A DNA stretch of 64,000 bases from Erythrobacter dokdonensis DSW-74 (GTDB taxonomy: Bacteria > Pseudomonadota > Alphaproteobacteria > Sphingomonadales > Sphingomonadaceae), in assembly GCF_001677335.1 (NCBI RefSeq), contig NZ_LZYB01000001.1, positions 620,001 through 684,000 on the forward strand, read 5' to 3'. Of the stretch, positions 1 to 64,000 are shown piece by piece. Position 1 is the stretch's first letter. Each line of letters opens with the position of its first letter. Under the pieces are notes generated by a model. It made no database searches. It was not told where the DNA came from and saw only the letters and a program-made list of their open reading frames with translations. Made by a program: the position numbers and the translations under genes.

Positions 1-164
1 TCGGTTGCTTGTGCACACCGCTCGACCGACTCGCCGACAACGCGTTTATGCCACGCGCCGAGATCGGTGATCTTGTCGCCGTGTTCTGCGCCGGGGCCTA
101 TGGAGCAAGCGCTAGCCCGGCCGCCTTTCTGGGGCACGGTCCGGCGGCAGAACTCCTGGTCTGA
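1..164 (+). CDS. Pyridoxal-dependent decarboxylase, exosortase A system-associated (C-terminal fragment)
   Basis: Only the last 53 codons lie in the window; the reading frame begins at base 3 and ends at TGA 162-164. The fragment reads GCLCTPLDRLAD, then EIGDLVAV and GAYGASAS, which is the C-terminal barrel signature of fold-III PLP decarboxylases (ornithine/diaminopimelate decarboxylase type). In XrtA/PEP-CTERM loci a specialised member of this family (TIGR03099) lies beside the exopolysaccharide genes, and the next genes here are exactly those. Its substrate in that system is not established. Identification rests on a short tail plus context; the catalytic lysine and most of the protein lie upstream of the window. 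Confidence 0.75.
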   Translation, partial: GCLCTPLDRLADNAFMPRAEIGDLVAVFCAGAYGASASPAAFLGHGPAAELLV

Positions 165-369
165 TCCGAAGCTCGCGAGGCTGGCGTTAACACCGCCCAA
201 GCCACTGTCCCGTTCCGGGATGGGCGCTGAAATGTCGCTGTATAACTAACAATATGTTCACCATTTCGGGCGAGAAGCGACCGGCTTTCCGACGGTTGCG
301 GATGGCAGGTCGCTCCTGCCGGTAATCCGCACTCCGCCGGAGGTGCATGCTGGCCAAGGATCCTCGTCA

Positions 370-1011
370 ATGCCCTACTTTCCGCCTGTCGCCCGTTCAT
401 CTGCCCTCTGTCTTGCGCTGGTAGCGCTCGCGGGCTGTGCGGCTGGCGGGAAGGAACTGCCGCCTGCCGATTATTCTGCCGCTCCGATCGCGCCAAGCGA
501 GGAATACACCATCGGCCCGCTGGACGAGATCACGATCCATGTCTGGCGCAACCCGGAACTTTCGGCCGACAAGGTGCGCGTCCGCCCCGACGGGCGGCTC
601 ACGATCCCGCTGGTGCAGGACATTCCGGCTGTGGGCAAGACCGCGACCGAGTTGCAGGACTACATTGCCGGAGAACTCGGAAAATATATCGAGCAGCCGA
701 TCGTTTCGGTGATCGTGAACACGCCCGAGGGCAACTTTACCCAGCAGGTGCGGATTATCGGTGCGACACCGCAGCCGGCGTCGCTGCCCTACCGTGCCAA
801 CATGACCGTGCTGGATGCGATGATTGCGGTCGGCGGCCTGGGCGAATTTGCTGCCGGCAACCGGGCCAAGCTGATCCGCCAGGACCGCGAGAGCGGGAAA
901 CAGGTCGAGTACCGTCTGCGGCTGTCCGACCTCATCCGGCGTGGCGATGCCAGCGCCAACGTCATGCTGAGCCCGGGTGATACGATCATCATCCCGGAAA
1001 GCCGGTTCTGA
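370..1011 (+). CDS. XrtA/PEP-CTERM system polysaccharide export lipoprotein (Wza/BexD family)
   Basis: A 213-residue secreted lipoprotein. The N-terminus is hydrophobic and ends in the lipobox ALAGC (Cys23). A Poly_export domain follows (YTIGPLDEITIHVW, about residues 43-115) and then an SLBB-like stretch to the C-terminus. The family forms the outer-membrane end of the exopolysaccharide export channel. ATG 370 is chosen because AAGGA lies 9 nt upstream; an in-frame GTG at 343 would add nine residues before the signal peptide. The chain-length determinant gene follows 16 nt downstream, matching the usual order of exosortase-A loci (TIGR03027 type). Confidence 0.88.
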   Translation: MPYFPPVARSSALCLALVALAGCAAGGKELPPADYSAAPIAPSEEYTIGPLDEITIHVWRNPELSADKVRVRPDGRLTIPLVQDIPAVGKTATELQDYIAGELGKYIEQPIVSVIVNTPEGNFTQQVRIIGATPQPASLPYRANMTVLDAMIAVGGLGEFAAGNRAKLIRQDRESGKQVEYRLRLSDLIRRGDASANVMLSPGDTIIIPESRF

Positions 1012-1027
1012 AGGAGCGCCCGCATTC

Positions 1028-2548
1028 ATGAGCGAGATCTTCGACGAATTGCGCGCAGCGCTATGGTCGGTGTGGCACCGGCGCTGGATCGCGATCGCGG
1101 TCGCCTGGGGCGTGTGCCTGCTGGGCTGGCTGGTGATCGCGATGATCCCGAATGCCTACGAATCCAAGGCGCGGGTCTATGTCGATGTCGAGGATGTCCT
1201 GTCCAAGCAGCTCGGGATTGCAGGTGACGGCAGGGAAGAGATCATGCGCGTGCGCCAGACGCTATCGAGCGCCAAGAACCTCGAGAAGGTGATCACCTCG
1301 ACCCGCTTGGGCGATAGCGTGACCGGACGCGGGGCGATGGATGCCATGATCGCCGAGCTCGAGAAGAAGGTGAAGGTGACGAGCGAGCAGGACAACCTGT
1401 TCGAGATCACCGCCGAGATCGGGCGCGGCGACCTGTCAGATGCCGAAAATGCGGTGCTGGCACGCGATGTCGTGCAGAAGCTGCTCGATATCCTGCGCGA
1501 GGAGCACGTTGCGGGTAACAAGGCGGGGATTTCTCAGGCGATTGCCGATCTCGAACGCCAGCTTGAAGGTCGCAAGCGCGAGCTTGAAGAGGCGGAACAG
1601 CGTCGTCTGGCTTTTGAAGCCCGATATCCTGATCTTGTCGGTGGCTCGGCGAGCCTTTCGAGCAAGGTCCAGCAGGCGCGTGCCGACCTGCGGGCGGTCG
1701 ATGCCGACCTTGCCGCTGCCGAAAGCGCCTTGGCGGCGATTTCGGGGCAGCTTGCCAACACCCCGCGCACGATAATCGGCGGACGCGAGGCGACCGGGCC
1801 GAGGGCGGCCCTTCTGCAGGCGCAGACCCAGTTGGCGGAGCTGCGCGCGCGTGGGCTGACCGACAATCACCCTGACGTTGTTTCCACGACCAGACAGGTC
1901 GCTCTCCTGACCAAGCAGGCCGCTGCCGCAGGAGAGGATGCGGGGGGGACGCCCAATCCGGCCTACGCTTCGCTTTACGCCATTCGCACCGAGCGACAGG
2001 CAACAGTTGAGGCGCTGCAGGCGCGACGTGCCGCACTGCAGAGCGATTTCGCGGCGTTGATGGCCAGCCAAGCCTCTGAGCCCACGGTTGCAGCCGAGGC
2101 GAACCGCATCAGCCGCGATTACGATGTGCTGCGCGAAAACTATGAAAAGCTGCTGCAGGATCGCGAGGCGCTTCGCACGCGCGGGCAAGTCGAGGACAAG
2201 GCCAGCCAGTTCCGTTTCGACGTCATACAGGATCCCAGCGTGCCGCAGAAGCCGGCTGCACCCAATCGTCCGCTGCTGCTGCTCGGTGTGCTGATCGTGG
2301 GCTTCGGTGCCGGTGCGGCAGCGGCTTATGTTTTGGGGCAGCTCAAGTCGAGCTTCGCCACGCCGCAAAAGCTCGAGCACGCCTTCGATCTGCCGGTGAT
2401 CGGATCGATCTCGCTGACCGTTTCGGATGCCGCCAGAGCGCTTGAAAAGAAGCGCTTCAAGCAGTTCGCCGGAGCCTGCGGCGGGCTCCTCGGGATCTTC
2501 GTCATCCTCGTCGCGATAGAGATTGTCGCGGTTGGAACAGTCGCGTGA
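1028..2548 (+). CDS. XrtA system polysaccharide chain-length determinant (Wzz/GumC-like)
   Basis: A 506-residue inner-membrane co-polymerase with a Wzz domain. One membrane helix lies at about 20-40 (IAIAVAWGVCLLGWLVIAM), followed by a long periplasmic coiled coil rich in Glu/Arg/Ala heptads (about 150-410). A second helix follows at about 417-440 and a third at the very C-terminus. Proline-rich PSVPQKPAAPNRP just before the second helix is the classic Wzz signature. It sets polymer length and works with the kinase encoded next. ATG 1028 is preceded by AAGGAG, 11 nt away, at the end of the export gene. The kinase domain is on a separate gene, as in proteobacterial PEP-CTERM loci (TIGR03007 type). 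Confidence 0.88.
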   Translation: MSEIFDELRAALWSVWHRRWIAIAVAWGVCLLGWLVIAMIPNAYESKARVYVDVEDVLSKQLGIAGDGREEIMRVRQTLSSAKNLEKVITSTRLGDSVTGRGAMDAMIAELEKKVKVTSEQDNLFEITAEIGRGDLSDAENAVLARDVVQKLLDILREEHVAGNKAGISQAIADLERQLEGRKRELEEAEQRRLAFEARYPDLVGGSASLSSKVQQARADLRAVDADLAAAESALAAISGQLANTPRTIIGGREATGPRAALLQAQTQLAELRARGLTDNHPDVVSTTRQVALLTKQAAAAGEDAGGTPNPAYASLYAIRTERQATVEALQARRAALQSDFAALMASQASEPTVAAEANRISRDYDVLRENYEKLLQDREALRTRGQVEDKASQFRFDVIQDPSVPQKPAAPNRPLLLLGVLIVGFGAGAAAAYVLGQLKSSFATPQKLEHAFDLPVIGSISLTVSDAARALEKKRFKQFAGACGGLLGIFVILVAIEIVAVGTVA

Positions 2549-2564
2549 GGGCAGAGGAAACCCA

Positions 2565-3536
2565 ATGACCCACCAGCGCAGGATCGACCGCCAAGGAGCA
2601 AGGCCCGCCTCACTTTTCGAGCGTGCCGATGCGGCATTCGGGCTGGGCGCGGCGCGCACGCCGGTGCTGCCGGTTGCCCCTGTTCCGCCTGTTCCCGAGC
2701 CCAGGCTCCGCGTCTCTGCACCTGCCCTGCCGAAGCAGGCAGATAAAAGGGTGACGCAGCCTCAACCGGAACCGGCGGCTGGAGTCGAGCCTGCACCCGC
2801 GGTCAGCTTTTGCGGCCCCTTCGCCGCCATTGACCGCGAGCATCTGCGCGAAGCCGGGCTGATCGTTCCCGAAGACCCCGTGACGGGTCTTCTGGAGGAG
2901 TTTCGTATCGTCAAGCGCGAGCTACTCGCCGATGCCCGGACCGAGGACACCGCTCTTTCCCGCCGGATTCTCGTCTGCTCGCCCCATCCGGGGGAGGGCA
3001 AGACCTACTGTGCCACGAACCTTGCCATTGCACTGGCAGCCGAGCGCGATCTCGAGGTGCTGCTGGTCGATGCCGATGTGGTGAAGCCGACCGTGACCCA
3101 GCGTCTCGGGATCGAGGGTGAGCAAGGGCTGATGGATGCGCTGGCCGATCCGGCCATCGCGCCCGAGAGCCTCGTGATCCGGACCGATATCGAGGGCCTG
3201 TTCGTGCTGCCCGCAGGGACGCCGAGCGCGCGCGACGCCGAATATCTCGCCAGTGTGCGCACCGGAGAGGTGCTCGACCGGCTGACACAGGGCGCACCGA
3301 CACGGATTGTGATCTTCGATACCCCGCCGGCGCTGGCAGCCTCTCCGGCCGCGGAACTCGCTGCTCATGTCGGACAGGCAGTGCTGGTTGCACGCGCCGA
3401 CGAGACGGCCCGCGCGGCACTGGAAGATGCGCAGCAACTGCTGTCCGCCTGCGCCGACATCAAGCTGCTTCTCAATGCCGCGCGCTACAGCCCCTCCGGA
3501 CGGCGCTTCGGCACTTATGGCAGCGGGGGGAAATGA
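2565..3536 (+). CDS. XrtA-associated tyrosine autokinase (CpsD/BY-kinase family)
   Basis: A 323-residue cytoplasmic P-loop kinase. After a Pro/Ala-rich, probably disordered N-terminus (1-85) come Walker A SPHPGEGKT (139-147), Walker A' LLVDADVVKP (166-175) and a Walker-B-like VIFDTPPAL. These mark bacterial tyrosine kinases that drive Wzz-type proteins. The C-terminal tail has two tyrosines (RYSPSGRRFGTYG), fewer than the Tyr clusters of Wzc-type kinases, and these are the likely autophosphorylation sites. The gene starts 16 nt after the chain-length determinant, with AGAGGA upstream of ATG 2565, and overlaps the next gene by 4 nt. Matches the PEP-CTERM locus autokinase type (TIGR03018). Confidence 0.87.
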   Translation: MTHQRRIDRQGARPASLFERADAAFGLGAARTPVLPVAPVPPVPEPRLRVSAPALPKQADKRVTQPQPEPAAGVEPAPAVSFCGPFAAIDREHLREAGLIVPEDPVTGLLEEFRIVKRELLADARTEDTALSRRILVCSPHPGEGKTYCATNLAIALAAERDLEVLLVDADVVKPTVTQRLGIEGEQGLMDALADPAIAPESLVIRTDIEGLFVLPAGTPSARDAEYLASVRTGEVLDRLTQGAPTRIVIFDTPPALAASPAAELAAHVGQAVLVARADETARAALEDAQQLLSACADIKLLLNAARYSPSGRRFGTYGSGGK

Positions 3537-5176
3537 GCATGCGATGGTCGCTCGCTGCCTTGCCGCTCATGCTCTCGAGCCTGTTGTTTACTGCGCCCGC
3601 GCTCGCGCAGGCGCAGCAGGGCGATGCCGGCGGCCTGCCCAATCAGGGCGGCAACCGTATCATCCAGCCTTACATCGAGGTCGGTCAGGTGATCTCGGCG
3701 GAGCTTTCGCCCGGCGATGACGTGCTGACCTTCACGCAGGTCGCGGTCGGGGTCGATCTCAACGTGCAGGGACGCAACAGCGGAGCGGCAGTCTCACTGC
3801 GCTATGAACGCAACATCGGTTACGGCGACAACAGCATCGATACCGACACCATTAGCGGCGTCGCGCGCGGTACGCTGGCGATCATTCCCAATACCCTCAG
3901 TTTCGAGGCGGGGGGTCTGGCCGCGCGCACCCGGGTCGACGCCGGGGGCGGCACAACGGCCAACCCGCTGGTGCGCGAGGATGCGGAGAGCCGCTTTTAC
4001 AGCCTCTATGCCGGACCCAGCCTTAACACCCGCGTTGGCGAAGTGGACGTGCAGGGTGTGGGTCGGGTCGGCTACAACCGCTTCGAGAACGATGCACTGC
4101 TCGTCGATGCACAGGGACAACCGGTCGACGTGTTCGATGACAGCGTGACCTATCTCGGCCAGCTGCGCGCCGGTTTCCGTCCGGATACGCTGTTGCCGGT
4201 CGGTCTGGCGGTTACGGCGGGCGGTTTCCAGGAGGATATCGGCAATCTCGACCAGCGCGTGCGGGACCTGTTCGTGCGTGCCGACGTGACGGTGCCGGTC
4301 TCCCCCAGCCTCGCGCTGGTGGGCGGTGTGGGTTACGAGAACGTCGAGATTTCCAGCCGCGACGCGCTGCGTGATGCCAATGGCGATCCGGTGATTGGAA
4401 GCGATGGGCGTTTCGTCACTGACCCCGCCTCCCCGCGTGTCATTGCTTTCGATGTCGACGGATTGCTGTGGGATGTCGGAGTGATGTGGCGGCCGAGTTC
4501 GCGCACCTCGCTTGAGGCGCGCGTGGGCGAACGTTATGATTCAACGACCTATTACGGCACCTTCACATATACTCCGAGTCAGCGCAGCGCCTTTGCCTTG
4601 TCCGTCTATGACGGCGTGACCGGTTTCGGCGGGCTGCTCAACAATTCGCTTGCGGGACTGTCGAGCGACTTCGAGGCAATCCGCAATCCGGTCACCGGCG
4701 ACTTCGGCGGGCTTGTGAACGGCAGCGAGGGCCAATCGGTGATCGGCGGGCTGGGCTCTGTGCGCTCCGCCGCTTTCCGCGGGCGCGGCGTGCGTGCCTC
4801 CTACCAGCGCATCATGGGCCGCACGACTGCCGCGCTCGGTGCAGGTTATGATCGTCGCACCTTCATCGCCGCGCCGGGCACGGTACTCGCTCCGCTCGAT
4901 GGCCTGACCGACGAGAGTTATTACATCATCGCAGGCCTCACCCGCGATATCGGGCAGAGCGCCAATCTGACCACCAATGCCTATGTCAACTGGTTCGATG
5001 CAGCCGGCAACGGCGGCGACGTCACCGCGATGGGCGCATCGGCTGCCTATAATCACGCGATCACCCGCCGTCTGATCGGCCGGGCTGCGCTTGCGGTGGA
5101 TTATTTCGACAGCGAATTCACGGCCCAGGACTTCGCCTTTGCGACGGCGCTTGTCGGCCTGCGGTACAACTTCTGA
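3533..5176 (+). CDS. XrtA/PEP-CTERM-associated outer-membrane beta-barrel protein (TIGR03016 type)
   Basis: A 547-residue exported protein. It has a clear Sec signal peptide (LPLMLSSLLFTAPALAQA) and then alternating aromatic/polar strands typical of an outer-membrane barrel, ending in VGLRYNF with the C-terminal Phe recognised by the BAM machinery. Proteins of this size at this position in exosortase-A loci are annotated as PEP-CTERM-associated and of unknown function; a role in carrying polysaccharide across the outer membrane is plausible but unproven. ATG 3533 overlaps the kinase stop (ATGA); an alternative ATG lies at 3539. The barrel assignment is inferred from pattern, not structure. 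Confidence 0.78.
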   Translation: MSMRWSLAALPLMLSSLLFTAPALAQAQQGDAGGLPNQGGNRIIQPYIEVGQVISAELSPGDDVLTFTQVAVGVDLNVQGRNSGAAVSLRYERNIGYGDNSIDTDTISGVARGTLAIIPNTLSFEAGGLAARTRVDAGGGTTANPLVREDAESRFYSLYAGPSLNTRVGEVDVQGVGRVGYNRFENDALLVDAQGQPVDVFDDSVTYLGQLRAGFRPDTLLPVGLAVTAGGFQEDIGNLDQRVRDLFVRADVTVPVSPSLALVGGVGYENVEISSRDALRDANGDPVIGSDGRFVTDPASPRVIAFDVDGLLWDVGVMWRPSSRTSLEARVGERYDSTTYYGTFTYTPSQRSAFALSVYDGVTGFGGLLNNSLAGLSSDFEAIRNPVTGDFGGLVNGSEGQSVIGGLGSVRSAAFRGRGVRASYQRIMGRTTAALGAGYDRRTFIAAPGTVLAPLDGLTDESYYIIAGLTRDIGQSANLTTNAYVNWFDAAGNGGDVTAMGASAAYNHAITRRLIGRAALAVDYFDSEFTAQDFAFATALVGLRYNF

Positions 5177-5194
5177 CGGGGGAGCGAGACGCTC

Positions 5195-6367
5195 ATGTAT
5201 GAACAATATTACGGCTTCAGCGCCCGGCCTTTCCAGCTGACACCCGATCCGCATTTCTATTTCGAGAGCGCCAGCCACAAGAAAGCGATGAGCTATCTTG
5301 GATATGGTCTGGGACAGGCCGAGGGCTTCATTGTCATTACGGGCGAGGTGGGCGCGGGCAAGTCGACGCTGGTCGCCCACCTGATGCAGCGCATTGATCC
5401 GGCGGCGCTCACGGTCGCGCATGTCGTCACCAGCGCGCTCGACGGCGAGGAACTGGTGCATGTGGTCGCGCAGGCATTCGGGCTGGAGGTCGAAGGCCAT
5501 GACAAGGCAGGCGCGTTGGGCACAATCGAACGATTCCTGCAGGACGAGGCCCGCGCGGGTCGACGCTGTCTGCTGGTGGTGGACGAGTGCCAGAACCTCG
5601 ACATGGAAGCGCTGGAAGAACTGCGAATGTTGTCAAACTTCCAGCTTGGCTCGCATTCGTTGCTGCAAAGCCTGTTGCTCGGCCAGCCGGAGTTTCGGCG
5701 CATGCTGGCCCATCATCCGGGGCTGGAACAATTGCGCCAGCGCATCATAGCTTCGCACCATCTCGATGCACTCGACGAGGAAGAGGTCGCTGAATACGTC
5801 CGCCACCGGCTCGTGCAGGCGGGGTGGAGCGATCGTCCCGCCCTCGGCGAGGAGCTGCTGGAAGCCCTTTATCGCCACACTGACGGAATCCCGCGCCGGG
5901 TGAATCAGGTGATGAACCGCCTGCTGTTGCTCGGCGCGATCGAGGAGCGGGGCGAACTCACACTGGCGATGCTCGACGATGTCGTGACCGAAATGGCAGC
6001 CGACCAGACCCGCGGCGCGCGCGGGGCAGGCGACCTGCGCGAGGCGCCGTCCGTGCCGCATGAGCCTGATGCCACGTCCGGCATCAGCCTTCCGGCCGCA
6101 GAGGTTGCGGCGCTTCTGGCAAGCCGGGATGCGCGCACCGCCGAGCTCGAGGCAGCGATCAGCGAGCTTCAGACGGCCGGCATCGGCCACCGGCACGATG
6201 TGGAACAGGGGCTTTCTGCGGAGGAAACCCGGGGTGCCGAGGCACGCTTCGCCGCCGAACTTGAACGGATCGAGGCGCGGCTGGAAGAACAGGAGCAATC
6301 CTTCCGCCATGTTTTGACCATGCTGATCGAGTGGCTTGAGGAAGATCCGTCGCGCGAGGCTGCGTGA
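5195..6367 (+). CDS. XrtA/PEP-CTERM locus ATPase (ExeA/GspA-like AAA)
   Basis: A 390-residue AAA ATPase of the ExeA type. The family start YYGFSARPFQLTPDPHF is followed by Walker A GEVGAGKST (about 50-58), Walker B CLLVVDECQNL (about 125-135) and an ExeA-like C-terminal lid. From about residue 285 the sequence becomes Glu/Ala-rich and probably coiled-coil. Such ATPases occur in nearly every exosortase-A exopolysaccharide locus (TIGR03015) and are presumed to power or regulate export; the exact role is unknown. ATG 5195 is preceded by GGGGGAGCGAG. The start of the deacetylase gene abuts its stop. Confidence 0.86.
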   Translation: MYEQYYGFSARPFQLTPDPHFYFESASHKKAMSYLGYGLGQAEGFIVITGEVGAGKSTLVAHLMQRIDPAALTVAHVVTSALDGEELVHVVAQAFGLEVEGHDKAGALGTIERFLQDEARAGRRCLLVVDECQNLDMEALEELRMLSNFQLGSHSLLQSLLLGQPEFRRMLAHHPGLEQLRQRIIASHHLDALDEEEVAEYVRHRLVQAGWSDRPALGEELLEALYRHTDGIPRRVNQVMNRLLLLGAIEERGELTLAMLDDVVTEMAADQTRGARGAGDLREAPSVPHEPDATSGISLPAAEVAALLASRDARTAELEAAISELQTAGIGHRHDVEQGLSAEETRGAEARFAAELERIEARLEEQEQSFRHVLTMLIEWLEEDPSREAA

Positions 6368-6369
6368 CC

Positions 6370-7299
6370 ATGAATGCTCCGTTTCCTGCAATTTCCGAAA
6401 GTGGCGCTACGGGGCTGGTCAACGGCCTCGGGGTCGACGTTGAGGACTGGTTCCAGGTCGGTGCCTTCGAGAATGTCATTGCCCGCGGTGAATGGGACGC
6501 GATCCGCACCAGGGTCGAGGACAATGTCTACCGCATCATAGATCTCTTCGCCGAAGCCGATGTTCGCGCCACATTCTTCACTCTGGGATGGGTCGCGAAA
6601 CGGCACCCGCAAATGATCCGCCGGATCGCTGACGCAGGACATGAAATTGCCAGTCACGGCTATGACCATGCACGGGTCTTCACGCTCGATCGCAGAAGCT
6701 TTGCCGAGGATATCCGCAAGGCCCGCGAGATTATCGAGGATTGCTCGGGCACGCGCGTTATCGGCTATCGTGCGCCAAGCTTCTCGATCGATCTGCGCAC
6801 CCCCTGGGCCTTCGCTGAGTTGGCCGAGCAGGGCTATGCCTATTCCTCGAGCGTCGCGCCGGTGGCGCATGATCATTATGGCTGGCCCGAAGCCCCGCGC
6901 TTTGCCTTCCGTCCGCTTCCCTGGTCGTCATTGATCGAACTGCCTGTGACAACCGCCATTCTCGGCGGACGCCGTGTGGCCGCGGGGGGAGGTGGCTTCT
7001 TCCGGGTGCTGCCCTATGGTTTTTCGCGCTGGGCGATCCGTCAGGTCAACCGCCGCGAAGGACGTCCGGCGGTGTTCTATTTCCATCCTTGGGAAATCGA
7101 CCCCGACCAGCCACGCCTGCCCCACGCTCCGCTGCGCTCGCGCCTGCGCCACTATACCGGACTTGCGCGGATGGGAGGCAAGCTGAGGGAACTGGTGCAC
7201 GAATTCCGCTGGGGTCGGATGGACCTTGTGGCTCACCGTGAGGCCGCCAGCGCCGGGGAATTGCCGAGCCTGCCGCCGCTCGACGAGGTTGCAGCATGA
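6370..7299 (+). CDS. XrtA system polysaccharide deacetylase (NodB family)
   Basis: A 309-residue carbohydrate esterase 4 protein. It carries DVEDWFQ near residue 23, where the Asp is the expected catalytic/metal residue, the metal motif HEIASHGYDH (about 93-102), RAPSFSID and the late HPWEID motif. No signal peptide is visible, as is usual for the PEP-CTERM locus subfamily (TIGR03006). It probably removes N-acetyl groups from the exopolysaccharide or its precursor. ATG 6370 lies 2 nt after the ATPase stop; an in-frame GTG at 6364 overlaps that stop and cannot be excluded. The gene overlaps the FemAB gene by 4 nt. Confidence 0.86.
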   Translation: MNAPFPAISESGATGLVNGLGVDVEDWFQVGAFENVIARGEWDAIRTRVEDNVYRIIDLFAEADVRATFFTLGWVAKRHPQMIRRIADAGHEIASHGYDHARVFTLDRRSFAEDIRKAREIIEDCSGTRVIGYRAPSFSIDLRTPWAFAELAEQGYAYSSSVAPVAHDHYGWPEAPRFAFRPLPWSSLIELPVTTAILGGRRVAAGGGGFFRVLPYGFSRWAIRQVNRREGRPAVFYFHPWEIDPDQPRLPHAPLRSRLRHYTGLARMGGKLRELVHEFRWGRMDLVAHREAASAGELPSLPPLDEVAA

Positions 7300-8357
7300 A
7301 CGTGCCGGTGAAAGCCGGCCACCAGGTGCGCGCCCTCGACTTTCGCGATGCGTCGGATGTTCGCAGGATCGAGGGATTTGTCGCCGACCACAAGGCCGGA
7401 CTGTTCCACCGTCCCGCATGGCTCAAGGCCGTGGAGGCGGGGACCGGCCAGCGCGCGGCCGGATTTCTCAGCGAGCGGCTCGGCGTGGTGACGGGCTGGC
7501 TTCCGCTCACCGAAGTCCGTTCCAGCTTGTTCGGCAAGGCGCTGGTCTCGAGCGGGTTCGGGGTGGGCGGAGGGATCCTGGCGGAGGCGACCGAGGCGGT
7601 GCGGGGTCTTGCCGCGATGGCCGAGCAATACGCGGCAGGCGGCGGATTTGGCTCCATCGAATTGCGCGGCGGACCGATCCCCGGTGATTGGGAGGTGTGG
7701 TCCGACCGGCATTGCGGCTTCGTGCGTCCGCTGGCGATGAGCGACGAGGCCGAACTCCACGCCATTCCGCGCAAGGCCCGGGCCGAAGTCCGGAAAGGGC
7801 TGGGGTTCGGGCACCGTGTCACCACGGGCCGCGGGCCGCGCGATCTCGCTGCGCATTACGCCTGCTACAGCGAAAGCGTGCGCAATCTCGGCACGCCTGT
7901 GTTCCCGCGCAGCCTGTTCGCATCAATGCTTGAAGCCTTTCCGGATTCGAGCGACATCCTCACCATATGGCAGGACGAGACCCCTTTTGCGAGCGTACTG
8001 AGCTTCTATCACGCGGGCGCGGTCATGCCGTTCTGGGGTGGCGGGACCTTTGCCGCGCGCGCCGCGCGCGCCAATGAACTGATGTATTATGAATTGATGC
8101 TCCACGCCCGCAAGGCAGGCATGACCCGCTTCGATTTCGGGCGTTCCAAGACCGGAAGCGGTCCCTATGCCTTCAAGAAGAATTGGGGCTTTGCGCCCGA
8201 ACCGCTGACCTATGGCGCCTGGACGGTACCGGGCGCGGCGGCGCGCAATATCGATCCCACCGATGCGAGCTACGGCCGCAAGATTGCCTTGTGGAAGAAG
8301 CTTCCGCTGCCACTCGCCAACAGCATCGGTCCGTGGATCGCGCGCGGGCTTGCGTGA
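7296..8357 (+). CDS. FemAB family protein, XrtA/PEP-CTERM system-associated
   Basis: A 353-residue protein with the double-GNAT fold expected for FemAB-like acyl/aminoacyl transferases. Recognisable parts are IPRKARAEVRKGL (about 150-165) and the C-terminal GNAT block LMLHARKAGMTRFDFGRSK followed by YAFKKNWGF. In exosortase-A loci this family (TIGR03019) sits between the deacetylase and the glycosyltransferase, exactly as here. The reaction is not established; acyl or aminoacyl decoration of a polysaccharide is the usual guess. Starts inside the preceding stop (ATGA) and its own stop overlaps the next ATG (TGATG), so translation is probably coupled. Confidence 0.85.
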   Translation: MNVPVKAGHQVRALDFRDASDVRRIEGFVADHKAGLFHRPAWLKAVEAGTGQRAAGFLSERLGVVTGWLPLTEVRSSLFGKALVSSGFGVGGGILAEATEAVRGLAAMAEQYAAGGGFGSIELRGGPIPGDWEVWSDRHCGFVRPLAMSDEAELHAIPRKARAEVRKGLGFGHRVTTGRGPRDLAAHYACYSESVRNLGTPVFPRSLFASMLEAFPDSSDILTIWQDETPFASVLSFYHAGAVMPFWGGGTFAARAARANELMYYELMLHARKAGMTRFDFGRSKTGSGPYAFKKNWGFAPEPLTYGAWTVPGAAARNIDPTDASYGRKIALWKKLPLPLANSIGPWIARGLA

Positions 8358-9583
8358 TGGCGGACATCCTCTTCCTTGCCCACCGCGTTCCCTTCCCGCC
8401 CGACCGCGGCGACCGCATCCGTGCACACCACTTGCTGAAGGCCCTCGCACGGCTCGCGCCGGTTCATGTCGGCTGCTTTGCCGAAAGCGCGGCCGAGCGC
8501 ACAGGCGAAGCGGCGCTTGCCGCGCTTGCCGCATCCCATTGTATCGCGCCGCGCACCAAGCCTCTGGCAGTGGCGGGCATCGAGGCGGTGCTTGCGGGCA
8601 AGCCTGTCAGTATTGCCGCCTTTCACAGCCGCGAGCTCGCCGCTTGGGTGCGCAAGGCCATCGCACAGCATGATATTGGCGCCATCTTCGTGTTTTCTGG
8701 CCAGATGGGGCAATATGTGCCGGACGACTTTGCGGGCCGCGTCATAATCGACCTGTGCGATGTCGATAGCGCGAAATTTGCGAGCTATGCCGCGAACGGC
8801 GAGCGGGCGTGGATCAATAGCCGCGAGGCGCGTCTGCTGGCGCTCGAAGAGGAAGGGCTGGGTCGCCGCGCCGATGCCACGCTACTGATCTCCCATGCCG
8901 AGGCAGCGCTTTACCGCAGCCGTCTGAGCGCGCCTGACGAGGTCAATGTGCAGGTCGTCGGCAACGGGATCGATGCCGATTACTTCGATCCTGCCATCTT
9001 CGTGCCAGAGCCGATGCTTGCTAGCTTGCCGGGCCCGCATTTCGTCTTCACCGGGCAGATGGATTACCGCCCGAACGAACAGGCAGCGCTCTGGGCGATC
9101 GAGAAGCTCGTGCCGCAATTGCGCCTGCGCTATCCCGGCGCGCTGCTGCATGTGGTCGGGCGCAATCCCACCACCCGGTTGATGGCGCAGCACGGCCTGC
9201 CCGGCGTGCAGGTGTGGGGCGAAGTGCCCGATGTGCGGCCCTTTCTGGCCGGGGCGGACGTGGTGATCGCACCGCTGCTGATTGCACGCGGGGTGCAGAA
9301 CAAGGTGCTCGAGGCGATGGCCATGGCCCGCCCGGTGGTGCTGACCCCCGATGCGGCGACGGGCATCGCAGCGCAGGACGGGGTGCATTGGGTGACGAGC
9401 ACGGCCGATCCGCAGGCCATGTGCGCGGTGCTCGAACCGCTGCTCGCCGATCCCGATGCCCGCCTGCGGATCGGGGCCGCGGCGCGCCGCTTCGTGCTGG
9501 ATCATCATGGCTGGGATGCGGTGCTCGCAGCGCTGCCAGCTTTGGTCGGGATGGTTGCGAAGGGTGAGCGCGATGCCGCCTGA
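8357..9583 (+). CDS. Glycosyltransferase group 1, XrtA/PEP-CTERM system-associated (TIGR03087 type)
   Basis: A 408-residue GT-B glycosyltransferase (GT4-like). The N-terminal Rossmann half begins LFLAHRVPFPPDRGDRIRAHH, and the C-terminal half has FVFTGQMDYRPNEQAA, LHVVGRNP, VWGEVPDVRPFLAGADVVIAP and the nucleotide-sugar-binding stretch NKVLEAMAMARPVV. It transfers a sugar during exopolysaccharide repeat-unit assembly at the cytoplasmic face of the membrane; donor and acceptor cannot be read from sequence. ATG 8357 overlaps the FemAB stop by one base. The exosortase gene begins 11 nt before its end. Confidence 0.88.
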   Translation: MADILFLAHRVPFPPDRGDRIRAHHLLKALARLAPVHVGCFAESAAERTGEAALAALAASHCIAPRTKPLAVAGIEAVLAGKPVSIAAFHSRELAAWVRKAIAQHDIGAIFVFSGQMGQYVPDDFAGRVIIDLCDVDSAKFASYAANGERAWINSREARLLALEEEGLGRRADATLLISHAEAALYRSRLSAPDEVNVQVVGNGIDADYFDPAIFVPEPMLASLPGPHFVFTGQMDYRPNEQAALWAIEKLVPQLRLRYPGALLHVVGRNPTTRLMAQHGLPGVQVWGEVPDVRPFLAGADVVIAPLLIARGVQNKVLEAMAMARPVVLTPDAATGIAAQDGVHWVTSTADPQAMCAVLEPLLADPDARLRIGAAARRFVLDHHGWDAVLAALPALVGMVAKGERDAA

Positions 9584-10583
9584 ACCTGTTGCCATGCATG
9601 TGCCGCGTCTTGCGTTGCTTGCCAGGGTGCCTGGCGCTTGGCGTCAGACGCTGGTGGCGAGTGCGGCGGCGATCCTCGCGCTGATGCTGGCAACAGCGCG
9701 CGAATGGGGCGAGATGGCGCACCAGTGGTGGAACATCGACACCTATAACCACCTGCTGCTGGTGCCGTTCATCATCGCCTGGCTGGCGCTGGCCAAGGCG
9801 GACGAGCTGGCGCGCATCGCACCGCGTCCCTTCCTGCCGGGCGTGCTGCTGGTCGCCGCTGCGCTGGGCCTGTGGTGGGCCGGGCGTGCGAGCGGGATCA
9901 ACCTCTTCGCCCATGCAGGAGCAGTTGCGGCCGTACAGGCGGCACTTGTTACTGTGCTGGGCCTGCGGGCCGCGCTGCTGCTGGCCTTGCCTGTCGCGAT
10001 GGGCGCGTTTTTGGTGCCTTTCGGCGACGAAATTATCCCGCCGCTGCAATTCATAACCGCCGACATCGCGATTGCCCTGACCCGCTGGAGCGGCGTGCCC
10101 ACCAGCATTGACGGCATTCATATCTCCACCCCCGCCGGCCTGTTCATCGTTGCCGAGGCCTGTTCGGGCGTGAAGTTCCTGATCGCAATGGTGACCCTTG
10201 GCGTGCTGGTGTGTTTCGCGCGGTTCTCTCGCTGGAGCCGCCGAGCGCTGTTCCTTGCCGCTTGCATCGTCGTTCCGATCCTCGCCAACGGGGTGCGCGC
10301 ATGGGCGACGATCTATGTCGCGCAAACGATCGGTGCCGAGGCCGCAACCGGGTTTGACCACATTGTTTATGGCTGGATCTTCTTCGCCATCGTGGTCGCG
10401 ATGGTGCTGGGCGGTGCGTGGCGCTTCTTCGAGCGCCAGCCGGAGGATCATGGCTGGACGGCCGAGGCGTTGGCAGGCTGGGTCTGGCTTGCCCGCTTTG
10501 AAAAACACCCTATCTCGCCCGCCGCGGCAGCATTGCCGATCGCAGCCCTGGCCGTGATTGCCGCTTCGGCATCCTTGCTATAG
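9573..10583 (+). CDS. xrtA: Exosortase A, without a C-terminal EpsI domain
   Basis: A 336-residue polytopic membrane protein with about eight helices. The exosortase signature is complete: YNHLLLVPFIIAW early, the catalytic Cys197 in EACSGVKF, Arg242 in ANGVRAW and His263 in FDHIVYGW, the Cys-Arg-His triad of EpsH/exosortases. It cleaves PEP-CTERM sorting signals on secreted proteins in the inner membrane. ATG 9573 has GAAGGGTGAG upstream and overlaps the glycosyltransferase; ATG 9594 is an alternative. Many XrtA proteins continue into a periplasmic EpsI domain, but this one stops just after a final helix (AALAVIAASASLL), and the next gene leaves no room for the domain. Confidence 0.92.
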   Translation: MPPEPVAMHVPRLALLARVPGAWRQTLVASAAAILALMLATAREWGEMAHQWWNIDTYNHLLLVPFIIAWLALAKADELARIAPRPFLPGVLLVAAALGLWWAGRASGINLFAHAGAVAAVQAALVTVLGLRAALLLALPVAMGAFLVPFGDEIIPPLQFITADIAIALTRWSGVPTSIDGIHISTPAGLFIVAEACSGVKFLIAMVTLGVLVCFARFSRWSRRALFLAACIVVPILANGVRAWATIYVAQTIGAEAATGFDHIVYGWIFFAIVVAMVLGGAWRFFERQPEDHGWTAEALAGWVWLARFEKHPISPAAAALPIAALAVIAASASLL

Positions 10584-10595
10584 GCCCGCGCCGAT

Positions 10596-12491
10596 ATGTG
10601 CGGGATTGCCGGGATCTTCCATGCCGAAACCCCCAAGCCGGTCGATCCCTTGCGGGTCGAGCGAATGTGTGACGCGCTGGCGCATCGCGGGCCTGACGGG
10701 GCGGGCGTGTGGACCGATCATGGCGTCGGCCTTGGCCACCGTCGCCTCTCGATTATCGATCTTGCCGGATCGCCGCAGCCCATGCATTCGCCAGACGGGA
10801 AGGCGGTCATCGTCTTCAATGGCGAGATCTACAATTTTCGCGAACTGCGCCGCGAGCTTGAGCATGCGGGCTCCACCTTCCGGACCAGCGGTGACACCGA
10901 GGTCATTCTGGCAGCATGGCAGAAATGGGGACCAGACTGCGTCGAACGCCTCGACGGGATGTTCGCCTTTGCAGTTTTCGACCGGGACAAGCGCCAGCTT
11001 TTCCTTGCGCGCGACCGCTTCGGGGTGAAGCCGCTGTTTCTCGCGCAGCTTTCGGACGGCAGCATCGCCTTCGCCTCCGAGCTGAAGGGTTTGCTCGCAC
11101 ATCCGCTGCTGCGCCGCCGTGTGGACCCGCATGCGATCGAGGCCTATATGGCCTGGGGTTATGTCCCTGACACCCACGCCATGCTGGCCGGTGTGGAGAA
11201 GCTTCCCGCCGGGCATTTCTGGCTGCTGGAGCAGGGCAAGGCGCCCGGTCGTCCGCAACGCTGGTGGGACATCGATTTCACCCAGCGCGAGCGGGGAAGC
11301 GAGGCGGACCTGTCTGCCCAGCTCGTCCATCTGCTTCGCGAGAGTGTGCGCTCGAGGATGGTCGCCGATGTGCCGCTTGGGGCGTTCCTGTCGGGCGGGG
11401 TCGACAGCTCCTGCGTCGTGGCGCTGATGAGCGAGGCGTCGAGCCAGCCGGTCCAGACCTGTTCGATCGGCTTCGATGTAGCTGCCTATGACGAGACTTC
11501 CTACGCCCGTCAGGTCGCTGCGAAGTTCGGTGCCGATCATGCCGAACAGGTGGTGGCGACCGATGATTTTGCCGCCATCGACCAGCTTGCCGCGATGTTC
11601 GACGAGCCCTTCGCCGATGCCTCGGCGCTGCCCACCTGGCGGGTGTGCCAGCTGGCGCGCGAGCGGGTGACTGTGGCTCTCTCGGGTGACGGGGCCGACG
11701 AGGCTTTCGCCGGATACCGCCGGCAGGTCTTCCACCATCACGAGGAACGCGCACGCTCGGTGCTGCCTGCGGGCCTTCGCGTCCCACTATTCGGCGCGCT
11801 GGGTCGCGCATGGCCCAAGGCCGATTGGGCCCCGCGTCCCTTGCGCGCCAAGGCCACATTGCTGGCATTGGCCGAGAGCGGGGAGCATGGCTATGCGCGC
11901 GGCCTGTCCGTGACGCTGCCCGATGCGCGCCGGGCGCTCTATTCAGACAGCTTTGCCGCCAGTCTCGACGGCTTCCGTGCCGAGGACGAGCTGATCGCGC
12001 TGATGCGTTCTGCGCCGGGCCGTTCGGGCCTCGACCGGGCGCAATATGCCGATCTTATGTTCTGGATGCCGGGCGACATCCTGACCAAGGTCGACCGCAC
12101 CAGCATGGCGGTGAGCCTCGAAGCGCGCGAGCCGCTGCTCGATCACCGTCTGGTGGGGTTCGCCGCGCGGCTGCCAGAGCGAATGCGGGTGCGGGGGGGG
12201 ACCGGCAAATACCTGCTCAAGAAGTCGCTGGAACGCTATCTGCCCCGCGACATCCTCTACCGTCCCAAACAGGGCTTCGTGACCCCCATTGCCGAGTGGC
12301 TGCGCGGCCCGCTGGCGGGCGCGGCGCGGGGGATCGCCACTGGCGGGCTGGCGCAGACTGGGTTTTTTCGGTCGCAAGCCATAGCCGCGCTAGCCGAAGC
12401 GCATATTGCGGGCCGTGCGGACCATTCGCGCACGCTCTGGCAATTGCTCATGCTGGAGAAGTCGCTCTCGCGGCTGGAGGTGAACGGCTAG
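10596..12491 (+). CDS. XrtA/PEP-CTERM system amidotransferase (asparagine-synthase-like)
   Basis: A 631-residue class II glutamine amidotransferase fused to an asparagine-synthetase domain. Met is followed directly by the catalytic Cys (MCGIAGIF). Glutaminase motifs RGPDG, FNGEIYNF and GDTEVILAAW follow, then the PP-loop LSGGVDSS at about 268 and the C-terminal synthetase domain ending near residue 600. In exosortase-A loci this subfamily (TIGR03108, amidotransferase 1) is thought to amidate a sugar or precursor rather than make free asparagine. Its start is 12 nt after xrtA. It meets zapE tail to tail, both stops lying in the same CTAG at 12488-12491. Confidence 0.88.
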   Translation: MCGIAGIFHAETPKPVDPLRVERMCDALAHRGPDGAGVWTDHGVGLGHRRLSIIDLAGSPQPMHSPDGKAVIVFNGEIYNFRELRRELEHAGSTFRTSGDTEVILAAWQKWGPDCVERLDGMFAFAVFDRDKRQLFLARDRFGVKPLFLAQLSDGSIAFASELKGLLAHPLLRRRVDPHAIEAYMAWGYVPDTHAMLAGVEKLPAGHFWLLEQGKAPGRPQRWWDIDFTQRERGSEADLSAQLVHLLRESVRSRMVADVPLGAFLSGGVDSSCVVALMSEASSQPVQTCSIGFDVAAYDETSYARQVAAKFGADHAEQVVATDDFAAIDQLAAMFDEPFADASALPTWRVCQLARERVTVALSGDGADEAFAGYRRQVFHHHEERARSVLPAGLRVPLFGALGRAWPKADWAPRPLRAKATLLALAESGEHGYARGLSVTLPDARRALYSDSFAASLDGFRAEDELIALMRSAPGRSGLDRAQYADLMFWMPGDILTKVDRTSMAVSLEAREPLLDHRLVGFAARLPERMRVRGGTGKYLLKKSLERYLPRDILYRPKQGFVTPIAEWLRGPLAGAARGIATGGLAQTGFFRSQAIAALAEAHIAGRADHSRTLWQLLMLEKSLSRLEVNG

Positions 12492-13609
12492 CCTTCGGTT
12501 CCGTGGCCGAGCGCCATATAGGCGTCTGATTGCATCTCGTTCAGGCGGCTCACCGTGCGCTCGAATTCGAACGCGCCGTCGCCTGCCTGATAGAGTTCTT
12601 CCGGTAGCGCAGCGGCGGTGACGAAGAGCTTCACGCGATGTTCGTACAGCGCGTCGATCAGCTTGGTGAAGCGGATCGCCTCGTTGCGGTTTTCCGGTCC
12701 CATCTTCGGAATGCCGACCAGAATGACGGTGTGATAGGCCTGCGCAATCGCGAGGTAGTCCGCCGCCCCGCGATTGGCGCCGCACAGTTTCTTGAAACTG
12801 AACACGCCCACGCCCTTGAGGCTCTTGGGCACGTGGAGCGTGCGCCCGCCGCCCAGATCAAGCTCGCTGCTCGGCACGTGGGCGGCATCGTCGGGGTCGA
12901 AATCGGTCAGGCGGAAGAACGCCTCGCGCACTTGCGCCGTCGCGGCATCGCCGATCGGGGCGTGCCACATCGCAAGCCCGCCGATGCGGTCGAGCCGATA
13001 ATCGGTCGGGCCGTTCAAGCTCAGCACATCCATCCGCGCCTCGACCAGATCGATGAAGGGCAGGAACAGCGAGCGGTTGAGCCCGTCCTTGTAGAGGTCT
13101 CGAGGTGGCCGGTTGGAGGTGGTGACGATCACTGTCCCGCTCTCCATCAGCGCGGTGAAAAAGCGGCCCATGATCGCGGCGTCAGCGGTGTTGGTGACCA
13201 CCATTTCGTCAAAGGCGAGGCAGCGGACCTCTCCTGCAAGCTGGAGCGCGACCGCGATCAGCGGATCCTTGACCTGCGCCTTGCGGGCCTCGGCGATGCG
13301 GCGGTCGATGTCGAGCATGAAGGCGTGGAAGTGGACGCGGCGCTTCTTCTCGATCCCGAGCGTCTCGACGAACAAGTCCATCAGCATCGATTTGCCGCGC
13401 CCGACGCCGCCCCACAGGTACACGCCGCGCGGGTCGGGGGTGGCGGAGGCGGTGCCGGTCAGCCGGGCGAACAGACCGCGCTTCACGGGCGGCGCTTCAA
13501 GCTCGCGCTGCAACCGGTCGAGCCGTTCGGCTGCTGCGCGCTGGTCTGCATCGGCGCGCAGTTCGCCGCTGGCGATCAGCGCGTCATAGCGGGCGAGCAG
13601 GCCAGCCAC
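12488..13609 (-). CDS. zapE: Cell division ATPase ZapE (AFG1-like)
   Basis: A 373-residue AAA-type ATPase with the AFG1/ZapE layout. Walker A GGVGRGKS (67-74), MDLF, then FHAFMLDIDRRI, Walker B CLAFDEMVVTN, TTSNRPPRDLYKDGLNR, and the C-terminal GVPKMGPENRNEA-like segment (here GIPKMGPENRNEA) and EHRVKL. ZapE in gammaproteobacteria associates with the Z-ring; the mitochondrial homologue AFG1 acts in protein quality control. GTG 13609 is the assigned start. Probably co-transcribed with the upstream thioesterase (7 nt away) and sdhB, and converges with the amidotransferase. Confidence 0.9.
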   Translation of the reverse strand: MAGLLARYDALIASGELRADADQRAAAERLDRLQRELEAPPVKRGLFARLTGTASATPDPRGVYLWGGVGRGKSMLMDLFVETLGIEKKRRVHFHAFMLDIDRRIAEARKAQVKDPLIAVALQLAGEVRCLAFDEMVVTNTADAAIMGRFFTALMESGTVIVTTSNRPPRDLYKDGLNRSLFLPFIDLVEARMDVLSLNGPTDYRLDRIGGLAMWHAPIGDAATAQVREAFFRLTDFDPDDAAHVPSSELDLGGGRTLHVPKSLKGVGVFSFKKLCGANRGAADYLAIAQAYHTVILVGIPKMGPENRNEAIRFTKLIDALYEHRVKLFVTAAALPEELYQAGDGAFEFERTVSRLNEMQSDAYMALGHGTEG

Positions 13610-13616
13610 ACCTGCC

Positions 13617-14078
13617 TCAGCCGCGCGGCATCATCTTGCGCACGATGCCCGAGAAGCTGGCTACGGTGTCCTCGTCCTGCACCACCAGACCGCGCACGAA
13701 GACGAGCTTGCCGGTTTCCCGCACGATCTCGGTAACGGCATCGAGCGGACGGCGCGGGTCACCCCCGCCAACGAACTGGGTGGAGAGTTCCAGCGTCACC
13801 GAAGGGCCGGCATTGCCGGTACCGATCGTATGCATGGTAACGAACAGCGAGATGTCTATCAGGCTCAGCGTCACCGCACCGTGGATCACGCCCTGCAGGT
13901 TTTCGTGGCGCCGCTCGGGGAACATCCTGAGGCGTGCCTTTCCGTCGCGATCCATCCGCGTGATGAGCTTGCCCATCACGGCACCGTTGAACAGCGTCGG
14001 GTCCTTAAGGTTCCAGTGGTTCCAGCCCGGATTGTCCGGGTCCGGCCCGTGTTCGAAAACGTCGTCCTTGAGCGCCAC
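13617..14078 (-). CDS. PaaI-like thioesterase (hotdog fold)
   Basis: About 153 residues of hotdog-fold acyl-CoA thioesterase. The motif ENLQGVIHGAVTLSLIDIS corresponds to the N/D-x-x-G-x-x-HGG-x-x-x-x-x-x-D block of the PaaI/4HBT family, though with HGA instead of HGG. SVTLELSTQFVGGGDPR follows. Substrate unknown. The start is uncertain: GTG 14078, 5 nt after sdhB ends, gives a conventional N-terminus (VALKDDVFEHGPD), while the longer reading from GTG 14156 would overlap sdhB by about 70 nt with residues unlike the family, so it is not favoured. Lies between sdhB and zapE in one apparent operon. Confidence 0.75.
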   Translation of the reverse strand: MALKDDVFEHGPDPDNPGWNHWNLKDPTLFNGAVMGKLITRMDRDGKARLRMFPERRHENLQGVIHGAVTLSLIDISLFVTMHTIGTGNAGPSVTLELSTQFVGGGDPRRPLDAVTEIVRETGKLVFVRGLVVQDEDTVASFSGIVRKMMPRG

Positions 14079-14083
14079 CTTCG

Positions 14084-14863
14084 TCAGATGGCCCGTTCGG
14101 CCATCATCTTCTTGGTCTCGGCGATCGCCTTGGCCGGGCTGAGCCCCTTGGGACACACGTTCGCGCAGTTCATGATAGTGTGGCAGCGGTAGAGGCGGAA
14201 GGGGTCTTCCAGATCATCCAGACGCTCGCCGGTCATCTCGTCGCGGCTGTCGGCCAGCCAGCGATAGGCTTGCAGCAGGATCGCCGGGCCGAGGAACTTG
14301 TCGGAGTTCCACCAATAGGACGGGCACGAGGTCGAGCAGCAGGCGCACAGGATGCACTCGTACAGGCCGTCGAGCTTCTCGCGCTGTTCGGGCGACTGGA
14401 GGCGCTCCTTGCCAGAGGGCGTCGGGCTGACGGTCTGCAGCCACGGACGGATGCTCGCATACTGGGCATAGAAGTGCGTGAAGTCGGGAACGAGATCCTT
14501 GATCACGTCCATGTGGGGAAGGGGCGTAATGCGGATTTCGCCCTTCAGATCCTCGATCGCGGTGGTGCAGGCTAGGCCGTTCTTGCCGTTCATGTTCATC
14601 GAGCACGAACCGCAGATGCCCTCGCGGCAGGAACGGCGGAAGGTCAGGGTCGGGTCGATCTCGTTCTTGATCTTGAACAGCGCGTCGAGAACCATCGGGC
14701 CGCATTCGTCGAGATTGATCTCGAACTTGTCATAGCGCGGGTTCTGGCCGCTGTCGGGATCATAGCGGTAGATCTTGAACGACTTCACGCGGCCCCCGTC
14801 TGCCTTGTGCATCTTGCCGTTGGCACTGATCCTGGAATTCTTGGGGAGAGTGAAGGTCGCCAT
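14084..14863 (-). CDS. sdhB: Succinate dehydrogenase iron-sulfur subunit
   Basis: A 259-residue SdhB with all three cluster sites. The [2Fe-2S] ligands are in [16 protein letters not shown] and the later LAC, and the [4Fe-4S]/[3Fe-4S] ligands are in [23 protein letters not shown] and CPKGL. It passes electrons from the flavoprotein SdhA to the membrane quinone site in complex II and the TCA cycle. No sdhA, sdhC or sdhD is adjacent: upstream is a divergent dehydrogenase and downstream are a thioesterase and zapE. A promoter-like element lies just upstream (14891-14918). Confidence 0.97.
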
Positions 14864-14890
14864 TGATTAATCCCGTTTTGATTTGCACCC

Positions 14891-14918
14891 TATCTAGCGG
14901 CATTGTCCGGTCACGCAA
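14891..14918 (-). promoter_or_regulatory. Putative promoter of the sdhB unit
   Basis: On the minus strand TTGCGT (14918-14913) and TAGATA (14896-14891) are separated by 16 nt. This gives a plausible sigma-70-type promoter with a leader of roughly 20 nt before the sdhB ATG at 14863. It is a motif match only and lies in the 141-bp divergent gap shared with the SDR gene. Confidence 0.35.
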
Positions 14919-15004
14919 GCGGGCGCAGGTTGCAGGATTTCGTACAGCGGTTGAATGCCTCTCACGCGCCGGAACCATAGAGCGCTCGAGGCGCTTCAGG
15001 TGCC

Positions 15005-15739
15005 ATGGAAGAATCAACAATCTGGCCGCGCAGTGCGGCCGTATTCGGAGCCTCTGGGGCGATTGGCCACGCGCTGTGCGAAGGGCTGGCGGCGCGCGGC
15101 TGCCCACTGGTTCACACAGGATCGCGCAGCGGGGCAGGGCTGGCCGGCGCCCAGTTTCGCCCTTTCGCCTTCGACCTGACAAACGAGAACACCATCGCCG
15201 CCGCCGCCGAGGCCATGCGCGCTGAACCGCCCGAGTGGGTGATCCTTGCCACGGGCGTGTTGACCCTGGCCGACGGCACGGGGCCCGAGCGGACCTACAA
15301 GCGGCTCGACGGACAGGCCATGACCGACGTCTTTGCACTCAATACCATCGGGCCTGCGCTGATTGCCAAGCACATGCTGGCGCTGATGCCGCGCGACCGG
15401 CGCTTCGTCTTCGCCGCGCTTTCGGCCCGCGTGGGGTCGATATCGGACAACCGGCTTGGCGGGTGGCATTCCTATCGCGCCAGCAAGGCGGCGCTCAACA
15501 TGCTGCTGAAGAATTTCGCGCTGGAAATGGCGCGTACCCATCCGCAAGGTGTGGTTGCGGGGCTGCATCCCGGGACGGTCGATTCAGGGCTTTCGCAGCC
15601 GTTCCAGTCGAACCTGCCGGAAGGGCAGCTGACCGCGCCGACAGTGGCGGCAGACAAGCTTCTTGGCGTGCTGGCACGGCTCGGCCCTCAGGATTCGGGC
15701 AAGGTGTTCGATTTTCGCGGAGACCAGATTCCGGCCTAG
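15005..15739 (+). CDS. SDR family NAD(P)-dependent oxidoreductase
   Basis: A 244-residue short-chain dehydrogenase/reductase. The nucleotide-binding glycine motif VFGASGAIGHALC is at about 12-24. The active site is Ser (ALSARVGS) with YRASK, and a PGTVDSGLS loop follows. The closest recognisable subfamily is the C-factor/CsgA-like group, but substrate specificity cannot be told from sequence. It is divergent from sdhB. Its TAG stop is embedded in the same CTAG as the stop of the opposing small membrane gene. Confidence 0.85.
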   Translation: MEESTIWPRSAAVFGASGAIGHALCEGLAARGCPLVHTGSRSGAGLAGAQFRPFAFDLTNENTIAAAAEAMRAEPPEWVILATGVLTLADGTGPERTYKRLDGQAMTDVFALNTIGPALIAKHMLALMPRDRRFVFAALSARVGSISDNRLGGWHSYRASKAALNMLLKNFALEMARTHPQGVVAGLHPGTVDSGLSQPFQSNLPEGQLTAPTVAADKLLGVLARLGPQDSGKVFDFRGDQIPA

Positions 15740-16032
15740 TCGAAAATGCCGACAGCAAGCTCGGCCCAGATCAGCAGGAAGGCCAGGAGCGTTAGTCCGA
15801 TCGTCGCTGCGCGCAGTAGTCGCGTTGTCCGCCATCGCAGCACCCCGTCGATGCCGAGGCCGAGCAGCGCCAGTAATCCGCCCGCGACGAGGAAATCGCC
15901 CGGCCCCCAGTTGACCTCGCCGGAGAACTGCATCGCCACCGCGGGAAGCGCCAGGATCATCGCCACCATAGCGGCAAAAAGGAGGCGGAAAGTCCGATTG
16001 CCGGCGGGCGAGGATAGGCTGGTTTCGTTCAT
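15736..16032 (-). CDS. Small membrane protein of unknown function
   Basis: A 98-residue protein with three predicted membrane helices: LLFAAMVAMILALPAVAM (about 18-35), FLVAGGLLALLGLGIDGVL (about 47-65) and ATIGLTLLAFLLIWAELAVG (about 76-95). No recognised domain. It lies 22 nt downstream of the ATP-grasp gene on the same strand and may be co-transcribed with it. It overlaps the SDR gene by 4 nt at the stops. Coding is supported by codon-position composition, the clean helix pattern and tight packing; function unknown. Confidence 0.65.
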   Translation of the reverse strand: MNETSLSSPAGNRTFRLLFAAMVAMILALPAVAMQFSGEVNWGPGDFLVAGGLLALLGLGIDGVLRWRTTRLLRAATIGLTLLAFLLIWAELAVGIFD

Positions 16033-16054
16033 GGTCGTTTCTCCGGACGGGATG

Positions 16055-17062
16055 CTAGCCCAGAAGCCCGTGGCGAGAAAGGCTCTCGGCCAGCAGCGTC
16101 TCGATCAGCTCGGGATGGGACCAGCCCGCCAGTGCCGCGGCGCGCCCGAACACCTTCTGCGACCACAGGTTGCAGTTGAGGTTGAGTTCGAGGAAGGTGA
16201 TGTCACCGGTTTCCTCGTTCACCCGGAATTCCCAGCGGCCGTAATCGAACGGCCGGTATTCCTGCATCGCGGCCTTGGTGTACTCGGTGATCTTCGCGAT
16301 CATCTCGGGGTTCTCGAAGGGATCGAGCGAATACTTCTGGCTGCGGTCCACCAGATCGCGCTTTTCCTGGTAGGTGCGCAGATGCGACGGGTCTGCCTGG
16401 CGGAAGATCATCATCGGCAGGATCACCGGCTCGCCATTGATCGTCACCACCGGCACCTCGACATCGCTGCCGTCGATGAAGGGTTCGACCAGCGCGTCAT
16501 GCCCCAGTTCGTGCACGCCGTGGATCGCCTTCTCGACGCTTGCCCAGTCGGTCGCGTCCATCACGCCCCAGCTTGCCGAGGAGTTGTTGGGCTTGACCAC
16601 GAAGCGGCTGCCTGCGGGGCATTTGGCCGGATCGATCGGCGCGCCGCGGCGGTAGATCGCCCAGGGAGCGGTCGGCACGCCGGCATCGCGCACCGCGCGC
16701 TTGGCGAGGTGCTTGTCGTCCGACAGTCCGCGCAGGATCGGGCTTGCGCCCAGATAGGGAATGCCGGCGCGCTCGCACAGCAGCGGGCAGAGCATTTCCG
16801 AGTTGAAGAAGCCCGCACGGTTGAGCAGCGGGAAGACGAAATCGACATCGGGCTTGTCGAACAGCACCTCGAAGCGGTTTTCCACGCGCAGGTTGAGGCC
16901 AAGGCCCTTGAGTACCTCGCGCATTTCCACGTGATAGGTTGCGTGGTTGCCATCCTCGGCGCTACCGGTGCCGTCCCACAGCGCGTTCTTGGCGATGAAC
17001 ATGATCTTGAGGCGCTGCTTGGCGTCCTCGGGAATGCGGAGCGGGGAGGGGTAGCTGGACAT
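16055..17062 (-). CDS. ATP-grasp ligase, D-alanine--D-alanine ligase-like
   Basis: A 335-residue ATP-grasp protein. Visible motifs are the central block GSRFVVKPNNSSASWGV (lysine and flexible loop for ATP), LVEPFIDGSDVEVPVV, and the Mg-binding end EFRVNEETGDITFLELNLNCN. It is shorter and more divergent than true Ddl: the usual serine loop of Ddl and the HGxxGE motif are not seen in standard form. It may therefore join other amino acids or carboxylate substrates. It is divergently arranged (136-bp gap) with a PLP enzyme of unknown function and a methyltransferase beyond it, which suggests a small biosynthetic unit. It should not be taken as the cell-wall Ddl without testing. Confidence 0.7.
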   Translation of the reverse strand: MSSYPSPLRIPEDAKQRLKIMFIAKNALWDGTGSAEDGNHATYHVEMREVLKGLGLNLRVENRFEVLFDKPDVDFVFPLLNRAGFFNSEMLCPLLCERAGIPYLGASPILRGLSDDKHLAKRAVRDAGVPTAPWAIYRRGAPIDPAKCPAGSRFVVKPNNSSASWGVMDATDWASVEKAIHGVHELGHDALVEPFIDGSDVEVPVVTINGEPVILPMMIFRQADPSHLRTYQEKRDLVDRSQKYSLDPFENPEMIAKITEYTKAAMQEYRPFDYGRWEFRVNEETGDITFLELNLNCNLWSQKVFGRAAALAGWSHPELIETLLAESLSRHGLLG

Positions 17063-17198
17063 GGACGTGAGGCCTCTTCACGGGAAGGCGCGCATTTAGT
17101 GCGCAGGGGTCAGGTGCGCCAGATGCATTTTGCGGTTTTATTGGGACAGCGCATTCTCTAGAGCCGCGCCGCAACCCCGCTGACTGATCGCGAAAGGC

Positions 17199-18668
17199 GT
17201 GACCTTGCCCCCTCTGAACCGCCCGCCCGCCGGGTTTGACGTTTCCGGTGACGCCCTCGCGCTGATCGCGGCGCTGGCCTCGGGTGGCGATGCGCGGATC
17301 ACGCTGGCGCAGGATACGGGCCTCAACCGCTACCTTTCCGCGCCGCACCCGCGCGATGTGCTGGCTTATTCCTCCTCGACCGTGAGCGACATTTCCGCCG
17401 ATGCCTTCGCGCATCTGCTGGGAAGCGGCGGCGTGCGCGGGCAGGAGCCCTACGCGGCGCGCCTCGAAGCCCTGCGCGCCCGGATCCGCGCAGCCTATGG
17501 CATTGGCGCCGATACCGAAATCGTCTTAGCGCCGTCTGGCACCGATCTCGAATATGTCGCGCTCGCACTGGCGATGGGCAGGCGCGAGGCGGGCATCCAC
17601 AATGTGCTGCTGGGCGCGGACGAGACGGGCTCGGGCTGCATCCATTCGGCGCACGGACGGTTTTTCGCGAATGAAACCGCGCTGGTTGGCGGCGTTGCCG
17701 CGGGCGAGCCGGTGGCGGGCATGGGCGCGATCACGCTGGTCGACGTGCCGGTGCGCTGTCCGGACGGCGTGGCCCGCACCAGCGCCGAGATCGCCGCTGG
17801 CATGGCCCAGGAGATCGCGGCGGCACAGGCTGACGGCAAGCATAGCGTGGTGCACTGCGTCCACGGCTCCAAGACCGGGCTGGTGCTGCCTGCGCTAGCC
17901 GATCTCGATGCGCTTCTGGCCGAATTCGGCCAGGATGCGACCTTCGTGGTCGATGCCTGTCAGGCGCGCATCACCAGCGCGGCGATCGCCGACTATCTCG
18001 AACGAGGGGTGATCGTGCTGATGACCGGATCGAAATTCGTCGGCGCGCCGCCGTTCAATGGCTGGGCGCTGGTGCCGGCCGAGCTCGCCCGTCGCGCCGC
18101 GCCGCTGCCGCACGGCTTTGCGCAGATATTCCGCCGCGCCGAGTGGCCGGCCGCCTGGCCCGGGGCCGAGGCGCTCGAAGACAGCGCCAATCCCTCGCTC
18201 GCATTGCGGCTCGAGGCGGCGCTGTTCGAGATCGAACGCTTTCAGGCGATCCCCATGGCGCGCATCGAGGCGATGATTGCCGCCTTCGAGACGGCCTTGC
18301 GCGACAGGCTGCTGGCGCCGCTCGGCCTCAAGCGCGTGACGCCGGGCAGCGGGGACGAGGGCGACAGTCCGATCGAGATGCGCACGCTCGCGACGCTGGA
18401 TCTGACGGCCATGCCCGGCCTTGCGACCTTCGACGAGGCGCAGGCCGCGCACAAGGCGCTGGCGCTGGACGGCATCCGGCTCGGCCAGCCGGTCAAATGC
18501 GTGCGGGTAGAGCAGGGTTGGGGCGGCACCATGCGGGTCGGCCTGGCGATGCCGCAGATTGCGCGCTGGAATGGCCTGTCCCCCGAGGCGCTCGCGGCAG
18601 AAATCGCTACCGACATGACCCGCATCGCCGAAGGACTGGCGGCGGCGGCACAGCGCCAGATCGTCTGA
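17199..18668 (+). CDS. PLP-dependent fold-type I enzyme (aminotransferase class V-like), function unknown
   Basis: A 487-489-residue protein that looks like a divergent class V aminotransferase/Cys-desulfurase relative. SGTDLEYVALAL (about 110-121) fits the phosphate-binding loop, FVVDACQAR (about 248-256) carries the Asp that contacts the PLP ring nitrogen, and LMTGSKFVGAPPF (about 270-282) has the likely Schiff-base lysine. Start uncertain: GTG 17199 leaves GAAAGG too close, whereas TTG 17205 has it 7 nt upstream. No specific reaction can be assigned. It faces an ATP-grasp ligase across a 136-bp gap and precedes a methyltransferase by 68 nt. Confidence 0.72.
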   Translation: MTLPPLNRPPAGFDVSGDALALIAALASGGDARITLAQDTGLNRYLSAPHPRDVLAYSSSTVSDISADAFAHLLGSGGVRGQEPYAARLEALRARIRAAYGIGADTEIVLAPSGTDLEYVALALAMGRREAGIHNVLLGADETGSGCIHSAHGRFFANETALVGGVAAGEPVAGMGAITLVDVPVRCPDGVARTSAEIAAGMAQEIAAAQADGKHSVVHCVHGSKTGLVLPALADLDALLAEFGQDATFVVDACQARITSAAIADYLERGVIVLMTGSKFVGAPPFNGWALVPAELARRAAPLPHGFAQIFRRAEWPAAWPGAEALEDSANPSLALRLEAALFEIERFQAIPMARIEAMIAAFETALRDRLLAPLGLKRVTPGSGDEGDSPIEMRTLATLDLTAMPGLATFDEAQAAHKALALDGIRLGQPVKCVRVEQGWGGTMRVGLAMPQIARWNGLSPEALAAEIATDMTRIAEGLAAAAQRQIV

Positions 18669-18736
18669 ACCCGCTTCCCCTGACCGCGTTTCGGGTTACA
18701 ACAGCCGCCCGGGTTGCAGCGGGAGGATAAAGGCGC

Positions 18737-19369
18737 ATGAGCCTCAAGGGCTGGTACGAAGCCACCATCATGCCGAAGCTGATCACCTGCGCCTGTTCGC
18801 AGGGTCAGGTGATGAAGCGCCGCAGCGAGGTGGTGCCGCTTGCAAGTGGCGATGTCTTCGAACTGGGCTGCGGCGGCGGAATCAACCACGCATTCTACAA
18901 CGCGGGCACTATCACGTCCTATGCCGGGATCGACCCGCATGAAGGCCTGCTCGATGCGACCCGTGCAGCGGCCCGGGACAAGGGCTGGGCGGCGGACCTG
19001 CGGCAGGGAAGGGGTGAGGCCATTCCCTTCGACGATGACCGTTTCGATTGCGTGGTGTGTACCTTCACCCTGTGTTCGGTCGATGATCCGGCGCAGGTGA
19101 TGCACGAATTGCGCCGCATCCTGCGCCCGGGCGGGCAGATGCTGTTCCTCGAACATGGCCGCGCGCCCGATCGCGGCGTCCTACGATGGCAGGAACGGAT
19201 CGAGCCAGTCTGGAAACGCATGGCGGGTGCGTGTCACCTGACCCGCCCGATTGCCAGCGCGCTGGACAAGGCCGGCTTTGCGGTCGAGACGCTGGGGCAA
19301 GGCTATACGCCCAAGGCGCCGCGCTTTGCAGGCTGGATGGAGTGGGGCATCGCCCGCAAGCCCGCCTGA
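18737..19369 (+). CDS. Class I SAM-dependent methyltransferase
   Basis: A 210-residue Rossmann methyltransferase. Motif I is FELGCGGGINHAF (about 37-49), the acidic motif is YAGIDPHEGLL, motif III/IV is DCVVCTFTLCSVDDP and the post-motif is RRILRPGGQMLFLEHGR. The HGR ending and small size recall UbiE-like or phospholipid methyltransferases, but the substrate is not readable. GGGAGG lies about 10 nt before ATG 18737. It may be co-transcribed with the PLP enzyme. A strong bidirectional terminator follows the stop. Confidence 0.85.
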   Translation: MSLKGWYEATIMPKLITCACSQGQVMKRRSEVVPLASGDVFELGCGGGINHAFYNAGTITSYAGIDPHEGLLDATRAAARDKGWAADLRQGRGEAIPFDDDRFDCVVCTFTLCSVDDPAQVMHELRRILRPGGQMLFLEHGRAPDRGVLRWQERIEPVWKRMAGACHLTRPIASALDKAGFAVETLGQGYTPKAPRFAGWMEWGIARKPA

Positions 19370-19374
19370 GCCAG

Positions 19375-19416
19375 ACAAAAGGGGCGGGAGAGGTTGCCCG
19401 CTCCCGCCCCGTTTGT
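19375..19416. terminator. Bidirectional rho-independent terminator
   Basis: A hairpin with 10-bp GC-rich arms GGGGCGGGAG (19381-19390) and CTCCCGCCCC (19401-19410) and a 10-nt loop. The arms are extended by ACAAA on the left and TTTGT on the right. It lies between the convergent methyltransferase and rne genes and has A-rich and T-rich flanks suited to ending both transcripts. Confidence 0.85.
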
Positions 19417-19439
19417 GTCCTGTCTGACGGCGCTATCGG

Positions 19440-22172
19440 TTATTCGCCGAAGGTACGCTGCCACCAGCCGCGTCGCGGCTTGGGCTCTTCGCCGCCTGCA
19501 TCTGCCTGCGCCGCTTCGCTCTCCTCGGCCGAGGCTTCGGGTTGCGGCGCGGTCTGTTCGGTCAGCGCCTCGCCGGGTGCCTCGGCTGCCTTGGCCTTGC
19601 GCGGTGCGCGCTTGCGCTTGGGCTTTTCGGCCGGTTCCGGCGCATCTGCCGGGGCGGCTTCGGCTTCGACAGCCTCGGTCGGTGCAGCTTCGGGCGCGGG
19701 TTCAGCCGCGGGTTCCGGGGCCACTTCGGCAACCGGCTCGGCCTCTTCCTTCTTCTTGCGCGGCGCGCGCTTGCGCTTGGGCTTTTCGGGCGGGGTTTCT
19801 TCCTCGCTCGCCGCGGGAGCGACCGGCTCAGGCTCGGCCTGCAGCTCGGCCTCGGTTTCGGCATTTCCGGCTTCGGCTTCGTCAGCATCGGCCTGCGCCT
19901 CACTATCCACAACCTCGCCGTTCTCGCCCCGCCGCTTTCGCCCGCGACCGCCGCGACGGCGGCGCTTCTTCGTGCGGGCCTCACCCTCTTCGGCTGTCTC
20001 CGAAGGAGAGGCAGCACCACTTTCATCGGTGGTTTCTTCGCCATTGCCGTCGCTATCGGCGGTATCAACTTCGGAGCCTTCCTCGCGATCGCGGTTGCGA
20101 CCCCTTCCGCCGCGACGCCTGCGACGCTTCTTCTTGCGGGCGCCGTCGTCGTCACCCTCCGCGCCGTCCCGACGTTGGCGCGGCTCGCCTTCTTCGGCCT
20201 CGTCGGCGAAGTCGTCTTCTTCCTCGGGAAGATCTTCATCCTCCTCATCGTCGATGATCGGATCAAAGCGCGGAGCCTGGGCCGGTCGCGGGCCACCGCT
20301 GGAAACGCTCATCTTCGCGCCTTCTTCCTCACCTTCCGGCACAACCTCGACGCTGACGCCGTAACGCTGTTCGATCTCGACCAGATCGGCACGCTTCTCG
20401 TTGAGGAGATAGATTGCCGCCTCCGTACTGGCGGCGAGACGGATCTGTGTTCCCTTGCCCTTGGCCGCCTCGTCCTCGATCAGGCGCAGCGCTGAGAGGC
20501 CGGCGCTCGATGCGGTGCGAACGAGGCCGGTGCCGTCGCAATGCGGGCAGGGACGGGTGGTCGCCTCGAGCACGCCGGTCCGCAGTCGCTGGCGGCTCAT
20601 CTCCATGAGGCCGAACCCGGAGATGCGGCCCACCTGGATGCGCGCGCGATCATTCTTGAGCGCTTCCTTCATCGCCTTCTCGACCTTCCGCACGTTGGAG
20701 GAATACTCCATGTCGATGAAGTCGATGACGACCAGGCCGGCCATGTCGCGCAGGCGCAGTTGGCGGGCAATTTCCCTTGCCGCTTCGAGGTTGGTGTGAA
20801 GCGCCGTCTGCTCGATATTGTGTTCCTTGGTCGAGCGACCGGAGTTGATGTCGATCGAGACCAGCGCCTCGGTCGGGTTTATGATGAGGTATCCGCCCGA
20901 TTTCAGCTGCACCATCGGATCGTACATCGCGCGCAGCTGGTCTTCGGCGCCATAGCGCTGGAACAGCGGCACGGGATCGGAATAGGCCTTCACCCGACGC
21001 GCGTGGCTGGGCATCAGCAGCTTCATGAAGGCCTTGGCCGATTTGTAGCCTTCCTCGCCCTCGACAACGACTTCCTCGATGTCGCGGTTGTAGATGTCGC
21101 GGATCGCACGCTTGATCAGGTCGCTGTCCGAATGGATCAGCGCCGGTGCGACCGAGGCGAGTGTCTTTTCGCGAATCTCGTCCCACACGCGGGCCAGATA
21201 ATCGAAATCCCGCTTGATCTCGGGCTTGGTGCGCGAAAGGCCAGCGGTGCGCACGATCAGACCCATCGTCCGCGGCAGCTTGAGATCGGCGACCATTTCC
21301 TTCAGCCGCTTGCGGTCGCTGGTCGAGCTGATCTTGCGACTGATGCCCCCGCCGCTCGACGAGTTCGGCATCAGCACGGTATAGCGTCCGGCGAGGCTGA
21401 GATAGGTGGTGAGTGCCGCGCCCTTGTTGCCGCGTTCTTCCTTTACGACCTGCACCAGCAGCACCTGACGGCGCTGGATCACGTCCTGGATCTTGTAGCG
21501 GCGACGCAGCGCCATGCGCTTGGCGCGCACTTCGTCGACCTGCTTGGCTCGGCTGCGGCCGCCCTTGCTGTCGCCCTTGTCGCCTGACTTGCCCTGACGG
21601 CGACGGCCGCGGCGCCCGCGGCCGCGTTCCTGTTCGCTGTCCTCGCCGGCTTCCTCGCCGGCGCTTTCATCGTCGCCGTTCTCGTCCTCGCCATTGTCGT
21701 CATCCGAGGTTCCATCCTCGATCGTGGCGATTTCATCCTTGTCCGAGGTATCGACTTCCTCGACCCCGTTTTCGGCCAGGTCTTCTGCAAGCGCTTCGCC
21801 GCTGTCATCCTCGGCGTCGTATTCCTCGCCGGGAGAGATGCCTTCGCTCTCCTCCTCGTCGCGCAGGCGCGCCTCTTCCTCGGCTGCTTCGGCTTCTTCG
21901 GCCAAGAGCGCCTCGCGGTCGGCCTTGGGAATCTGGTAATAGTCTGGATGGATTTCGCTGAAGGCAAGGAACCCGTGCCGGTTGCCGCCGAAATCGACGA
22001 AAGCCGCCTGCAGCGAAGGTTCGACCCGGGTTACCTTGGCGAGGTAGATATTGCCTTTGATCTGCTTGTGTTCGGCAGATTCGAAATCGAATTCCTCAAT
22101 CCGGTTGCCTTGCAGAACCGCCACCCGGGTTTCTTCCGGGTGGCGCGCATCGATAAGCATGCGCGTTGCCAT
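19440..22172 (-). CDS. rne: Ribonuclease E
   Basis: A 910-residue endoribonuclease, core of the RNA degradosome. It starts MATRMLIDARHPEETRV. An S1 domain (YLAKVTRVEPSLQAAFVDFGG) is interrupted by an insertion of about 140 residues that is first highly acidic, then basic (RGRGRRGRRRQGK), before S1 resumes. The RNase E/G catalytic region follows (DFIDMEY, RISGFGLMEMSRQR) and the Zn-link CPHCDGTG (Cys542, Cys545). The last third is a low-complexity scaffold with two Arg-rich blocks (RRRRGGRGR), two KPKRKRAPRK repeats and a terminal GWWQRTFGE. ATG 22172 is preferred over an upstream in-frame start because homology begins there. A 427-nt structured leader precedes it. Confidence 0.95.
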   Translation of the reverse strand: MATRMLIDARHPEETRVAVLQGNRIEEFDFESAEHKQIKGNIYLAKVTRVEPSLQAAFVDFGGNRHGFLAFSEIHPDYYQIPKADREALLAEEAEAAEEEARLRDEEESEGISPGEEYDAEDDSGEALAEDLAENGVEEVDTSDKDEIATIEDGTSDDDNGEDENGDDESAGEEAGEDSEQERGRGRRGRRRQGKSGDKGDSKGGRSRAKQVDEVRAKRMALRRRYKIQDVIQRRQVLLVQVVKEERGNKGAALTTYLSLAGRYTVLMPNSSSGGGISRKISSTSDRKRLKEMVADLKLPRTMGLIVRTAGLSRTKPEIKRDFDYLARVWDEIREKTLASVAPALIHSDSDLIKRAIRDIYNRDIEEVVVEGEEGYKSAKAFMKLLMPSHARRVKAYSDPVPLFQRYGAEDQLRAMYDPMVQLKSGGYLIINPTEALVSIDINSGRSTKEHNIEQTALHTNLEAAREIARQLRLRDMAGLVVIDFIDMEYSSNVRKVEKAMKEALKNDRARIQVGRISGFGLMEMSRQRLRTGVLEATTRPCPHCDGTGLVRTASSAGLSALRLIEDEAAKGKGTQIRLAASTEAAIYLLNEKRADLVEIEQRYGVSVEVVPEGEEEGAKMSVSSGGPRPAQAPRFDPIIDDEEDEDLPEEEDDFADEAEEGEPRQRRDGAEGDDDGARKKKRRRRRGGRGRNRDREEGSEVDTADSDGNGEETTDESGAASPSETAEEGEARTKKRRRRGGRGRKRRGENGEVVDSEAQADADEAEAGNAETEAELQAEPEPVAPAASEEETPPEKPKRKRAPRKKKEEAEPVAEVAPEPAAEPAPEAAPTEAVEAEAAPADAPEPAEKPKRKRAPRKAKAAEAPGEALTEQTAPQPEASAEESEAAQADAGGEEPKPRRGWWQRTFGE

Positions 22173-22599
22173 TGAATAGTCTCCATGCGCCCGGCCTTGC
22201 CCGTAGGAGGGCTGGAAGGGGACGCCGATTTTGGGATGATCCGGACAGCCCCGAAGGATCGCCGGAAGGGATTGTCGCGCCATGCCCAGGAAGGGCGTGC
22301 GGCGCGAAGCTCGTGTCTGCAGCGCAAGGACTGCGGCGTTGATCCGCGCTTCGGCCCGCAATGACACAGGCGGCCTTGGGGCGCGCTGTGCTGAGTTGCG
22401 GGGAAAAGCGTCCTGTCACTGCATCAACCTGTTCATGAGCCGGGATACGAAGGAAACACGAGGCCCGGCGCGAGAGGTTGAGCGGGAAAGTGCGCAGCGC
22501 ACAATGTCGCAACCTCTCGGAATGCTTCGCTAGCACTGTGGGCCGAACCCCGCAACTCTATTGCGTTATCCTACAGCAAGAACGTAAGCGATTTGCGAC
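22173..22599 (-). promoter_or_regulatory. Long leader/intergenic region upstream of rne
   Basis: A 427-nt gap without a convincing gene lies between the divergent rne and amidase starts. It should contain the rne promoter and an extended 5' untranslated region, since RNase E is known in enterobacteria to control its own mRNA through such a leader. It includes a long inverted repeat (22471-22519). The short open frames here have no homology signal or ribosome-binding sites. Which part is transcribed cannot be decided from sequence. Confidence 0.45.
22471..22519. repeat. Perfect inverted repeat with nested palindrome in the rne leader region
   Basis: CGAGAGGTTG (22471-22480) and CAACCTCTCG (22510-22519) form perfect 10-bp arms. 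Between them GTGCGC-A-GCGCAC (22490-22502) is itself palindromic. There is no T-run, so it is more likely an RNA structural element or a protein-binding site than a terminator. It lies about 300 nt upstream of the rne start and about 80 nt upstream of the amidase start. Confidence 0.7.
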
Positions 22600-23499
22600 A
22601 TGAGCTTTCGCACCCTGCTGCTGATCGTGCTGCTGGTTCCTGCGCTGCTGGTCGGCGGGGCGGCGGCGCTCGGCGTAAAACTCCCCGTCCCGTACTGGGG
22701 GCGCGACTATGTGCAGCGCTTCGTGCTGGCGAGCGAGGCCATCCCGGTCGATCTGCCGGAGATATCGGGCCCGGCCGATCCTTCCCTTCCGCTTGTCGTG
22801 ATCGATGCAGGGCACGGCGGGCGCGATCCCGGTGCCATCGGCGAAGACGCGCAAGGCCGTCCGGTTCGGGAAAAGGACATCACGCTCGCGCTGGCGACGG
22901 CGCTGCGTGACGAATTGCTCCGCGCGGGCCGGATTCGCGTTGCCCTGACCCGCGACGACGACAGCATCCTGCCGCTTGCGCACCGGCCCGAAATTGCCCG
23001 TCTGCTCGATGCCGATCTGTTCCTCTCGATCCATGCCGATTCCGCTGGCGAGCGCGATGACGTGAGCGGTGCAAGCATTTACACCCTCTCCGAGGAAGCC
23101 TCGAGCGAGGCGGCGGCGCGTTTTGCCGCCCGCGAGAATGATGCCGATCGGCTCAACGGCATTGCGATCGAAGGAACCAGCGAGGCGGTCAGCGCGATTC
23201 TCGTCGAGCTCTCGCAGCAGCGCACGCAGGAGGATGCGATCGAGTTTTCAGGGCTGGTAGTGCGCGAGGGGGGCGAGCGGCTCGCCTTCCATCCTCAGCC
23301 GCGCCGTGCCGCAGCCTTGGCGGTACTGCGTGCGCCCGACGTGCCTTCGGTCCTGTTCGAGAGCGGTTTCGTGACCAATCGCAGCGATCGGGATCGTCTG
23401 ACAACCTCCGAGGGACAGGCGGAATACGCTGCGGTGCTCGCACGTGCGATCAGGGTCTACTTCGCGCGCCGCGCCGATGTTACGCGCAGCGGGGATTAG
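22600..23499 (+). CDS. N-acetylmuramoyl-L-alanine amidase
   Basis: A 299-residue Amidase_3 family enzyme that cuts the bond between N-acetylmuramic acid and the stem peptide. An N-terminal hydrophobic segment (LLLIVLLVPALLVGG, about 6-20) targets it to the periplasm. Zinc-site motifs are VVIDAGHGGRD (His72), the Glu in VREKD and FLSIHAD; the C-terminal part has VLFESGFVTNRSD with the catalytic Glu. It is AmiC-like but has no AMIN domain. The PBP1A gene follows 54 nt downstream, so synthesis and splitting of peptidoglycan are encoded together. The ribosome-binding site is weak. Confidence 0.9.
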   Translation: MSFRTLLLIVLLVPALLVGGAAALGVKLPVPYWGRDYVQRFVLASEAIPVDLPEISGPADPSLPLVVIDAGHGGRDPGAIGEDAQGRPVREKDITLALATALRDELLRAGRIRVALTRDDDSILPLAHRPEIARLLDADLFLSIHADSAGERDDVSGASIYTLSEEASSEAAARFAARENDADRLNGIAIEGTSEAVSAILVELSQQRTQEDAIEFSGLVVREGGERLAFHPQPRRAAALAVLRAPDVPSVLFESGFVTNRSDRDRLTTSEGQAEYAAVLARAIRVYFARRADVTRSGD

Positions 23500-23553
23500 G
23501 GACGCAAAGCGGCTAGCCTTGGTCGCTTGACGCGTGCTACTTGCCCGCCGCGC

Positions 23554-26076
23554 ATGACCGAGCCTGTTGACGCCACCAGCCCGCAATCCACCTGGGCCTA
23601 TCTCCGCTACCGCGTGAACCGCGATATTGGCGGCGCGCTGGCATGGTTCGGCGCGAAATGGCGATCGAGCTTGCTGTTCAAGGTTCTGGCCAGCCTGCTC
23701 GCGGTAGGGCTTGCGATCTGGATCGCTGTCTTCGTGTGGCTCGCCAGTGATCTGCCCGAGGCCGAGGCGCTGCTCACCTACGAGACCCCGCTTCCCACGG
23801 TGGTGCGCGGCCATGATGGAGAGATCGTTCATTCCTATGCGCGCGAACGGCGCGTCCAGCTGCAATATGGCGATTTTCCCGAGCGTCTGGTCGAGGCCTA
23901 TCTTTCGGCAGAAGACAAGACGTTCTTCAGCCACAGCGGCATCGACTATTTCGGCACCGCCAATGCGGTGTTCGACTATGCCCGCAAGTTCGGCTCGGGC
24001 GAGCGGGCCGTCGGCGGTTCTACCATCACCCAGCAGGTCGCAAAGAACCTCCTGCTGGGAGATGAATATTCGGTCACACGCAAGCTAAAGGAGATGATCC
24101 TGGCCGGCCGCATCGAGGAGGTGCTGACCAAGCAGGAAATCCTTGAGCTCTATCTCAACGAGATACCGCTCGGACGGCGCAGCTTTGGTGTGCAGGCGGC
24201 TGCGCGCGCCTACTTCGACAAGGATGTGGACGAACTGGACCTGCATGAAATGGCGTTTCTGGCGATCCTGCCCAAGGCACCAGAACGCTACGGTCGCAAG
24301 GGGCAGGAGCAGGCAGCGCTGGCGCGGCGCAATTTCGTCCTCGACCAGATGGAAAAGAACGGATTCATCAGCGGCTCCGAACGGCGGGAAGCGGCATCGA
24401 AGCCGCTCGGCCTTGTCACCCAGCGGCGCGAGCGCAGCGTGGATGCGGGCTATTTCCTCGAGGAGGTGCGGCGCGAACTGATTGATCGTTTCGGTGAAAC
24501 CGCCGAGGACGGGCCGAACTCGGTCTATGCCGGAGGCTTGTGGGTGCGCACCTCGCTCGACCCGGAGATCCAGCTGGCGGCGCGTGATGCCTTGCGCGAG
24601 GGCCTGTTGCGCTATCATGGCGGGCGCGGGTGGACCGGTCCGGTCGCGACCATCGACGTAAGCCAGGGCAACTGGGCTAGCCAGCTGCAAAGCTCGCCGC
24701 TGGGTATCAATTACCGCGACTGGCGGGTGGGCGTTGTCACCAGCCGGTCGGGTTCCTCGGCGCGGATCGGTTTTTCCGACGGGACCGAGGCACCGCTGAC
24801 GGGCCTGCCCGACCGGCTCAAGGCCGGTGACGTGATCGTTGCCGGTCCGTCAGGAAATAGCTGGCAGGTACGCACCGTCCCCGAGGCGCAGGGCGCACTG
24901 GTTGTGCAGAATGCGCAATATGGCCGGGTCCTGGCAATGCAAGGCGGGTTCGATCACCGCTTGTCCGATTTCAACCGCGCGACCCAGGCGATGCGTCAGC
25001 CGGGTTCGACCATCAAGCCCTTCGTCTATGCTACCGGGCTCGATTCCGGCATGACCCCTTCGACCCAGATCGATAACTCGCGCTATTGCTATTATCAGGG
25101 CGCGAACCTGGGCGAGAAGTGCATCCGTGGCGGTCGTGCGGGGCAGTTCCCGCTGCGCTACGGCCTCGAACAGTCACAGAACATCATGACCGTGCAGATC
25201 GGCATGACTGCGGGCATGAGCAATGTTGTACGGGCGGTCGAGAAGCTGGGGATCGGCAAGTTCGATCCCTATCCTTCAACCGCGCTGGGGGCGGGGGAAA
25301 CCACCCTGTCGAAGATGGTCGCAGCCTATGGGGCGCTGGCCAATCATGGCCGCCTCAACCAGCCGACTGTGATCGATTATGTGCAGGACCGTCGCGGCAA
25401 GGTTTTGTGGCGCGCGGACGGGCGCGACTGCCGTGGTTGCAGCATGCCGGAATGGGATGGCAAGCCAATGCCGCGCTTCGGTCTGAAGGGCGTGCAGGCA
25501 ATGGACGCCCGTACCGCGTTTCAGGTCATGCACATGCTGCGCGGAGCCGTCAGTCGCGGGACTGCGACCGTGCTCAATCCTCTCGGCCTTCCGCTGTTCG
25601 GCAAGACCGGCACGACCAGTGGCCCAAAGGACGTGTGGTTCATCGGCGGGACGCAGCAGATGGTCGCCGGGGCCTATGTCGGCTTTGACCAGCCGCGCAA
25701 CATGGGCGGCTATGCCTATGGCGGCACGATCGCCGCGCCGATCATCAATAGCATGATCGAAAAGACGAAGGCGAAATGGTCCGACATTCCTCCCGTCGCG
25801 CCCGAGGGTGTGCGGATGGTCAGGGTCGACCGGCGCACGGGCAAGCGCGTGTTCGAGGGTTGGCCGACCGATGATCCGCGCTCCGCTATCATATGGGAAG
25901 CCTTCAAGCCCGATACCGAACCCGAGCGTTTCACCCGGCAGGACGAGATCGCCGCCCGCCGCAACGAGATTCTCGAGCTGATCCGGGCGGGGCGCGCCAA
26001 TGCTGACGGCGCCGTGCGCGAAGATGATCCCGGTGCCCCGCGTGACTTCGTCGAGGAGCAGGGCGGAATTTACTGA
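23554..26076 (+). CDS. mrcA: Penicillin-binding protein 1A (bifunctional class A PBP)
   Basis: An 840-residue peptidoglycan glycosyltransferase/transpeptidase. A membrane helix at about 46-68 is followed by the GT51 domain with the catalytic Glu120 in SAEDKTFFSHSGID and GGSTITQQVAKNLLL. An OB-like linker comes next, then the transpeptidase domain with SxxK as S485-TIK, SQN and K684TG (FGKTGTTSGPKDVWF). ATG 23554 is taken because an upstream TTG at 23527 adds only unlikely residues; neither start has a clear ribosome-binding site, so translation may depend on coupling with the amidase gene. It polymerises and crosslinks the cell wall. Confidence 0.95.
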   Translation: MTEPVDATSPQSTWAYLRYRVNRDIGGALAWFGAKWRSSLLFKVLASLLAVGLAIWIAVFVWLASDLPEAEALLTYETPLPTVVRGHDGEIVHSYARERRVQLQYGDFPERLVEAYLSAEDKTFFSHSGIDYFGTANAVFDYARKFGSGERAVGGSTITQQVAKNLLLGDEYSVTRKLKEMILAGRIEEVLTKQEILELYLNEIPLGRRSFGVQAAARAYFDKDVDELDLHEMAFLAILPKAPERYGRKGQEQAALARRNFVLDQMEKNGFISGSERREAASKPLGLVTQRRERSVDAGYFLEEVRRELIDRFGETAEDGPNSVYAGGLWVRTSLDPEIQLAARDALREGLLRYHGGRGWTGPVATIDVSQGNWASQLQSSPLGINYRDWRVGVVTSRSGSSARIGFSDGTEAPLTGLPDRLKAGDVIVAGPSGNSWQVRTVPEAQGALVVQNAQYGRVLAMQGGFDHRLSDFNRATQAMRQPGSTIKPFVYATGLDSGMTPSTQIDNSRYCYYQGANLGEKCIRGGRAGQFPLRYGLEQSQNIMTVQIGMTAGMSNVVRAVEKLGIGKFDPYPSTALGAGETTLSKMVAAYGALANHGRLNQPTVIDYVQDRRGKVLWRADGRDCRGCSMPEWDGKPMPRFGLKGVQAMDARTAFQVMHMLRGAVSRGTATVLNPLGLPLFGKTGTTSGPKDVWFIGGTQQMVAGAYVGFDQPRNMGGYAYGGTIAAPIINSMIEKTKAKWSDIPPVAPEGVRMVRVDRRTGKRVFEGWPTDDPRSAIIWEAFKPDTEPERFTRQDEIAARRNEILELIRAGRANADGAVREDDPGAPRDFVEEQGGIY

Positions 26077-26127
26077 TCGCCGGAGTTCCGCAGGGGAACC
26101 TGTGCTTGTCTCGAAGGTTGCGTGTGC

Positions 26128-26661
26128 ATGATTAGAAAACTCGCTTTGTGCGCCGCCGCTGGATTTGCCGCGGTCGGCTTAGCCACCACCGCCGCCGCCG
26201 AATTGCCGGTGGGTGAAAAGGCCCCCGGTTTCACCACCCGCGCCGCGTTGGCGGGCAAGGAATTCGGCTTCTCCCTTGCCGCCGCTCTCGCGAAGGGCCC
26301 GGTGGTGCTTTATTTCTACCCCAAGGCCTTCACCAGCGGCTGTACGCTTGAAGCCAACGCCTTTGCCGAGGCCATGCCCCAGTTCAAGGCGGTGGGCGCA
26401 AGCGTTATCGGCATGTCGAACGACGACATCGAGACCCTCAAGCGTTTCAGCCGCGAGGAATGCCGTGATGCGTTTCCGGTCGGCGTGGCCGGCCCTGCGG
26501 TGATCAAGGGTTATGATGTCGCGCTCGGCAATTCCGGGCTGACCAGCCGGACCTCCTACGTCATCGCCCCCGACGGCCGGGTCGTTGCAGTGCATTCCAA
26601 CAGCGACTATCGCGGTCATGTCGAAAAGACGCTCGCTGCAGTGCGCGCGCTCAAGAAGTAG
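26128..26661 (+). CDS. Exported peroxiredoxin (AhpC/TSA, BCP-like)
   Basis: A 177-residue thioredoxin-fold peroxidase with an N-terminal signal peptide (KLALCAAAGFAAVGLATTAAA). The active site is YFYPKAFTSGCTLEANAF with the peroxidatic Cys, similar to the PxxxT/SxxC of bacterioferritin comigratory proteins. A second Cys in REECRDAF may resolve it. It probably reduces peroxides in the periplasm, unlike the usual cytoplasmic BCP. ATG 26128 has CGAAGG 10 nt upstream; a GTG at 26122 would add two residues. Stands alone between PBP1A and prfB. Confidence 0.85.
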   Translation: MIRKLALCAAAGFAAVGLATTAAAELPVGEKAPGFTTRAALAGKEFGFSLAAALAKGPVVLYFYPKAFTSGCTLEANAFAEAMPQFKAVGASVIGMSNDDIETLKRFSREECRDAFPVGVAGPAVIKGYDVALGNSGLTSRTSYVIAPDGRVVAVHSNSDYRGHVEKTLAAVRALKK

Positions 26662-26746
26662 GCGGACAAGCACAGGCCCGGCCGCTTTACAATCGCGCTG
26701 CCCGCGTTAATCGGACCCGGTTTTCGCCTATCTTGAAGGAATACCC

Positions 26747-27874
26747 ATGCGGGCCGAGGCCCAGGCTTACATCAACCGCATCGAGGCAGCACTGGCGCTG
26801 GTGCGCCAGTCGCTCGACTGGGAGCGTGCACTGCGTCGGCTCGACGAACTTAACGCGCGCGTCCAGGATCCGACCCTGTGGGACAATCCCAAGCAGGCGC
26901 AGGCGATAAGCCGCGAGCAGAAGACGCTCGAAACGGCGGTGAACACGGTCAACGAAATCTCGGCGGAGATGCGCGACGCGGTCGAGTTCATCGAGATGGG
27001 CGAGGCCGAGGGCGAGGATTCGATCGTCGAGGACGGTCTGACCACGCTTGCCTCGCTTGCGGACCGTGCCGATGCCGACAAGGTGCAGGCGCTGCTTTCG
27101 GGTGAGGCCGACGGCAATGATACCTATATCGAAATCCATGCCGGAGCGGGCGGGACCGAGAGTCAGGACTGGGCCGAGATGCTGTTGCGCATGTACGCCC
27201 GCTGGGCCGAGCGGCGCGGTTTCAAGGTTGAGACCGTGGAATACCAGGCGGGCGAGCAGGCCGGGATCAAGTCGGCCACCCTACTGATCAAGGGCGACAA
27301 TGCCTATGGCTATGCCAAGACCGAAAGCGGCGTCCACCGCCTCGTGCGCATCAGCCCCTATGACAGCTCGGCCCGTCGCCATACGAGCTTTTCAAGCGTG
27401 TGGGTCTATCCGGTGATCGACGATTCGTTCGAGATCGAAATCAACCCGGCCGACCTGAAGATCGACACCTATCGTGCCTCTGGCGCGGGCGGCCAGCACG
27501 TGAACACGACCGATTCTGCGGTGCGCATAACCCACCAGCCATCCGGCATTGTCGTTGCCAGCCAGCAGGACCGCAGCCAGCACAAGAACCGCGAAATCGC
27601 GATGAACATGCTGAAGGCGCGGCTTTACGAGGCGGAAATGCGCGCTCGCGAGGAAGCCGCCAGCGCCGAGCATTCGGCCAAGAGCGATATCGGCTGGGGC
27701 CACCAGATCCGCTCCTACGTCTTGCAGCCCTACCAGATGGTCAAGGACCTGCGCACCGGTGTCGTCTCTACCTCGCCCGATAGCGTGCTCGACGGGGCGA
27801 TCGATCCGTTCATATCGGCGGCATTGGCGCAGCGGGTAACGGGCGAGACGGTCGAGATCGAGGACGTCGAATAG
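26747..27874 (+). CDS. prfB: Peptide chain release factor 2, no programmed frameshift
   Basis: A 375-residue class I release factor that ends translation at UGA and UAA. The GGQ catalytic tripeptide is G248-G249-Q250 in SGAGGQHVNTTDSAV, and KSDIGWGHQIRSYVL is the RF2 C-terminal signature. At the codon-recognition loop the usual SPF reads S203-P204-Y205. The in-frame UGA frameshift signal found in many bacterial prfB genes is absent: the equivalent place reads TCG CTC GAC TGG at 26810-26821, so one continuous frame encodes the whole protein. AAGGA lies 6 nt before ATG 26747. Confidence 0.95.
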   Translation: MRAEAQAYINRIEAALALVRQSLDWERALRRLDELNARVQDPTLWDNPKQAQAISREQKTLETAVNTVNEISAEMRDAVEFIEMGEAEGEDSIVEDGLTTLASLADRADADKVQALLSGEADGNDTYIEIHAGAGGTESQDWAEMLLRMYARWAERRGFKVETVEYQAGEQAGIKSATLLIKGDNAYGYAKTESGVHRLVRISPYDSSARRHTSFSSVWVYPVIDDSFEIEINPADLKIDTYRASGAGGQHVNTTDSAVRITHQPSGIVVASQQDRSQHKNREIAMNMLKARLYEAEMRAREEAASAEHSAKSDIGWGHQIRSYVLQPYQMVKDLRTGVVSTSPDSVLDGAIDPFISAALAQRVTGETVEIEDVE

Positions 27875-27876
27875 GG

Positions 27877-28608
27877 ATGGGCGGACGGTACTGGCAGGCC
27901 GCAGCGATACTGGTGGCGGGCGCACTCGCGCTTTCCGGCTGCGACCAGATACTGCCGGTCGCAGCGGATCGAGGCGATGGCGAAATCGTATTTCCCAAGC
28001 CCGATCGTCCGGTGGCGAAGGTCGTCTCCAACCAGTTCGCGAACGAAGACGCGCGCGATGAACGCAACGAGGCGCAGGTGGTTATGGACCTCGCCGATAT
28101 CCGCCCCGGCATGACTGTTGCCGATATCGGGGCAGGGGAGGGCTATTACACCGTGCGCCTTGCCGAGCGGGTCGGAGAGGACGGGCGCGTCCTAGCACAG
28201 GATATTGACTGGGAGGCGCTTGAGCGGCTTGGTCGCCGTGTAGAGCGCGAACGGCTCGAAAATATCTCGATCAAGCCGGGCGAGGCGGACGATCCGCAGC
28301 TGCCACCCGACAGTTTCGACCGCATCTTCCTGGTGCATATGTATCACGAGGTGACCGAGCCTTACGCTTTCCTGTGGCGGATGTGGCCCGCGCTCAATGC
28401 CGACGGGCAGATCATCGTGGTCGAGAGCGACAGTCCTGTGGGGCGGCACGGACTACCGCACACCTTGCTGTTCTGCGAGTTTGAGGCTGTGGGCTACGTT
28501 CTGGTCGAATATCTCGAGCGGCCTGACATCAAGGGCTATTTCGCACGCTTTCAACGCGGTGAGCAGCGCACCGAACCCGAGGCCATCAGGCCCTGCAATC
28601 TGGGCTAG
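27877..28608 (+). CDS. Lipoprotein-like class I SAM methyltransferase
   Basis: A 243-residue protein combining an N-terminal lipoprotein-type signal (AAAILVAGALALSGC, lipobox Cys at about 24) with a methyltransferase fold. Motif I is VADIGAGEGYYTVRLAERV, the acidic residue is in LAQDIDWEAL, motif IV is DRIFLVHMYHEV and the post-motif is PALNADGQIIVVE. If exported it would lie where SAM is not expected, so it may instead be an inner-membrane-anchored cytoplasmic protein or have lost activity. It begins 2 nt after prfB and may share its transcript. Substrate unknown. Confidence 0.78.
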   Translation: MGGRYWQAAAILVAGALALSGCDQILPVAADRGDGEIVFPKPDRPVAKVVSNQFANEDARDERNEAQVVMDLADIRPGMTVADIGAGEGYYTVRLAERVGEDGRVLAQDIDWEALERLGRRVERERLENISIKPGEADDPQLPPDSFDRIFLVHMYHEVTEPYAFLWRMWPALNADGQIIVVESDSPVGRHGLPHTLLFCEFEAVGYVLVEYLERPDIKGYFARFQRGEQRTEPEAIRPCNLG

Positions 28609-28702
28609 GGGCAAGTTAGCGTCGGAGATTGCGGGTTGCGCCGCGCGGCACTATGTCACCTTCACGTAAAGCGTGTCAGCAGGGCACGAAGGGGAGTTTT
28701 CA

Positions 28703-30106
28703 TTGTTCAAGGGATTGAGCCCGATCGTCTATGGCGGGCGCGAGGTTTGGCCGCTGGTCGAGGGCGGCAAGGGAGTTTCGGCGACCAATCATGCAAGTTC
28801 CGGCGCCTGGGCGGCGGCGGGCGGTATCGGCACGGTCAGCGCGGTCAATGCCGACAGCTATGACGAGGATGGCAACCCCATTCCGCAGGTCTATCACGGC
28901 CGTACCCGCGAGGAGCGCCACCAGGAACTTATCCGCTACGCCATCGACGGCGCGACCACGCAGGTGAAGAAGGCCTACGAGATCGCGGGCGGCAAGGGCG
29001 CTATCAACATCAACGTGCTGTGGGAGATGGGCGGGGCGCAGGCCGTGCTCGAAGGCGTGCTGGAACGCACCCGCGGCATGGTGACCGGCGTTACCTGCGG
29101 GGCGGGGATGCCCTACAAGCTGGCCGAGATCGCGGCGCGCTTCAACGTCAACTACCTGCCCATCATCAGCTCCGCGCGCGCCTTCCGCGCGCTTTGGAAG
29201 CGCAGCTATCACAAAGTGTCGGAACTGATGGCGGCAGTGGTCTATGAAGACCCGTGGCTGGCGGGCGGGCACAACGGCCTTTCCAACGCTGAAGACCCGA
29301 CCAAGCCGGAAGACCCCTATCCGCGCGTCAAGGCGCTGCGCGACACCATGCGTGCCGAGGGTGTTGCGGATTCCGTCCCGATCGTGATGGCGGGCGGGGT
29401 ATGGTACCTGCGCGAGTGGGAGAACTGGATCGACAATCCCGAACTCGGCACGATCGCCTTCCAGTTCGGCACGCGTCCACTGCTGACGCGCGAAAGCCCG
29501 ATCCCGCAGATCTGGAAAGACATGCTGCGCACAGTCGAACCGGGCGACGTGCTCCTTCACAAGTTCTCACCCACCGGGTTCTATTCGAGCGCGGTCAAGA
29601 CCCCTTTCCTTTATGACCTGATGCACCGCTCCGAGCGCCAAATCCCGTTCTTCAAGCGCGGCGAGGAAGAAGTTACGGTGCAATTGGGCGAGGAGGGCAA
29701 GGCACGCAGCTTCTGGGTCAAGCCCGAAGACAAGGCGCGTGCCGAAATGTGGATGCGCGCCGGCCATACCGAGCCGCTCAAGACTCCCGATGGCACGATT
29801 ATCTTCGTGACGCCGGAAGCGCGCGACACGATCCGCGAAGATCAGCAGGCCTGCATGGGCTGCCTGTCGCATTGCGGGTTCTCAAGCTGGAAGGATCACG
29901 ACGATTTCACCACTGGGCGTCTGGCCGACCCGCGCAGCTTCTGCATCCAGAAGACCCTGCAGGACATTGCCCACGGCGATGATCCCGACAACAACCTCGC
30001 CTTCGCGGGCCACGCGGCCTACCGCTTCAAGACCGATCCGTTCTATTCTAACGGTTACACGCCGAGCGTGGGCGAACTGGTCGAGCGGATTTTGACGGGC
30101 GATTGA
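28703..30106 (+). CDS. NAD(P)H-dependent flavin oxidoreductase, nitronate monooxygenase/YrpB family
   Basis: A 467-residue TIM-barrel flavoprotein of the 2-nitropropane dioxygenase/nitronate monooxygenase family. Recognisable parts are KGLSPIVYGG at the start, VTGVTCGAGMPY, the FMN-phosphate region PIVMAGGVWYL and FQFGTRPLLT. The C-terminus has an extra cysteine group: Cys384-x2-Cys387-x3-Cys391 and Cys414, which could hold an Fe-S cluster or zinc. TTG 28703 is favoured because GGGGAG lies 6 nt upstream; a GTG at 28673 would add ten residues with no ribosome-binding site. Physiological substrate unknown. Confidence 0.82.
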   Translation: MFKGLSPIVYGGREVWPLVEGGKGVSATNHASSGAWAAAGGIGTVSAVNADSYDEDGNPIPQVYHGRTREERHQELIRYAIDGATTQVKKAYEIAGGKGAININVLWEMGGAQAVLEGVLERTRGMVTGVTCGAGMPYKLAEIAARFNVNYLPIISSARAFRALWKRSYHKVSELMAAVVYEDPWLAGGHNGLSNAEDPTKPEDPYPRVKALRDTMRAEGVADSVPIVMAGGVWYLREWENWIDNPELGTIAFQFGTRPLLTRESPIPQIWKDMLRTVEPGDVLLHKFSPTGFYSSAVKTPFLYDLMHRSERQIPFFKRGEEEVTVQLGEEGKARSFWVKPEDKARAEMWMRAGHTEPLKTPDGTIIFVTPEARDTIREDQQACMGCLSHCGFSSWKDHDDFTTGRLADPRSFCIQKTLQDIAHGDDPDNNLAFAGHAAYRFKTDPFYSNGYTPSVGELVERILTGD

Positions 30107-30122
30107 GGGACGACGCGGGGCA

Positions 30123-30827
30123 ATGGAAGATACCGCGCCACCGCCCCTGTCGCTCTGGTTGCGTGAACTGCCGCATACATTGCCGATCATCTTCAGCCCG
30201 CTTCGGCGGGCCGAAGAGGTGAACCCAGCGCCGCACGGGCAGGGCCAACCCGTTCTCGTGCTGCCCGGCATCCTGTCGAGCGACAAGTCCACATCGCTCC
30301 TGCGCCGCTCGCTCGATGCCGCGGGCTATCGTGCCTATTCATCCGATCTCGGTTTCATCACCGGAATCAGCCCCCGCAGCCTCGCCATGGCAGAGCGCCG
30401 CCTGCTGGATCTCTACTCCAGGGAAGGGCGCAAACTGGTGCTGCTGGGCTGGAGTCTGGGCGGTATCTACGCCCGCGTTCTTGCCCAGCGGTATCCCGAT
30501 GCCGTCGCGCTGGTGATGACACTCGGAACGCCGTTTTCGGGCGACCGGCGAGCGAACAATGCCTGGCGGGTCTACGAGGCGATCAATGATCACGCCGTCG
30601 ACGCGCCGCCACTACCTGATGATCCATCTCGCAAGCCCCCGGTTCGGACGGTCGCGCTCTGGTCGCGCAAGGACGGCGTCATTTCCCCTGCAGGCGCACG
30701 CGGACAACCGCAGGAACGCGACGCGGAGATCGAAGTGCCATTCCGCCATTTCGAGATGGGATCGGGCAGGGCGGCGATCGCCCGGATTATCACGGAACTC
30801 GGAAGCCAGCTGGCGGCCGGGTCCTAA
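30123..30827 (+). CDS. Alpha/beta hydrolase
   Basis: A 234-residue alpha/beta-hydrolase fold protein. The nucleophile elbow is LLGWSLGGIYAR (Ser), the acid is probably the Asp in LWSRKDGVISP, and the His is in VPFRHFEMG. The opening VLVLPGILSSDKST supplies the oxyanion loop. It resembles lipase/esterase-like proteins, but the substrate is not predictable. It starts 16 nt after the flavoenzyme and may be in its operon. It ends in an overlapping stop (CTAA, 30824-30827) with the convergent dehydrogenase. Confidence 0.82.
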   Translation: MEDTAPPPLSLWLRELPHTLPIIFSPLRRAEEVNPAPHGQGQPVLVLPGILSSDKSTSLLRRSLDAAGYRAYSSDLGFITGISPRSLAMAERRLLDLYSREGRKLVLLGWSLGGIYARVLAQRYPDAVALVMTLGTPFSGDRRANNAWRVYEAINDHAVDAPPLPDDPSRKPPVRTVALWSRKDGVISPAGARGQPQERDAEIEVPFRHFEMGSGRAAIARIITELGSQLAAGS

Positions 30828-31831
30828 CCCCGCACCAGCGCCGTCAGCACCTGATCGGGCGGGCGGTGGCCGTCGGCCCACATGCGGATATTGGCGATCA
30901 CCTTGTGGCCCGAATCCTCGCGGCCCTCGGTGGTCGCGCTTCCGATGTGGGGCAGGGTCATGACATTAGGATGGTCGATCAACCGGCGGTCCACGTTGGG
31001 CTCGTCCGGATAGACGTCGAGCCCCGCGCCCGCGAGATGCCCGGATTGCAGCGCGGCGATGAGCGCTTCCTGATCGATCAACTCGCCGCGCGCGGTGTTG
31101 ATGATGCAGGCGCCCTTCTTCATCAGCGCGATCCGCTGCACGTCGATCAGTCCGCGGGTTTCATCGGAAAGCGGGCAGTGCAGGGAGAGAATGTCGGCCT
31201 CGCCCATCAGCGCATCGACGTCGGCCACGTAACGCGCACCCAGCATCCGCTCGAGCGCCTCGGGCAGGGGCTTGCGGTTGTAATAGGCGATCTCCAGCCC
31301 GAAGGCGCGCGCGCGGTGGGCGACGGCTTGCCCGATGCGCCCCATGCCGATGATGCCGAGCACCTTGCCCGCCAGCTTGCGCCCGAGCAGGCCCGACGGC
31401 GTCCACCCCGTCCACTCGCCGCGCCGCACCAGCCCGGTGCCTTCGCGAATCCGGCGCGGCACGCCGATGATCATCGCCATGGCGAGATCGGCCGTGTCGT
31501 CGGTGAAGACGCCGGGCGTGTTGGTGACGATGATTTTTCGCGCAGCGGCGGCGGCAAGGTCGATATGCTCGGTGCCTGCGCCGAAATTGGCGATCAGGCC
31601 CAGCCGCTCGCCCGCCCCGGCGATCAGATCGGCGTCGATCCGGTCGGTCACGGTCGGCACCAGCACGTCGCAATCCTGCATCGCCGCGGCGAGATGGTCG
31701 CGGGTCAGCGGCACGTCCGCCTCGTTCAGCACCACGTCGAACAATTCGCGCATCCGCGCCTCCACCTCGGGCACCAGATGGCGGGTGACGATGACGCGGG
31801 GACGTTCAAGCGGGGGTCGGCTGTCGGACAT
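30824..31831 (-). CDS. D-isomer-specific 2-hydroxyacid dehydrogenase (glyoxylate/hydroxypyruvate reductase-like)
   Basis: A 335-residue NAD(P)-dependent 2-hydroxyacid dehydrogenase. The Rossmann motif is LGIIGMGRIGQAVAHRARAFG. The catalytic set is Arg in NTARGELID, Glu in LDVYPDEPNV and His in LPHIGSATTEGRE. NFGAGTEHIDLAAA near residue 78 is typical of the glyoxylate reductase/glycerate dehydrogenase group. It reduces a 2-oxoacid to a D-2-hydroxyacid; the exact substrate is uncertain. Convergent with the hydrolase and divergent from the SH3 protein. Confidence 0.88.
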   Translation of the reverse strand: MSDSRPPLERPRVIVTRHLVPEVEARMRELFDVVLNEADVPLTRDHLAAAMQDCDVLVPTVTDRIDADLIAGAGERLGLIANFGAGTEHIDLAAAAARKIIVTNTPGVFTDDTADLAMAMIIGVPRRIREGTGLVRRGEWTGWTPSGLLGRKLAGKVLGIIGMGRIGQAVAHRARAFGLEIAYYNRKPLPEALERMLGARYVADVDALMGEADILSLHCPLSDETRGLIDVQRIALMKKGACIINTARGELIDQEALIAALQSGHLAGAGLDVYPDEPNVDRRLIDHPNVMTLPHIGSATTEGREDSGHKVIANIRMWADGHRPPDQVLTALVRG

Positions 31832-31926
31832 GGCCTTCGGCTAATGCCACAGCCCCCACGCGGTCAAGGCGTGATGCGGCAAGTCTGCTTGAAACGGGTG
31901 CACGAGAGCGGCTATCGCATCGGGCG

Positions 31927-32424
31927 ATGATGGGATTCCGCGTTTTTGCCGTGTTTGGCCTGTGTCTGCTGCTGGCGGTCACGATTGTCTGCGATCCGGC
32001 CCATGCCCAGGACCGCGAGGTGCCCTACTGGGCGAGCCTGCGCTATGACGAGGTGCGCATGCGCGTCGGCCCGAGCGAGGAATATCCGATCGAATGGGTT
32101 TACAGGCGCAAGGGCCTGCCGGTGAAGGTGGTGCGGGTGCGCGAAGGCTGGCGCTTCGTCGAGGATCCCGAAGGGGCGCAGGGCTGGATCGCCCGCAGCC
32201 AGCTCGATCCCGAGCGCGGCGCACTTGTCACGGGCGAGGGGCTTGCCGATCTGCGCGCCGAACCGGCCGCGGCGTCCACGCTGCGCTGGCGCGCCGAGCC
32301 CGGCGTCGTCGGGAAGCTCAAGGGCTGCCGTGACAGTTGGTGCGAGCTCGATATCGGTGGACGCACCGGTTGGATCGCGCGCGAGCGCCTGTGGGGCGAA
32401 GAGGACTTGCCGGGCGACGAATAG
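31927..32424 (+). CDS. Exported SH3 domain-containing protein
   Basis: A 165-residue protein with a signal peptide (VFGLCLLLAVTIVCDPAHA) and two bacterial SH3-like repeats. The first runs about 38-100 (SLRYDEVRMRVGPSEEYP ... GAQGWIARSQL), the second about 105-155 (GLADLRAEPAAASTLR ... GRTGWIARERL). This pattern is the SH3_4/SH3b type found in periplasmic proteins thought to contact peptidoglycan. Specific function unknown. Two adjacent ATGs (31927 and 31930) could start it and no good ribosome-binding site is seen. Confidence 0.82.
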   Translation: MMGFRVFAVFGLCLLLAVTIVCDPAHAQDREVPYWASLRYDEVRMRVGPSEEYPIEWVYRRKGLPVKVVRVREGWRFVEDPEGAQGWIARSQLDPERGALVTGEGLADLRAEPAAASTLRWRAEPGVVGKLKGCRDSWCELDIGGRTGWIARERLWGEEDLPGDE

Positions 32425-32444
32425 CGCCGCCCGGCCTGGCGCTG

Positions 32445-33641
32445 TCAGACCAGTTCGACAGCGACCGCGGTGGCTTCTCCGCCGCCGATGCACAGCGAGG
32501 CGACACCGCGCTTCTTGCCTTGCGTCCTGAGCGCATTGAGCAGCGTGACGATGATCCGTGCGCCGCTGGCGCCGATCGGGTGGCCGAGAGCAGTGCCGCC
32601 GCCGTTGACGTTGATCTTGTCGTGCGGGATGCCGAGGTCGCGCATCGCGAACATCGCGACACAGGCGAACGCCTCGTTGACTTCGAACAGGTCGACATCC
32701 TCGACGCTCCAGCCCGCGCGCGAAAGCACCTTCTCGATCGCTGGGATTGGCGCAGTGGTGAACTTGGCAGGCGCGTGGGCATGGGCGGCGGTGGCGACAA
32801 CGCGGGCGACGGGGGCAAGGCCCCTGTCCTTGGCCACGCTCTCGCGCGTCAGAACCAGCGCGGCAGCGCCGTCGGAAATCGAGCTGGACGTCGCCGCGGT
32901 GATCGTGCCGTCCTTGGCGAAGGCGGGGCGCAATTGCGGGATCTTGTCGGGGCGGCCCTTGGACGGTGCCTCGTCGTGCTCGACCACCACGTCACCCGCG
33001 CGGGTCGACACGGTCACCGGCACGACCTCGCCCGCAAAGGCTCCGGTTTCGATTGCCTTGCTCGCGCGTGCCAGCGATTCGATGGCGTAGGCGTCCATCT
33101 CCTCGCGGGTCATCTGGTATTCGTTGGCGGTTTCCTGTGCGAAGGTGCCCATCGCGCGGCCCGGTTCGTAGGCATCTTCGAGCCCGTCGAGGAACATGTG
33201 GTCATAGGCCGTGTCATGCCCCAGCCGCGCGCCCGAACGGTGCTTCTTGAGCAGGTAGGGGGCATTGGTCATGCTCTCCATCCCGCCAGCAACGACCACG
33301 TCGATGGTGCCGCTGGCAAGGGCTTCTGCGCCCATGATGACGGTCTGCATGCCGCTGCCGCAGACCTTGTTGACCGTGGTTGCCTCGACGCTAAGCGGCA
33401 GGCCGGCCTTGATCGCGGCCTGGCGTGCCGGTGCTTGGCCGAGACCTGCGGGCAGGACGCAGCCGATATAGGCGCGGTCGATATCCTCGCCCGCCACGCC
33501 CGCGCGCTCGACCGCGGCCTTGACCGCCACAGCACCAAGATCGGTTGCGGCGACGTCGGCAAGGGCGCCCTGCATGGCGCCCATCGGGGTGCGGGCGTAG
33601 GAAAGGATCACGATCGGATCAGCGGGGGAAAGTTGGGTCAT
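32445..33641 (-). CDS. Acetyl-CoA C-acetyltransferase (thiolase)
   Basis: A 398-residue thiolase. The acyl-accepting Cys94 is in NKVCGSGMQT, the His site in GGGTALGHPIGASGAR and the second Cys in ASLCIGGGEATAVAVE. It condenses two acetyl-CoA to acetoacetyl-CoA or runs in reverse in fatty-acid and ketone breakdown, and has the length of AtoB/PhaA enzymes. GAGGGA lies 9 nt before the ATG, and a TATAAT hexamer on this strand lies about 70 nt upstream. Divergent from an aldehyde dehydrogenase. Confidence 0.93.
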   Translation of the reverse strand: MTQLSPADPIVILSYARTPMGAMQGALADVAATDLGAVAVKAAVERAGVAGEDIDRAYIGCVLPAGLGQAPARQAAIKAGLPLSVEATTVNKVCGSGMQTVIMGAEALASGTIDVVVAGGMESMTNAPYLLKKHRSGARLGHDTAYDHMFLDGLEDAYEPGRAMGTFAQETANEYQMTREEMDAYAIESLARASKAIETGAFAGEVVPVTVSTRAGDVVVEHDEAPSKGRPDKIPQLRPAFAKDGTITAATSSSISDGAAALVLTRESVAKDRGLAPVARVVATAAHAHAPAKFTTAPIPAIEKVLSRAGWSVEDVDLFEVNEAFACVAMFAMRDLGIPHDKINVNGGGTALGHPIGASGARIIVTLLNALRTQGKKRGVASLCIGGGEATAVAVELV

Positions 33642-33710
33642 GACTGGTCGTCCCTCGATAGGATGTGGTCAGGTTGGGGGCGGCTCTAATGCTGCATTGC
33701 GACAATGGCA

Positions 33711-33716
33711 ATTATA
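33711..33716 (-). promoter_or_regulatory. Putative -10 box for the thiolase gene
   Basis: The minus strand reads a perfect TATAAT here, which would give a leader of roughly 60 nt to the thiolase ATG at 33641. The best -35 candidate, CTGACA (33743-33738), is 21 nt away, longer than usual, so this is only a candidate. Confidence 0.3.
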
Positions 33717-33807
33717 CCTTCGCTGCGCCAAGATGCTTGTCAGACCGCTGGCTTTCCGCAAGAACAGGTCGCAAATTAAAACGCATATGTCCGAACGGGA
33801 GAACGAC

Positions 33808-35238
33808 ATGGCTGACGACCGCCGCGATGAACTCGAAGCCCTGCTCGCGCGGCAACGCGCCGCCTTCACCGCCTCGCGGCCCGAGCCGCTATCGCAGCGC
33901 AAGGACCGCATCCGCCGTGCGATGGCGCTGGTGAAGGAGCATGGTGAGGAATTCGCCAAGGCGATGAGCGCCGATTTCGGCAGCCGATCGATCCAACAGT
34001 CGATGCTGACCGACATCGCCGCCACGGTCGGCGCGGGTGCCCATGCATTGAAGCACATCGACCAGTGGTCGAAGCCCGAAAAGCGCAAGGTTCAGTTTCC
34101 GCTTGGACTGTTGGGCGCAAGGGCCGAGGTTCGCTATGAGCCCAAGGGGGTTATCGGCATCCTCAGTCCGTGGAATTTTCCGGTGCAGCTGGCTTATGGT
34201 CCGCTCATGCAGGTGCTCGCCGCGGGCAACCGGGCGATGATAAAGCCCAGCGAGTTCACCGAACGCACCAGCGAGCTGATGGCACAGCTGACCGCCGAGT
34301 ATTTCGCGCCCGAGGAAGTCGCGGTGATGACCGGCGGGCCCGAGGTGGCCGCTGCCTTTTCGTCGCTGCCCTTCGATCACCTCGTCTTTACTGGTTCGAC
34401 CGCGACAGGACGCCGGGTGATGCAGGCAGCCGCTGAAAATCTCGTACCGGTGACACTGGAGCTGGGAGGCAAGTCGCCGGTCATCATGGGGCGCAGCGCC
34501 GATTTCGCCAAGGCCGGTGAACGTATCGCAATCGGCAAGATGATGAATGCAGGGCAAATCTGCCTTGCGCCGGATTACCTGATGGTGCCCGATGACAAGG
34601 CCGACGAGGCGGTTGCGGGCGTGACCGGTGCGGCGGCGGCAATGTATCCGCGCCTGCTCGACAATGACGACTATGCTTCGATCGTCTCCGACCGCCATTT
34701 CGAGCGGCTTCAGGGTCTGGTTGCCGATGCGCGTGACAAGGGCGCCGAGGTGATAGAGGTTAACCCGGCAGGGGAAGACTTCGGAAATGCCAACCAGCGC
34801 AAGATGCCGCTGACCGTGCTGCGCGGGGTCAACGACGAGATGACCGTGATGCAGGAGGAGATCTTCGGCCCCGTCCTGCCGGTGATGACCTACAAATCGG
34901 TCGATCAGGCGGTGGATTACGTCAATGATCATGATCGCCCACTTGGTCTTTACTATTTCGGCGAGGATCGCGCCGAGCAGGAGCGCGTGCTCACCCGCAC
35001 CATTTCGGGCGGGGTGACCACCAATGACGTGGTGTTCCACGTCTCGATGGAAGACCTGCCTTTCGGCGGGGTCGGCCCGTCGGGTATGGGCAGCTATCAC
35101 GCGATCGAGGGCTTCCGCGAATTCAGCCATGCGCGCGCGGTCTATCACCAGCCGAAGATCGACATTGCCAAGCTGGGCGGGCTGAAGCCGCCCTATGGCA
35201 AGGCGACCGATCAGGCGGCGGCGCGGATGATGAAATAG
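33808..35238 (+). CDS. Coniferyl aldehyde dehydrogenase-type NAD(P)-dependent aldehyde dehydrogenase
   Basis: A 476-residue ALDH of the CALDH/ALDH3-like class. The nucleotide-binding segment GVIGILSPWNFPVQLAYGPL is followed by FTGSTATGRRVM, the Glu site LELGGKSPVIMG, catalytic Cys in NAGQICLAPDY and EEIFGPVLPVM. It oxidises aldehydes to acids; the coniferyl aldehyde label is by family resemblance and the true substrate may be another aliphatic or aromatic aldehyde. ATG 33808 is chosen because GGGAGA lies 5 nt upstream; an ATG at 33787 has no such site. Divergent from thiolase. Confidence 0.87.
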   Translation: MADDRRDELEALLARQRAAFTASRPEPLSQRKDRIRRAMALVKEHGEEFAKAMSADFGSRSIQQSMLTDIAATVGAGAHALKHIDQWSKPEKRKVQFPLGLLGARAEVRYEPKGVIGILSPWNFPVQLAYGPLMQVLAAGNRAMIKPSEFTERTSELMAQLTAEYFAPEEVAVMTGGPEVAAAFSSLPFDHLVFTGSTATGRRVMQAAAENLVPVTLELGGKSPVIMGRSADFAKAGERIAIGKMMNAGQICLAPDYLMVPDDKADEAVAGVTGAAAAMYPRLLDNDDYASIVSDRHFERLQGLVADARDKGAEVIEVNPAGEDFGNANQRKMPLTVLRGVNDEMTVMQEEIFGPVLPVMTYKSVDQAVDYVNDHDRPLGLYYFGEDRAEQERVLTRTISGGVTTNDVVFHVSMEDLPFGGVGPSGMGSYHAIEGFREFSHARAVYHQPKIDIAKLGGLKPPYGKATDQAAARMMK

Positions 35239-35384
35239 GCGGGAACGCATTTTGCCATCCGGCGGCAACGGGCCGGCTGCAACGAGCGTTCGATTTCATG
35301 CAACATCTCTGAGGGCTTTTGCCTGAGTCGCAGGCTTGCGCCGAGCACGCGACAGGCTTAGGGGCGACCCGAGGGATTAATAGC

Positions 35385-35771
35385 TTGGACATCGCCGTGA
35401 TCGATCTCAGCCAGTATCTGCCGATACTGTTATTCATTCTCATCGCGTTCGGATTGTCGATCCTGTTTGTGGTCGCTCCGATGGCGGTGTCGCGGCTGAC
35501 CGGCGCGCACAACCCCGATGCGGAAAAGCTCAGCGAGTACGAATGCGGCTTTCCCGCCTTCGAGGACGCGCGCAGCCAGTTCGACGTGCGCTTCTACCTC
35601 GTCGCGATCAGCTTTATCATCTTCGATCTCGAAGCAGCCTTCCTGTTTCCCTGGGCCGTCAGTCTCGGCGAGACAGGCTGGACCGGATGGCTGGGCATGA
35701 TGGTGTTCCTGTTCATCCTCGCGGTCGGACTTGCCTATGAATGGAAGAAAGGGGCGTTGGACTGGGAATGA
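35385..35771 (+). CDS. nuoA: NADH-quinone oxidoreductase subunit A
   Basis: A 128-residue membrane subunit of complex I with three helices and the conserved stretch [21 protein letters not shown], followed by [14 protein letters not shown]. The start is read as TTG 35385 because GAGGGA lies 8 nt upstream; GTG 35397 is a shorter alternative and no suitable ATG exists. It opens the nuoA-N operon. The 146-bp gap before it probably holds the operon promoter, though no clear hexamers were found. Its stop overlaps the nuoB start (ATGA). Confidence 0.95.
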
Positions 35772-36346
35772 ATAATACCGTTTCTCCTCCCCAGGGACTT
35801 CCTGATGTCTCGGCTCTCAGCACCGCCAAGGGCGGCGAGGTGCGTCAGCCCGATGCGAGCTATTTCACCGCGCTCCAGACCGAAGTGAACGACAAGGGTT
35901 TCCTCGTCACTTCGACCGAAGAGCTGTTTCAGTGGGCGCGCACCGGCAGCCTGTGGTGGATGACCTTCGGGCTCGCCTGCTGCGCGGTCGAGATGATCCA
36001 TGTGAACATGCCGCGTTATGATATGGAGCGCTTCGGCATCGCCCCGCGCGCTTCCCCGCGCCAGTCGGACGTGATGATCGTGGCGGGCACGCTGTGCAAC
36101 AAGATGGCCCCGGCGCTGCGCAAGGTCTATGACCAGATGTCTGATCCCAAATATGTGATCAGCATGGGCAGCTGCGCAAATGGCGGTGGCTATTACCATT
36201 ACAGCTACAGCGTCGTGCGCGGCTGCGACCGCATCGTGCCGGTCGACATCTACGTGCCCGGCTGCCCCCCGACCGCCGAGGCGCTGCTCTATGGCGTGAT
36301 GCAATTGCAGCGCAAGATTCGCCGCGTGGGCACGATCGAGAGGTAA
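35768..36346 (+). CDS. nuoB: NADH-quinone oxidoreductase subunit B
   Basis: A 192-residue peripheral-arm subunit that holds [4Fe-4S] cluster N2, the last cluster before quinone. Cluster residues are visible as the tandem Cys in [12 protein letters not shown], in [12 protein letters not shown] and in [13 protein letters not shown]. The first 25 or so residues are a variable extension. ATG 35768 overlaps the nuoA stop by 4 nt. Confidence 0.97.
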
Positions 36347-36357
36347 GGGCGAGAGAT

Positions 36358-37014
36358 ATGGCCGTTCTTCATTCCGCCCCGAAGTTCGCTTCGAACGAGG
36401 GCGTGATCGACGCTATCAGCGAAACGATCAGCGTCTGGCTGATCGAAGCTGTCGAGGCGCATGGCGAAGTGATCTTCCGCGTCGAGCGCGACAGCCTCGA
36501 CAAGGTGCTGCGGACCCTGCGCGATGACCATGCATATCAGCAACTGATGGAAATTGCGGGCGTCGACTACCCCGACCGGGCCGAACGGTTCGAAGTCGTC
36601 TACATGCTGCAAAGCCTCACGAAGAACCACCGCGTGATGGTGAAGTGTTCGGCCAGCGAAGACACGCCGGTGCCGACCGTGACCACGCTGTGGCCCAATG
36701 CTGGCTGGCTCGAACGCGAGGTGTTCGACATGTACGGCGTGACCTTTGCGGGCAATCCCGACTTGCGCCGCATTCTCACCGATTACGGCTTTGAAGGGCA
36801 CCCGTTCCGCAAGGACTTCCCGATGACCGGCTATACCGAACTGCGCTATTCCGAAGAGGAAAAGCGCGTCGTTTACGAGCCGGTGGAACTCGCGCAGGAA
36901 ATGCGGACGTTCGATTTCCTCTCGCCGTGGGAAGGCGCCGATTACGTGCTGCCCGGAGATGAAAAGGCTGACGAGAAAGCCCCCGCCAAGCCGGAGACGG
37001 AGGCGAAGAAATGA
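36358..37014 (+). CDS. nuoC: NADH-quinone oxidoreductase subunit C
   Basis: A 218-residue 30-kDa subunit of the connecting fragment of complex I. Family motifs are [21 protein letters not shown] and [13 protein letters not shown]. The last 25 residues are Lys/Glu/Ala-rich and probably disordered. It is separate from nuoD, unlike the nuoCD fusion of enterobacteria. It starts 11 nt after nuoB and overlaps nuoD by 4 nt. Confidence 0.97.
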
Positions 37015-38222
37015 GCATGCAACTCGAAGAATCGCCGACTACCGAAGGCGAAGTCATCTCCAACTACACGATCAATTTCGGCCCCCAGCACCCGGCCGCG
37101 CATGGCGTGCTGCGCATGGTGATGGAGCTTGACGGCGAGGTGATCGAACGGATCGACCCGCATGTGGGCCTGCTCCACCGCGGTACCGAAAAGCTGATCG
37201 AGCAGAAGACCTACCTCCAGGCGCTGCCCTATTTCGACCGGCTCGACTATTGCTCACCGCTCGCCATGGAGCACTCTTATGTGCTGGCGATCGAGAAGCT
37301 CCTCAACATCGAGGTGCCGCTCCGTGCGCAATATCTGCGCGTGCTGTTCGCCGAGCTGACCCGCATCTGCAACCACATGCTCAACATCGGCGCGCACGTG
37401 ATGGATGTGGGCGCGATGACGCCCAACCTGTGGGTGTTCGAACTGCGCGAGGACTGCCTTAACTTCTTCGAGCGGGCGTCGGGCGCGCGCATGCACTCGG
37501 CCTGGTTCCGTCCCGGCGGCGTGCACCAGGATGTGCCGGAAAAGCTGCTGGTCGATATCGGCGACTGGCTCGACAACCGTCTGCCCGAACTGTTCGGCGA
37601 TGCGATGAGCCTTGTGATCGACAACCGCATCTTCAAGCAGCGCAATGTCGATATCGCCGTGGTCAGCCGCGAAGACGCGGTGGCATGGGGCTTTTCCGGC
37701 CCGATGATCCGCGCTGCGGGCATCCCGTGGGATCTGCGCAAGAGCCAGCCCTATGATGTCTATGACCGGATGGAGTTCGACATCCCGGTGGGCACCAATT
37801 CGGACTGCTATGACCGCTTCATGGTGCGCGTGAAGGAAGTCTACGAAAGCGCGAAGATCATCAAGCAGTGCCTGCGCGACATGCCGCAAGGCCCGATCGC
37901 CAGCACCGACGGCAAGGTTTCGCCCCCCAAGCGCGGCGAAATGAAGCAGTCGATGGAAAGCCTGATCCACCACTTCAAGCTCTACACCGAAGGCTTCCAC
38001 GTGCCTGCGGGCGAGGTTTACGTGGCGACCGAAAGCCCCAAGGGCGAATTCGGCGTCTATCTCGTCAGCGACGGCACCAACAAGCCGTACCGCTGCAAGA
38101 TCCGCCCCACCGCCTTCTCGCACCTTCAGGCGATGGATTTCATGAGCCGCGGCCACATGCTGCCCGACGCGACGGCTATTCTCGGCGCGATCGATGTCGT
38201 TTTTGGTGAGTGTGACAGATAA
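37011..38222 (+). CDS. nuoD: NADH-quinone oxidoreductase subunit D
   Basis: A 403-residue 49-kDa subunit, related to the large subunit of NiFe hydrogenases, forming the quinone pocket with NuoB. Motifs are [15 protein letters not shown], the loop [14 protein letters not shown] and, near the end, [20 protein letters not shown] and [15 protein letters not shown]. Its TAA stop overlaps the nuoE ATG by one base. Confidence 0.97.
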
Positions 38223-38890
38223 TGGCTGACCGTACCCCCGCTCCCGACACCCCCGAACTGCGCGCGCGCTGGGGGGCGTTCGAATGGACGCCGGAGAACA
38301 AGAAAACCGCCGACTGGCACATTGCCAAGTATCCCGAAGGGCGCCAGCGTTCGGCGGTGATGCCGCTGCTCGACCTCGCCCAGCGGCAGGTCGGGGCGGA
38401 GACCGATACGCAGGGGTGGCTGCCGCTGCCGGTGCTCGAATATGTCGCCAAGTATCTCGACATGCCGGTGATCCGCGTGCTCGAGGTCGCCAGCTTCTAT
38501 TTCATGTACAACCTCAAGCCCGTGGGCAAATTCCACGTGCAGGTGTGCGGCACCACGCCCTGCATGCTGCGCGGGAGCGATGACATCATGGCCGCCTGCA
38601 AGAAGCGCGGAATGGTGAAGGGCGGGGTCTCGGCGGATGGCCTGTGGACCCTCACTGAAGTCGAATGCATGGGCAATTGCGCGACCGCGCCGATGGTCCA
38701 GATCAATGACGACAATTACGAGGACCTGACCCCCGAGCGGCTCGACGCGGTTCTGGATGCGCTGGCGGCGGGCCAAAGCCCCAAGACCGGCACGCAGGAG
38801 CCGGGGCGGCATACCTCCGAGCCTACGGGCGGGCCGACCACGCTCAAGGACATGGTCACCGAAAACCACGATTACCGGGGCGAGTGGTGA
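38222..38890 (+). CDS. nuoE: NADH-quinone oxidoreductase subunit E
   Basis: A 222-residue 24-kDa subunit that binds [2Fe-2S] cluster N1a. The thioredoxin-like domain has CGTTPCMLRG and the later VECMGNCATAPMVQIND, giving the four Cys ligands. The C-terminal 45 residues (Pro/Thr/Gly-rich, ending DYRGEW) form a tail longer than in E. coli NuoE but common in alphaproteobacteria. Overlaps the next small gene at TGATG. Confidence 0.96.
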   Translation: MADRTPAPDTPELRARWGAFEWTPENKKTADWHIAKYPEGRQRSAVMPLLDLAQRQVGAETDTQGWLPLPVLEYVAKYLDMPVIRVLEVASFYFMYNLKPVGKFHVQVCGTTPCMLRGSDDIMAACKKRGMVKGGVSADGLWTLTEVECMGNCATAPMVQINDDNYEDLTPERLDAVLDALAAGQSPKTGTQEPGRHTSEPTGGPTTLKDMVTENHDYRGEW

Positions 38891-39060
38891 TGGGCAACAA
38901 GGCGCAAATCGGTGGCGGGCTGATAGGCCTCATGTTCCTAGGGCTCGCCGTATTCGAGTTCCTGAGCGGCGACAGCTGGGTCGTGTGGGCGATCCTCGGA
39001 TTCCTGTTCGGCGGCTTTGGCGCGGCCTGTCGATTGTTGAAAGGCAGGGACCGCTCGTGA
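38890..39060 (+). CDS. Small membrane protein 1 between nuoE and nuoF
   Basis: A 56-residue reading frame that begins at an ATG overlapping the nuoE stop (TGATG) and ends in a GTGA overlap with the next frame. It encodes two short hydrophobic segments, GGGLIGLMFLGLAVFEFL and WVVWAILGFLFGGFGAA, followed by a positively charged tail (RLLKGRDRS), the layout of a two-helix membrane protein. No known domain. The seamless overlaps and codon pattern argue that it is translated with the complex I genes. Function unknown; possibly an accessory or assembly factor. Confidence 0.65.
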   Translation: MGNKAQIGGGLIGLMFLGLAVFEFLSGDSWVVWAILGFLFGGFGAACRLLKGRDRS

Positions 39061-39200
39061 CCGCCGTCGCCTCCCTCCTTGGCGCAGCCGTGCTGGCCTT
39101 CATCGCCTACAAGGTGCTGATGGGCCTGATGCGCGTGGGGGTGATCCTGCTCATTCTGGCGGTGCTCTACGGACTCTACACCCAAGGGGTGATCGGATGA
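39057..39200 (+). CDS. Small membrane protein 2 between nuoE and nuoF
   Basis: A 47-residue frame starting at GTG 39057 inside the previous stop (GTGA) and ending inside the next start (ATGA). It is almost entirely hydrophobic: [20 protein letters not shown] and [19 protein letters not shown]. It looks like a one- or two-helix membrane peptide. No homologue is recognised. The overlap at both ends is the main evidence that it is real. Confidence 0.55.
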
Positions 39201-39373
39201 GCCCGTTGACACTTGCCTTTGCGGGGGCCGGGCTGCCCGGTTTTGCGCTCGGCGCCTATTTCAGCGCGACGGGCAAGGCCGAGATGGGCGTGATTCTGAT
39301 GGGTCTGGGCCTTGTCTTCCAGGTGATTTCGCTGGTGCGCCTGAAGCGCGCCAAACAACAAGGAAAGCAGTAA
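39197..39373 (+). CDS. Small membrane protein 3 between nuoE and nuoF
   Basis: A 58-residue frame from ATG 39197 (ATGA overlap with the previous gene) to TAA 39371-39373, which overlaps the nuoF ATG by one base. Two hydrophobic stretches, [17 protein letters not shown] and [18 protein letters not shown], are followed by a basic tail [11 protein letters not shown]. Probably a two-helix inner-membrane protein with its C-terminus in the cytoplasm. Function unknown; the chain of overlaps suggests coupled translation with nuoF. Confidence 0.62.
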
Positions 39374-40665
39374 TGCTCGCCGATAAGGATCGCATCTTCA
39401 CCAACCTCTACGGCTTCCAGGACTGGGGCCTGAAGGCGGCGCAGCAGCGTGGCGACTGGGACAACACCAAGGCGCTGCTCGAACGCGGGGCCGATGCGGT
39501 TATCGAGGAAATCAAGGCTTCCGGCCTGCGCGGGCGGGGCGGGGCGGGCTTCCCGACCGGCCTCAAGTGGTCTTTCATGCCCAAGGAATCGCGCGACGGC
39601 CGGCCGAGCTTCCTCGTCATCAATGCCGACGAATCCGAACCCGGCTCGTGCAAGGACCGCGAGATCCTGCGCCACGATCCGCACAAGCTGGTCGAGGGCG
39701 CGCTGGTCGCCGGTTTCGCGATGCGCGCGCGGGCGGCCTATATCTACATCCGCGGCGAATATATCCGCGAGGCCGAGACGCTCCAGAAGGCGATCGACGA
39801 AGCCTATGCGGCGGGTTTCATCGGCAAGAACGCCTGCAAGTCGGGCTATGACTTCGACGTCTTCATGCACCGGGGCGCGGGCGCCTACATCTGCGGCGAA
39901 GAGACCGCGATGATCGAGAGCCTCGAAGGCAAGAAGGGTCAGCCGCGCCTCAAGCCCCCGTTCCCGGCAGGCGCGGGACTTTATGGCTGCCCGACCACGG
40001 TCAACAATGTCGAGAGCATCGCAGTCGCGCCGACGATCCTGCGGCGCGGGGCTTCGTGGTTCAGCTCCTTCGGGCGCGAGAACAACAAGGGCACCAAGCT
40101 GTTCCAGATCTCCGGCCACGTGGAAAAGCCCTGCGTCGTGGAAGAAGCGATGAGCATCCCCTTCGAGGAGCTGATCGAAAAGCACTGCGGCGGCATCCGC
40201 GGCGGGTGGGACAATCTGCTTGCCGTTATCCCCGGCGGTTCATCCGTGCCACTGGTGCCTGCCGAGCAAATCCGCAACGCACCGATGGACTTTGATGGCC
40301 TCAAGGAACTGGGCTCCGGCCTCGGCACGGCGGCGGTCATTGTCATGGACAAGTCGACTGACATCGTCCGTGCGATCAGCCGCCTCTCCTACTTCTACAA
40401 GCACGAGTCCTGCGGCCAGTGCACCCCCTGCCGCGAAGGCACGGGCTGGATGTGGCGCATGATGGAGCGCCTGCGCACAGGCGATGCGGCAATCGAGGAA
40501 ATCGACATGCTGCAGGAAGTCACCAGGCAGGTTGAAGGCCACACCATCTGTGCGCTCGGCGACGCCGCCGCATGGCCGATCCAGGGCCTCATCCGCCATT
40601 TCCGTCCCGAGCTTGAGCGGCGGATCAACGAGCATAACGCGCAATTCCAAGAGGCAGCCGAGTAA
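39373..40665 (+). CDS. nuoF: NADH-quinone oxidoreductase subunit F
   Basis: A 430-residue 51-kDa subunit carrying FMN, NADH and [4Fe-4S] cluster N3. [16 protein letters not shown] is the NADH/FMN glycine-rich loop, [14 protein letters not shown] the second FMN segment, and [19 protein letters not shown] with the later Cys in [15 protein letters not shown] provides the cluster ligands. It is where NADH enters complex I. Its ATG overlaps the stop of the third small gene and its own stop overlaps nuoG. Confidence 0.98.
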
Positions 40666-42680
40666 TGCCCAAGGTCACCGTAGACGGTCAGGAAATCGAG
40701 GTCCCGGCGGGCGCCACTGTGCTCCAGGCCTGCGAGCTGGCGGGCAAGGAAATCCCGCGCTTCTGCTATCACGAGCGGCTCAGCATCGCCGGCAATTGCC
40801 GCATGTGCCTTGTCGAGGTGAAGCCCGGGCCGCCCAAGCCGCAGGCCTCCTGTGCGCTGCCCGCTGCCGAGGGTCAGGAAATCCGCACCGACAGCCCGAT
40901 GGTCAAGAAGGCTCGCGAGGGCGTGATGGAGTTCCTGCTCATCAACCACCCGCTCGATTGCCCGATCTGCGATCAGGGCGGCGAGTGCGATTTGCAGGAT
41001 CAGGCGGTCGCCTATGGCCGCGGCGGCTCGCGTTTTGCCGAGAACAAGCGCGCCGTCACCGAGAAATACATGGGCCCGCTGATCAAGACGATCATGACCC
41101 GCTGCATCCACTGCACTCGCTGCGTTCGCTTCTCGGAAGAAATCGCGGGCGTGGACGAGATCGGCGCGCTGTACCGCGGCGAGGACATGCAGATTACCAC
41201 CTATCTGGAGCAGGCGGCGGCGCACGAGCTTTCGGCGAATGTCATCGACCTGTGCCCGGTCGGTGCGCTGACCTCGCGGCCCTATGCTTTCGAGGCGCGG
41301 CCGTGGGAGCTGAAGAAGACGCTCAGCATCGACGTCTCGGACGCGGTCGGGGCCAACATCACGCTCCATTCCAAGGGCCGAGAAGTCATGCGGGCGCTGC
41401 CGCGCGTCAACGACGACGTCAACGAGGAGTGGCTGTCGGACAAGGGCCGTTATCAGGTCGATGGCCTCACCAAGCGCCGTCTCGACCGCGTGTGGGTGCG
41501 CCGCGAGGGCAAGCTCCAGCCCGCCGAGTGGACCGAAGCTTTCGGGATGATCGCGGGTGCCTTGGCAAGCGACAAGGCCAGCATCGCTGCGGTCGCGGGC
41601 GATCTGCTCGATGCCGAGACGATGTTTGCCGCCAAGGCGCTGGTCAATGCCTGCGGATCGCAGCTCACCGAGGCGCGCCAAACCGGCATGACCTATGATG
41701 TGTCGAACCTTGCCGCAGTCAACTTCAACAGCACCTTTGCAGGCATCGAGACCGCCGACGCGATTCTGATCGTCGGCAGCAATGTCCGCTGGGAAGCCGC
41801 GTTGCTCAACGTGCGCCTGCGCAAAGCGGTGAAGGCGGGCGCCAAGGTCTACATCATCGGCCCCGAATGGGATCCGACCTATCCGGCGACCTTCCTCGGT
41901 TCCGATCTCAAGCTGCTCAACCGCATCCCCAAGGAACTGGGTGACGTTATGAAGTCGGCCCAGCGTCCGGCGGTGATCCTCGGCGCGGCGGCGCTGTCCA
42001 AGGGCGCGCTTCCGGCGGCGCTCAAGCTGGTCGACAAGTTCGGGCTGGTGCGTGAGGGCTGGAACGGCTTCAACGTGCTGCACATCTCGGCGGCGCGCAT
42101 GGCGTCGCTGATGCTCGGCTTCACGCTTGCGGGCGGCATGGCCGACATCGCCGCCGCCAAGCCGAAGGTGCTGCTCAGCCTCGGCGCGGACGAGATGGAC
42201 TATGCGCCCTACGCCAAGAGCCTTAAGGTCTATATCGGCCACCACGGCGACAAGGGCGCGCACCACGCTGACATCATCCTTCCGGGCGCGTCCTATGCCG
42301 AGAAGGACGGCACCTACGTCAACACCGAGGGCCGCGTGCAGTTTGCCGAGAAGGCGGTCTTTGCCCCCGGTGACGCGCGCGAGGACTGGACGATCCTGCG
42401 CGCGCTGGCGGACGCGCTGGGCGTCACAGTCGGCTTCGACAGCTTCGCCGAATTGCAGGCCGCGATGATCGCCGCCGTGCCTGCGCTGGGCGAGGAAGGC
42501 CTTGCCGATTACGGTGCGCTGCCCAAGGCGGACAGCTCCGCCAAGGCTGAAGGCGAGATTGCGGGCTACCCGATCAAGGACTTCTACCTCACCAACCCCA
42601 TCGCCCGCGCCAGCGCGGTAATGCAGCAGTGCTCGGACGAATTGCTCCACGGTGCTGACGTCAAGGAGGCCGCAGAGTGA
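40665..42680 (+). CDS. nuoG: NADH-quinone oxidoreductase subunit G
   Basis: A 671-residue 75-kDa subunit with several Fe-S clusters. N-terminal [2Fe-2S] ligands are in RFCYHERLSIAGNCRMC and ASCALP, the His-Cys [4Fe-4S] site is in HPLDCPICDQGGECDLQD, and N4 ligands are in MTRCIHCTRCVRF and DLCPVGAL. The rest is a molybdopterin-oxidoreductase-like domain without cofactor residues. Its stop overlaps the next small gene (GTGA). Confidence 0.97.
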   Translation: MPKVTVDGQEIEVPAGATVLQACELAGKEIPRFCYHERLSIAGNCRMCLVEVKPGPPKPQASCALPAAEGQEIRTDSPMVKKAREGVMEFLLINHPLDCPICDQGGECDLQDQAVAYGRGGSRFAENKRAVTEKYMGPLIKTIMTRCIHCTRCVRFSEEIAGVDEIGALYRGEDMQITTYLEQAAAHELSANVIDLCPVGALTSRPYAFEARPWELKKTLSIDVSDAVGANITLHSKGREVMRALPRVNDDVNEEWLSDKGRYQVDGLTKRRLDRVWVRREGKLQPAEWTEAFGMIAGALASDKASIAAVAGDLLDAETMFAAKALVNACGSQLTEARQTGMTYDVSNLAAVNFNSTFAGIETADAILIVGSNVRWEAALLNVRLRKAVKAGAKVYIIGPEWDPTYPATFLGSDLKLLNRIPKELGDVMKSAQRPAVILGAAALSKGALPAALKLVDKFGLVREGWNGFNVLHISAARMASLMLGFTLAGGMADIAAAKPKVLLSLGADEMDYAPYAKSLKVYIGHHGDKGAHHADIILPGASYAEKDGTYVNTEGRVQFAEKAVFAPGDAREDWTILRALADALGVTVGFDSFAELQAAMIAAVPALGEEGLADYGALPKADSSAKAEGEIAGYPIKDFYLTNPIARASAVMQQCSDELLHGADVKEAAE

Positions 42681-42868
42681 GCGACGCATTCACCCGCGCG
42701 GTTGCGCGTTTCACGCCGCATTTCCTGATCGCGTTCTTCGTGCTCGCGATCGGCGGCACCGTTGCGACTAATGGCCCCGTGATCGACAACCTGTTCTACG
42801 GGAGCTGGCTGCTTATCGCGGCCGCGCTGCTGACCCGGCTCGACATCTATATGGAGGCCCGTTCGTGA
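42677..42868 (+). CDS. Small membrane protein between nuoG and nuoH
   Basis: A 63-residue protein from GTG 42677 (GTGA overlap with nuoG) to TGA 42868, overlapping the nuoH GTG by 4 nt. It has two hydrophobic segments, [15 protein letters not shown] (about 16-30) and [16 protein letters not shown] (about 43-58). The tight overlaps on both sides indicate translation with complex I. No characterised homologue is known to me; it could be an accessory subunit or assembly protein. Confidence 0.7.
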
Positions 42869-43998
42869 CCGCCTTCTTCCAATCCCTCGGCCTTCCCTAC
42901 GAATGGGCGTGGACCGTCGCCACCGTGGTCGCGATCGTGGTGGTGTCGCTGCTTGTCATGTTCAGCGTGGCGATGGTGATCTATGTCGACCGCAAGGTGC
43001 TGGGCGCGATCATGCTGCGGCGCGGGCCGAACGTGGTCGGGCCGTTCGGGCTGCTGCAATCCTTCGCGGATGGCCTGAAGGTGTTCCTGCAGGAAACCAT
43101 CATCCCCACGGCCGCGAACAAGGGCATCTTCCTGCTCGCGCCGATCATCACCTTCACCGTGGCGCTTGCCGCATGGGCGGTGATTCCGTTCTGGGATGGC
43201 GGAGTGATCGCCGACATCAACGTGGGCCTGCTCTACATCCTCGCGATCTCCTCGATGGGGGTTTACGGCGTGGTGATGAGCGGGTGGGCGTCTAACTCCA
43301 AATACCCGTTCTTCTCGGCGATGCGCGCCTCGGCGCAGATGATCTCCTACGAAGTCTCGATCGGCTTCGTGCTGGTCTGCGTGGTGCTGTTTGCGGGCAC
43401 GTTCAACCTCGGCGGCATCGTCCGCGCGCAGCAGAGTTTTGGGCTGGGCGTGATCAACGCCTATGCGGTGCACCCGCTGCTGTTCCCGATGTGGGTGGTG
43501 TTCTTCATCTCGGCCCTCGCTGAAACCGCGCGCGCGCCGTTTGACCTGACCGAGGCCGAGAGCGAGCTCGTCGCGGGCTACCAGACCGAATATTCCTCGA
43601 TGAGCTTCGCGCTGTTCTGGCTGGGTGAGTATGCGAACATCCTGCTGATGTGCTCGCTCAACACGCTGCTGTTCTGGGGCGGGTGGCTGCCGCCGCTTGA
43701 TATTCCGGTGCTCTACATGGTGCCGGGGATCGTGTGGTTCCTCGTCAAGACCTTCCTGTTCTTCTTCATGTTCAGCTGGATCTGGGCGACGGTGCCGCGC
43801 TACCGCTACGACCAGCTGATGCGCCTCGGGTGGAAGGTGTTCCTGCCGATGAGCCTGCTGTTCGTCGCAGTGACCAGCGGGTACCTGATGGCGACGGGGC
43901 ATTTCGACAAGGTCGGCATCGCCGAGGTGCCCGCAACTGCCACCGAAATCGTCCAAACCAACCCCGCGCAGCCGACTGCTGTGAGAGGCCAGTCATGA
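42865..43998 (+). CDS. nuoH: NADH-quinone oxidoreductase subunit H
   Basis: A 377-residue membrane subunit at the junction of the two arms, helping to form the quinone cavity. Motifs are [33 protein letters not shown] and later [27 protein letters not shown]. Eight or so helices are visible. GTG 42865 is the start, inside the previous stop. It overlaps nuoI by 4 nt. Confidence 0.97.
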
Positions 43999-44483
43999 CC
44001 ACCGTCTCCCACCTCATCAAATCGTTCACCCTCTGGGAATTCCTCAAGGCGCACGCCTTGACGCTGAAGTATTTCTTCAAGCCCAAGGCGACGATCAACT
44101 ACCCCTTCGAGAAGTCGCCGCTCTCGCCCCGCTTCCGGGGTGAACACGCGCTGCGCCGTTACCCGAACGGCGAGGAACGCTGCATCGCGTGCAAGCTGTG
44201 CGAGGCCGTGTGCCCGGCGCAGGCGATCACGATCGAGAGCGAACCGCGCGAGGACGGCAGCCGCCGCACCACCCGCTACGACATCGACATGACCAAGTGC
44301 ATCTTCTGCGGCTTCTGCCAGGAAGCCTGCCCGGTCGATGCGATCGTCGAGGGGCCGAATTTCGAATATGCCACCGAAACCCGCGAGGAGCTGCTTTACG
44401 ACAAGGCCAAGCTGCTTGCGAATGGTGACAAATGGGAACGGGCCATCGCGGCCAATCTTGAAGCCGACGCACCCTATCGCTAG
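43995..44483 (+). CDS. nuoI: NADH-quinone oxidoreductase subunit I
   Basis: A 162-residue peripheral subunit with two [4Fe-4S] clusters (N6a, N6b). Ligand motifs are [16 protein letters not shown] and [16 protein letters not shown]. The length is normal for bacterial NuoI. ATG 43995 overlaps the nuoH stop. A 132-bp non-coding interval follows, the largest break in the operon. Confidence 0.97.
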
Positions 44484-44615
44484 GGCGCGCCACAAACAGA
44501 ACACAACCGCGCGGGCGGCGCTCCGGCAAACCCCGCGCAGACGCAATTCGGGATCAGTAAGGACGGCTCTCGGAACCGCACGTCAGGCGGGACAATCCGA
44601 AGGTTGGGGACCAGC
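44484..44615 (+). other. Non-coding interval inside the nuo operon (nuoI-nuoJ)
   Basis: 132 bp without a convincing gene, in contrast to the overlapping genes elsewhere in the operon. A possible stem GCGCGGG (44509-44515) and CCCGCGC (44532-44538) with a 16-nt loop is visible. There is no T-run, so this is not a clear terminator. It could be an mRNA processing or stability element or an internal promoter region. Confidence 0.35.
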
Positions 44616-45239
44616 ATGATACAGGCCATCGCCTTCTATTTCTTCGCGACCATCGTGGTCGGCGCCGCCGTGATGACGATCATGGCGCGCAATCCCGTGC
44701 ATTCGGTGCTGTGGCTGATCATGGCATTCTTCAACGCTGCCGGCCTGATGGTGCTGGTGGGCGCGGAGTTCATCGCGATGCTGCTGGTGATTGTCTATGT
44801 CGGCGCGGTCGCGGTGCTGTTCCTGTTCGTCGTGATGATGCTCGACATTGATTTCGCCGCGATGCGCGCAGGCTTCAGCCGCAATGCGCCGCTGGGGCTG
44901 GCGGTGGCCGCGGTGCTGCTGGCCGAACTGCTGCTGGGGGTCGGGGCCTATAACGCGGGCGGGCTGACGCTCGGTTCGCCCGATGGTTCCGCGATGCAGG
45001 CGGCAGACACCAGCAATATCGAGGCATTGGGCGCGCTGCTTTACGGCAAGTATATCGCGCTCTTCGAGATCGCAGGGATTATCCTGCTGGTGGCGATGAT
45101 TGGCGCGATCGTGCTGACCTTCCAGCCGCCCAAGCCCGGTGCGCGGGCGCGGCAGGACGTGGGCAAGCAGATCCGTCGCCGTCCCGAGGAGGCAACCGTC
45201 ATGAAGCACCCGGAGATCGGGCAGGGGGTCGAGCTGTGA
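44616..45239 (+). CDS. nuoJ: NADH-quinone oxidoreductase subunit J
   Basis: A 207-residue membrane subunit with five helices. [30 protein letters not shown] and [18 protein letters not shown] are family signatures around the pi-bulge helix. The last 35 residues ([16 protein letters not shown]) form a cytoplasmic tail. ATG 44616 is chosen, with GGGGA 5 nt upstream; a TTG at 44604 has no space for a ribosome-binding site. Overlaps nuoK at GTGA. Confidence 0.95.
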
Positions 45240-45541
45240 TCGGCATCGAACATTACCTCACCGTCGGCGCGATCCTGTTCGTGCTCGGCGTGCTGGGGAT
45301 CTTCCTCAACCGCAAGAACGTGATCGTCATCCTGATGGCGGTCGAACTCATCCTGCTGGCGGTGAACCTCAATCTCGTCGCCTTCAGCGCCTTCATGCAG
45401 GACCTCGTCGGCCAGATCTTCGCGATGCTGGTGCTGACCGTTGCGGCGGCCGAGGCGGCGATCGGCCTCGCCATCCTCGTCATCTACTTCCGCGGCCACG
45501 GCTCGATCGCGGTCGACGATATCAACCGGATGAAGGGGTAA
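45236..45541 (+). CDS. nuoK: NADH-quinone oxidoreductase subunit K
   Basis: A 101-residue, three-helix proton-channel subunit. Key acidic residues lie in [13 protein letters not shown] and in [18 protein letters not shown]. Start is GTG 45236, within the nuoJ stop. Length is exactly that of the family. Confidence 0.97.
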
Positions 45542-45548
45542 AGCGCTC

Positions 45549-47540
45549 GTGCATCCGATCCTTATCATCGTGTTCGGCCCGCTGCTGGCCGCGCTGGTCG
45601 CGGGGCTGGGTAACCGCATGATCGGCAATGTGGCGGCAAAGTCCGTCACTACCGGTGCGCTGTTCCTTTCGGCGGGGCTGAGCTGGCCGATCTTCCTCGG
45701 CTTCCTCGGCGGGACGCAGAGCGCCGAAGTGGTCGAAGTTCTCAAGTGGGTGGAAAGCGGCACGCTCTCCTTCGACTGGAGCCTGCGGGTCGATACGCTT
45801 ACCGCGATCATGTTGGTGGTGATCAACAGCGTGTCGGCGCTCGTGCACCTCTATTCGTGGGGGTACATGGAGGAAGACCCGGACCAGCCGCGCTTCTTCG
45901 CTTACCTCTCGCTGTTCACCTTCGCGATGCTGATGCTGGTGACGGCCGACAACCTGGTGCAGATGTTCTTCGGATGGGAAGGGGTGGGCCTTGCCTCCTA
46001 CCTGCTGATCGGCTTCTGGTTCAAAAAGCCCAGCGCAGGCGCGGCGGCGATCAAGGCCTTCGTGGTCAACCGCGTCGGCGACCTTGGCTTCATGCTCGGC
46101 ATCTTCGGCACCTATCTGGTGTTCCAGACGACTTCGATTGCCGAGATCCTCGCCGCCGCCCCGGCTATGAGCGGCTCGACCATCACCTTCGTCGGCATGC
46201 GCCTCTACACCATGGATATCCTGTGCATCCTGCTGTTCATCGGGGCGATGGGCAAGTCGGCGCAGCTGGGCTTGCACACGTGGCTGCCCGACGCGATGGA
46301 AGGCCCGACGCCGGTCTCGGCGCTGATCCACGCGGCGACCATGGTGACAGCGGGCGTGTTCATGCTGTGCCGCCTCTCGCCGATGTTCGAGACCGCGCCG
46401 ACCGCGCTCACTATCGTCACCATCGTCGGGGCTGCGACCTGCTTCTTTGCCGCCACCATCGGTACGACGCAGTGGGACATCAAGCGGGTGATCGCCTATT
46501 CGACCTGCTCGCAGCTGGGCTACATGTTCTTTGCGGCAGGCGTCGGGGCATACGGGGCGGCGATGTTCCATCTGTTTACCCACGCCTTCTTCAAGGCGCT
46601 GCTGTTCCTGGGCGCGGGCAGCGTAATCCACGCGATGCACCACGAACAGGACATGCGCTTTTACGGCGGCCTTCGTAAGCACATCCCGTTGACTTTCTAC
46701 GCGATGCTGGCGGGCACGCTGGCGATCACGGGTCTGGGGGTCTACCACCTCGGCGTCGGTTTCGCGGGCTTCTGGTCCAAGGATGCGATCCTCGAAGTCG
46801 CCTTCGCGCGCGGCACGCAGGTGTCCACCACCGCCTTCTGGCTGGGCGTGGGTGCCGCTCTGCTGACCAGCTTCTATTCGTGGCGCCTCCTGTTCCTCAC
46901 TTTCTGGGGCAAGCCGCGCTGGATCGAGAGCGAGCACATTCAGCACGCCGTCCACAAGACGCCGGAAGAAGCGGGCGAGGATACCACCGGCGGCTATCAC
47001 CCGCATGAAAGCCCGGTTTCAATGCTGATCCCGCTTGGCGTGTTGACCATCGGCGCGGTGGCAGCGGGCCAGGTGTTCGCACCCAAGTTCCTTGACGAGG
47101 CCGCCTTCTGGGCCGGATCGATCTTCTATAACGAGCCGCTAATCCACGCGATGCACGCGGTGCCATACTGGGTGAAGTATTCGGCCTTCGTCGTAATGCT
47201 GCTCGGTTTCATGGGTGCTTACGTGGCCTACATCGCCAAGCCCGATATCCCGGCGAAGTTCGTCGCTGCCTTCGGCCCGCTTCACAACTTCGTGTTCCGC
47301 AAGTGGTACTTCGACGAGCTCTATGACGCGATCTTCGTGAAGCCTGCCTTCTGGCTCGGCCGCAAGTTCTGGCAGCTTGGCGATATCGGCACGATTGATC
47401 GCTTCGGCCCCAACGGCATCGCCTGGGTGGTCGATCGCAGCGCCACCGCGGCCAAGTCGATCCAGTCGGGCTACGTCTACACCTATGCGCTGATCATGCT
47501 CCTCGGGCTGGTCGCCGCTGTCACCTACGTTCTGCTTTAG
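45549..47540 (+). CDS. nuoL: NADH-quinone oxidoreductase subunit L
   Basis: A 663-residue antiporter-like subunit, the most distal proton pump, with the long lateral helix at its C-terminus. Motifs are [59 protein letters not shown] and [17 protein letters not shown], the last carrying the broken-helix lysine region. It starts at GTG 45549, 7 nt after nuoK. Confidence 0.97.
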
Positions 47541-47554
47541 GAGCGCGCTTCGTA

Positions 47555-49105
47555 ATGGAAGGCCTTCCCATCCTGTCGCTGATGATGCTCGTGCCGCTGG
47601 CGGGCGCGCTTGCGTGCCTGTTCGCGGGCGCCAACGCGGCGCGGTGGATCGCGCTCGGAGCGACGCTTGTCACCTTCGCGCTCGGTATCGTGCTGTGGTC
47701 CAACTACGAGATCGGCGGGGCGCAGTGGCAATTCACCGAAAAGGCCGATCTGTTCGCAGGCTTCAGCTATGCGCTCGGGATCGACGGGATTGCGCTGCTG
47801 CTGATCATGCTCAGCGTGTTCCTGATGCCGGTCTGTATCCTCGCCAGCTGGGACTCGATCGAAAAGCGCGTCGGCGAATACATGGCCGCCTTCCTGTTCA
47901 TGGAAGTGCTGATGATCGGCACCTTCGCGGCGCAGGACCTGTTCCTGTTCTACGTCTTCTTCGAGGCGGGCCTGATCCCGATGTATCTGATCATCGGGGT
48001 GTGGGGCGGGGACAACCGCATCTACGCGAGCTACAAATTCTTCCTCTACACTCTGCTCGGCTCGGTTCTGATGCTGATCGCGATGTTCTGGATGGTGGCC
48101 GAGGCGGGCACGTCCGACATTCCGACGCTGATGCAGTACGATTTCCCGGCTGAGGCGCAGACCTGGCTGTGGCTGGCCTTCTTCGCCAGCTTTGCGGTCA
48201 AGGTCCCGATGTGGCCGCTGCACACCTGGCTGCCCGACGCGCACGTGCAGGCGCCCACCGCCGGTTCTGTCATCCTTGCGGGCGTGCTGCTCAAGCTAGG
48301 CGGCTATGGTTTCATCCGCTTCAGCCTGCCGATGTTCCCCGAGGCCTCCGCCCAGTTCGCATGGCTTGTGTTTGTGCTGTCGATGGTGGCGGTAGTCTAC
48401 ACCTCGCTGGTGGCGCTGGTGCAGGCCGACATGAAGAAGCTGATCGCCTATTCGTCCGTGGCGCACATGGCGATCGTCACCGTCGGCCTGTTCGCCTTCA
48501 ACGTGCAGGGGCTGGAAGGCGCGATGATCATCATGCTCAGCCACGGCCTTGTCTCGGGCGCTTTGTTCCTGTGCGTGGGGGTGATCTACGATCGCCTGCA
48601 CACCCGCGAGATCGCGCGCTATGGCGGCCTTGCGATCAACATGCCGTATTATGCGCTGTTCTTCCTGCTGTTCACCATGGCGAGCATCGGCCTGCCGGGC
48701 ACCAGCGGCTTCGTAGGCGAGTTCCTTGCGCTGGCGGGCATCTACCAGACCTCAAGCCTCGTCGCGCTGATTTCGACCACAGGCATCATCCTCGGCGCGG
48801 CCTATATGCTTTACCTCTATCGCCGGGTGGCCTTTGGCGGGCAGGTCAACGAGGACGCTGCTGCAATGTCCGATATCACGGCGCGCGAATGGGTGATGAT
48901 GGCGCCGATTGCCGCAGCGGTAATGTGGATGGGGGTTTACCCCGAAAGCTTCCTTGCGCCGATGCGCGCCGATATAGCGGTGCTCGACGCAAGGCTCGCC
49001 GCTGCAGCCCCCGCTTCTGATGCGCAGCTTGCCCCCGGCACTCCGCGCGCCGAGGCGGCCAATGCGGTCACCCATGATTCTGCCGCCGAGGAGGGCGCGC
49101 ACTGA
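47555..49105 (+). CDS. nuoM: NADH-quinone oxidoreductase subunit M
   Basis: A 516-residue antiporter-like proton-pumping subunit. Motifs are [53 protein letters not shown] and [12 protein letters not shown]. About fourteen helices. A short Ala-rich tail after the last helix is variable. ATG 47555 follows nuoL by 14 nt; the stop overlaps the nuoN ATG by one base. Confidence 0.97.
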
Positions 49106-50583
49106 TGGATTTCGCTCCTTCCTTCGCGCTGATCGCGCCTGAACTGCTGCTGATCGGCGCGGGCCTTGCGCTGCTGCTGGTCGCTGCCTGGGGCGGGGAC
49201 AAGGCCGCGCGCCCGATGGCGATCGCCGCCGCCGCTGCGCTGTTCGGCGCGGGCTTTCTGCTGGTGCCGGGCCTGCATCTCGGTGCGGACGGTCCGGCGA
49301 CGTTGGCATTTGGCGGCCTGATCAAGGTCGACAGTTTCGCGCTGTTCGCCAAAGCACTGATCTATCTTGCCGCGATCGGCGCGCTGATGGTGGCCCCGGC
49401 ATTCTTCACGAGTGCAGCTGCCGGCACCGAGCGGGTGATGCGCGCGGAATATCCCGTGCTGGTGGTCTTCGCGACCGTGGGCATGAGCATCATGGTCTCG
49501 GCCAATGATTTCATGAGCCTCTATCTCGGGCTCGAATTGAACAGCCTGTCGGCCTATGTGCTGGCCGCTATCCTGCGCAAGGACACCCGCTCGGGCGAGG
49601 CGGGGCTGAAGTATTTCGTGCTCGGCGCGCTTGCTTCGGGGATCCTGCTTTACGGGATGAGCCTGCTCTATGGCTTTACCGGCGGCACCAGCTTCACCGC
49701 AGTGCGCGCCGGCTTGAGCGGCGAGCTGGCCTATGGCCCGCTGTTCGGGGTGATCTTCGTGCTTGCCGGGCTCGCCTTCAAGATTAGCGCGGTGCCGTTC
49801 CACATGTGGACGCCGGATGTCTACGAAGGCGCGCCCACTCCGGTGACCGCCTTCTTCGCCACGGCTCCCAAGGTCGCTGCCGTCGCGCTCACCGCGCGGG
49901 TGGTGTTCGAGGTATTCGGCGCGCAGATCGCCGCCTGGCAGCAGATCGTGATGTTTACCGCGCTCGCCTCGATCATCTTCGGCGCGCTTGGCGCAATCGG
50001 TCAGGAGAATTTGAAGCGGCTGCTTGCCTATTCCTCGATCAACAATATCGGCTTCATCCTGCTCGGCCTCGCGGTCGCTAATCAGGCTGGCGCGAGCGCG
50101 ATGCTGGTCTACCTGTTCATCTATGTCGCGATGAGCCTCGGCAGCTTCGTCGCGCTGTTGATGCTGCGCGACGACGAGGGCGCGCTGTTCGAGACCTTCG
50201 CCGATATCCGCGGTCTTTCGGTCACGCGGCCCGCCATCGCGTGGGCGCTGCTGCTGTTCATGTTCAGCCTTGCGGGCATCCCGCCGCTGCTCGGCTTCTA
50301 CAGCAAGTTCGTGGTGTTCCAGGCGACGGTCGAGGCAGGCCTGATTGCCTTTGGTGCCATCGCCATCGCCGCGAGCGTGATCGGGGCGTTCTATTACATC
50401 AAGTTCGTCAAGGTGATGTTCTTCGATGAACCCGCAGGTGTTGTCACCGGCAAGAGCGAAACGGGCCACTGGGCGCTGCTCGGCCTTACGGCACTGATTA
50501 TCTCGCCGCTCGGCTATCTGCTCACCCCGTCGCTGAGCGATCTGGCCGACAAGGCCGCAGCCTCGCTGTTCCTCGCGGTTTGA
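49105..50583 (+). CDS. nuoN: NADH-quinone oxidoreductase subunit N
   Basis: A 492-residue antiporter-like proton-pumping subunit. Motifs are FMSLYLGLELNSLSAYVLAA, FHMWTPDVYEGAPTPVTAFFATAPKVAA and LKRLLAYSSINNIGFILLGL. It is the last complex I gene; birA starts inside its stop (TTGA), so the operon probably continues through birA, coaX and rnj. Confidence 0.97.
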   Translation: MDFAPSFALIAPELLLIGAGLALLLVAAWGGDKAARPMAIAAAAALFGAGFLLVPGLHLGADGPATLAFGGLIKVDSFALFAKALIYLAAIGALMVAPAFFTSAAAGTERVMRAEYPVLVVFATVGMSIMVSANDFMSLYLGLELNSLSAYVLAAILRKDTRSGEAGLKYFVLGALASGILLYGMSLLYGFTGGTSFTAVRAGLSGELAYGPLFGVIFVLAGLAFKISAVPFHMWTPDVYEGAPTPVTAFFATAPKVAAVALTARVVFEVFGAQIAAWQQIVMFTALASIIFGALGAIGQENLKRLLAYSSINNIGFILLGLAVANQAGASAMLVYLFIYVAMSLGSFVALLMLRDDEGALFETFADIRGLSVTRPAIAWALLLFMFSLAGIPPLLGFYSKFVVFQATVEAGLIAFGAIAIAASVIGAFYYIKFVKVMFFDEPAGVVTGKSETGHWALLGLTALIISPLGYLLTPSLSDLADKAAASLFLAV

Positions 50584-51290
50584 TCGAACTCGTCGAACAG
50601 ACCGGCTCGACCAACGCGGATCTCGCCGCGAAGCTGCGTTCGGGCGAGGGCTGGGCGGAGGGAGACTGGCTGGTCGCCCGACGCCAGACGGCAGGGCGCG
50701 GACGGCAGGGACGAGAATGGTTCGACGGCACAGGCAATTTCATGGGCTCGACTGTGGTGAGCCTCGGCGAGGGAGGTCCGCCACCTGCCACACTCAGCTT
50801 CGTCGCCGCGCTGGCCGTGCGCGATGCCTGTGCAGCCGCTTTGGGTGATAGAGGCAAGCTGGGACTCAAATGGCCCAATGACGTGCTGCTGGGTGGGGGC
50901 AAGCTTTCGGGCATCCTGCTTGAAATGGTCCGTGGGCACATCGTCGTGGGGATCGGGGTGAACCTCGCCCGCGCACCGCAATTGCCCGACCGCAAGACTG
51001 CGGCGTTCGCCGAGCTTTCCATGCCGCCGCAGCCGGAGGACTTTGCTGTCAGCCTTGCCGCCGCCTTTGATCGCAGGCTGGAGGCATGGAGGACCTACGG
51101 TCTCGGTGCCACGCTTCATGCCTTTCTTGGCGCATCGATCCATGCAGCCGGCTCGTCGCTAACCGTCCACGACACCGATGGCTCGGTGCTGTCGGGCTCC
51201 TTTGCGGGACTGGAGGAAAGTGACGGCGCTTTGCGGCTGCGCTTGGCGGATGGCAGCGAACGTGTCATTCGCGCAGGCGATATTTCGTAA
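50580..51290 (+). CDS. birA: Biotin--[acetyl-CoA-carboxylase] ligase
   Basis: A 236-residue monofunctional biotin protein ligase without the DNA-binding domain of E. coli BirA. Motifs are QTGSTNADLAAKL, the ATP/biotin loop QTAGRGRQGREWFDGTGNF (GRGRxGR) and LKWPNDVLLGGGKLSGILLE. It activates biotin as biotinyl-AMP and attaches it to the carboxylase carrier protein. Start is TTG 50580 overlapping the nuoN stop, a linkage common in alphaproteobacteria. Confidence 0.93.
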   Translation: MIELVEQTGSTNADLAAKLRSGEGWAEGDWLVARRQTAGRGRQGREWFDGTGNFMGSTVVSLGEGGPPPATLSFVAALAVRDACAAALGDRGKLGLKWPNDVLLGGGKLSGILLEMVRGHIVVGIGVNLARAPQLPDRKTAAFAELSMPPQPEDFAVSLAAAFDRRLEAWRTYGLGATLHAFLGASIHAAGSSLTVHDTDGSVLSGSFAGLEESDGALRLRLADGSERVIRAGDIS

Positions 51291-51307
51291 TCTGAGGAAA
51301 AAGGCCC

Positions 51308-52102
51308 ATGCTGCTCGCCGCCGATGTCGGGAACACCAATGTCGTCTTCGCGCTGTTCACCTACGAACCGGACGGGACGCACACCATTCGCGCCCGCTGG
51401 CGGATTGCCACCGATCCGCGCCGGACGGGCGACGAGTATGCGGTGTGGCTGCTGCAATTGCTCAAGATCGAGGGTGTCGAGCGGGACGAGATCACCCAGA
51501 TCATCGTCGCCTCGGTGGTGCCGCGCGCCGATCATAACCTGACGGTGTTATGCCAGAAATATTTCGGCATCACGCCGCTGTTTGCCGGGCAGGGCGCGGC
51601 GCGCTGGCGGTTTGATATCGACGTCGACCAGCCTTCCTCGCTCGGCGCCGACCGCGCGCTCAACATCCTGGCCGCCCATCACAAGTATGGCGGCGATCTG
51701 ATCGTGGTCGATTTCGGCACCGCCACCAAGTTCGAGGCGGTCGATTTCACCGGCGCCTACAAGGGCGGCTCGATTGCGCCCGGGATCAATCTTTCGCTCG
51801 ACGCGCTGGTGGGCAAGACCGCCAAGCTTCCGCGCATCGCCATCCGCGCACCCGAAAGCCGCAGCGTCATCGGCCGCAATACCGAAGACCAGATGCTGAT
51901 CGGCGTTTTCTGGGGCTATGTGGCAATGATGGAAGGGATGGTTGCGCGCATGAAGGGCGAAATCGGTCGTCCGGCAAAGGTTGTCGCCACCGGCGGGCTC
52001 GCCATATTGTTCGACGACGCAACCGAGATCTTCGATCATGTCGATGCCGACCTGACGCTCGATGGTCTCGCCATCCTGGCCCGACTTGCTGAAAACGCCT
52101 GA
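51308..52102 (+). CDS. coaX: Type III pantothenate kinase
   Basis: A 264-residue ASKHA-fold kinase that phosphorylates pantothenate, the first step of CoA synthesis. The phosphate loop is [16 protein letters not shown] (residues 2-17). [17 protein letters not shown] and [14 protein letters not shown] follow, then [15 protein letters not shown] and [11 protein letters not shown]. Preceded by GAGGAAAAAGG 3-9 nt before ATG 51308. Lies in the usual position between birA and rnj. Confidence 0.95.
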
Positions 52103-52129
52103 TCCTCTCATCACAGAACCGGACAGATC

Positions 52130-53785
52130 TTGAAGAACGATTTCGCTCCCGAAGACGAACTGCTTTTCCTCGCACTTGGTGGTTCGGGAGAGATTGGCAT
52201 GAACGTCAATCTCTACGGCTGTCAGGGCAAATGGCTGATGGTCGATCTCGGCATGACCTTTTCCGGCACCGAATATCCGGGGGTCGATCTGGTGTTTGCG
52301 GATCTCGATTTCATCGAGGAGCGGGTGGACGACCTGCTCGGCATCGTCCTCACTCACGCACACGAGGACCATATCGGCGCCGTGCCCTATTTCGCGGGCG
52401 AACTTGGCGTACCGCTTTATGCCACGCCTTTCACCGCCGATCTGGTGGCGCGAAAGCTGGAGGAGGCCGGGCTGCTCGGCAAGGTCGAACTCAACATCAT
52501 CGAAGATGACAGCGGCGCGCTCGACATCGGCCCGTTCAGCATCACCTATATCCCCCTCGCGCACTCGATTGCCGAGGGCAACGCGCTGCTGATCGATACC
52601 CCGCACGGGCGTATATTTCATACCGGCGACTGGAAGCTCGACGAGGAGCCGATCATCGGCGAGCCGACAACCGAGGAAGAACTGCGCGCCATCGGTGATG
52701 AAGGCGTGCTGGCGCTGGTGTGCGATTCCACCAATGTCTTCAATCCCAATCCTTCGGGCAGCGAAGGCGCGGTCCACCGCGCGCTGATGGAGGAGGTCGC
52801 GCGCCATTCCGGCAAGCGGGTGGTCGTGACCACCTTCGCAAGCAATGTCGCGCGGCTCCAGACGCTGGGCGAGGTTGCGCGCGAAACCGGGCGGCAGATC
52901 GTTGTCGCGGGCCGCTCGCTCGACCGGATCATCGAGGTGGCGCAGGACAATGGCTATCTGGAAGATTTTCCGACCCCGGTCGATTTCGACACCGCCATGG
53001 GCCTGCCGCGCGGCGAGGTGCTGATCCTTGCGACAGGCGGCCAGGGCGAGCCGCGTGCGGCGTTGGCGCGCATGGCCGAGAACAATCATCCGATCGAACT
53101 GACCGCCGGCGATGTGGTGCTGTTTTCCTCGCGCCAGATCCCGGGCAACGAGATTCCCATCGGCCGCATCCAGAACCAGCTTGCCGCGCGCGGGATCACG
53201 ATGGTGACCGACCGGCAGGCCTTCATCCACGTCTCGGGCCATCCGGGCCGGCCGGAGCTGGAAGCGCTCTACGAATGGCTCAAGCCCGAGGTGCTGGTGC
53301 CGGTACATGGCGAGATGCGCCACATGGCCGAGCAGGCGCGGGTCGGCAAGGCGGCGGGCATTCCGGCACAAGTGGTGCAGAAGAACGGCGATATCGTCCG
53401 CCTCGCGCCGGGCAAGCCGGGCAAGCTCGCCGAGGTGCGCGCGGGCCGTCTGGTGCTCGACGGCGACATCATTGCACCTGCGAACGGCGAAGCCATCACG
53501 ATGCGCCGCCGGATCGCTGCCGAGGGCGTGATGGTGGTGGTTCTGGTGCGCGGATCCGCCCCGATCATCGAAGCAATTGGCTTGCCGCTCGATGAGGATA
53601 TGCCCGATTTCCTCGAAGAGGCCGCCACAGACGTTCTCAACGCCATTTCCCGGCTTAAGGGCAAGGACGCGCGCGATCCGGCTGCGGTACACGAGGCCGC
53701 GCGCCTCGCTGCCCGCCGCGCGGCGCAGCGCTGGTCTGGCAAGCGTCCGCAAGTGCGGGTGGTGATGCCGGGGGCCGTCGACTGA
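52130..53785 (+). CDS. rnj: Ribonuclease J
   Basis: A 551-residue metallo-beta-lactamase/beta-CASP RNase acting on 5' ends and internally. The metal site is LTHAHEDHIG (His76, His78, Asp80, His81), with DSTNVFNP and the beta-CASP elements SSRQIPGNE and HVSGHPGRPE. The start is read as TTG 52130 (TTG AAG AAC GAT); no better start fits the family N-terminus EDELLFLALGGSGEIGMN. Its stop overlaps the DUF1467 ATG. RNase E is encoded in the same window, so this species has both RNA-decay systems. Confidence 0.94.
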   Translation: MKNDFAPEDELLFLALGGSGEIGMNVNLYGCQGKWLMVDLGMTFSGTEYPGVDLVFADLDFIEERVDDLLGIVLTHAHEDHIGAVPYFAGELGVPLYATPFTADLVARKLEEAGLLGKVELNIIEDDSGALDIGPFSITYIPLAHSIAEGNALLIDTPHGRIFHTGDWKLDEEPIIGEPTTEEELRAIGDEGVLALVCDSTNVFNPNPSGSEGAVHRALMEEVARHSGKRVVVTTFASNVARLQTLGEVARETGRQIVVAGRSLDRIIEVAQDNGYLEDFPTPVDFDTAMGLPRGEVLILATGGQGEPRAALARMAENNHPIELTAGDVVLFSSRQIPGNEIPIGRIQNQLAARGITMVTDRQAFIHVSGHPGRPELEALYEWLKPEVLVPVHGEMRHMAEQARVGKAAGIPAQVVQKNGDIVRLAPGKPGKLAEVRAGRLVLDGDIIAPANGEAITMRRRIAAEGVMVVVLVRGSAPIIEAIGLPLDEDMPDFLEEAATDVLNAISRLKGKDARDPAAVHEAARLAARRAAQRWSGKRPQVRVVMPGAVD

Positions 53786-54069
53786 TGCAGATCACCTCGA
53801 TTGCGGCGATCTACTTCCTGTTCTGGGTCATGAGTGCCTTTGTCATGCTGCCCTTTGGTGTGCGCACGGCAGATGAGGCCGGTGTCGAGAAGGTGCCCGG
53901 ACAGGCCGAGAGCGCGCCGGTGAATTTCCGGCCTGGCCGGTTGGCTCTGCGGGCAACGATCATCGCCGCTTTGCTTACCGCGCTGTTCGTGGCGAACTAC
54001 GAATACGCATGGATCACCATCGCCGATATCGACGTTCTGCCCAAACCGCCGGGAGCGGCCGCAGACTAG
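53785..54069 (+). CDS. DUF1467 family membrane protein
   Basis: A 94-residue two-helix protein. Helix 1 is about 3-24 (ITSIAAIYFLFWVMSAFVMLPF), then VRTADEAG and PGQAESAPVNFRP, and helix 2 is about 57-80. The sequence pattern matches DUF1467, a small alphaproteobacterial family of unknown function that is regularly found after rnj. It starts 1 nt inside the rnj stop. Its TAG stop overlaps the stop of the convergent coiled-coil gene in a CTAG. Confidence 0.85.
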   Translation: MQITSIAAIYFLFWVMSAFVMLPFGVRTADEAGVEKVPGQAESAPVNFRPGRLALRATIIAALLTALFVANYEYAWITIADIDVLPKPPGAAAD

Positions 54070-56621
54070 TTGCGGAAGCGCTGGATCGCCTGGGCGAGCA
54101 CCACGTAAAGCTTGCCCATGTCGGAACCCAGCATCGTCACGCTCAGCACATGGCCGTCACGTGTCGAAAGGGTCGAACGCAGCATTGCCTCGAAGTCGTG
54201 GATGTAGCGGCTGACATTGGTCCTGAAGGCTTCGTCACGCTGGTAAAGATCTGCAATGTCCCGCGCACCGCCATTGTCGATCAGACGGACCGCGCGACGG
54301 GTGAAAATCCCGCGATCGCCCTTGAGATAGGCATCCCATGCCGTATCGGCGACCTCCGCCGACAGCGCGCCGCTGATATCGATGGCCGCCGAATTGAGGC
54401 TGTCGGTAATCAACGCCATGCGCCGCGCGAAGTCGTTGTTGACCTGTTCTTCTGCCAGTTCTCGGGCACGACTGACGCGCTGTTCGAGATTGCCGGTCAG
54501 CTCGTTCACCCGCACCAACTGGTCGCGCAGCTGGATGATGACCTCGCGCCCGACGCCCGAAGCGTGGGCGGTAGCCTGCTCGATCTTTCCGATGGTAGCT
54601 GCGCTTTCGTTGCGCAAGGTTCTCTCAAGCACTTCCACGGCTTCGCTGCCGAGGCTTTCGGCCAGCGCTGTAGCTCTCTCGCGGGTTCCTTCCTCCAGTG
54701 TCGCGAAGGCCTGCGCAATGGCGGTCTCGAGCGCCGCCAGGGCCGTGCGGAGCTGTGTTTGCGTGTCGCCCGCAAGCGCGCCGCTCTCCTCGGCCAGCCG
54801 GGCAAACCCGCCTCGCAGTCCCTGCAATTTTGCCAAAGCATCGTCCGACTGTTCGGAAAGCTTGGCGCGGAAGTCCGCTATGGCCGCGTCCGCTGCCTCG
54901 ATGTCGCTACGGGTCTTGAGCAGGTATTCTGAAAGGTCATTACCGCTCTGGCCGGTCCGCAGCATGAGCTGGCTGACGTCGCTTGCGCGCCTTTCCACGG
55001 CAACAAGACTTTCATTGGCCGAGCCGATTGCCTGCTGCAGGTCTTCCCGGCTCGTGCGCGCACCCGACTGGATGATTTCAAGCAGACGGATACCGCTTTC
55101 GGTTAGCTCTGCGAGCTTTGCTTCGGTTTCGGAGAGGGCGGCGCGCTTGGCGTTGAGTTTGTCGCCAAGCTCCTCGAACCCGGTCGCAAGACTGGTGCGC
55201 GCGGTCTCGCCCTGCTGGCCGATTTCCCCGAGCAACGCACCGAACCGGTCAAGTTGCGCGGCCAGCGCCTCGCCCTGCTCGACCAGTTTTTCGGCATCGG
55301 CGATCTGGGCCTCGCGTCGTTGGGCCAGAGCGTCATCAAGCGCTGCAAGGCGCTGTGAGAGCACTTCGCTGGCCTGGGCTTCGCGGGTGTCGAAAGCGGC
55401 CTGGCGCTGCTCGACTGCCTCGGCAAATTGCAGATCGCGTTCAGCAAGACGCGCGTCGATCCGCTCGGCTTCCCCGGTGATCGCCGCAATCCGCTTGCGC
55501 GCGGCGTCAAGTGCGCGTGCTTCGGTCTCCTCGACCAGCTGCAGGCGCGCGGCGACTTCCTGTTCAAGCGCCGCGAGTTCTGCGCGCATGTGTTCTCGCG
55601 CCGCTTCGTCGGCTGCGCGCAGACGTTCGCTTGCGGAAGCAATATCGGCTTCAAGCTGCGCGGTTTGTGACCGCAAGGCCTCGAGCGCCGCAGCCTCCGT
55701 CGCCTCCAACCTCTCGCGGTAAGCCGAAGCTTCTTCTTGCAGGCCGGTGAAGCGGTTGGCGACCAACCCCTCGATCCGCGCGACCTGCGTCTCGAAGCTG
55801 TCGATGGTCTGTCCCACGGTTGTGGCCAGGCCCTGGATCTGGGCTTCGCTGCTTGAGCCAAGCTTGCCAAGCTGTTCAAAGCCGCGGGTGAGCTGTTCCA
55901 GTTGCGCCGCGGCATTATTGCCCGCACCGCCGATCTGGTTGGCGACGTCCCGGGCGGCATTCGCGATTACCGGCAGATCGTCGCGCAGTCTGTTCATGTT
56001 CCCGAGCGCGGTTTCGCTCGCCGTGCCGATCGCATCGACCTGCGCGCCGTTGGTGGTGACGAGCTGTTGCAGTTCTGCGGCATGCGCGGAAATGCGCTCG
56101 GCCGCTATCCGGCCAAGCGCCTCCAGATCGCGCGATTGCGCGGCGAGAAACTCGCGGGCGAGGCTGAGTTCACGGTTGACGATCTTCAGCCGCTCCTCGA
56201 GCTGGGCGCTTTCGCGGCTGAGCAGGGCAGCGCTGGCGGCAAACCGGCCGGCTTCGGCGCGCGAGGAGCGCATCGCCAGCAGCCAGACAATACCGACGAG
56301 CCCGACAGGGACCGACCATTGCACAAGCCATCCGGCCCAGACGGAAGGCCCCGGTCCCGAGATCGCCTCGGAGGTGATCGTCCAGCCGAAAAAGCCGGTC
56401 CAGCCGATAACCAGCACAATCGCCAGCCACGGTGCCAGCCGGCTCGCTAGCGAGGGTGCCGGTATTTCCGAAGGTCCGTCTTCCCAAACGTCATCAAGCA
56501 ACAGTTCCGACTCTTCAGCCGTTGCCTCGTTCGCCTGTCCTTCTGCCGGAACGGGGTTTGTTCCGACATCGCCCGGGCTGCTATTGCGCCCCAAGGCGCG
56601 CATCTGGTGCCGTCCTGCCAT
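54066..56621 (-). CDS. Membrane-anchored coiled-coil protein, TipN-like
   Basis: An 851-residue protein. A 60-residue acidic N-terminus is followed by two membrane helices (about 63-84, WLAIVLVIGWTGFFGWTI; about 95-117), a very long Ala/Glu/Arg/Gln-rich coiled coil (about 120-730) and a compact C-terminal region (about 735-851) with DTAWDAYLKGDRGIFTRRAV, RYIHDFEAMLRS and LGSDMGKLYVVLAQAIQRF. Size, twin N-terminal helices and coiled coil resemble the Caulobacter polarity factor TipN; this is inference from layout, not a tested homology. ATG 56621 is read as the start, with a second ATG at residue 7. It is divergent from an Hpt-like gene across 70 bp that contain a CtrA-box-like sequence. Confidence 0.72.
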   Translation of the reverse strand: MAGRHQMRALGRNSSPGDVGTNPVPAEGQANEATAEESELLLDDVWEDGPSEIPAPSLASRLAPWLAIVLVIGWTGFFGWTITSEAISGPGPSVWAGWLVQWSVPVGLVGIVWLLAMRSSRAEAGRFAASAALLSRESAQLEERLKIVNRELSLAREFLAAQSRDLEALGRIAAERISAHAAELQQLVTTNGAQVDAIGTASETALGNMNRLRDDLPVIANAARDVANQIGGAGNNAAAQLEQLTRGFEQLGKLGSSSEAQIQGLATTVGQTIDSFETQVARIEGLVANRFTGLQEEASAYRERLEATEAAALEALRSQTAQLEADIASASERLRAADEAAREHMRAELAALEQEVAARLQLVEETEARALDAARKRIAAITGEAERIDARLAERDLQFAEAVEQRQAAFDTREAQASEVLSQRLAALDDALAQRREAQIADAEKLVEQGEALAAQLDRFGALLGEIGQQGETARTSLATGFEELGDKLNAKRAALSETEAKLAELTESGIRLLEIIQSGARTSREDLQQAIGSANESLVAVERRASDVSQLMLRTGQSGNDLSEYLLKTRSDIEAADAAIADFRAKLSEQSDDALAKLQGLRGGFARLAEESGALAGDTQTQLRTALAALETAIAQAFATLEEGTRERATALAESLGSEAVEVLERTLRNESAATIGKIEQATAHASGVGREVIIQLRDQLVRVNELTGNLEQRVSRARELAEEQVNNDFARRMALITDSLNSAAIDISGALSAEVADTAWDAYLKGDRGIFTRRAVRLIDNGGARDIADLYQRDEAFRTNVSRYIHDFEAMLRSTLSTRDGHVLSVTMLGSDMGKLYVVLAQAIQRFRN

Positions 56622-56651
56622 AAATGCATCATACCACAGCCGGAAACGGGA

Positions 56652-56667
56652 TAAACCCCGCTTTAAC
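56652..56667 (+). promoter_or_regulatory. Putative CtrA-type box A (divergent region)
   Basis: TAAA-CCCCGCT-TTAAC matches the CtrA box TTAA-N7-TTAAC at all but one position. It lies in the 70-bp divergent gap between the coiled-coil gene and the Hpt-like gene, ending 24 nt before the Hpt-like ATG at 56692. It shares 11 of 16 bases with box B at 58309-58324. Motif match only. Confidence 0.45.
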
Positions 56668-56691
56668 CTAAAGGATGGTAGCCCCTTTCGT

Positions 56692-57003
56692 ATGGCCTAT
56701 GACAATGGTGCCCTTGATGCGACCCTTGCGGCAGCCGCCGGCGACAATCCCGCGCTGTTGGGTGAACTGCGCGCTGCGTTTCTCGAAAGCGCGACACGCC
56801 AGCTTGACCTGCTCAAGCGCGCCCGCTGTGACGGCAACTGGAACGTTGCGGCGATGCGGCTCAAGGGTCTTGCAGCGAGTTTCCACGCCGAGGAACTGCT
56901 CGCCGCGGCCGACAAGGCGCTCAATGCCGCTCCAGGCGAGCCGATGGCGATCCGCGAGATCGAAGGCGTCATCAACCGCTTCACGCGCACGGTCCGGCCC
57001 TGA
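56692..57003 (+). CDS. Hpt-like protein without phospho-acceptor histidine
   Basis: A 103-residue helical protein reading like an Hpt (histidine phosphotransfer) bundle. The segment AAMRLKGLAASFHAEEL (about 53-69) aligns with the HxLKGxA motif, but the phospho-accepting His position is Met55. Lys58-Gly59 are kept. It could be a non-phosphorylated docking protein, or another His could serve; His66 nearby is unusually placed. ATG 56692 is the only plausible start and has a poorly spaced AAGGA. Flanked upstream by a CtrA-like box and downstream by the nucleotidyltransferase-like gene. Confidence 0.6.
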   Translation: MAYDNGALDATLAAAAGDNPALLGELRAAFLESATRQLDLLKRARCDGNWNVAAMRLKGLAASFHAEELLAAADKALNAAPGEPMAIREIEGVINRFTRTVRP

Positions 57004-57116
57004 TCCTTCCGGCCGCCGGCCATTTTCGGCAAATCGACCTCCGGATGGCTTGAACCGCTGGCGCGGAAGCGCCAATCCTTGCGCTTTCGGCACCGCATTG
57101 GGAAAGGCGACAGGCG

Positions 57117-58307
57117 ATGCGAACGGCCCTTGTGGCGGCGCTCAGACACAGCTCGGACGGCACCTTGCGCGCGGGTCTTTCGCTTGCGGGCCGGACGGTG
57201 CTGGCGCGGCAGGTCGACCTGCTGCGCGAGCTGGGCTGTGAACGTATCCTGTGCCTGTGCGAGAAGGTCGACGCGGTGGTTCTGCAAGTGCAGGCCGATG
57301 TCGAGGCTTCCGGCGGAACCTTCGAGGCGCTGAGCGGCTTTCTTCGCCTGCCAGCTCTGGTGCGGGCCGAGGATGAGCTGGTGATCCTCGCCGACGGGAT
57401 CCTGCCTGATCTTGCGCCGGCCCATGCGCTGTTCTCGGCGCCACCACTACGCTTTGTCGCAGCGTTACCGCCGACAAGCCCTCTCGTGATGCGCTATCCG
57501 CAAGATTTCGAGCGGATCGATGCCGAGCATCACTGGGCCGGACTGCTGGCGATGCGCGGCGCGCCGGTTCAGCACCTAGCCGACTTCCCGCCGGACTCCG
57601 ATGCGATCTCGCTGCTCCTGCGGCTTGCCCTGCAGGCGGGCACCCCATTCCGCGAGCTTCCGGCCACGGCCGATGCGCCGGGTCAATGGTTGCTGGCCGA
57701 TGACAGCGCAATGGTTGCCGAGCAGGAACGGGCGCTTATCATCGCCGCGACGGGAAGTTCAGACTGGCGTGCTCCGGCAACAGCTCTGGCCCGAATTGCA
57801 GCGCGCCGGACACCGCCGCAGGCACTGGAGCAGCGGAGCCTTGTTGCGGCTTGCTGCGGTGCCCTGCTGCTTGTGGCCGGTGCGGGCCTTGCCGGATGGG
57901 GCACCCCCGCATGGGGGATGGCGCTCGCCAGTGGCGGTGCCCTGGCCATGACGTTTGCGGGTGCACTTGGCCGCCTGCGCCAGCGCCTGGTCGGCAAGCG
58001 GTCCGGGTTCGTGACAGGTGAGCGTGCCGGAGTGGCGATCGATATCCTCGCGGCACTTGCCGTGCTGTTGGCTCTTGCGCCCTGGCCGCAGGCCGAGCCG
58101 CTGGCGGTGTTGGGGCCGGTCACGATCGGGCTTGCGCGATTGCTGAACCGCTGGGCGCCGTCCTCGCGCCTTGGCCCGCTGGCCGAGCGCCCGGTGCTGC
58201 TAACACTCTTCGCGCTCGCGGCCGGGTTCGGGCTGCTTGCCAAGGCTACGGCGCTGGTTGCACTCTTCCTGCTGTTCGGATTGCTGCTGCGGGGCGAGCG
58301 GAATTGA
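57117..58307 (+). CDS. Nucleotidyltransferase-like membrane protein, function unknown
   Basis: A 396-residue two-part protein. The N-terminal half (about 1-200) resembles the GT-A/MobA nucleotidyltransferase fold: AGRTVLARQVDLLRELGCERILCL is the typical beta-alpha-beta start and LVILADGILPDL the second strand with an Asp. The C-terminal half (about 240-396) has about five helices, including AACCGALLLVAGAGLAGWG and LLTLFALAAGFGLLAKATAL. Similar N-terminal domains are fused to membrane CDP-alcohol phosphatidyltransferases in some species, but the DG(x)2AR(x)8G signature of those enzymes is not seen. GGAAAGG precedes ATG 57117. Located between the Hpt-like and box B-controlled genes. Confidence 0.55.
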   Translation: MRTALVAALRHSSDGTLRAGLSLAGRTVLARQVDLLRELGCERILCLCEKVDAVVLQVQADVEASGGTFEALSGFLRLPALVRAEDELVILADGILPDLAPAHALFSAPPLRFVAALPPTSPLVMRYPQDFERIDAEHHWAGLLAMRGAPVQHLADFPPDSDAISLLLRLALQAGTPFRELPATADAPGQWLLADDSAMVAEQERALIIAATGSSDWRAPATALARIAARRTPPQALEQRSLVAACCGALLLVAGAGLAGWGTPAWGMALASGGALAMTFAGALGRLRQRLVGKRSGFVTGERAGVAIDILAALAVLLALAPWPQAEPLAVLGPVTIGLARLLNRWAPSSRLGPLAERPVLLTLFALAAGFGLLAKATALVALFLLFGLLLRGERN

Positions 58308-58308
58308 A

Positions 58309-58324
58309 CTAACGCAGATTTAAC
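58309..58324 (+). promoter_or_regulatory. Putative CtrA-type box B
   Basis: CTAA-CGCAGAT-TTAAC matches TTAA-N7-TTAAC at all but one position. It starts 1 nt after the upstream stop codon and ends 23 nt before the ATG at 58348, nearly the spacing of box A. TTAA-containing words are rare in DNA this GC-rich, which strengthens the match, but binding is unproven. Confidence 0.45.
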
Positions 58325-58347
58325 TATGCGCGCATTAAGGCTGCATG

Positions 58348-59274
58348 ATGGGCGAAAAGGCAATGGCACCTGCGACCGCAACTTCGGTCGACACGCTCCT
58401 TGAGCAGGAACTGGCGCGCGAGAACCGCGCGCTGGCCGCAGTCGTGCCCGTGCTGCGCCACCTTCTGGCAAGCGAAGCGCAAAGACTGGTGAGCGATGCG
58501 ATCCTCGCCCGGGTTCGCGGAATGTTGTCCGATCTTGCCGCGCAGCTTCTCGCATTGGAGGCAGGTCTTGATCCCGCCCTGCGCCGGGCGGGCGCGGTGG
58601 ATGTGGCGGCGCACGATGCCCTGGCAGAAACCCTTGCCGCGGACCCTGAACTGCTGTCGCTTTGCCATGCTCTTGCTACCGAAAGCCATCTGGCCGAGCG
58701 GCTCCAGCAACAGCACGGGATGGATCCGGTGCTGAGCCCGCTGCTGCAGGAACTGATTGCTTCCGACAGACCGCAGGTTGCCGAGCTGGCCATGAACGCG
58801 CTCGCGGCGCAATCACGCTTCATCCAGAGCCAGCGCCGCATGGAATTGGGGCTATGCGAGCTTCCGGCAGAGCTGTTCCACCGGATGATTGCAGGTTGCG
58901 GACCATCCGAGGCACGCGCCGCGCTCCAGCAGGCCTATGACGAGGCAGCTGGCCGGATCGGCCTGTTTGCTCGGCTTGTTTCGGCGATGCGGCGCGGAGC
59001 GGTGGCGGCGCTCGAGCTGGAACATGCCGGTCTTGCACTGTTTGCCAGTGCGCTCGCCGCGCTCGGTGGTCAACTCCGTGCTCATGCGGTCATTGCATGC
59101 CAGGAACATCAGAGCGGGCGGCTAGCGCTTGTTCTGAAGGCTGCCGGGCTGGAGATCGAGGCGATCGAGCGGCAGGTGCTGTTTGTCGACCCTGCGGCGC
59201 GGATCCCGCGGGATCTCGTCACAATATCTCCCGAGCGTGCGCGGTTGCTGCTGGAAGCGGGCGCGGCCGAATGA
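58348..59274 (+). CDS. Helical protein of unknown function, possibly DUF2336-like
   Basis: A 308-residue, Ala/Leu/Glu/Arg-rich soluble protein, predicted almost entirely helical. It begins with LLEQELARENRALAAVVPVL and includes repeated helix pairs such as ALAETLAADPELLSLCHAL and PLLQELIASDRPQVAELAMNALAAQSRFIQ. It recalls HEAT-like alphaproteobacterial DUF2336 proteins, but no diagnostic motif was found, so the label is tentative. ATG 58348 is preferred over the adjacent ATG 58345 because AAGG is then 7 nt away. It overlaps the kinase-like gene by 4 nt, so the two are translated together and may act as partners. Confidence 0.55.
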   Translation: MGEKAMAPATATSVDTLLEQELARENRALAAVVPVLRHLLASEAQRLVSDAILARVRGMLSDLAAQLLALEAGLDPALRRAGAVDVAAHDALAETLAADPELLSLCHALATESHLAERLQQQHGMDPVLSPLLQELIASDRPQVAELAMNALAAQSRFIQSQRRMELGLCELPAELFHRMIAGCGPSEARAALQQAYDEAAGRIGLFARLVSAMRRGAVAALELEHAGLALFASALAALGGQLRAHAVIACQEHQSGRLALVLKAAGLEIEAIERQVLFVDPAARIPRDLVTISPERARLLLEAGAAE

Positions 59275-60677
59275 ACACGATGGATCGCCGCGATACTCTG
59301 CTTGCGGCCCGCGGGCTGACCGATGCCCGCGACTGGCTGATGAGCGCCGATGAGCCTCTTGCCGAACTCCAGGCGCGCTGCGGGGGGAGCATCCCCGGTC
59401 CGTTGGCCGTGCCAGAACTGCGCGAGCTCGTGCGCCAGAGCCGGGCAATGGGCTTGCGGCTTGCGCGCGAATTCTCGGCCTTTGACGGTGAGGCTCTGGT
59501 TACGGGTTTCGTGCGGATCCATCCTATTGCCGGGGATGCCGACGACGGGTGCGAAGTCCTGGTCGAAAACTGGCAGCGCAGCCTGCAGTCCGTGCCCGAG
59601 GGCCGCGAATTTGCCGAGCGCCTCGATGCGATCGACCGCGCTACCGCCGAAGTCACCGCCAGGCTCGATGCGCGCCAGCGCGTCCAGGTGCTGAGCGCTC
59701 TGGCTTCCGATGCCGTTGATCTGCAGAAGTCCGCGATGGCAAGGCCGGCGGAGGTCTGGAGCAAGTTTGTCGAACTGCCCGGTATTGCCCATCGCCAGCC
59801 GTTGCACTGGCGCTTGCTTGACGGGGCGGCATGCCGCTTTGCCGGCTCGCAGCGGCAATGGCGGGTGCGTCTGATCCCGCTCGGGCCCGACCCGCAGTCC
59901 CCTTCCGGCTTTGAACTGCTTTTGATCGCCGACGAGCCGCTGGCCACGGTGACCGCGCCGCACGGGCATGACGAGCACGAAGAGCCGCCGCCCGCGCGGC
60001 TCATCGGGAGCGCGCTTGCCCCGGTGCTGCGCCAGCCGGTCGCCCGCATCATCGCCAATGCCGAAACCATCAAAGCGCGCCTCGCCGGACCCTTGCGCGA
60101 AGAATACAGCGACTACGCCGGCACCATTGCCAGCGCGGGTCAACACCTTGCAGCGATGCTGGACGATCTTGCCGATCTTGAAGTGGTGGAGACCCCCGGC
60201 TTCAAAACGGCGCGGGAACCCGTCGATCTGGCCGATGCGGCGCAGCGGGCGGCAGGTATTCTTGGCGTGCGGGCGCAGAACCGCGAGATCAGGCTGATCG
60301 TTTCGGGCGAACGGGCAAAGGCGGTGGCGACCGCCGAGTTCCGGCGCGTTCTCCAGATCCTCATCAATCTGGTCGGCAACGCCATCGCCTACGCGCCGCA
60401 GGGAAGCACCGTTACGATCCTCGCCGGCACGCCGGGCGAGGGGCGTGTTTCCGTAAGCGTTGCCGATGAAGGTCCCGGCGTCACCCCCGAACAGGCCACC
60501 CGCATTTTCGACAAGGGAGAACGTCTCGGCCGCGACAGCGACGGCGGGCGGGACAAGGGGTCGGGCCTTGGCCTTTACATCTCGCGCCGTCTCGCGCGGG
60601 CGATGGAAGGCGAACTGACGGTCGAACCCGCACCGGGCGGCGGCGCCTTGTTCCGGCTCGAACTTCCCGCCGCCTGA
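59271..60677 (+). CDS. Histidine-kinase-like protein lacking the phospho-histidine
   Basis: A 468-residue cytoplasmic protein. A long N-terminal sensory-type region has no membrane helix. A HisKA-like helix region (about 243-305) follows, where the HELRTP motif reads P-V-L-R-Q-P at 251-256, putting Pro251 where the phosphorylated His should be. The C-terminal HATPase_c domain looks intact: N-box ILINLVGNAIAYAP, G1 VADEGPGVTP, and G2 GSGLGLYISRRLA. It can probably bind ATP, but not autophosphorylate at the usual site; regulatory pseudokinases such as Caulobacter DivL provide a precedent. ATG 59271 overlaps the upstream stop (ATGA). Confidence 0.78.
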   Translation: MNTMDRRDTLLAARGLTDARDWLMSADEPLAELQARCGGSIPGPLAVPELRELVRQSRAMGLRLAREFSAFDGEALVTGFVRIHPIAGDADDGCEVLVENWQRSLQSVPEGREFAERLDAIDRATAEVTARLDARQRVQVLSALASDAVDLQKSAMARPAEVWSKFVELPGIAHRQPLHWRLLDGAACRFAGSQRQWRVRLIPLGPDPQSPSGFELLLIADEPLATVTAPHGHDEHEEPPPARLIGSALAPVLRQPVARIIANAETIKARLAGPLREEYSDYAGTIASAGQHLAAMLDDLADLEVVETPGFKTAREPVDLADAAQRAAGILGVRAQNREIRLIVSGERAKAVATAEFRRVLQILINLVGNAIAYAPQGSTVTILAGTPGEGRVSVSVADEGPGVTPEQATRIFDKGERLGRDSDGGRDKGSGLGLYISRRLARAMEGELTVEPAPGGGALFRLELPAA

Positions 60678-60684
60678 TCGCGGA

Positions 60685-60882
60685 TCAGCTGCGCCCGCGG
60701 CGGAGCGCCCACCACAGCATTCCCATACCCGCCACTGCGGTAATCAGGCCCCTGGCTATCCAAGAGGAATCTGCCAGCATGAAACTGTCTGCCGGCCATG
60801 CCAGCAGTCCGGCGCCCTGCAAGGCCCAGATGGTGCCCATTACGATCAGGAACAGTCCTGCCGCGCGGAGCACCATCATCAC
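60685..60882 (-). CDS. Small membrane protein downstream of gltA
   Basis: A 65-residue protein with two hydrophobic segments, VLRAAGLFLIVMGTIWALQG (about 4-23) and ARGLITAVAGMGMLWWALRRG (about 43-63). Starts 9 nt after the gltA stop on the same strand, so it probably ends the gltX-gltA transcript. No domain recognised. The HK-like gene ends 7 nt away on the other strand. Confidence 0.6.
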   Translation of the reverse strand: MMMVLRAAGLFLIVMGTIWALQGAGLLAWPADSFMLADSSWIARGLITAVAGMGMLWWALRRGRS

Positions 60883-60891
60883 ACTTGAACC

Positions 60892-62178
60892 TCAGCGCTT
60901 GTCGAGCGGGATGTAGTCGCGCTGCGTCGGCCCGGTGTAGAGCTGGCGCGGACGCCCGATCTTCTGGCCGGGGTCGGAGATCATCTCGTTCCACTGTGCC
61001 ACCCAGCCGACGGTGCGGGCGAGCGCGAAAAGCGCGGTGAACATGGTGGTGGGGAAACCGATCGCCGAGAGGATGATGCCCGAATAGAAATCGACGTTCG
61101 GGAACAGCTTCTTCTCGATGAAATAGGGATCGTTGAGCGCGATCTCTTCCAGCTGCAGCGCGGTTTCGAACAGCGGATCGTTGACCTTCAGCGCATCGAA
61201 CACTTCGCGCACGGTCTTCTGCATCACCGTCGCGCGCGGATCGTAGTTCTTGTACACGCGGTGGCCGAAGCCCATCAGGCGGAACGGATCGTTCTTGTCC
61301 TTGGCGCGCTCGATATAGTGCGGGATCTTGTCGGGGGTGCCGATCTCGCGCAGCATGTTGAGCGCGGCCTCGTTGGCGCCGCCATGCGCCGGGCCCCACA
61401 GACAGGCGATGCCGGCCGCGATGCAGGCAAACGGGTTCGCACCCGAGGATCCGGCAAGGCGCACGGTCGAGGTCGAGGCGTTCTGTTCGTGGTCGGCATG
61501 GAGGATGAAGATCCGGTCCATCGCGCGCTCCACCGCCGGGATCACCTCATATTCCTCGGCCGGAACGCCAAAGGTCATGCGCAGGAAATTGCCGGTATAG
61601 GACAGCGAGTTGTCCGGATACATGAAGGGCTGGCCGACCGCGTATTTGTAGGCCATCGCCGCGATCGTCGGCATCTTGGCAATCAGGCGGTGCGAGGAAA
61701 TCTTGCGGTGTTCCGGATCGGAGATGTCGGTGCTGTCGTGATAGAAGGCCGACAGCGCCCCGACCACGCCGCACATGATCGCCATCGGGTGCGCATCGCG
61801 GCGGAAGCCCCGATAGAAGGTCATCAGCTGCTCGTGCAGCATGGTGTGGCGGGTGATAGTGTAGGTGAAGTCGTCAAGTTCGTCCTTGCTCGGCAGCTCG
61901 CCGTTCAGGAGCAGGTAGGAGACTTCCATGAAGCTCGAATGTTCGGCCAGCTGGCCGATCGGGTAGCCGCGGTGTAGCAGGACGCCTTCATCACCGTCGA
62001 TATAGGTCAGCGCGCTTTCGCAGGACGCGGTCGAGGTGAAGCCGGGGTCAAAGGTGAACGCACCCGTCTGCGCGTAAAGCTTGCGGATGTCGATCACGTC
62101 GGGGCCGGTGCTGCCTTCCAGCACGGGATACTCGTATGTCGTCCCGCCCAGTTCCAGTTTCGCCGACTTGTCTGCCAA
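60892..62178 (-). CDS. gltA: Citrate synthase
   Basis: A 428-residue type II (hexameric, NADH-sensitive class) citrate synthase, condensing acetyl-CoA and oxaloacetate at the entry of the TCA cycle. Catalytic His regions are in [16 protein letters not shown] and [13 protein letters not shown], and the Asp is in [12 protein letters not shown]. The start is TTG 62178: AGGAGA lies 6 nt upstream and the protein then begins [11 protein letters not shown] as in relatives; an ATG at 62196 would place the ribosome-binding site inside the gene. It follows gltX by 55 nt. Confidence 0.96.
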
Positions 62179-62233
62179 GGTGTGTCTCCTGTCCAAATAT
62201 ACCGGTCCTGCCCTGCGCCCTCACGCAGCCTGC

Positions 62234-63670
62234 CTAAGCAGCCTGGGCGTCGAGCCGGGCAAGCGCCTCGTCCCGGCCCAGAAGGACCAGAACGTCGAAA
62301 ATCCCGGGTGAAGTGGTCGTCCCGGTCAGCGCCGCGCGCATCGGCTGCGCCAGCTTGCCAAGACCCAATCCCAGTTCCTCGGCAAGTGCCTTCGTAGTGG
62401 CTTCGAGCGTCTCGCTTGTCCAGTCGTTTTCGCCGCGCAGACGCTCGCAAATGGTGCGCAGGATGTTGCGTGCCTCGCCTTCGAGGATCTGGGCCGCCTT
62501 GTCGGTCAAGGCGATCGGCCGCTTTGCGAAAAGAAAGGCAGACCCTTCAACAAGATCATTGAGATTCTTGGCGCGAACTTTGAGCTCGGGCATGGCCCGC
62601 GCGAGCAAGGTCACGTCAGCCTCTTCGCCAATCCGGGCGGCCACCAGCGCGGCAAGCCGCATGTCATCGGCCTCGCGCAGGTAGTGACCGTTGAGATTTT
62701 CGAGCTTTTTCATGTCGAAGCGCGAGGGGCTCTTGCCCACACCATCGAGATCGAACAGCTCCACTGCTTCCGCGCGGGTGATCTCCTCGCGGTCGCCGTG
62801 CCCCCAGCCGAGGCGCAGCAGGTAGTTGAACAGCGCTTCGGGCAGGATGCCGAATTCGTCGCGATAGGCCTCCACGCCCAGCGCGCCGTGGCGCTTCGAC
62901 AGCTTGGCTCCGTCCGACCCATGGATCAGCGGGATATGGGCATAGACCGGGTCGGGCCAGTTGCCCTCGATCTGGTTCATCGCCCGGATGATCGGCAGCT
63001 GGCGGAAGGCATTGTTCAAGTGATCGTCGCCGCGGATCACGTGGGTTACGCCCATGTCGTGATCATCGACTACGACCGCCAGCATATAGGTGGGCGTGCC
63101 GTCGGCGCGCAGGATGATGTAATCGTCGATTTCCTCGTTCTTCACGGTGACCGCACCCTGCACCCGATCATGGATCGTGGTCTCGCCCTCGTTGGGGGTC
63201 CTGAGGCGGATGGTGAAGGGCGCCCCCTCAGGCGCTTCGGCGGGGTCGCGGTCGCGCCAGCGCCCGTCATAGCGTAGCGGCTTTTTGTTGGCGCGCTGCT
63301 CCTCGCGCATCGCCTCGAGCTCTTCGGGCGTGGCAAAGCACTTGTAGGCATGGCCTGCGTTCAGAAGCTGCCAGGCAACCTCGGCATGACGCTCGGCGCG
63401 GTCGGACTGGAACAGCGGGGGCGCGTCATAATCGAGCCCGAGCCAGTCCAGACCTTCGATGATCGCGTCGATCGCCTCCTGCGTCGAACGCTTGCGGTCG
63501 GTATCCTCGATCCGCAGCAGCGTGCGGCCGCCGTGGTGGCGGGCGTAGAGCCAGTTGAATAGTGCCGTCCGCGCACCCCCGATATGCAGAAAACCGGTGG
63601 GCGAGGGGGCGAAGCGGGTCACCACGCCACCCGAAGCGGCTGCGTCCGCGCTGCTGCTTTCGCTTGCCAT
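62234..63670 (-). CDS. gltX: Glutamate--tRNA ligase
   Basis: A 478-residue class I aminoacyl-tRNA synthetase. The HIGH-type motif is in [21 protein letters not shown] (residues 21-41), the KMSKS-type motif is GAKLSKRHG at about 253-261, and [13 protein letters not shown] is the family Glu-binding region. The C-terminal anticodon-binding domain is full length. It charges tRNA-Glu. The start at 63670 leaves only 36 bp to the divergent comEC-like gene. Confidence 0.97.
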
Positions 63671-63706
63671 TTCGTGTCAATTCCTGTTCACTTTGAGCGG
63701 CTTGGC

Positions 63707-64000
63707 ATGCGCCTGGCCGGTCGGGGGGGCGAGCCGATGCGCGATGTGCCGATCATACCGATGGGAGACGGCCCCGGCAGCACCCCTGCCGGATCCGTCG
63801 TGTCGGCCCGGCCTTGGCAAAGCGGTGGACGATTGTCCAGCACCGGCGGCGGATGGACTGCCCGGGCAGCCGAAATGGCCGAGCGGTTTCTTGCAGGTGC
63901 CGGGTTCGACCGCGCGCCGTGGCTGGCAGTGCTGTTCATGGCCGGGATTCTCGCCTGGTTTGCCTTTCCGGGCCCGTGGTATTGGGTAGCCGCCATCGCC
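63707..64000 (+). CDS. ComEC/Rec2-like protein (N-terminal fragment)
   Basis: An open frame of 98 codons from ATG 63707 that runs off the window. After a Gly/Pro-rich start it has ARAAEMAERFLAGAGFDRAP and then a hydrophobic stretch, WLAVLFMAGILAWFAF, with PGPWYWVAA. That matches the beginning of the ComEC/Rec2 DNA-uptake channel proteins of sphingomonads, where the gene is divergent from gltX. ATG 63737 is an alternative start. Only a short part is visible, so the call depends on context. Confidence 0.6.
   Translation, partial: MRLAGRGGEPMRDVPIIPMGDGPGSTPAGSVVSARPWQSGGRLSSTGGGWTARAAEMAERFLAGAGFDRAPWLAVLFMAGILAWFAFPGPWYWVAAIA

Follow-up and report, generated by a model that had tools for sequence, protein, structure and literature searches.

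Do five adjacent genes of Erythrobacter dokdonensis DSW-74, two of which encode phosphorelay-like proteins without their phosphoryl-accepting histidine, form one system, and what might such a system do? The genes lie in a window of 64,000 nucleotides, the whole stretch of DNA that was analysed. A sequence-only reading had placed five adjacent open reading frames at 54066-60677, and all five are present at those positions and were correctly described (Table 1). They are called A to E here and are arranged as A< B> C> D> E>, with D and E overlapping by ATGA.

Table 1. Genes and CtrA-like boxes of the five-gene cluster, in positions of the window.
Feature	Position	Strand	Description
A	54066-56621	-	851 aa, membrane-anchored helical RgsE/GPR-type protein; conserved C-terminal domain at about residues 725-846
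CtrA-like box TAAA-N7-TTAA	56652-56666		divergent A/B promoter region, one mismatch
B	56692-57003	+	103 aa, Hpt-like, Met at the phospho-His position (pseudo-Hpt)
C	57117-58307	+	396 aa, nucleotidyltransferase-like and CDP-alcohol-transferase-like membrane domains, without catalytic motifs
CtrA-like box CTAA-N7-TTAA	58309-58323		C/D gap, one mismatch
D	58345-59274	+	309 aa, all-helical, strongly diverged putative DUF2336 relative
E	59271-60677	+	468 aa, pseudo-kinase: homologous to histidine kinases, with Pro in place of the phospho-His and intact N/G1/F/G2 boxes

Conservation and separability of the five genes

Conservation was assessed in 139 loci, comprising 19 of the genus, 40 from a sample of the order and 80 from named genomes, which reduce to 127 distinct loci when those with identical protein ends are collapsed; raw tallies over the 139 count some genomes twice because the locus collections share genomes. 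The order-sample loci were picked mostly via matches to B or D, and the named-genome loci are the best 80 of 573 matches to an alignment of A. Since loci were picked via matches to A, B or D, the sample is not random, and the tallied rows are related to one another, so the counts are not independent events. The family (label f1) and the order are, judging from named relatives, presumably Sphingomonadaceae and Sphingomonadales. Among the best 80 of 573 matches, the closest to A comes from Erythrobacter fulvus, with 77% in the best segment.

The proposal that relatives carry the same five families in order largely held. All five stand in order in 93 of 127 distinct loci, and the arrangement A< B> C> D> E> is kept in many family members, among them Erythrobacter, Qipengyuania and Novosphingobium; B or C is nevertheless sometimes missing. 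The other distinct loci comprise 8 without B, 5 without C, 2 without detectable D, 7 with A and B only, 10 cut by contig ends and 2 fragments without A. In the genus set A was found in 17 of 19 loci and all five genes in order in 15, one locus (L031) lacking a detectable C and one being cut by a contig end. The 40 order-sample loci gave 24 complete clusters, 6 without B, 1 without C, 2 without detectable D and 7 with A and B only, including L118 and L119, which show the ancestral type described below. Among the best 80 of 573 named-genome matches, 65 carry the complete cluster, 9 run into a contig end, and C and B are each missing from 3. D in L114 and L132 was assigned with a model made from those two open reading frames (79.6% profile match to D), and the wider D models (Dp, from L114 and L132; Dw, from alignment A6) contain some of the tested loci, which therefore match by construction.

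At the genome level, B was found in 76 of the 113 family genomes of the order sample (E 0.001) and D in 57 of 113 with the narrow genus model, both being spread over many genera of the family. An E match at 1e-35 occurs in 104 of 113 family genomes and is absent from the other 9, a threshold that alone does not define E because it also passes kinases in 72 of 83 other-family genomes.

Adjacency of the five genes is weak evidence when taken alone, because the whole stretch from nuoN to gltX is syntenic, with nuoN-birA-coaX-rnj-DUF1467 and gltA-gltX conserved too. The telling loci are therefore those with changed flanks. Gene order is kept at L106, L132 and L137 despite a change of both flanks (rnj and gltA are both absent from the 18 kb examined), and at L133, where one flank has changed (no rnj). 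The grouping into one module, as first proposed, thus finds support in an order that survives a change of flanks, but it is weakened by 12 genomes in which C and E are located apart from A. At 11 of these 12 loci the pair still adjoins gltA in the examined stretch, D was detected at 3, and B was not found in two of the genomes concerned (G106 and G134). In two genomes of genus g30 (L252 and L254) gltA directly adjoins A, with none of B to E between them. The block is not rigid, and the set is separable.

A scaffold homologue beside pseudoenzymes

Protein A, which we take to resemble TipN in size and topology, has two N-terminal hydrophobic segments (residues 62-80 and 97-117 by hydropathy). 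These are consistent with the membrane anchor in its earlier description as a TipN-like membrane coiled coil, but a likeness to RgsE/GPR fits better: a Sinorhizobium meliloti protein (CP090106.1, pSymB) is 37.5% identical to A over 112 aa (pairwise E 7.7e-19). We take this protein to be RgsE because its 2,089 aa equal the length given for RgsE in the accessible text of PMC7327166. In its record the product of S. meliloti rgsE is annotated as kinesin. RgsE is described as the GPR homologue of 2,089 aa (PMC7327166) and as SMc00190, anchored by two transmembrane helices and largely cytoplasmic, and the C terminus of GPR is reported to be required for function (PMC7327166, PMC8262873).

Hydropathy peaks of S. 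meliloti RgsE lie at 117-138 and about 152-186, so that A and RgsE are alike in having two N-terminal hydrophobic segments and a homologous C-terminal domain. Their genes are alike in a divergently placed Hpt gene. The two differ in length, A having 851 aa against about 2,100 for RgsE/GPR, and in that Hpt neighbour, which lacks its His beside A and keeps it beside S. meliloti rgsE; within the 18 kb around rgsE the annotation lists none of the genes C, D and E. Against the apolipoprotein-type helical repeats of PF01442, A reaches only E 0.54 and 10.4 bits (cut-off 90). Of the 196 genomes of the order, 182 have a match to the A model, including 113 of 113 family genomes; in the class the figure is 76 of 240, there mostly via the C-terminal domain. 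By sequence similarity, A is homologous to RgsE/GPR, a scaffold of polar growth, and a polar localisation of A would be expected. GPR, the growth pole ring protein of Agrobacterium tumefaciens, and TipN, a polar coiled-coil scaffold of Caulobacter crescentus (PMC7083601, PMC10127582), are likened to A by description only.

Protein B had been read as an Hpt-like protein without its His, and the histidine-less reading of both B and E extends across the family (114 of 116 distinct loci for B, 110 of 110 for E). B scores 13.7 bits against Pfam Hpt (PF01627), below the cut-off of 24.6, and is not among the 6 Hpt matches at E 1 in its own genome, where both Hpt domains above the cut-off keep their His. 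The phospho-His site of B is Met55, and in 18 sequences of the genus the Hpt core surrounding it varies little or not at all, with Met standing where His would be. Among 127 matches to the B model, this site holds Met in 80, Leu in 20, Gln in 10, Glu in 4, Trp in 4, Ala in 2, His in 2, and Asp, Gly, Tyr, Arg and Ser in 1 each; His is thus absent from 125 of 127, the two exceptions being L118 (another family) and L119 (genome G071).

Protein E, described as a histidine-kinase-like protein lacking the His, exceeds the Pfam cut-offs for both HisKA (27.8 against 26.9 bits) and HATPase_c (85.2 against 26.4 bits) and has Pro251 at the phospho-His site. After rows under 150 bits were left out, 122 readable rows carry Pro in 110, Ser in 4, Arg in 3, Gln in 2, and Thr, Asn and Ala in 1 each; none carries His. 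His is likewise missing from the site in another set of 23 E rows, which overlaps the first in part, and the residues seen over both sets are P, S, R, Q, G, K, E, D, N, T and A. The N, G1, F and G2 boxes are kept in 121-122 of the readable rows, and with these boxes intact E would be predicted to bind ATP. Its own genome has 14 HisKA matches, 12 of which keep their His, so that a missing His is unusual there; the two without it are E, with Pro, and a DivL-like kinase, with Tyr. Three His-bearing matches to the E model (L112, L117 and L134) were rejected, as they score only 16-31 bits and look like other kinases.

In a maximum-likelihood tree the 23 His-less E rows form one clade (100/100) on a long branch (2.27), so that the kinase His appears to have been lost once. 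E groups with 7 DUF2336-linked kinases against 11 other kinases (90/93, below the star level of the tool, several branches being long). The others are 8 of the 13 remaining own-genome HisKA proteins and 3 of 5 kinases from other loci, 2 of the 5 having been left out because they lack the motif used for excision. Two of the three rejected matches fall outside E in this tree.

Protein C shows the sub-threshold Pfam match and the C-terminal hydrophobic helices behind its reading as a nucleotidyltransferase-like membrane protein. Its AlphaFold2 model (pLDDT 94.3) finds as best PDB match the bifunctional membrane enzyme IPCT-DIPPS (4mnd; Foldseek E 1.3e-11), and 361 residues align with a VIA Z of 23.6 and an rmsd of 6.0. 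The two-domain fold is thus matched along the length of C, but the catalytic motifs of IPCT-DIPPS were not found in it. We scanned 125 C sequences for G.G[ST]R, which we take to be the nucleotide-loop pattern, and D..D[GA]..[AGS], presumably the CDP-alcohol signature. Neither occurs in the C of the window, and across the set the former matched in 2 of 125 sequences and a CDP-alcohol-type pattern in 1 of 125, at no convincing position. By its predicted structure, C shares the fold of a bifunctional nucleotidyltransferase/CDP-alcohol transferase, and neither catalytic motif is present in it.

Protein D, noted earlier as an unrecognised helical protein, matches nothing in Pfam at E 1 or in NCBIfam at E 0.1, and its AlphaFold2 model (pLDDT 93.9) is all helix. 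No PDB fold was matched (the best values were E 0.15 in Foldseek and Z 3.7 in VIA), which is not proof of a new fold. The DUF2336 model (PF10098) matched neither D nor any other protein of its genome, and a scan of the genome contigs with D found no relative. A link emerged through outgroup genes: profile comparison gave 94.5% for D against outgroup DUF2336 proteins, 97.7% for D against intermediates and 99.8% for the intermediates against DUF2336. One intermediate (L266) exceeds the DUF2336 cut-off with 51.7 bits, and another (L114) has no Pfam match. We identify D, on these profile matches, as a strongly diverged DUF2336 protein, a family on which no paper was found in the open-licence literature.

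Relay parts in other families

At 13 uncut loci from other families, A faces an intact Hpt and/or receiver gene in every case (7 with Hpt and receiver, 1 with Hpt only, 5 with receiver only); three further loci on short contigs are outside the 13. All nine Hpts read keep their His (8 in other families and L119 in f1), but they were found with His-containing models, by which a His-less one could have been missed. Placed by what we take to be the CheY motif, the receiver site carries Asn in 11 of the 13 sequences read; the two with Asp both come from family f8. The relay may thus already have been unconventional. A receiver gene occurs in 68 of 83 other-family genomes against 1 of 113 genomes of f1.

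At all seven loci examined, the relatives of E outside the derived group directly follow a DUF2336-type gene. In these DUF2336-linked kinases the His is kept in 7 of 7, within intact HELRTP/HELKTP boxes, and HisKA and HATPase_c are present in both of those scanned; their partners score 214-228 bits for DUF2336 (4 of 4 scanned). The D-E pair is like these pairs of a DUF2336 protein (PF10098) and a PAS histidine kinase in gene order and by homology, and differs from them in that D is below Pfam detection and E lacks the His. In the outgroups the A-Hpt unit and the DUF2336-kinase unit stand at different loci, which weighs against the explanation preferred below.

One genome of f1, G071, keeps the old state, with an Hpt that has its His and a receiver (L119) and, at another locus (L272), a DUF2336-kinase unit whose kinase also has its His. 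The ancestral state is likely to be the one seen at two loci in other families, and descent of the cluster from phosphorelay parts is well supported by these comparisons. The kinase His was lost in the same clade that lacks the Hpt His and the receiver, and the losses would have been simultaneous. In other orders the neighbours of A are mostly unrelated, none of 10 scanned being an Hpt or receiver, and a small Hpt gene lies near A only at L235 (among 20 loci of the class) and in S. meliloti.

A possible complex without phosphotransfer

CtrA-type boxes had been reported before two of the genes. Both are present (A/B and D), and related sequences conserve them beyond shuffles. Measured against TTAA-N7-TTAA, which we take to be the CtrA consensus, at least 7 of 8 box bases occur in the A/B region of 98 of 119 loci (88 of 108 distinct), compared with 3.7% of base shuffles, and in the C/D gap of 73 of 114 loci (65 of 102 distinct), compared with 1.0%; as the shuffles are of related sequences, these figures overstate independence. 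TTAACC or its complement was found in the A/B region of 89 of 119 loci against 5.4 expected. The window alone holds 3 box matches against 1.2 expected, a number not above chance (at least 3 in 12 of 100 shuffles), and sigma-70 and terminator scans gave nothing above chance. We regard the conserved boxes before A/B and D as candidate CtrA sites. In Sphingomonas melonis, loss of CtrA is reported to be without negative effect on viability (PMC8116508).

Taken together, we consider it probable, with some reserve, that the cluster encodes a phosphorelay-derived, phosphotransfer-free and CtrA-timed complex tied to a polar scaffold. The ancestor would have had an RgsE/GPR-type scaffold gene divergent from an Hpt and/or receiver gene and, at a separate locus, a DUF2336 gene followed directly by that of a PAS histidine kinase. 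In the family of the window the scaffold unit and the DUF2336-kinase unit would have been joined and the membrane pseudoenzyme C gained, while the phosphoryl-accepting His of both Hpt and kinase and the receiver gene would have been lost. A would sit in the inner membrane and assemble at the growing or new pole as a polar anchor. The pseudo-Hpt B could serve as an Hpt-fold linker that binds A, the kinase-like core of E, or both. E would be produced along with D, its DUF2336-type partner and adaptor, and would bind ATP and act as an ATP-dependent conformational switch that responds to a signal to its N-terminal region without phosphate transfer. C may be a membrane pseudoenzyme acting as anchor or sensor, and CtrA, or a factor with a like site, would time the A/B and D promoters. 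The binding partners, signal, output and polar or cell-cycle function in this scheme are what we infer.

A role of E and B as DivL-like sensors is unlikely. In that case both would retain their docking faces and bind phosphorylated receivers of the DivK/CtrA pathway and alter CckA/ChpT activity near the pole, being non-catalytic but within a phospho-signalling network. DivL has a kinase core in which the phospho-His is replaced and the ATP boxes are kept, senses receivers without catalysis and sits at one pole (PMC4211667). E shares the replaced His and the kept ATP boxes, the helices around its lost His are very conserved, and the CtrA-like boxes suggest that the cluster is connected with that network; a DivL-like kinase is also present in the same genome, as a separate gene (L283). 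Against this role, a linked receiver gene was not found in 112 of 113 family genomes, and the site residue of E varies (Pro or other residues against the Tyr of DivL). E also differs from DivL in its link to a DUF2336 relative.

That the genes are neighbours merely through a conserved chromosome stretch, with A, C and E doing unrelated jobs, is rather improbable. The synteny of both flanks, the separation of C and E from A in some genomes and the dispensability of B or C all favour it. It sits poorly with the order kept where both flanks have changed and with the disappearance of the B His, the E His and the receiver from the same sampled clade, all three being kept in G071. D and E, moreover, mostly overlap or nearly touch, with gaps of -4, -1, 2, 3 or 4 bases in 84 of 108 relatives, and are already paired outside the family.

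We give a similarly low weight to the idea that one of E, B and C has kept an enzymatic activity of an unusual kind, with E phosphorylating another residue or protein, or with C being a nucleotidyl- or phosphatidyl-type transferase that relies on non-canonical motifs. The intact ATP-site boxes of E, together with the IPCT-DIPPS-like fold and a conserved ERxD motif in C, would fit such activity, but the acceptor site of E varies freely and the motif matches in C are few and not convincingly placed.

A decaying relict, a relay losing function stepwise and now without a role, is very improbable: the losses of the receiver Asp, the Hpt His, the kinase His and the receiver gene, the absence of B and C from some genomes and the long branch to E suit it, but the frames are open, dN/dS between the window and L021 is low (A 0.16, B 0.10, C 0.31, D 0.21, E 0.14; rough values, as dS is near 1 for the five genes), 43 positions of B, including most of the Hpt core without the His, are invariant across 18 genus sequences, and the cluster is found in many genera of the family. 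The comparison genes coaX and rnj both give 0.08. The five genes are under purifying selection, and for this reason and the open frames we reject pseudogene decay as the main reading.

The phosphotransfer-free complex thus stays our preferred reading. A bolder version, advanced tentatively at somewhat less than an even chance, holds that a whole kinase-Hpt-receiver relay on a polar-growth scaffold became, all of it together and in one family, a structural switch free of phosphotransfer: two of its proteins would have lost their His, the receiver would have been discarded, and the units would have joined an inactive membrane enzyme in a single CtrA-timed cluster. Single pseudo-kinases such as DivL are already known; a cluster in which Hpt, kinase and membrane enzyme would all be catalytically dead, beside an RgsE/GPR-type scaffold and with intermediates in relatives, is unlike those. 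No paper on such a cluster was found in the accessible open-licence literature, nor one linking Hpt to RgsE/GPR; the accessible text of PMC9022086 has both terms, unrelated there.

If the reading is true, the cluster would be a natural experiment in signalling proteins turning structural. It yields specific candidate partners for the uncharacterised core protein A and a context for DUF2336. It also draws attention to the Hpt gene beside S. meliloti rgsE. On the bolder version, growth poles of the RgsE/GPR type could, in certain other Alphaproteobacteria, be connected to a working phosphorelay via a neighbouring Hpt. In the family of the window, cells may have retained the complex while giving up its phosphate chemistry.

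Signalling proteins encoded near A homologues

In other families of the order, the gene for A, the RgsE/GPR-type membrane scaffold homologue, is accompanied by a highly conserved receiver-only protein carrying a GPDRRR motif close to its end; at its phospho-site, 11 of the 13 sequences read Asn and the other two Asp. At the S. meliloti rgsE locus, where the RgsE gene is annotated as kinesin in CP090106.1, the divergently encoded upstream Hpt protein has an intact His. Searches of an open-licence paper collection found no published link between RgsE and this neighbouring Hpt.

DUF2336 genes and kinases

D of the cluster is a strongly diverged DUF2336 protein, a type for which the open-licence collection searched yielded no paper. 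Across several families (L272-L278), DUF2336-type genes lie directly 5' of genes for PAS histidine kinases that retain their His. The window's genome also encodes, at another place, a kinase with Tyr at the phospho-His site; from its motif, we take it to be DivL-like.

Positions of the features discussed
Feature	Coordinates	Context
Presumed DivL-like kinase	L283, C1:340543	own genome, outside window cluster; MSYEFRTP
Presumed nuoN, birA, coaX, rnj, DUF1467	window 49105-54069	left of A
gltA (citrate synthase)	window 60892-62196	convergent to E
Divergent upstream Hpt gene and RgsE gene	L280 2087-2455 and 3073-9342	S. meliloti CP090106.1
Receiver-only protein near A gene	L118 6885-7433; L119 8197-8745; loci within L240-L256

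Flanks of the cluster

The stretch left of A, whose genes we name by similarity, is kept in most relatives seen, and gltA is the convergent neighbour of E, the His-less kinase homologue, in most loci seen. A paper that uses tipN mutants describes CitA, a citrate synthase of Caulobacter, as a regulator of the cell cycle (PMC7083601); the adjacency of gltA to E is possibly coincidental to that role. In genus g30 (L252, L254), A directly adjoins gltA and the B-E genes are missing from the junction, which may represent an empty or lost site.
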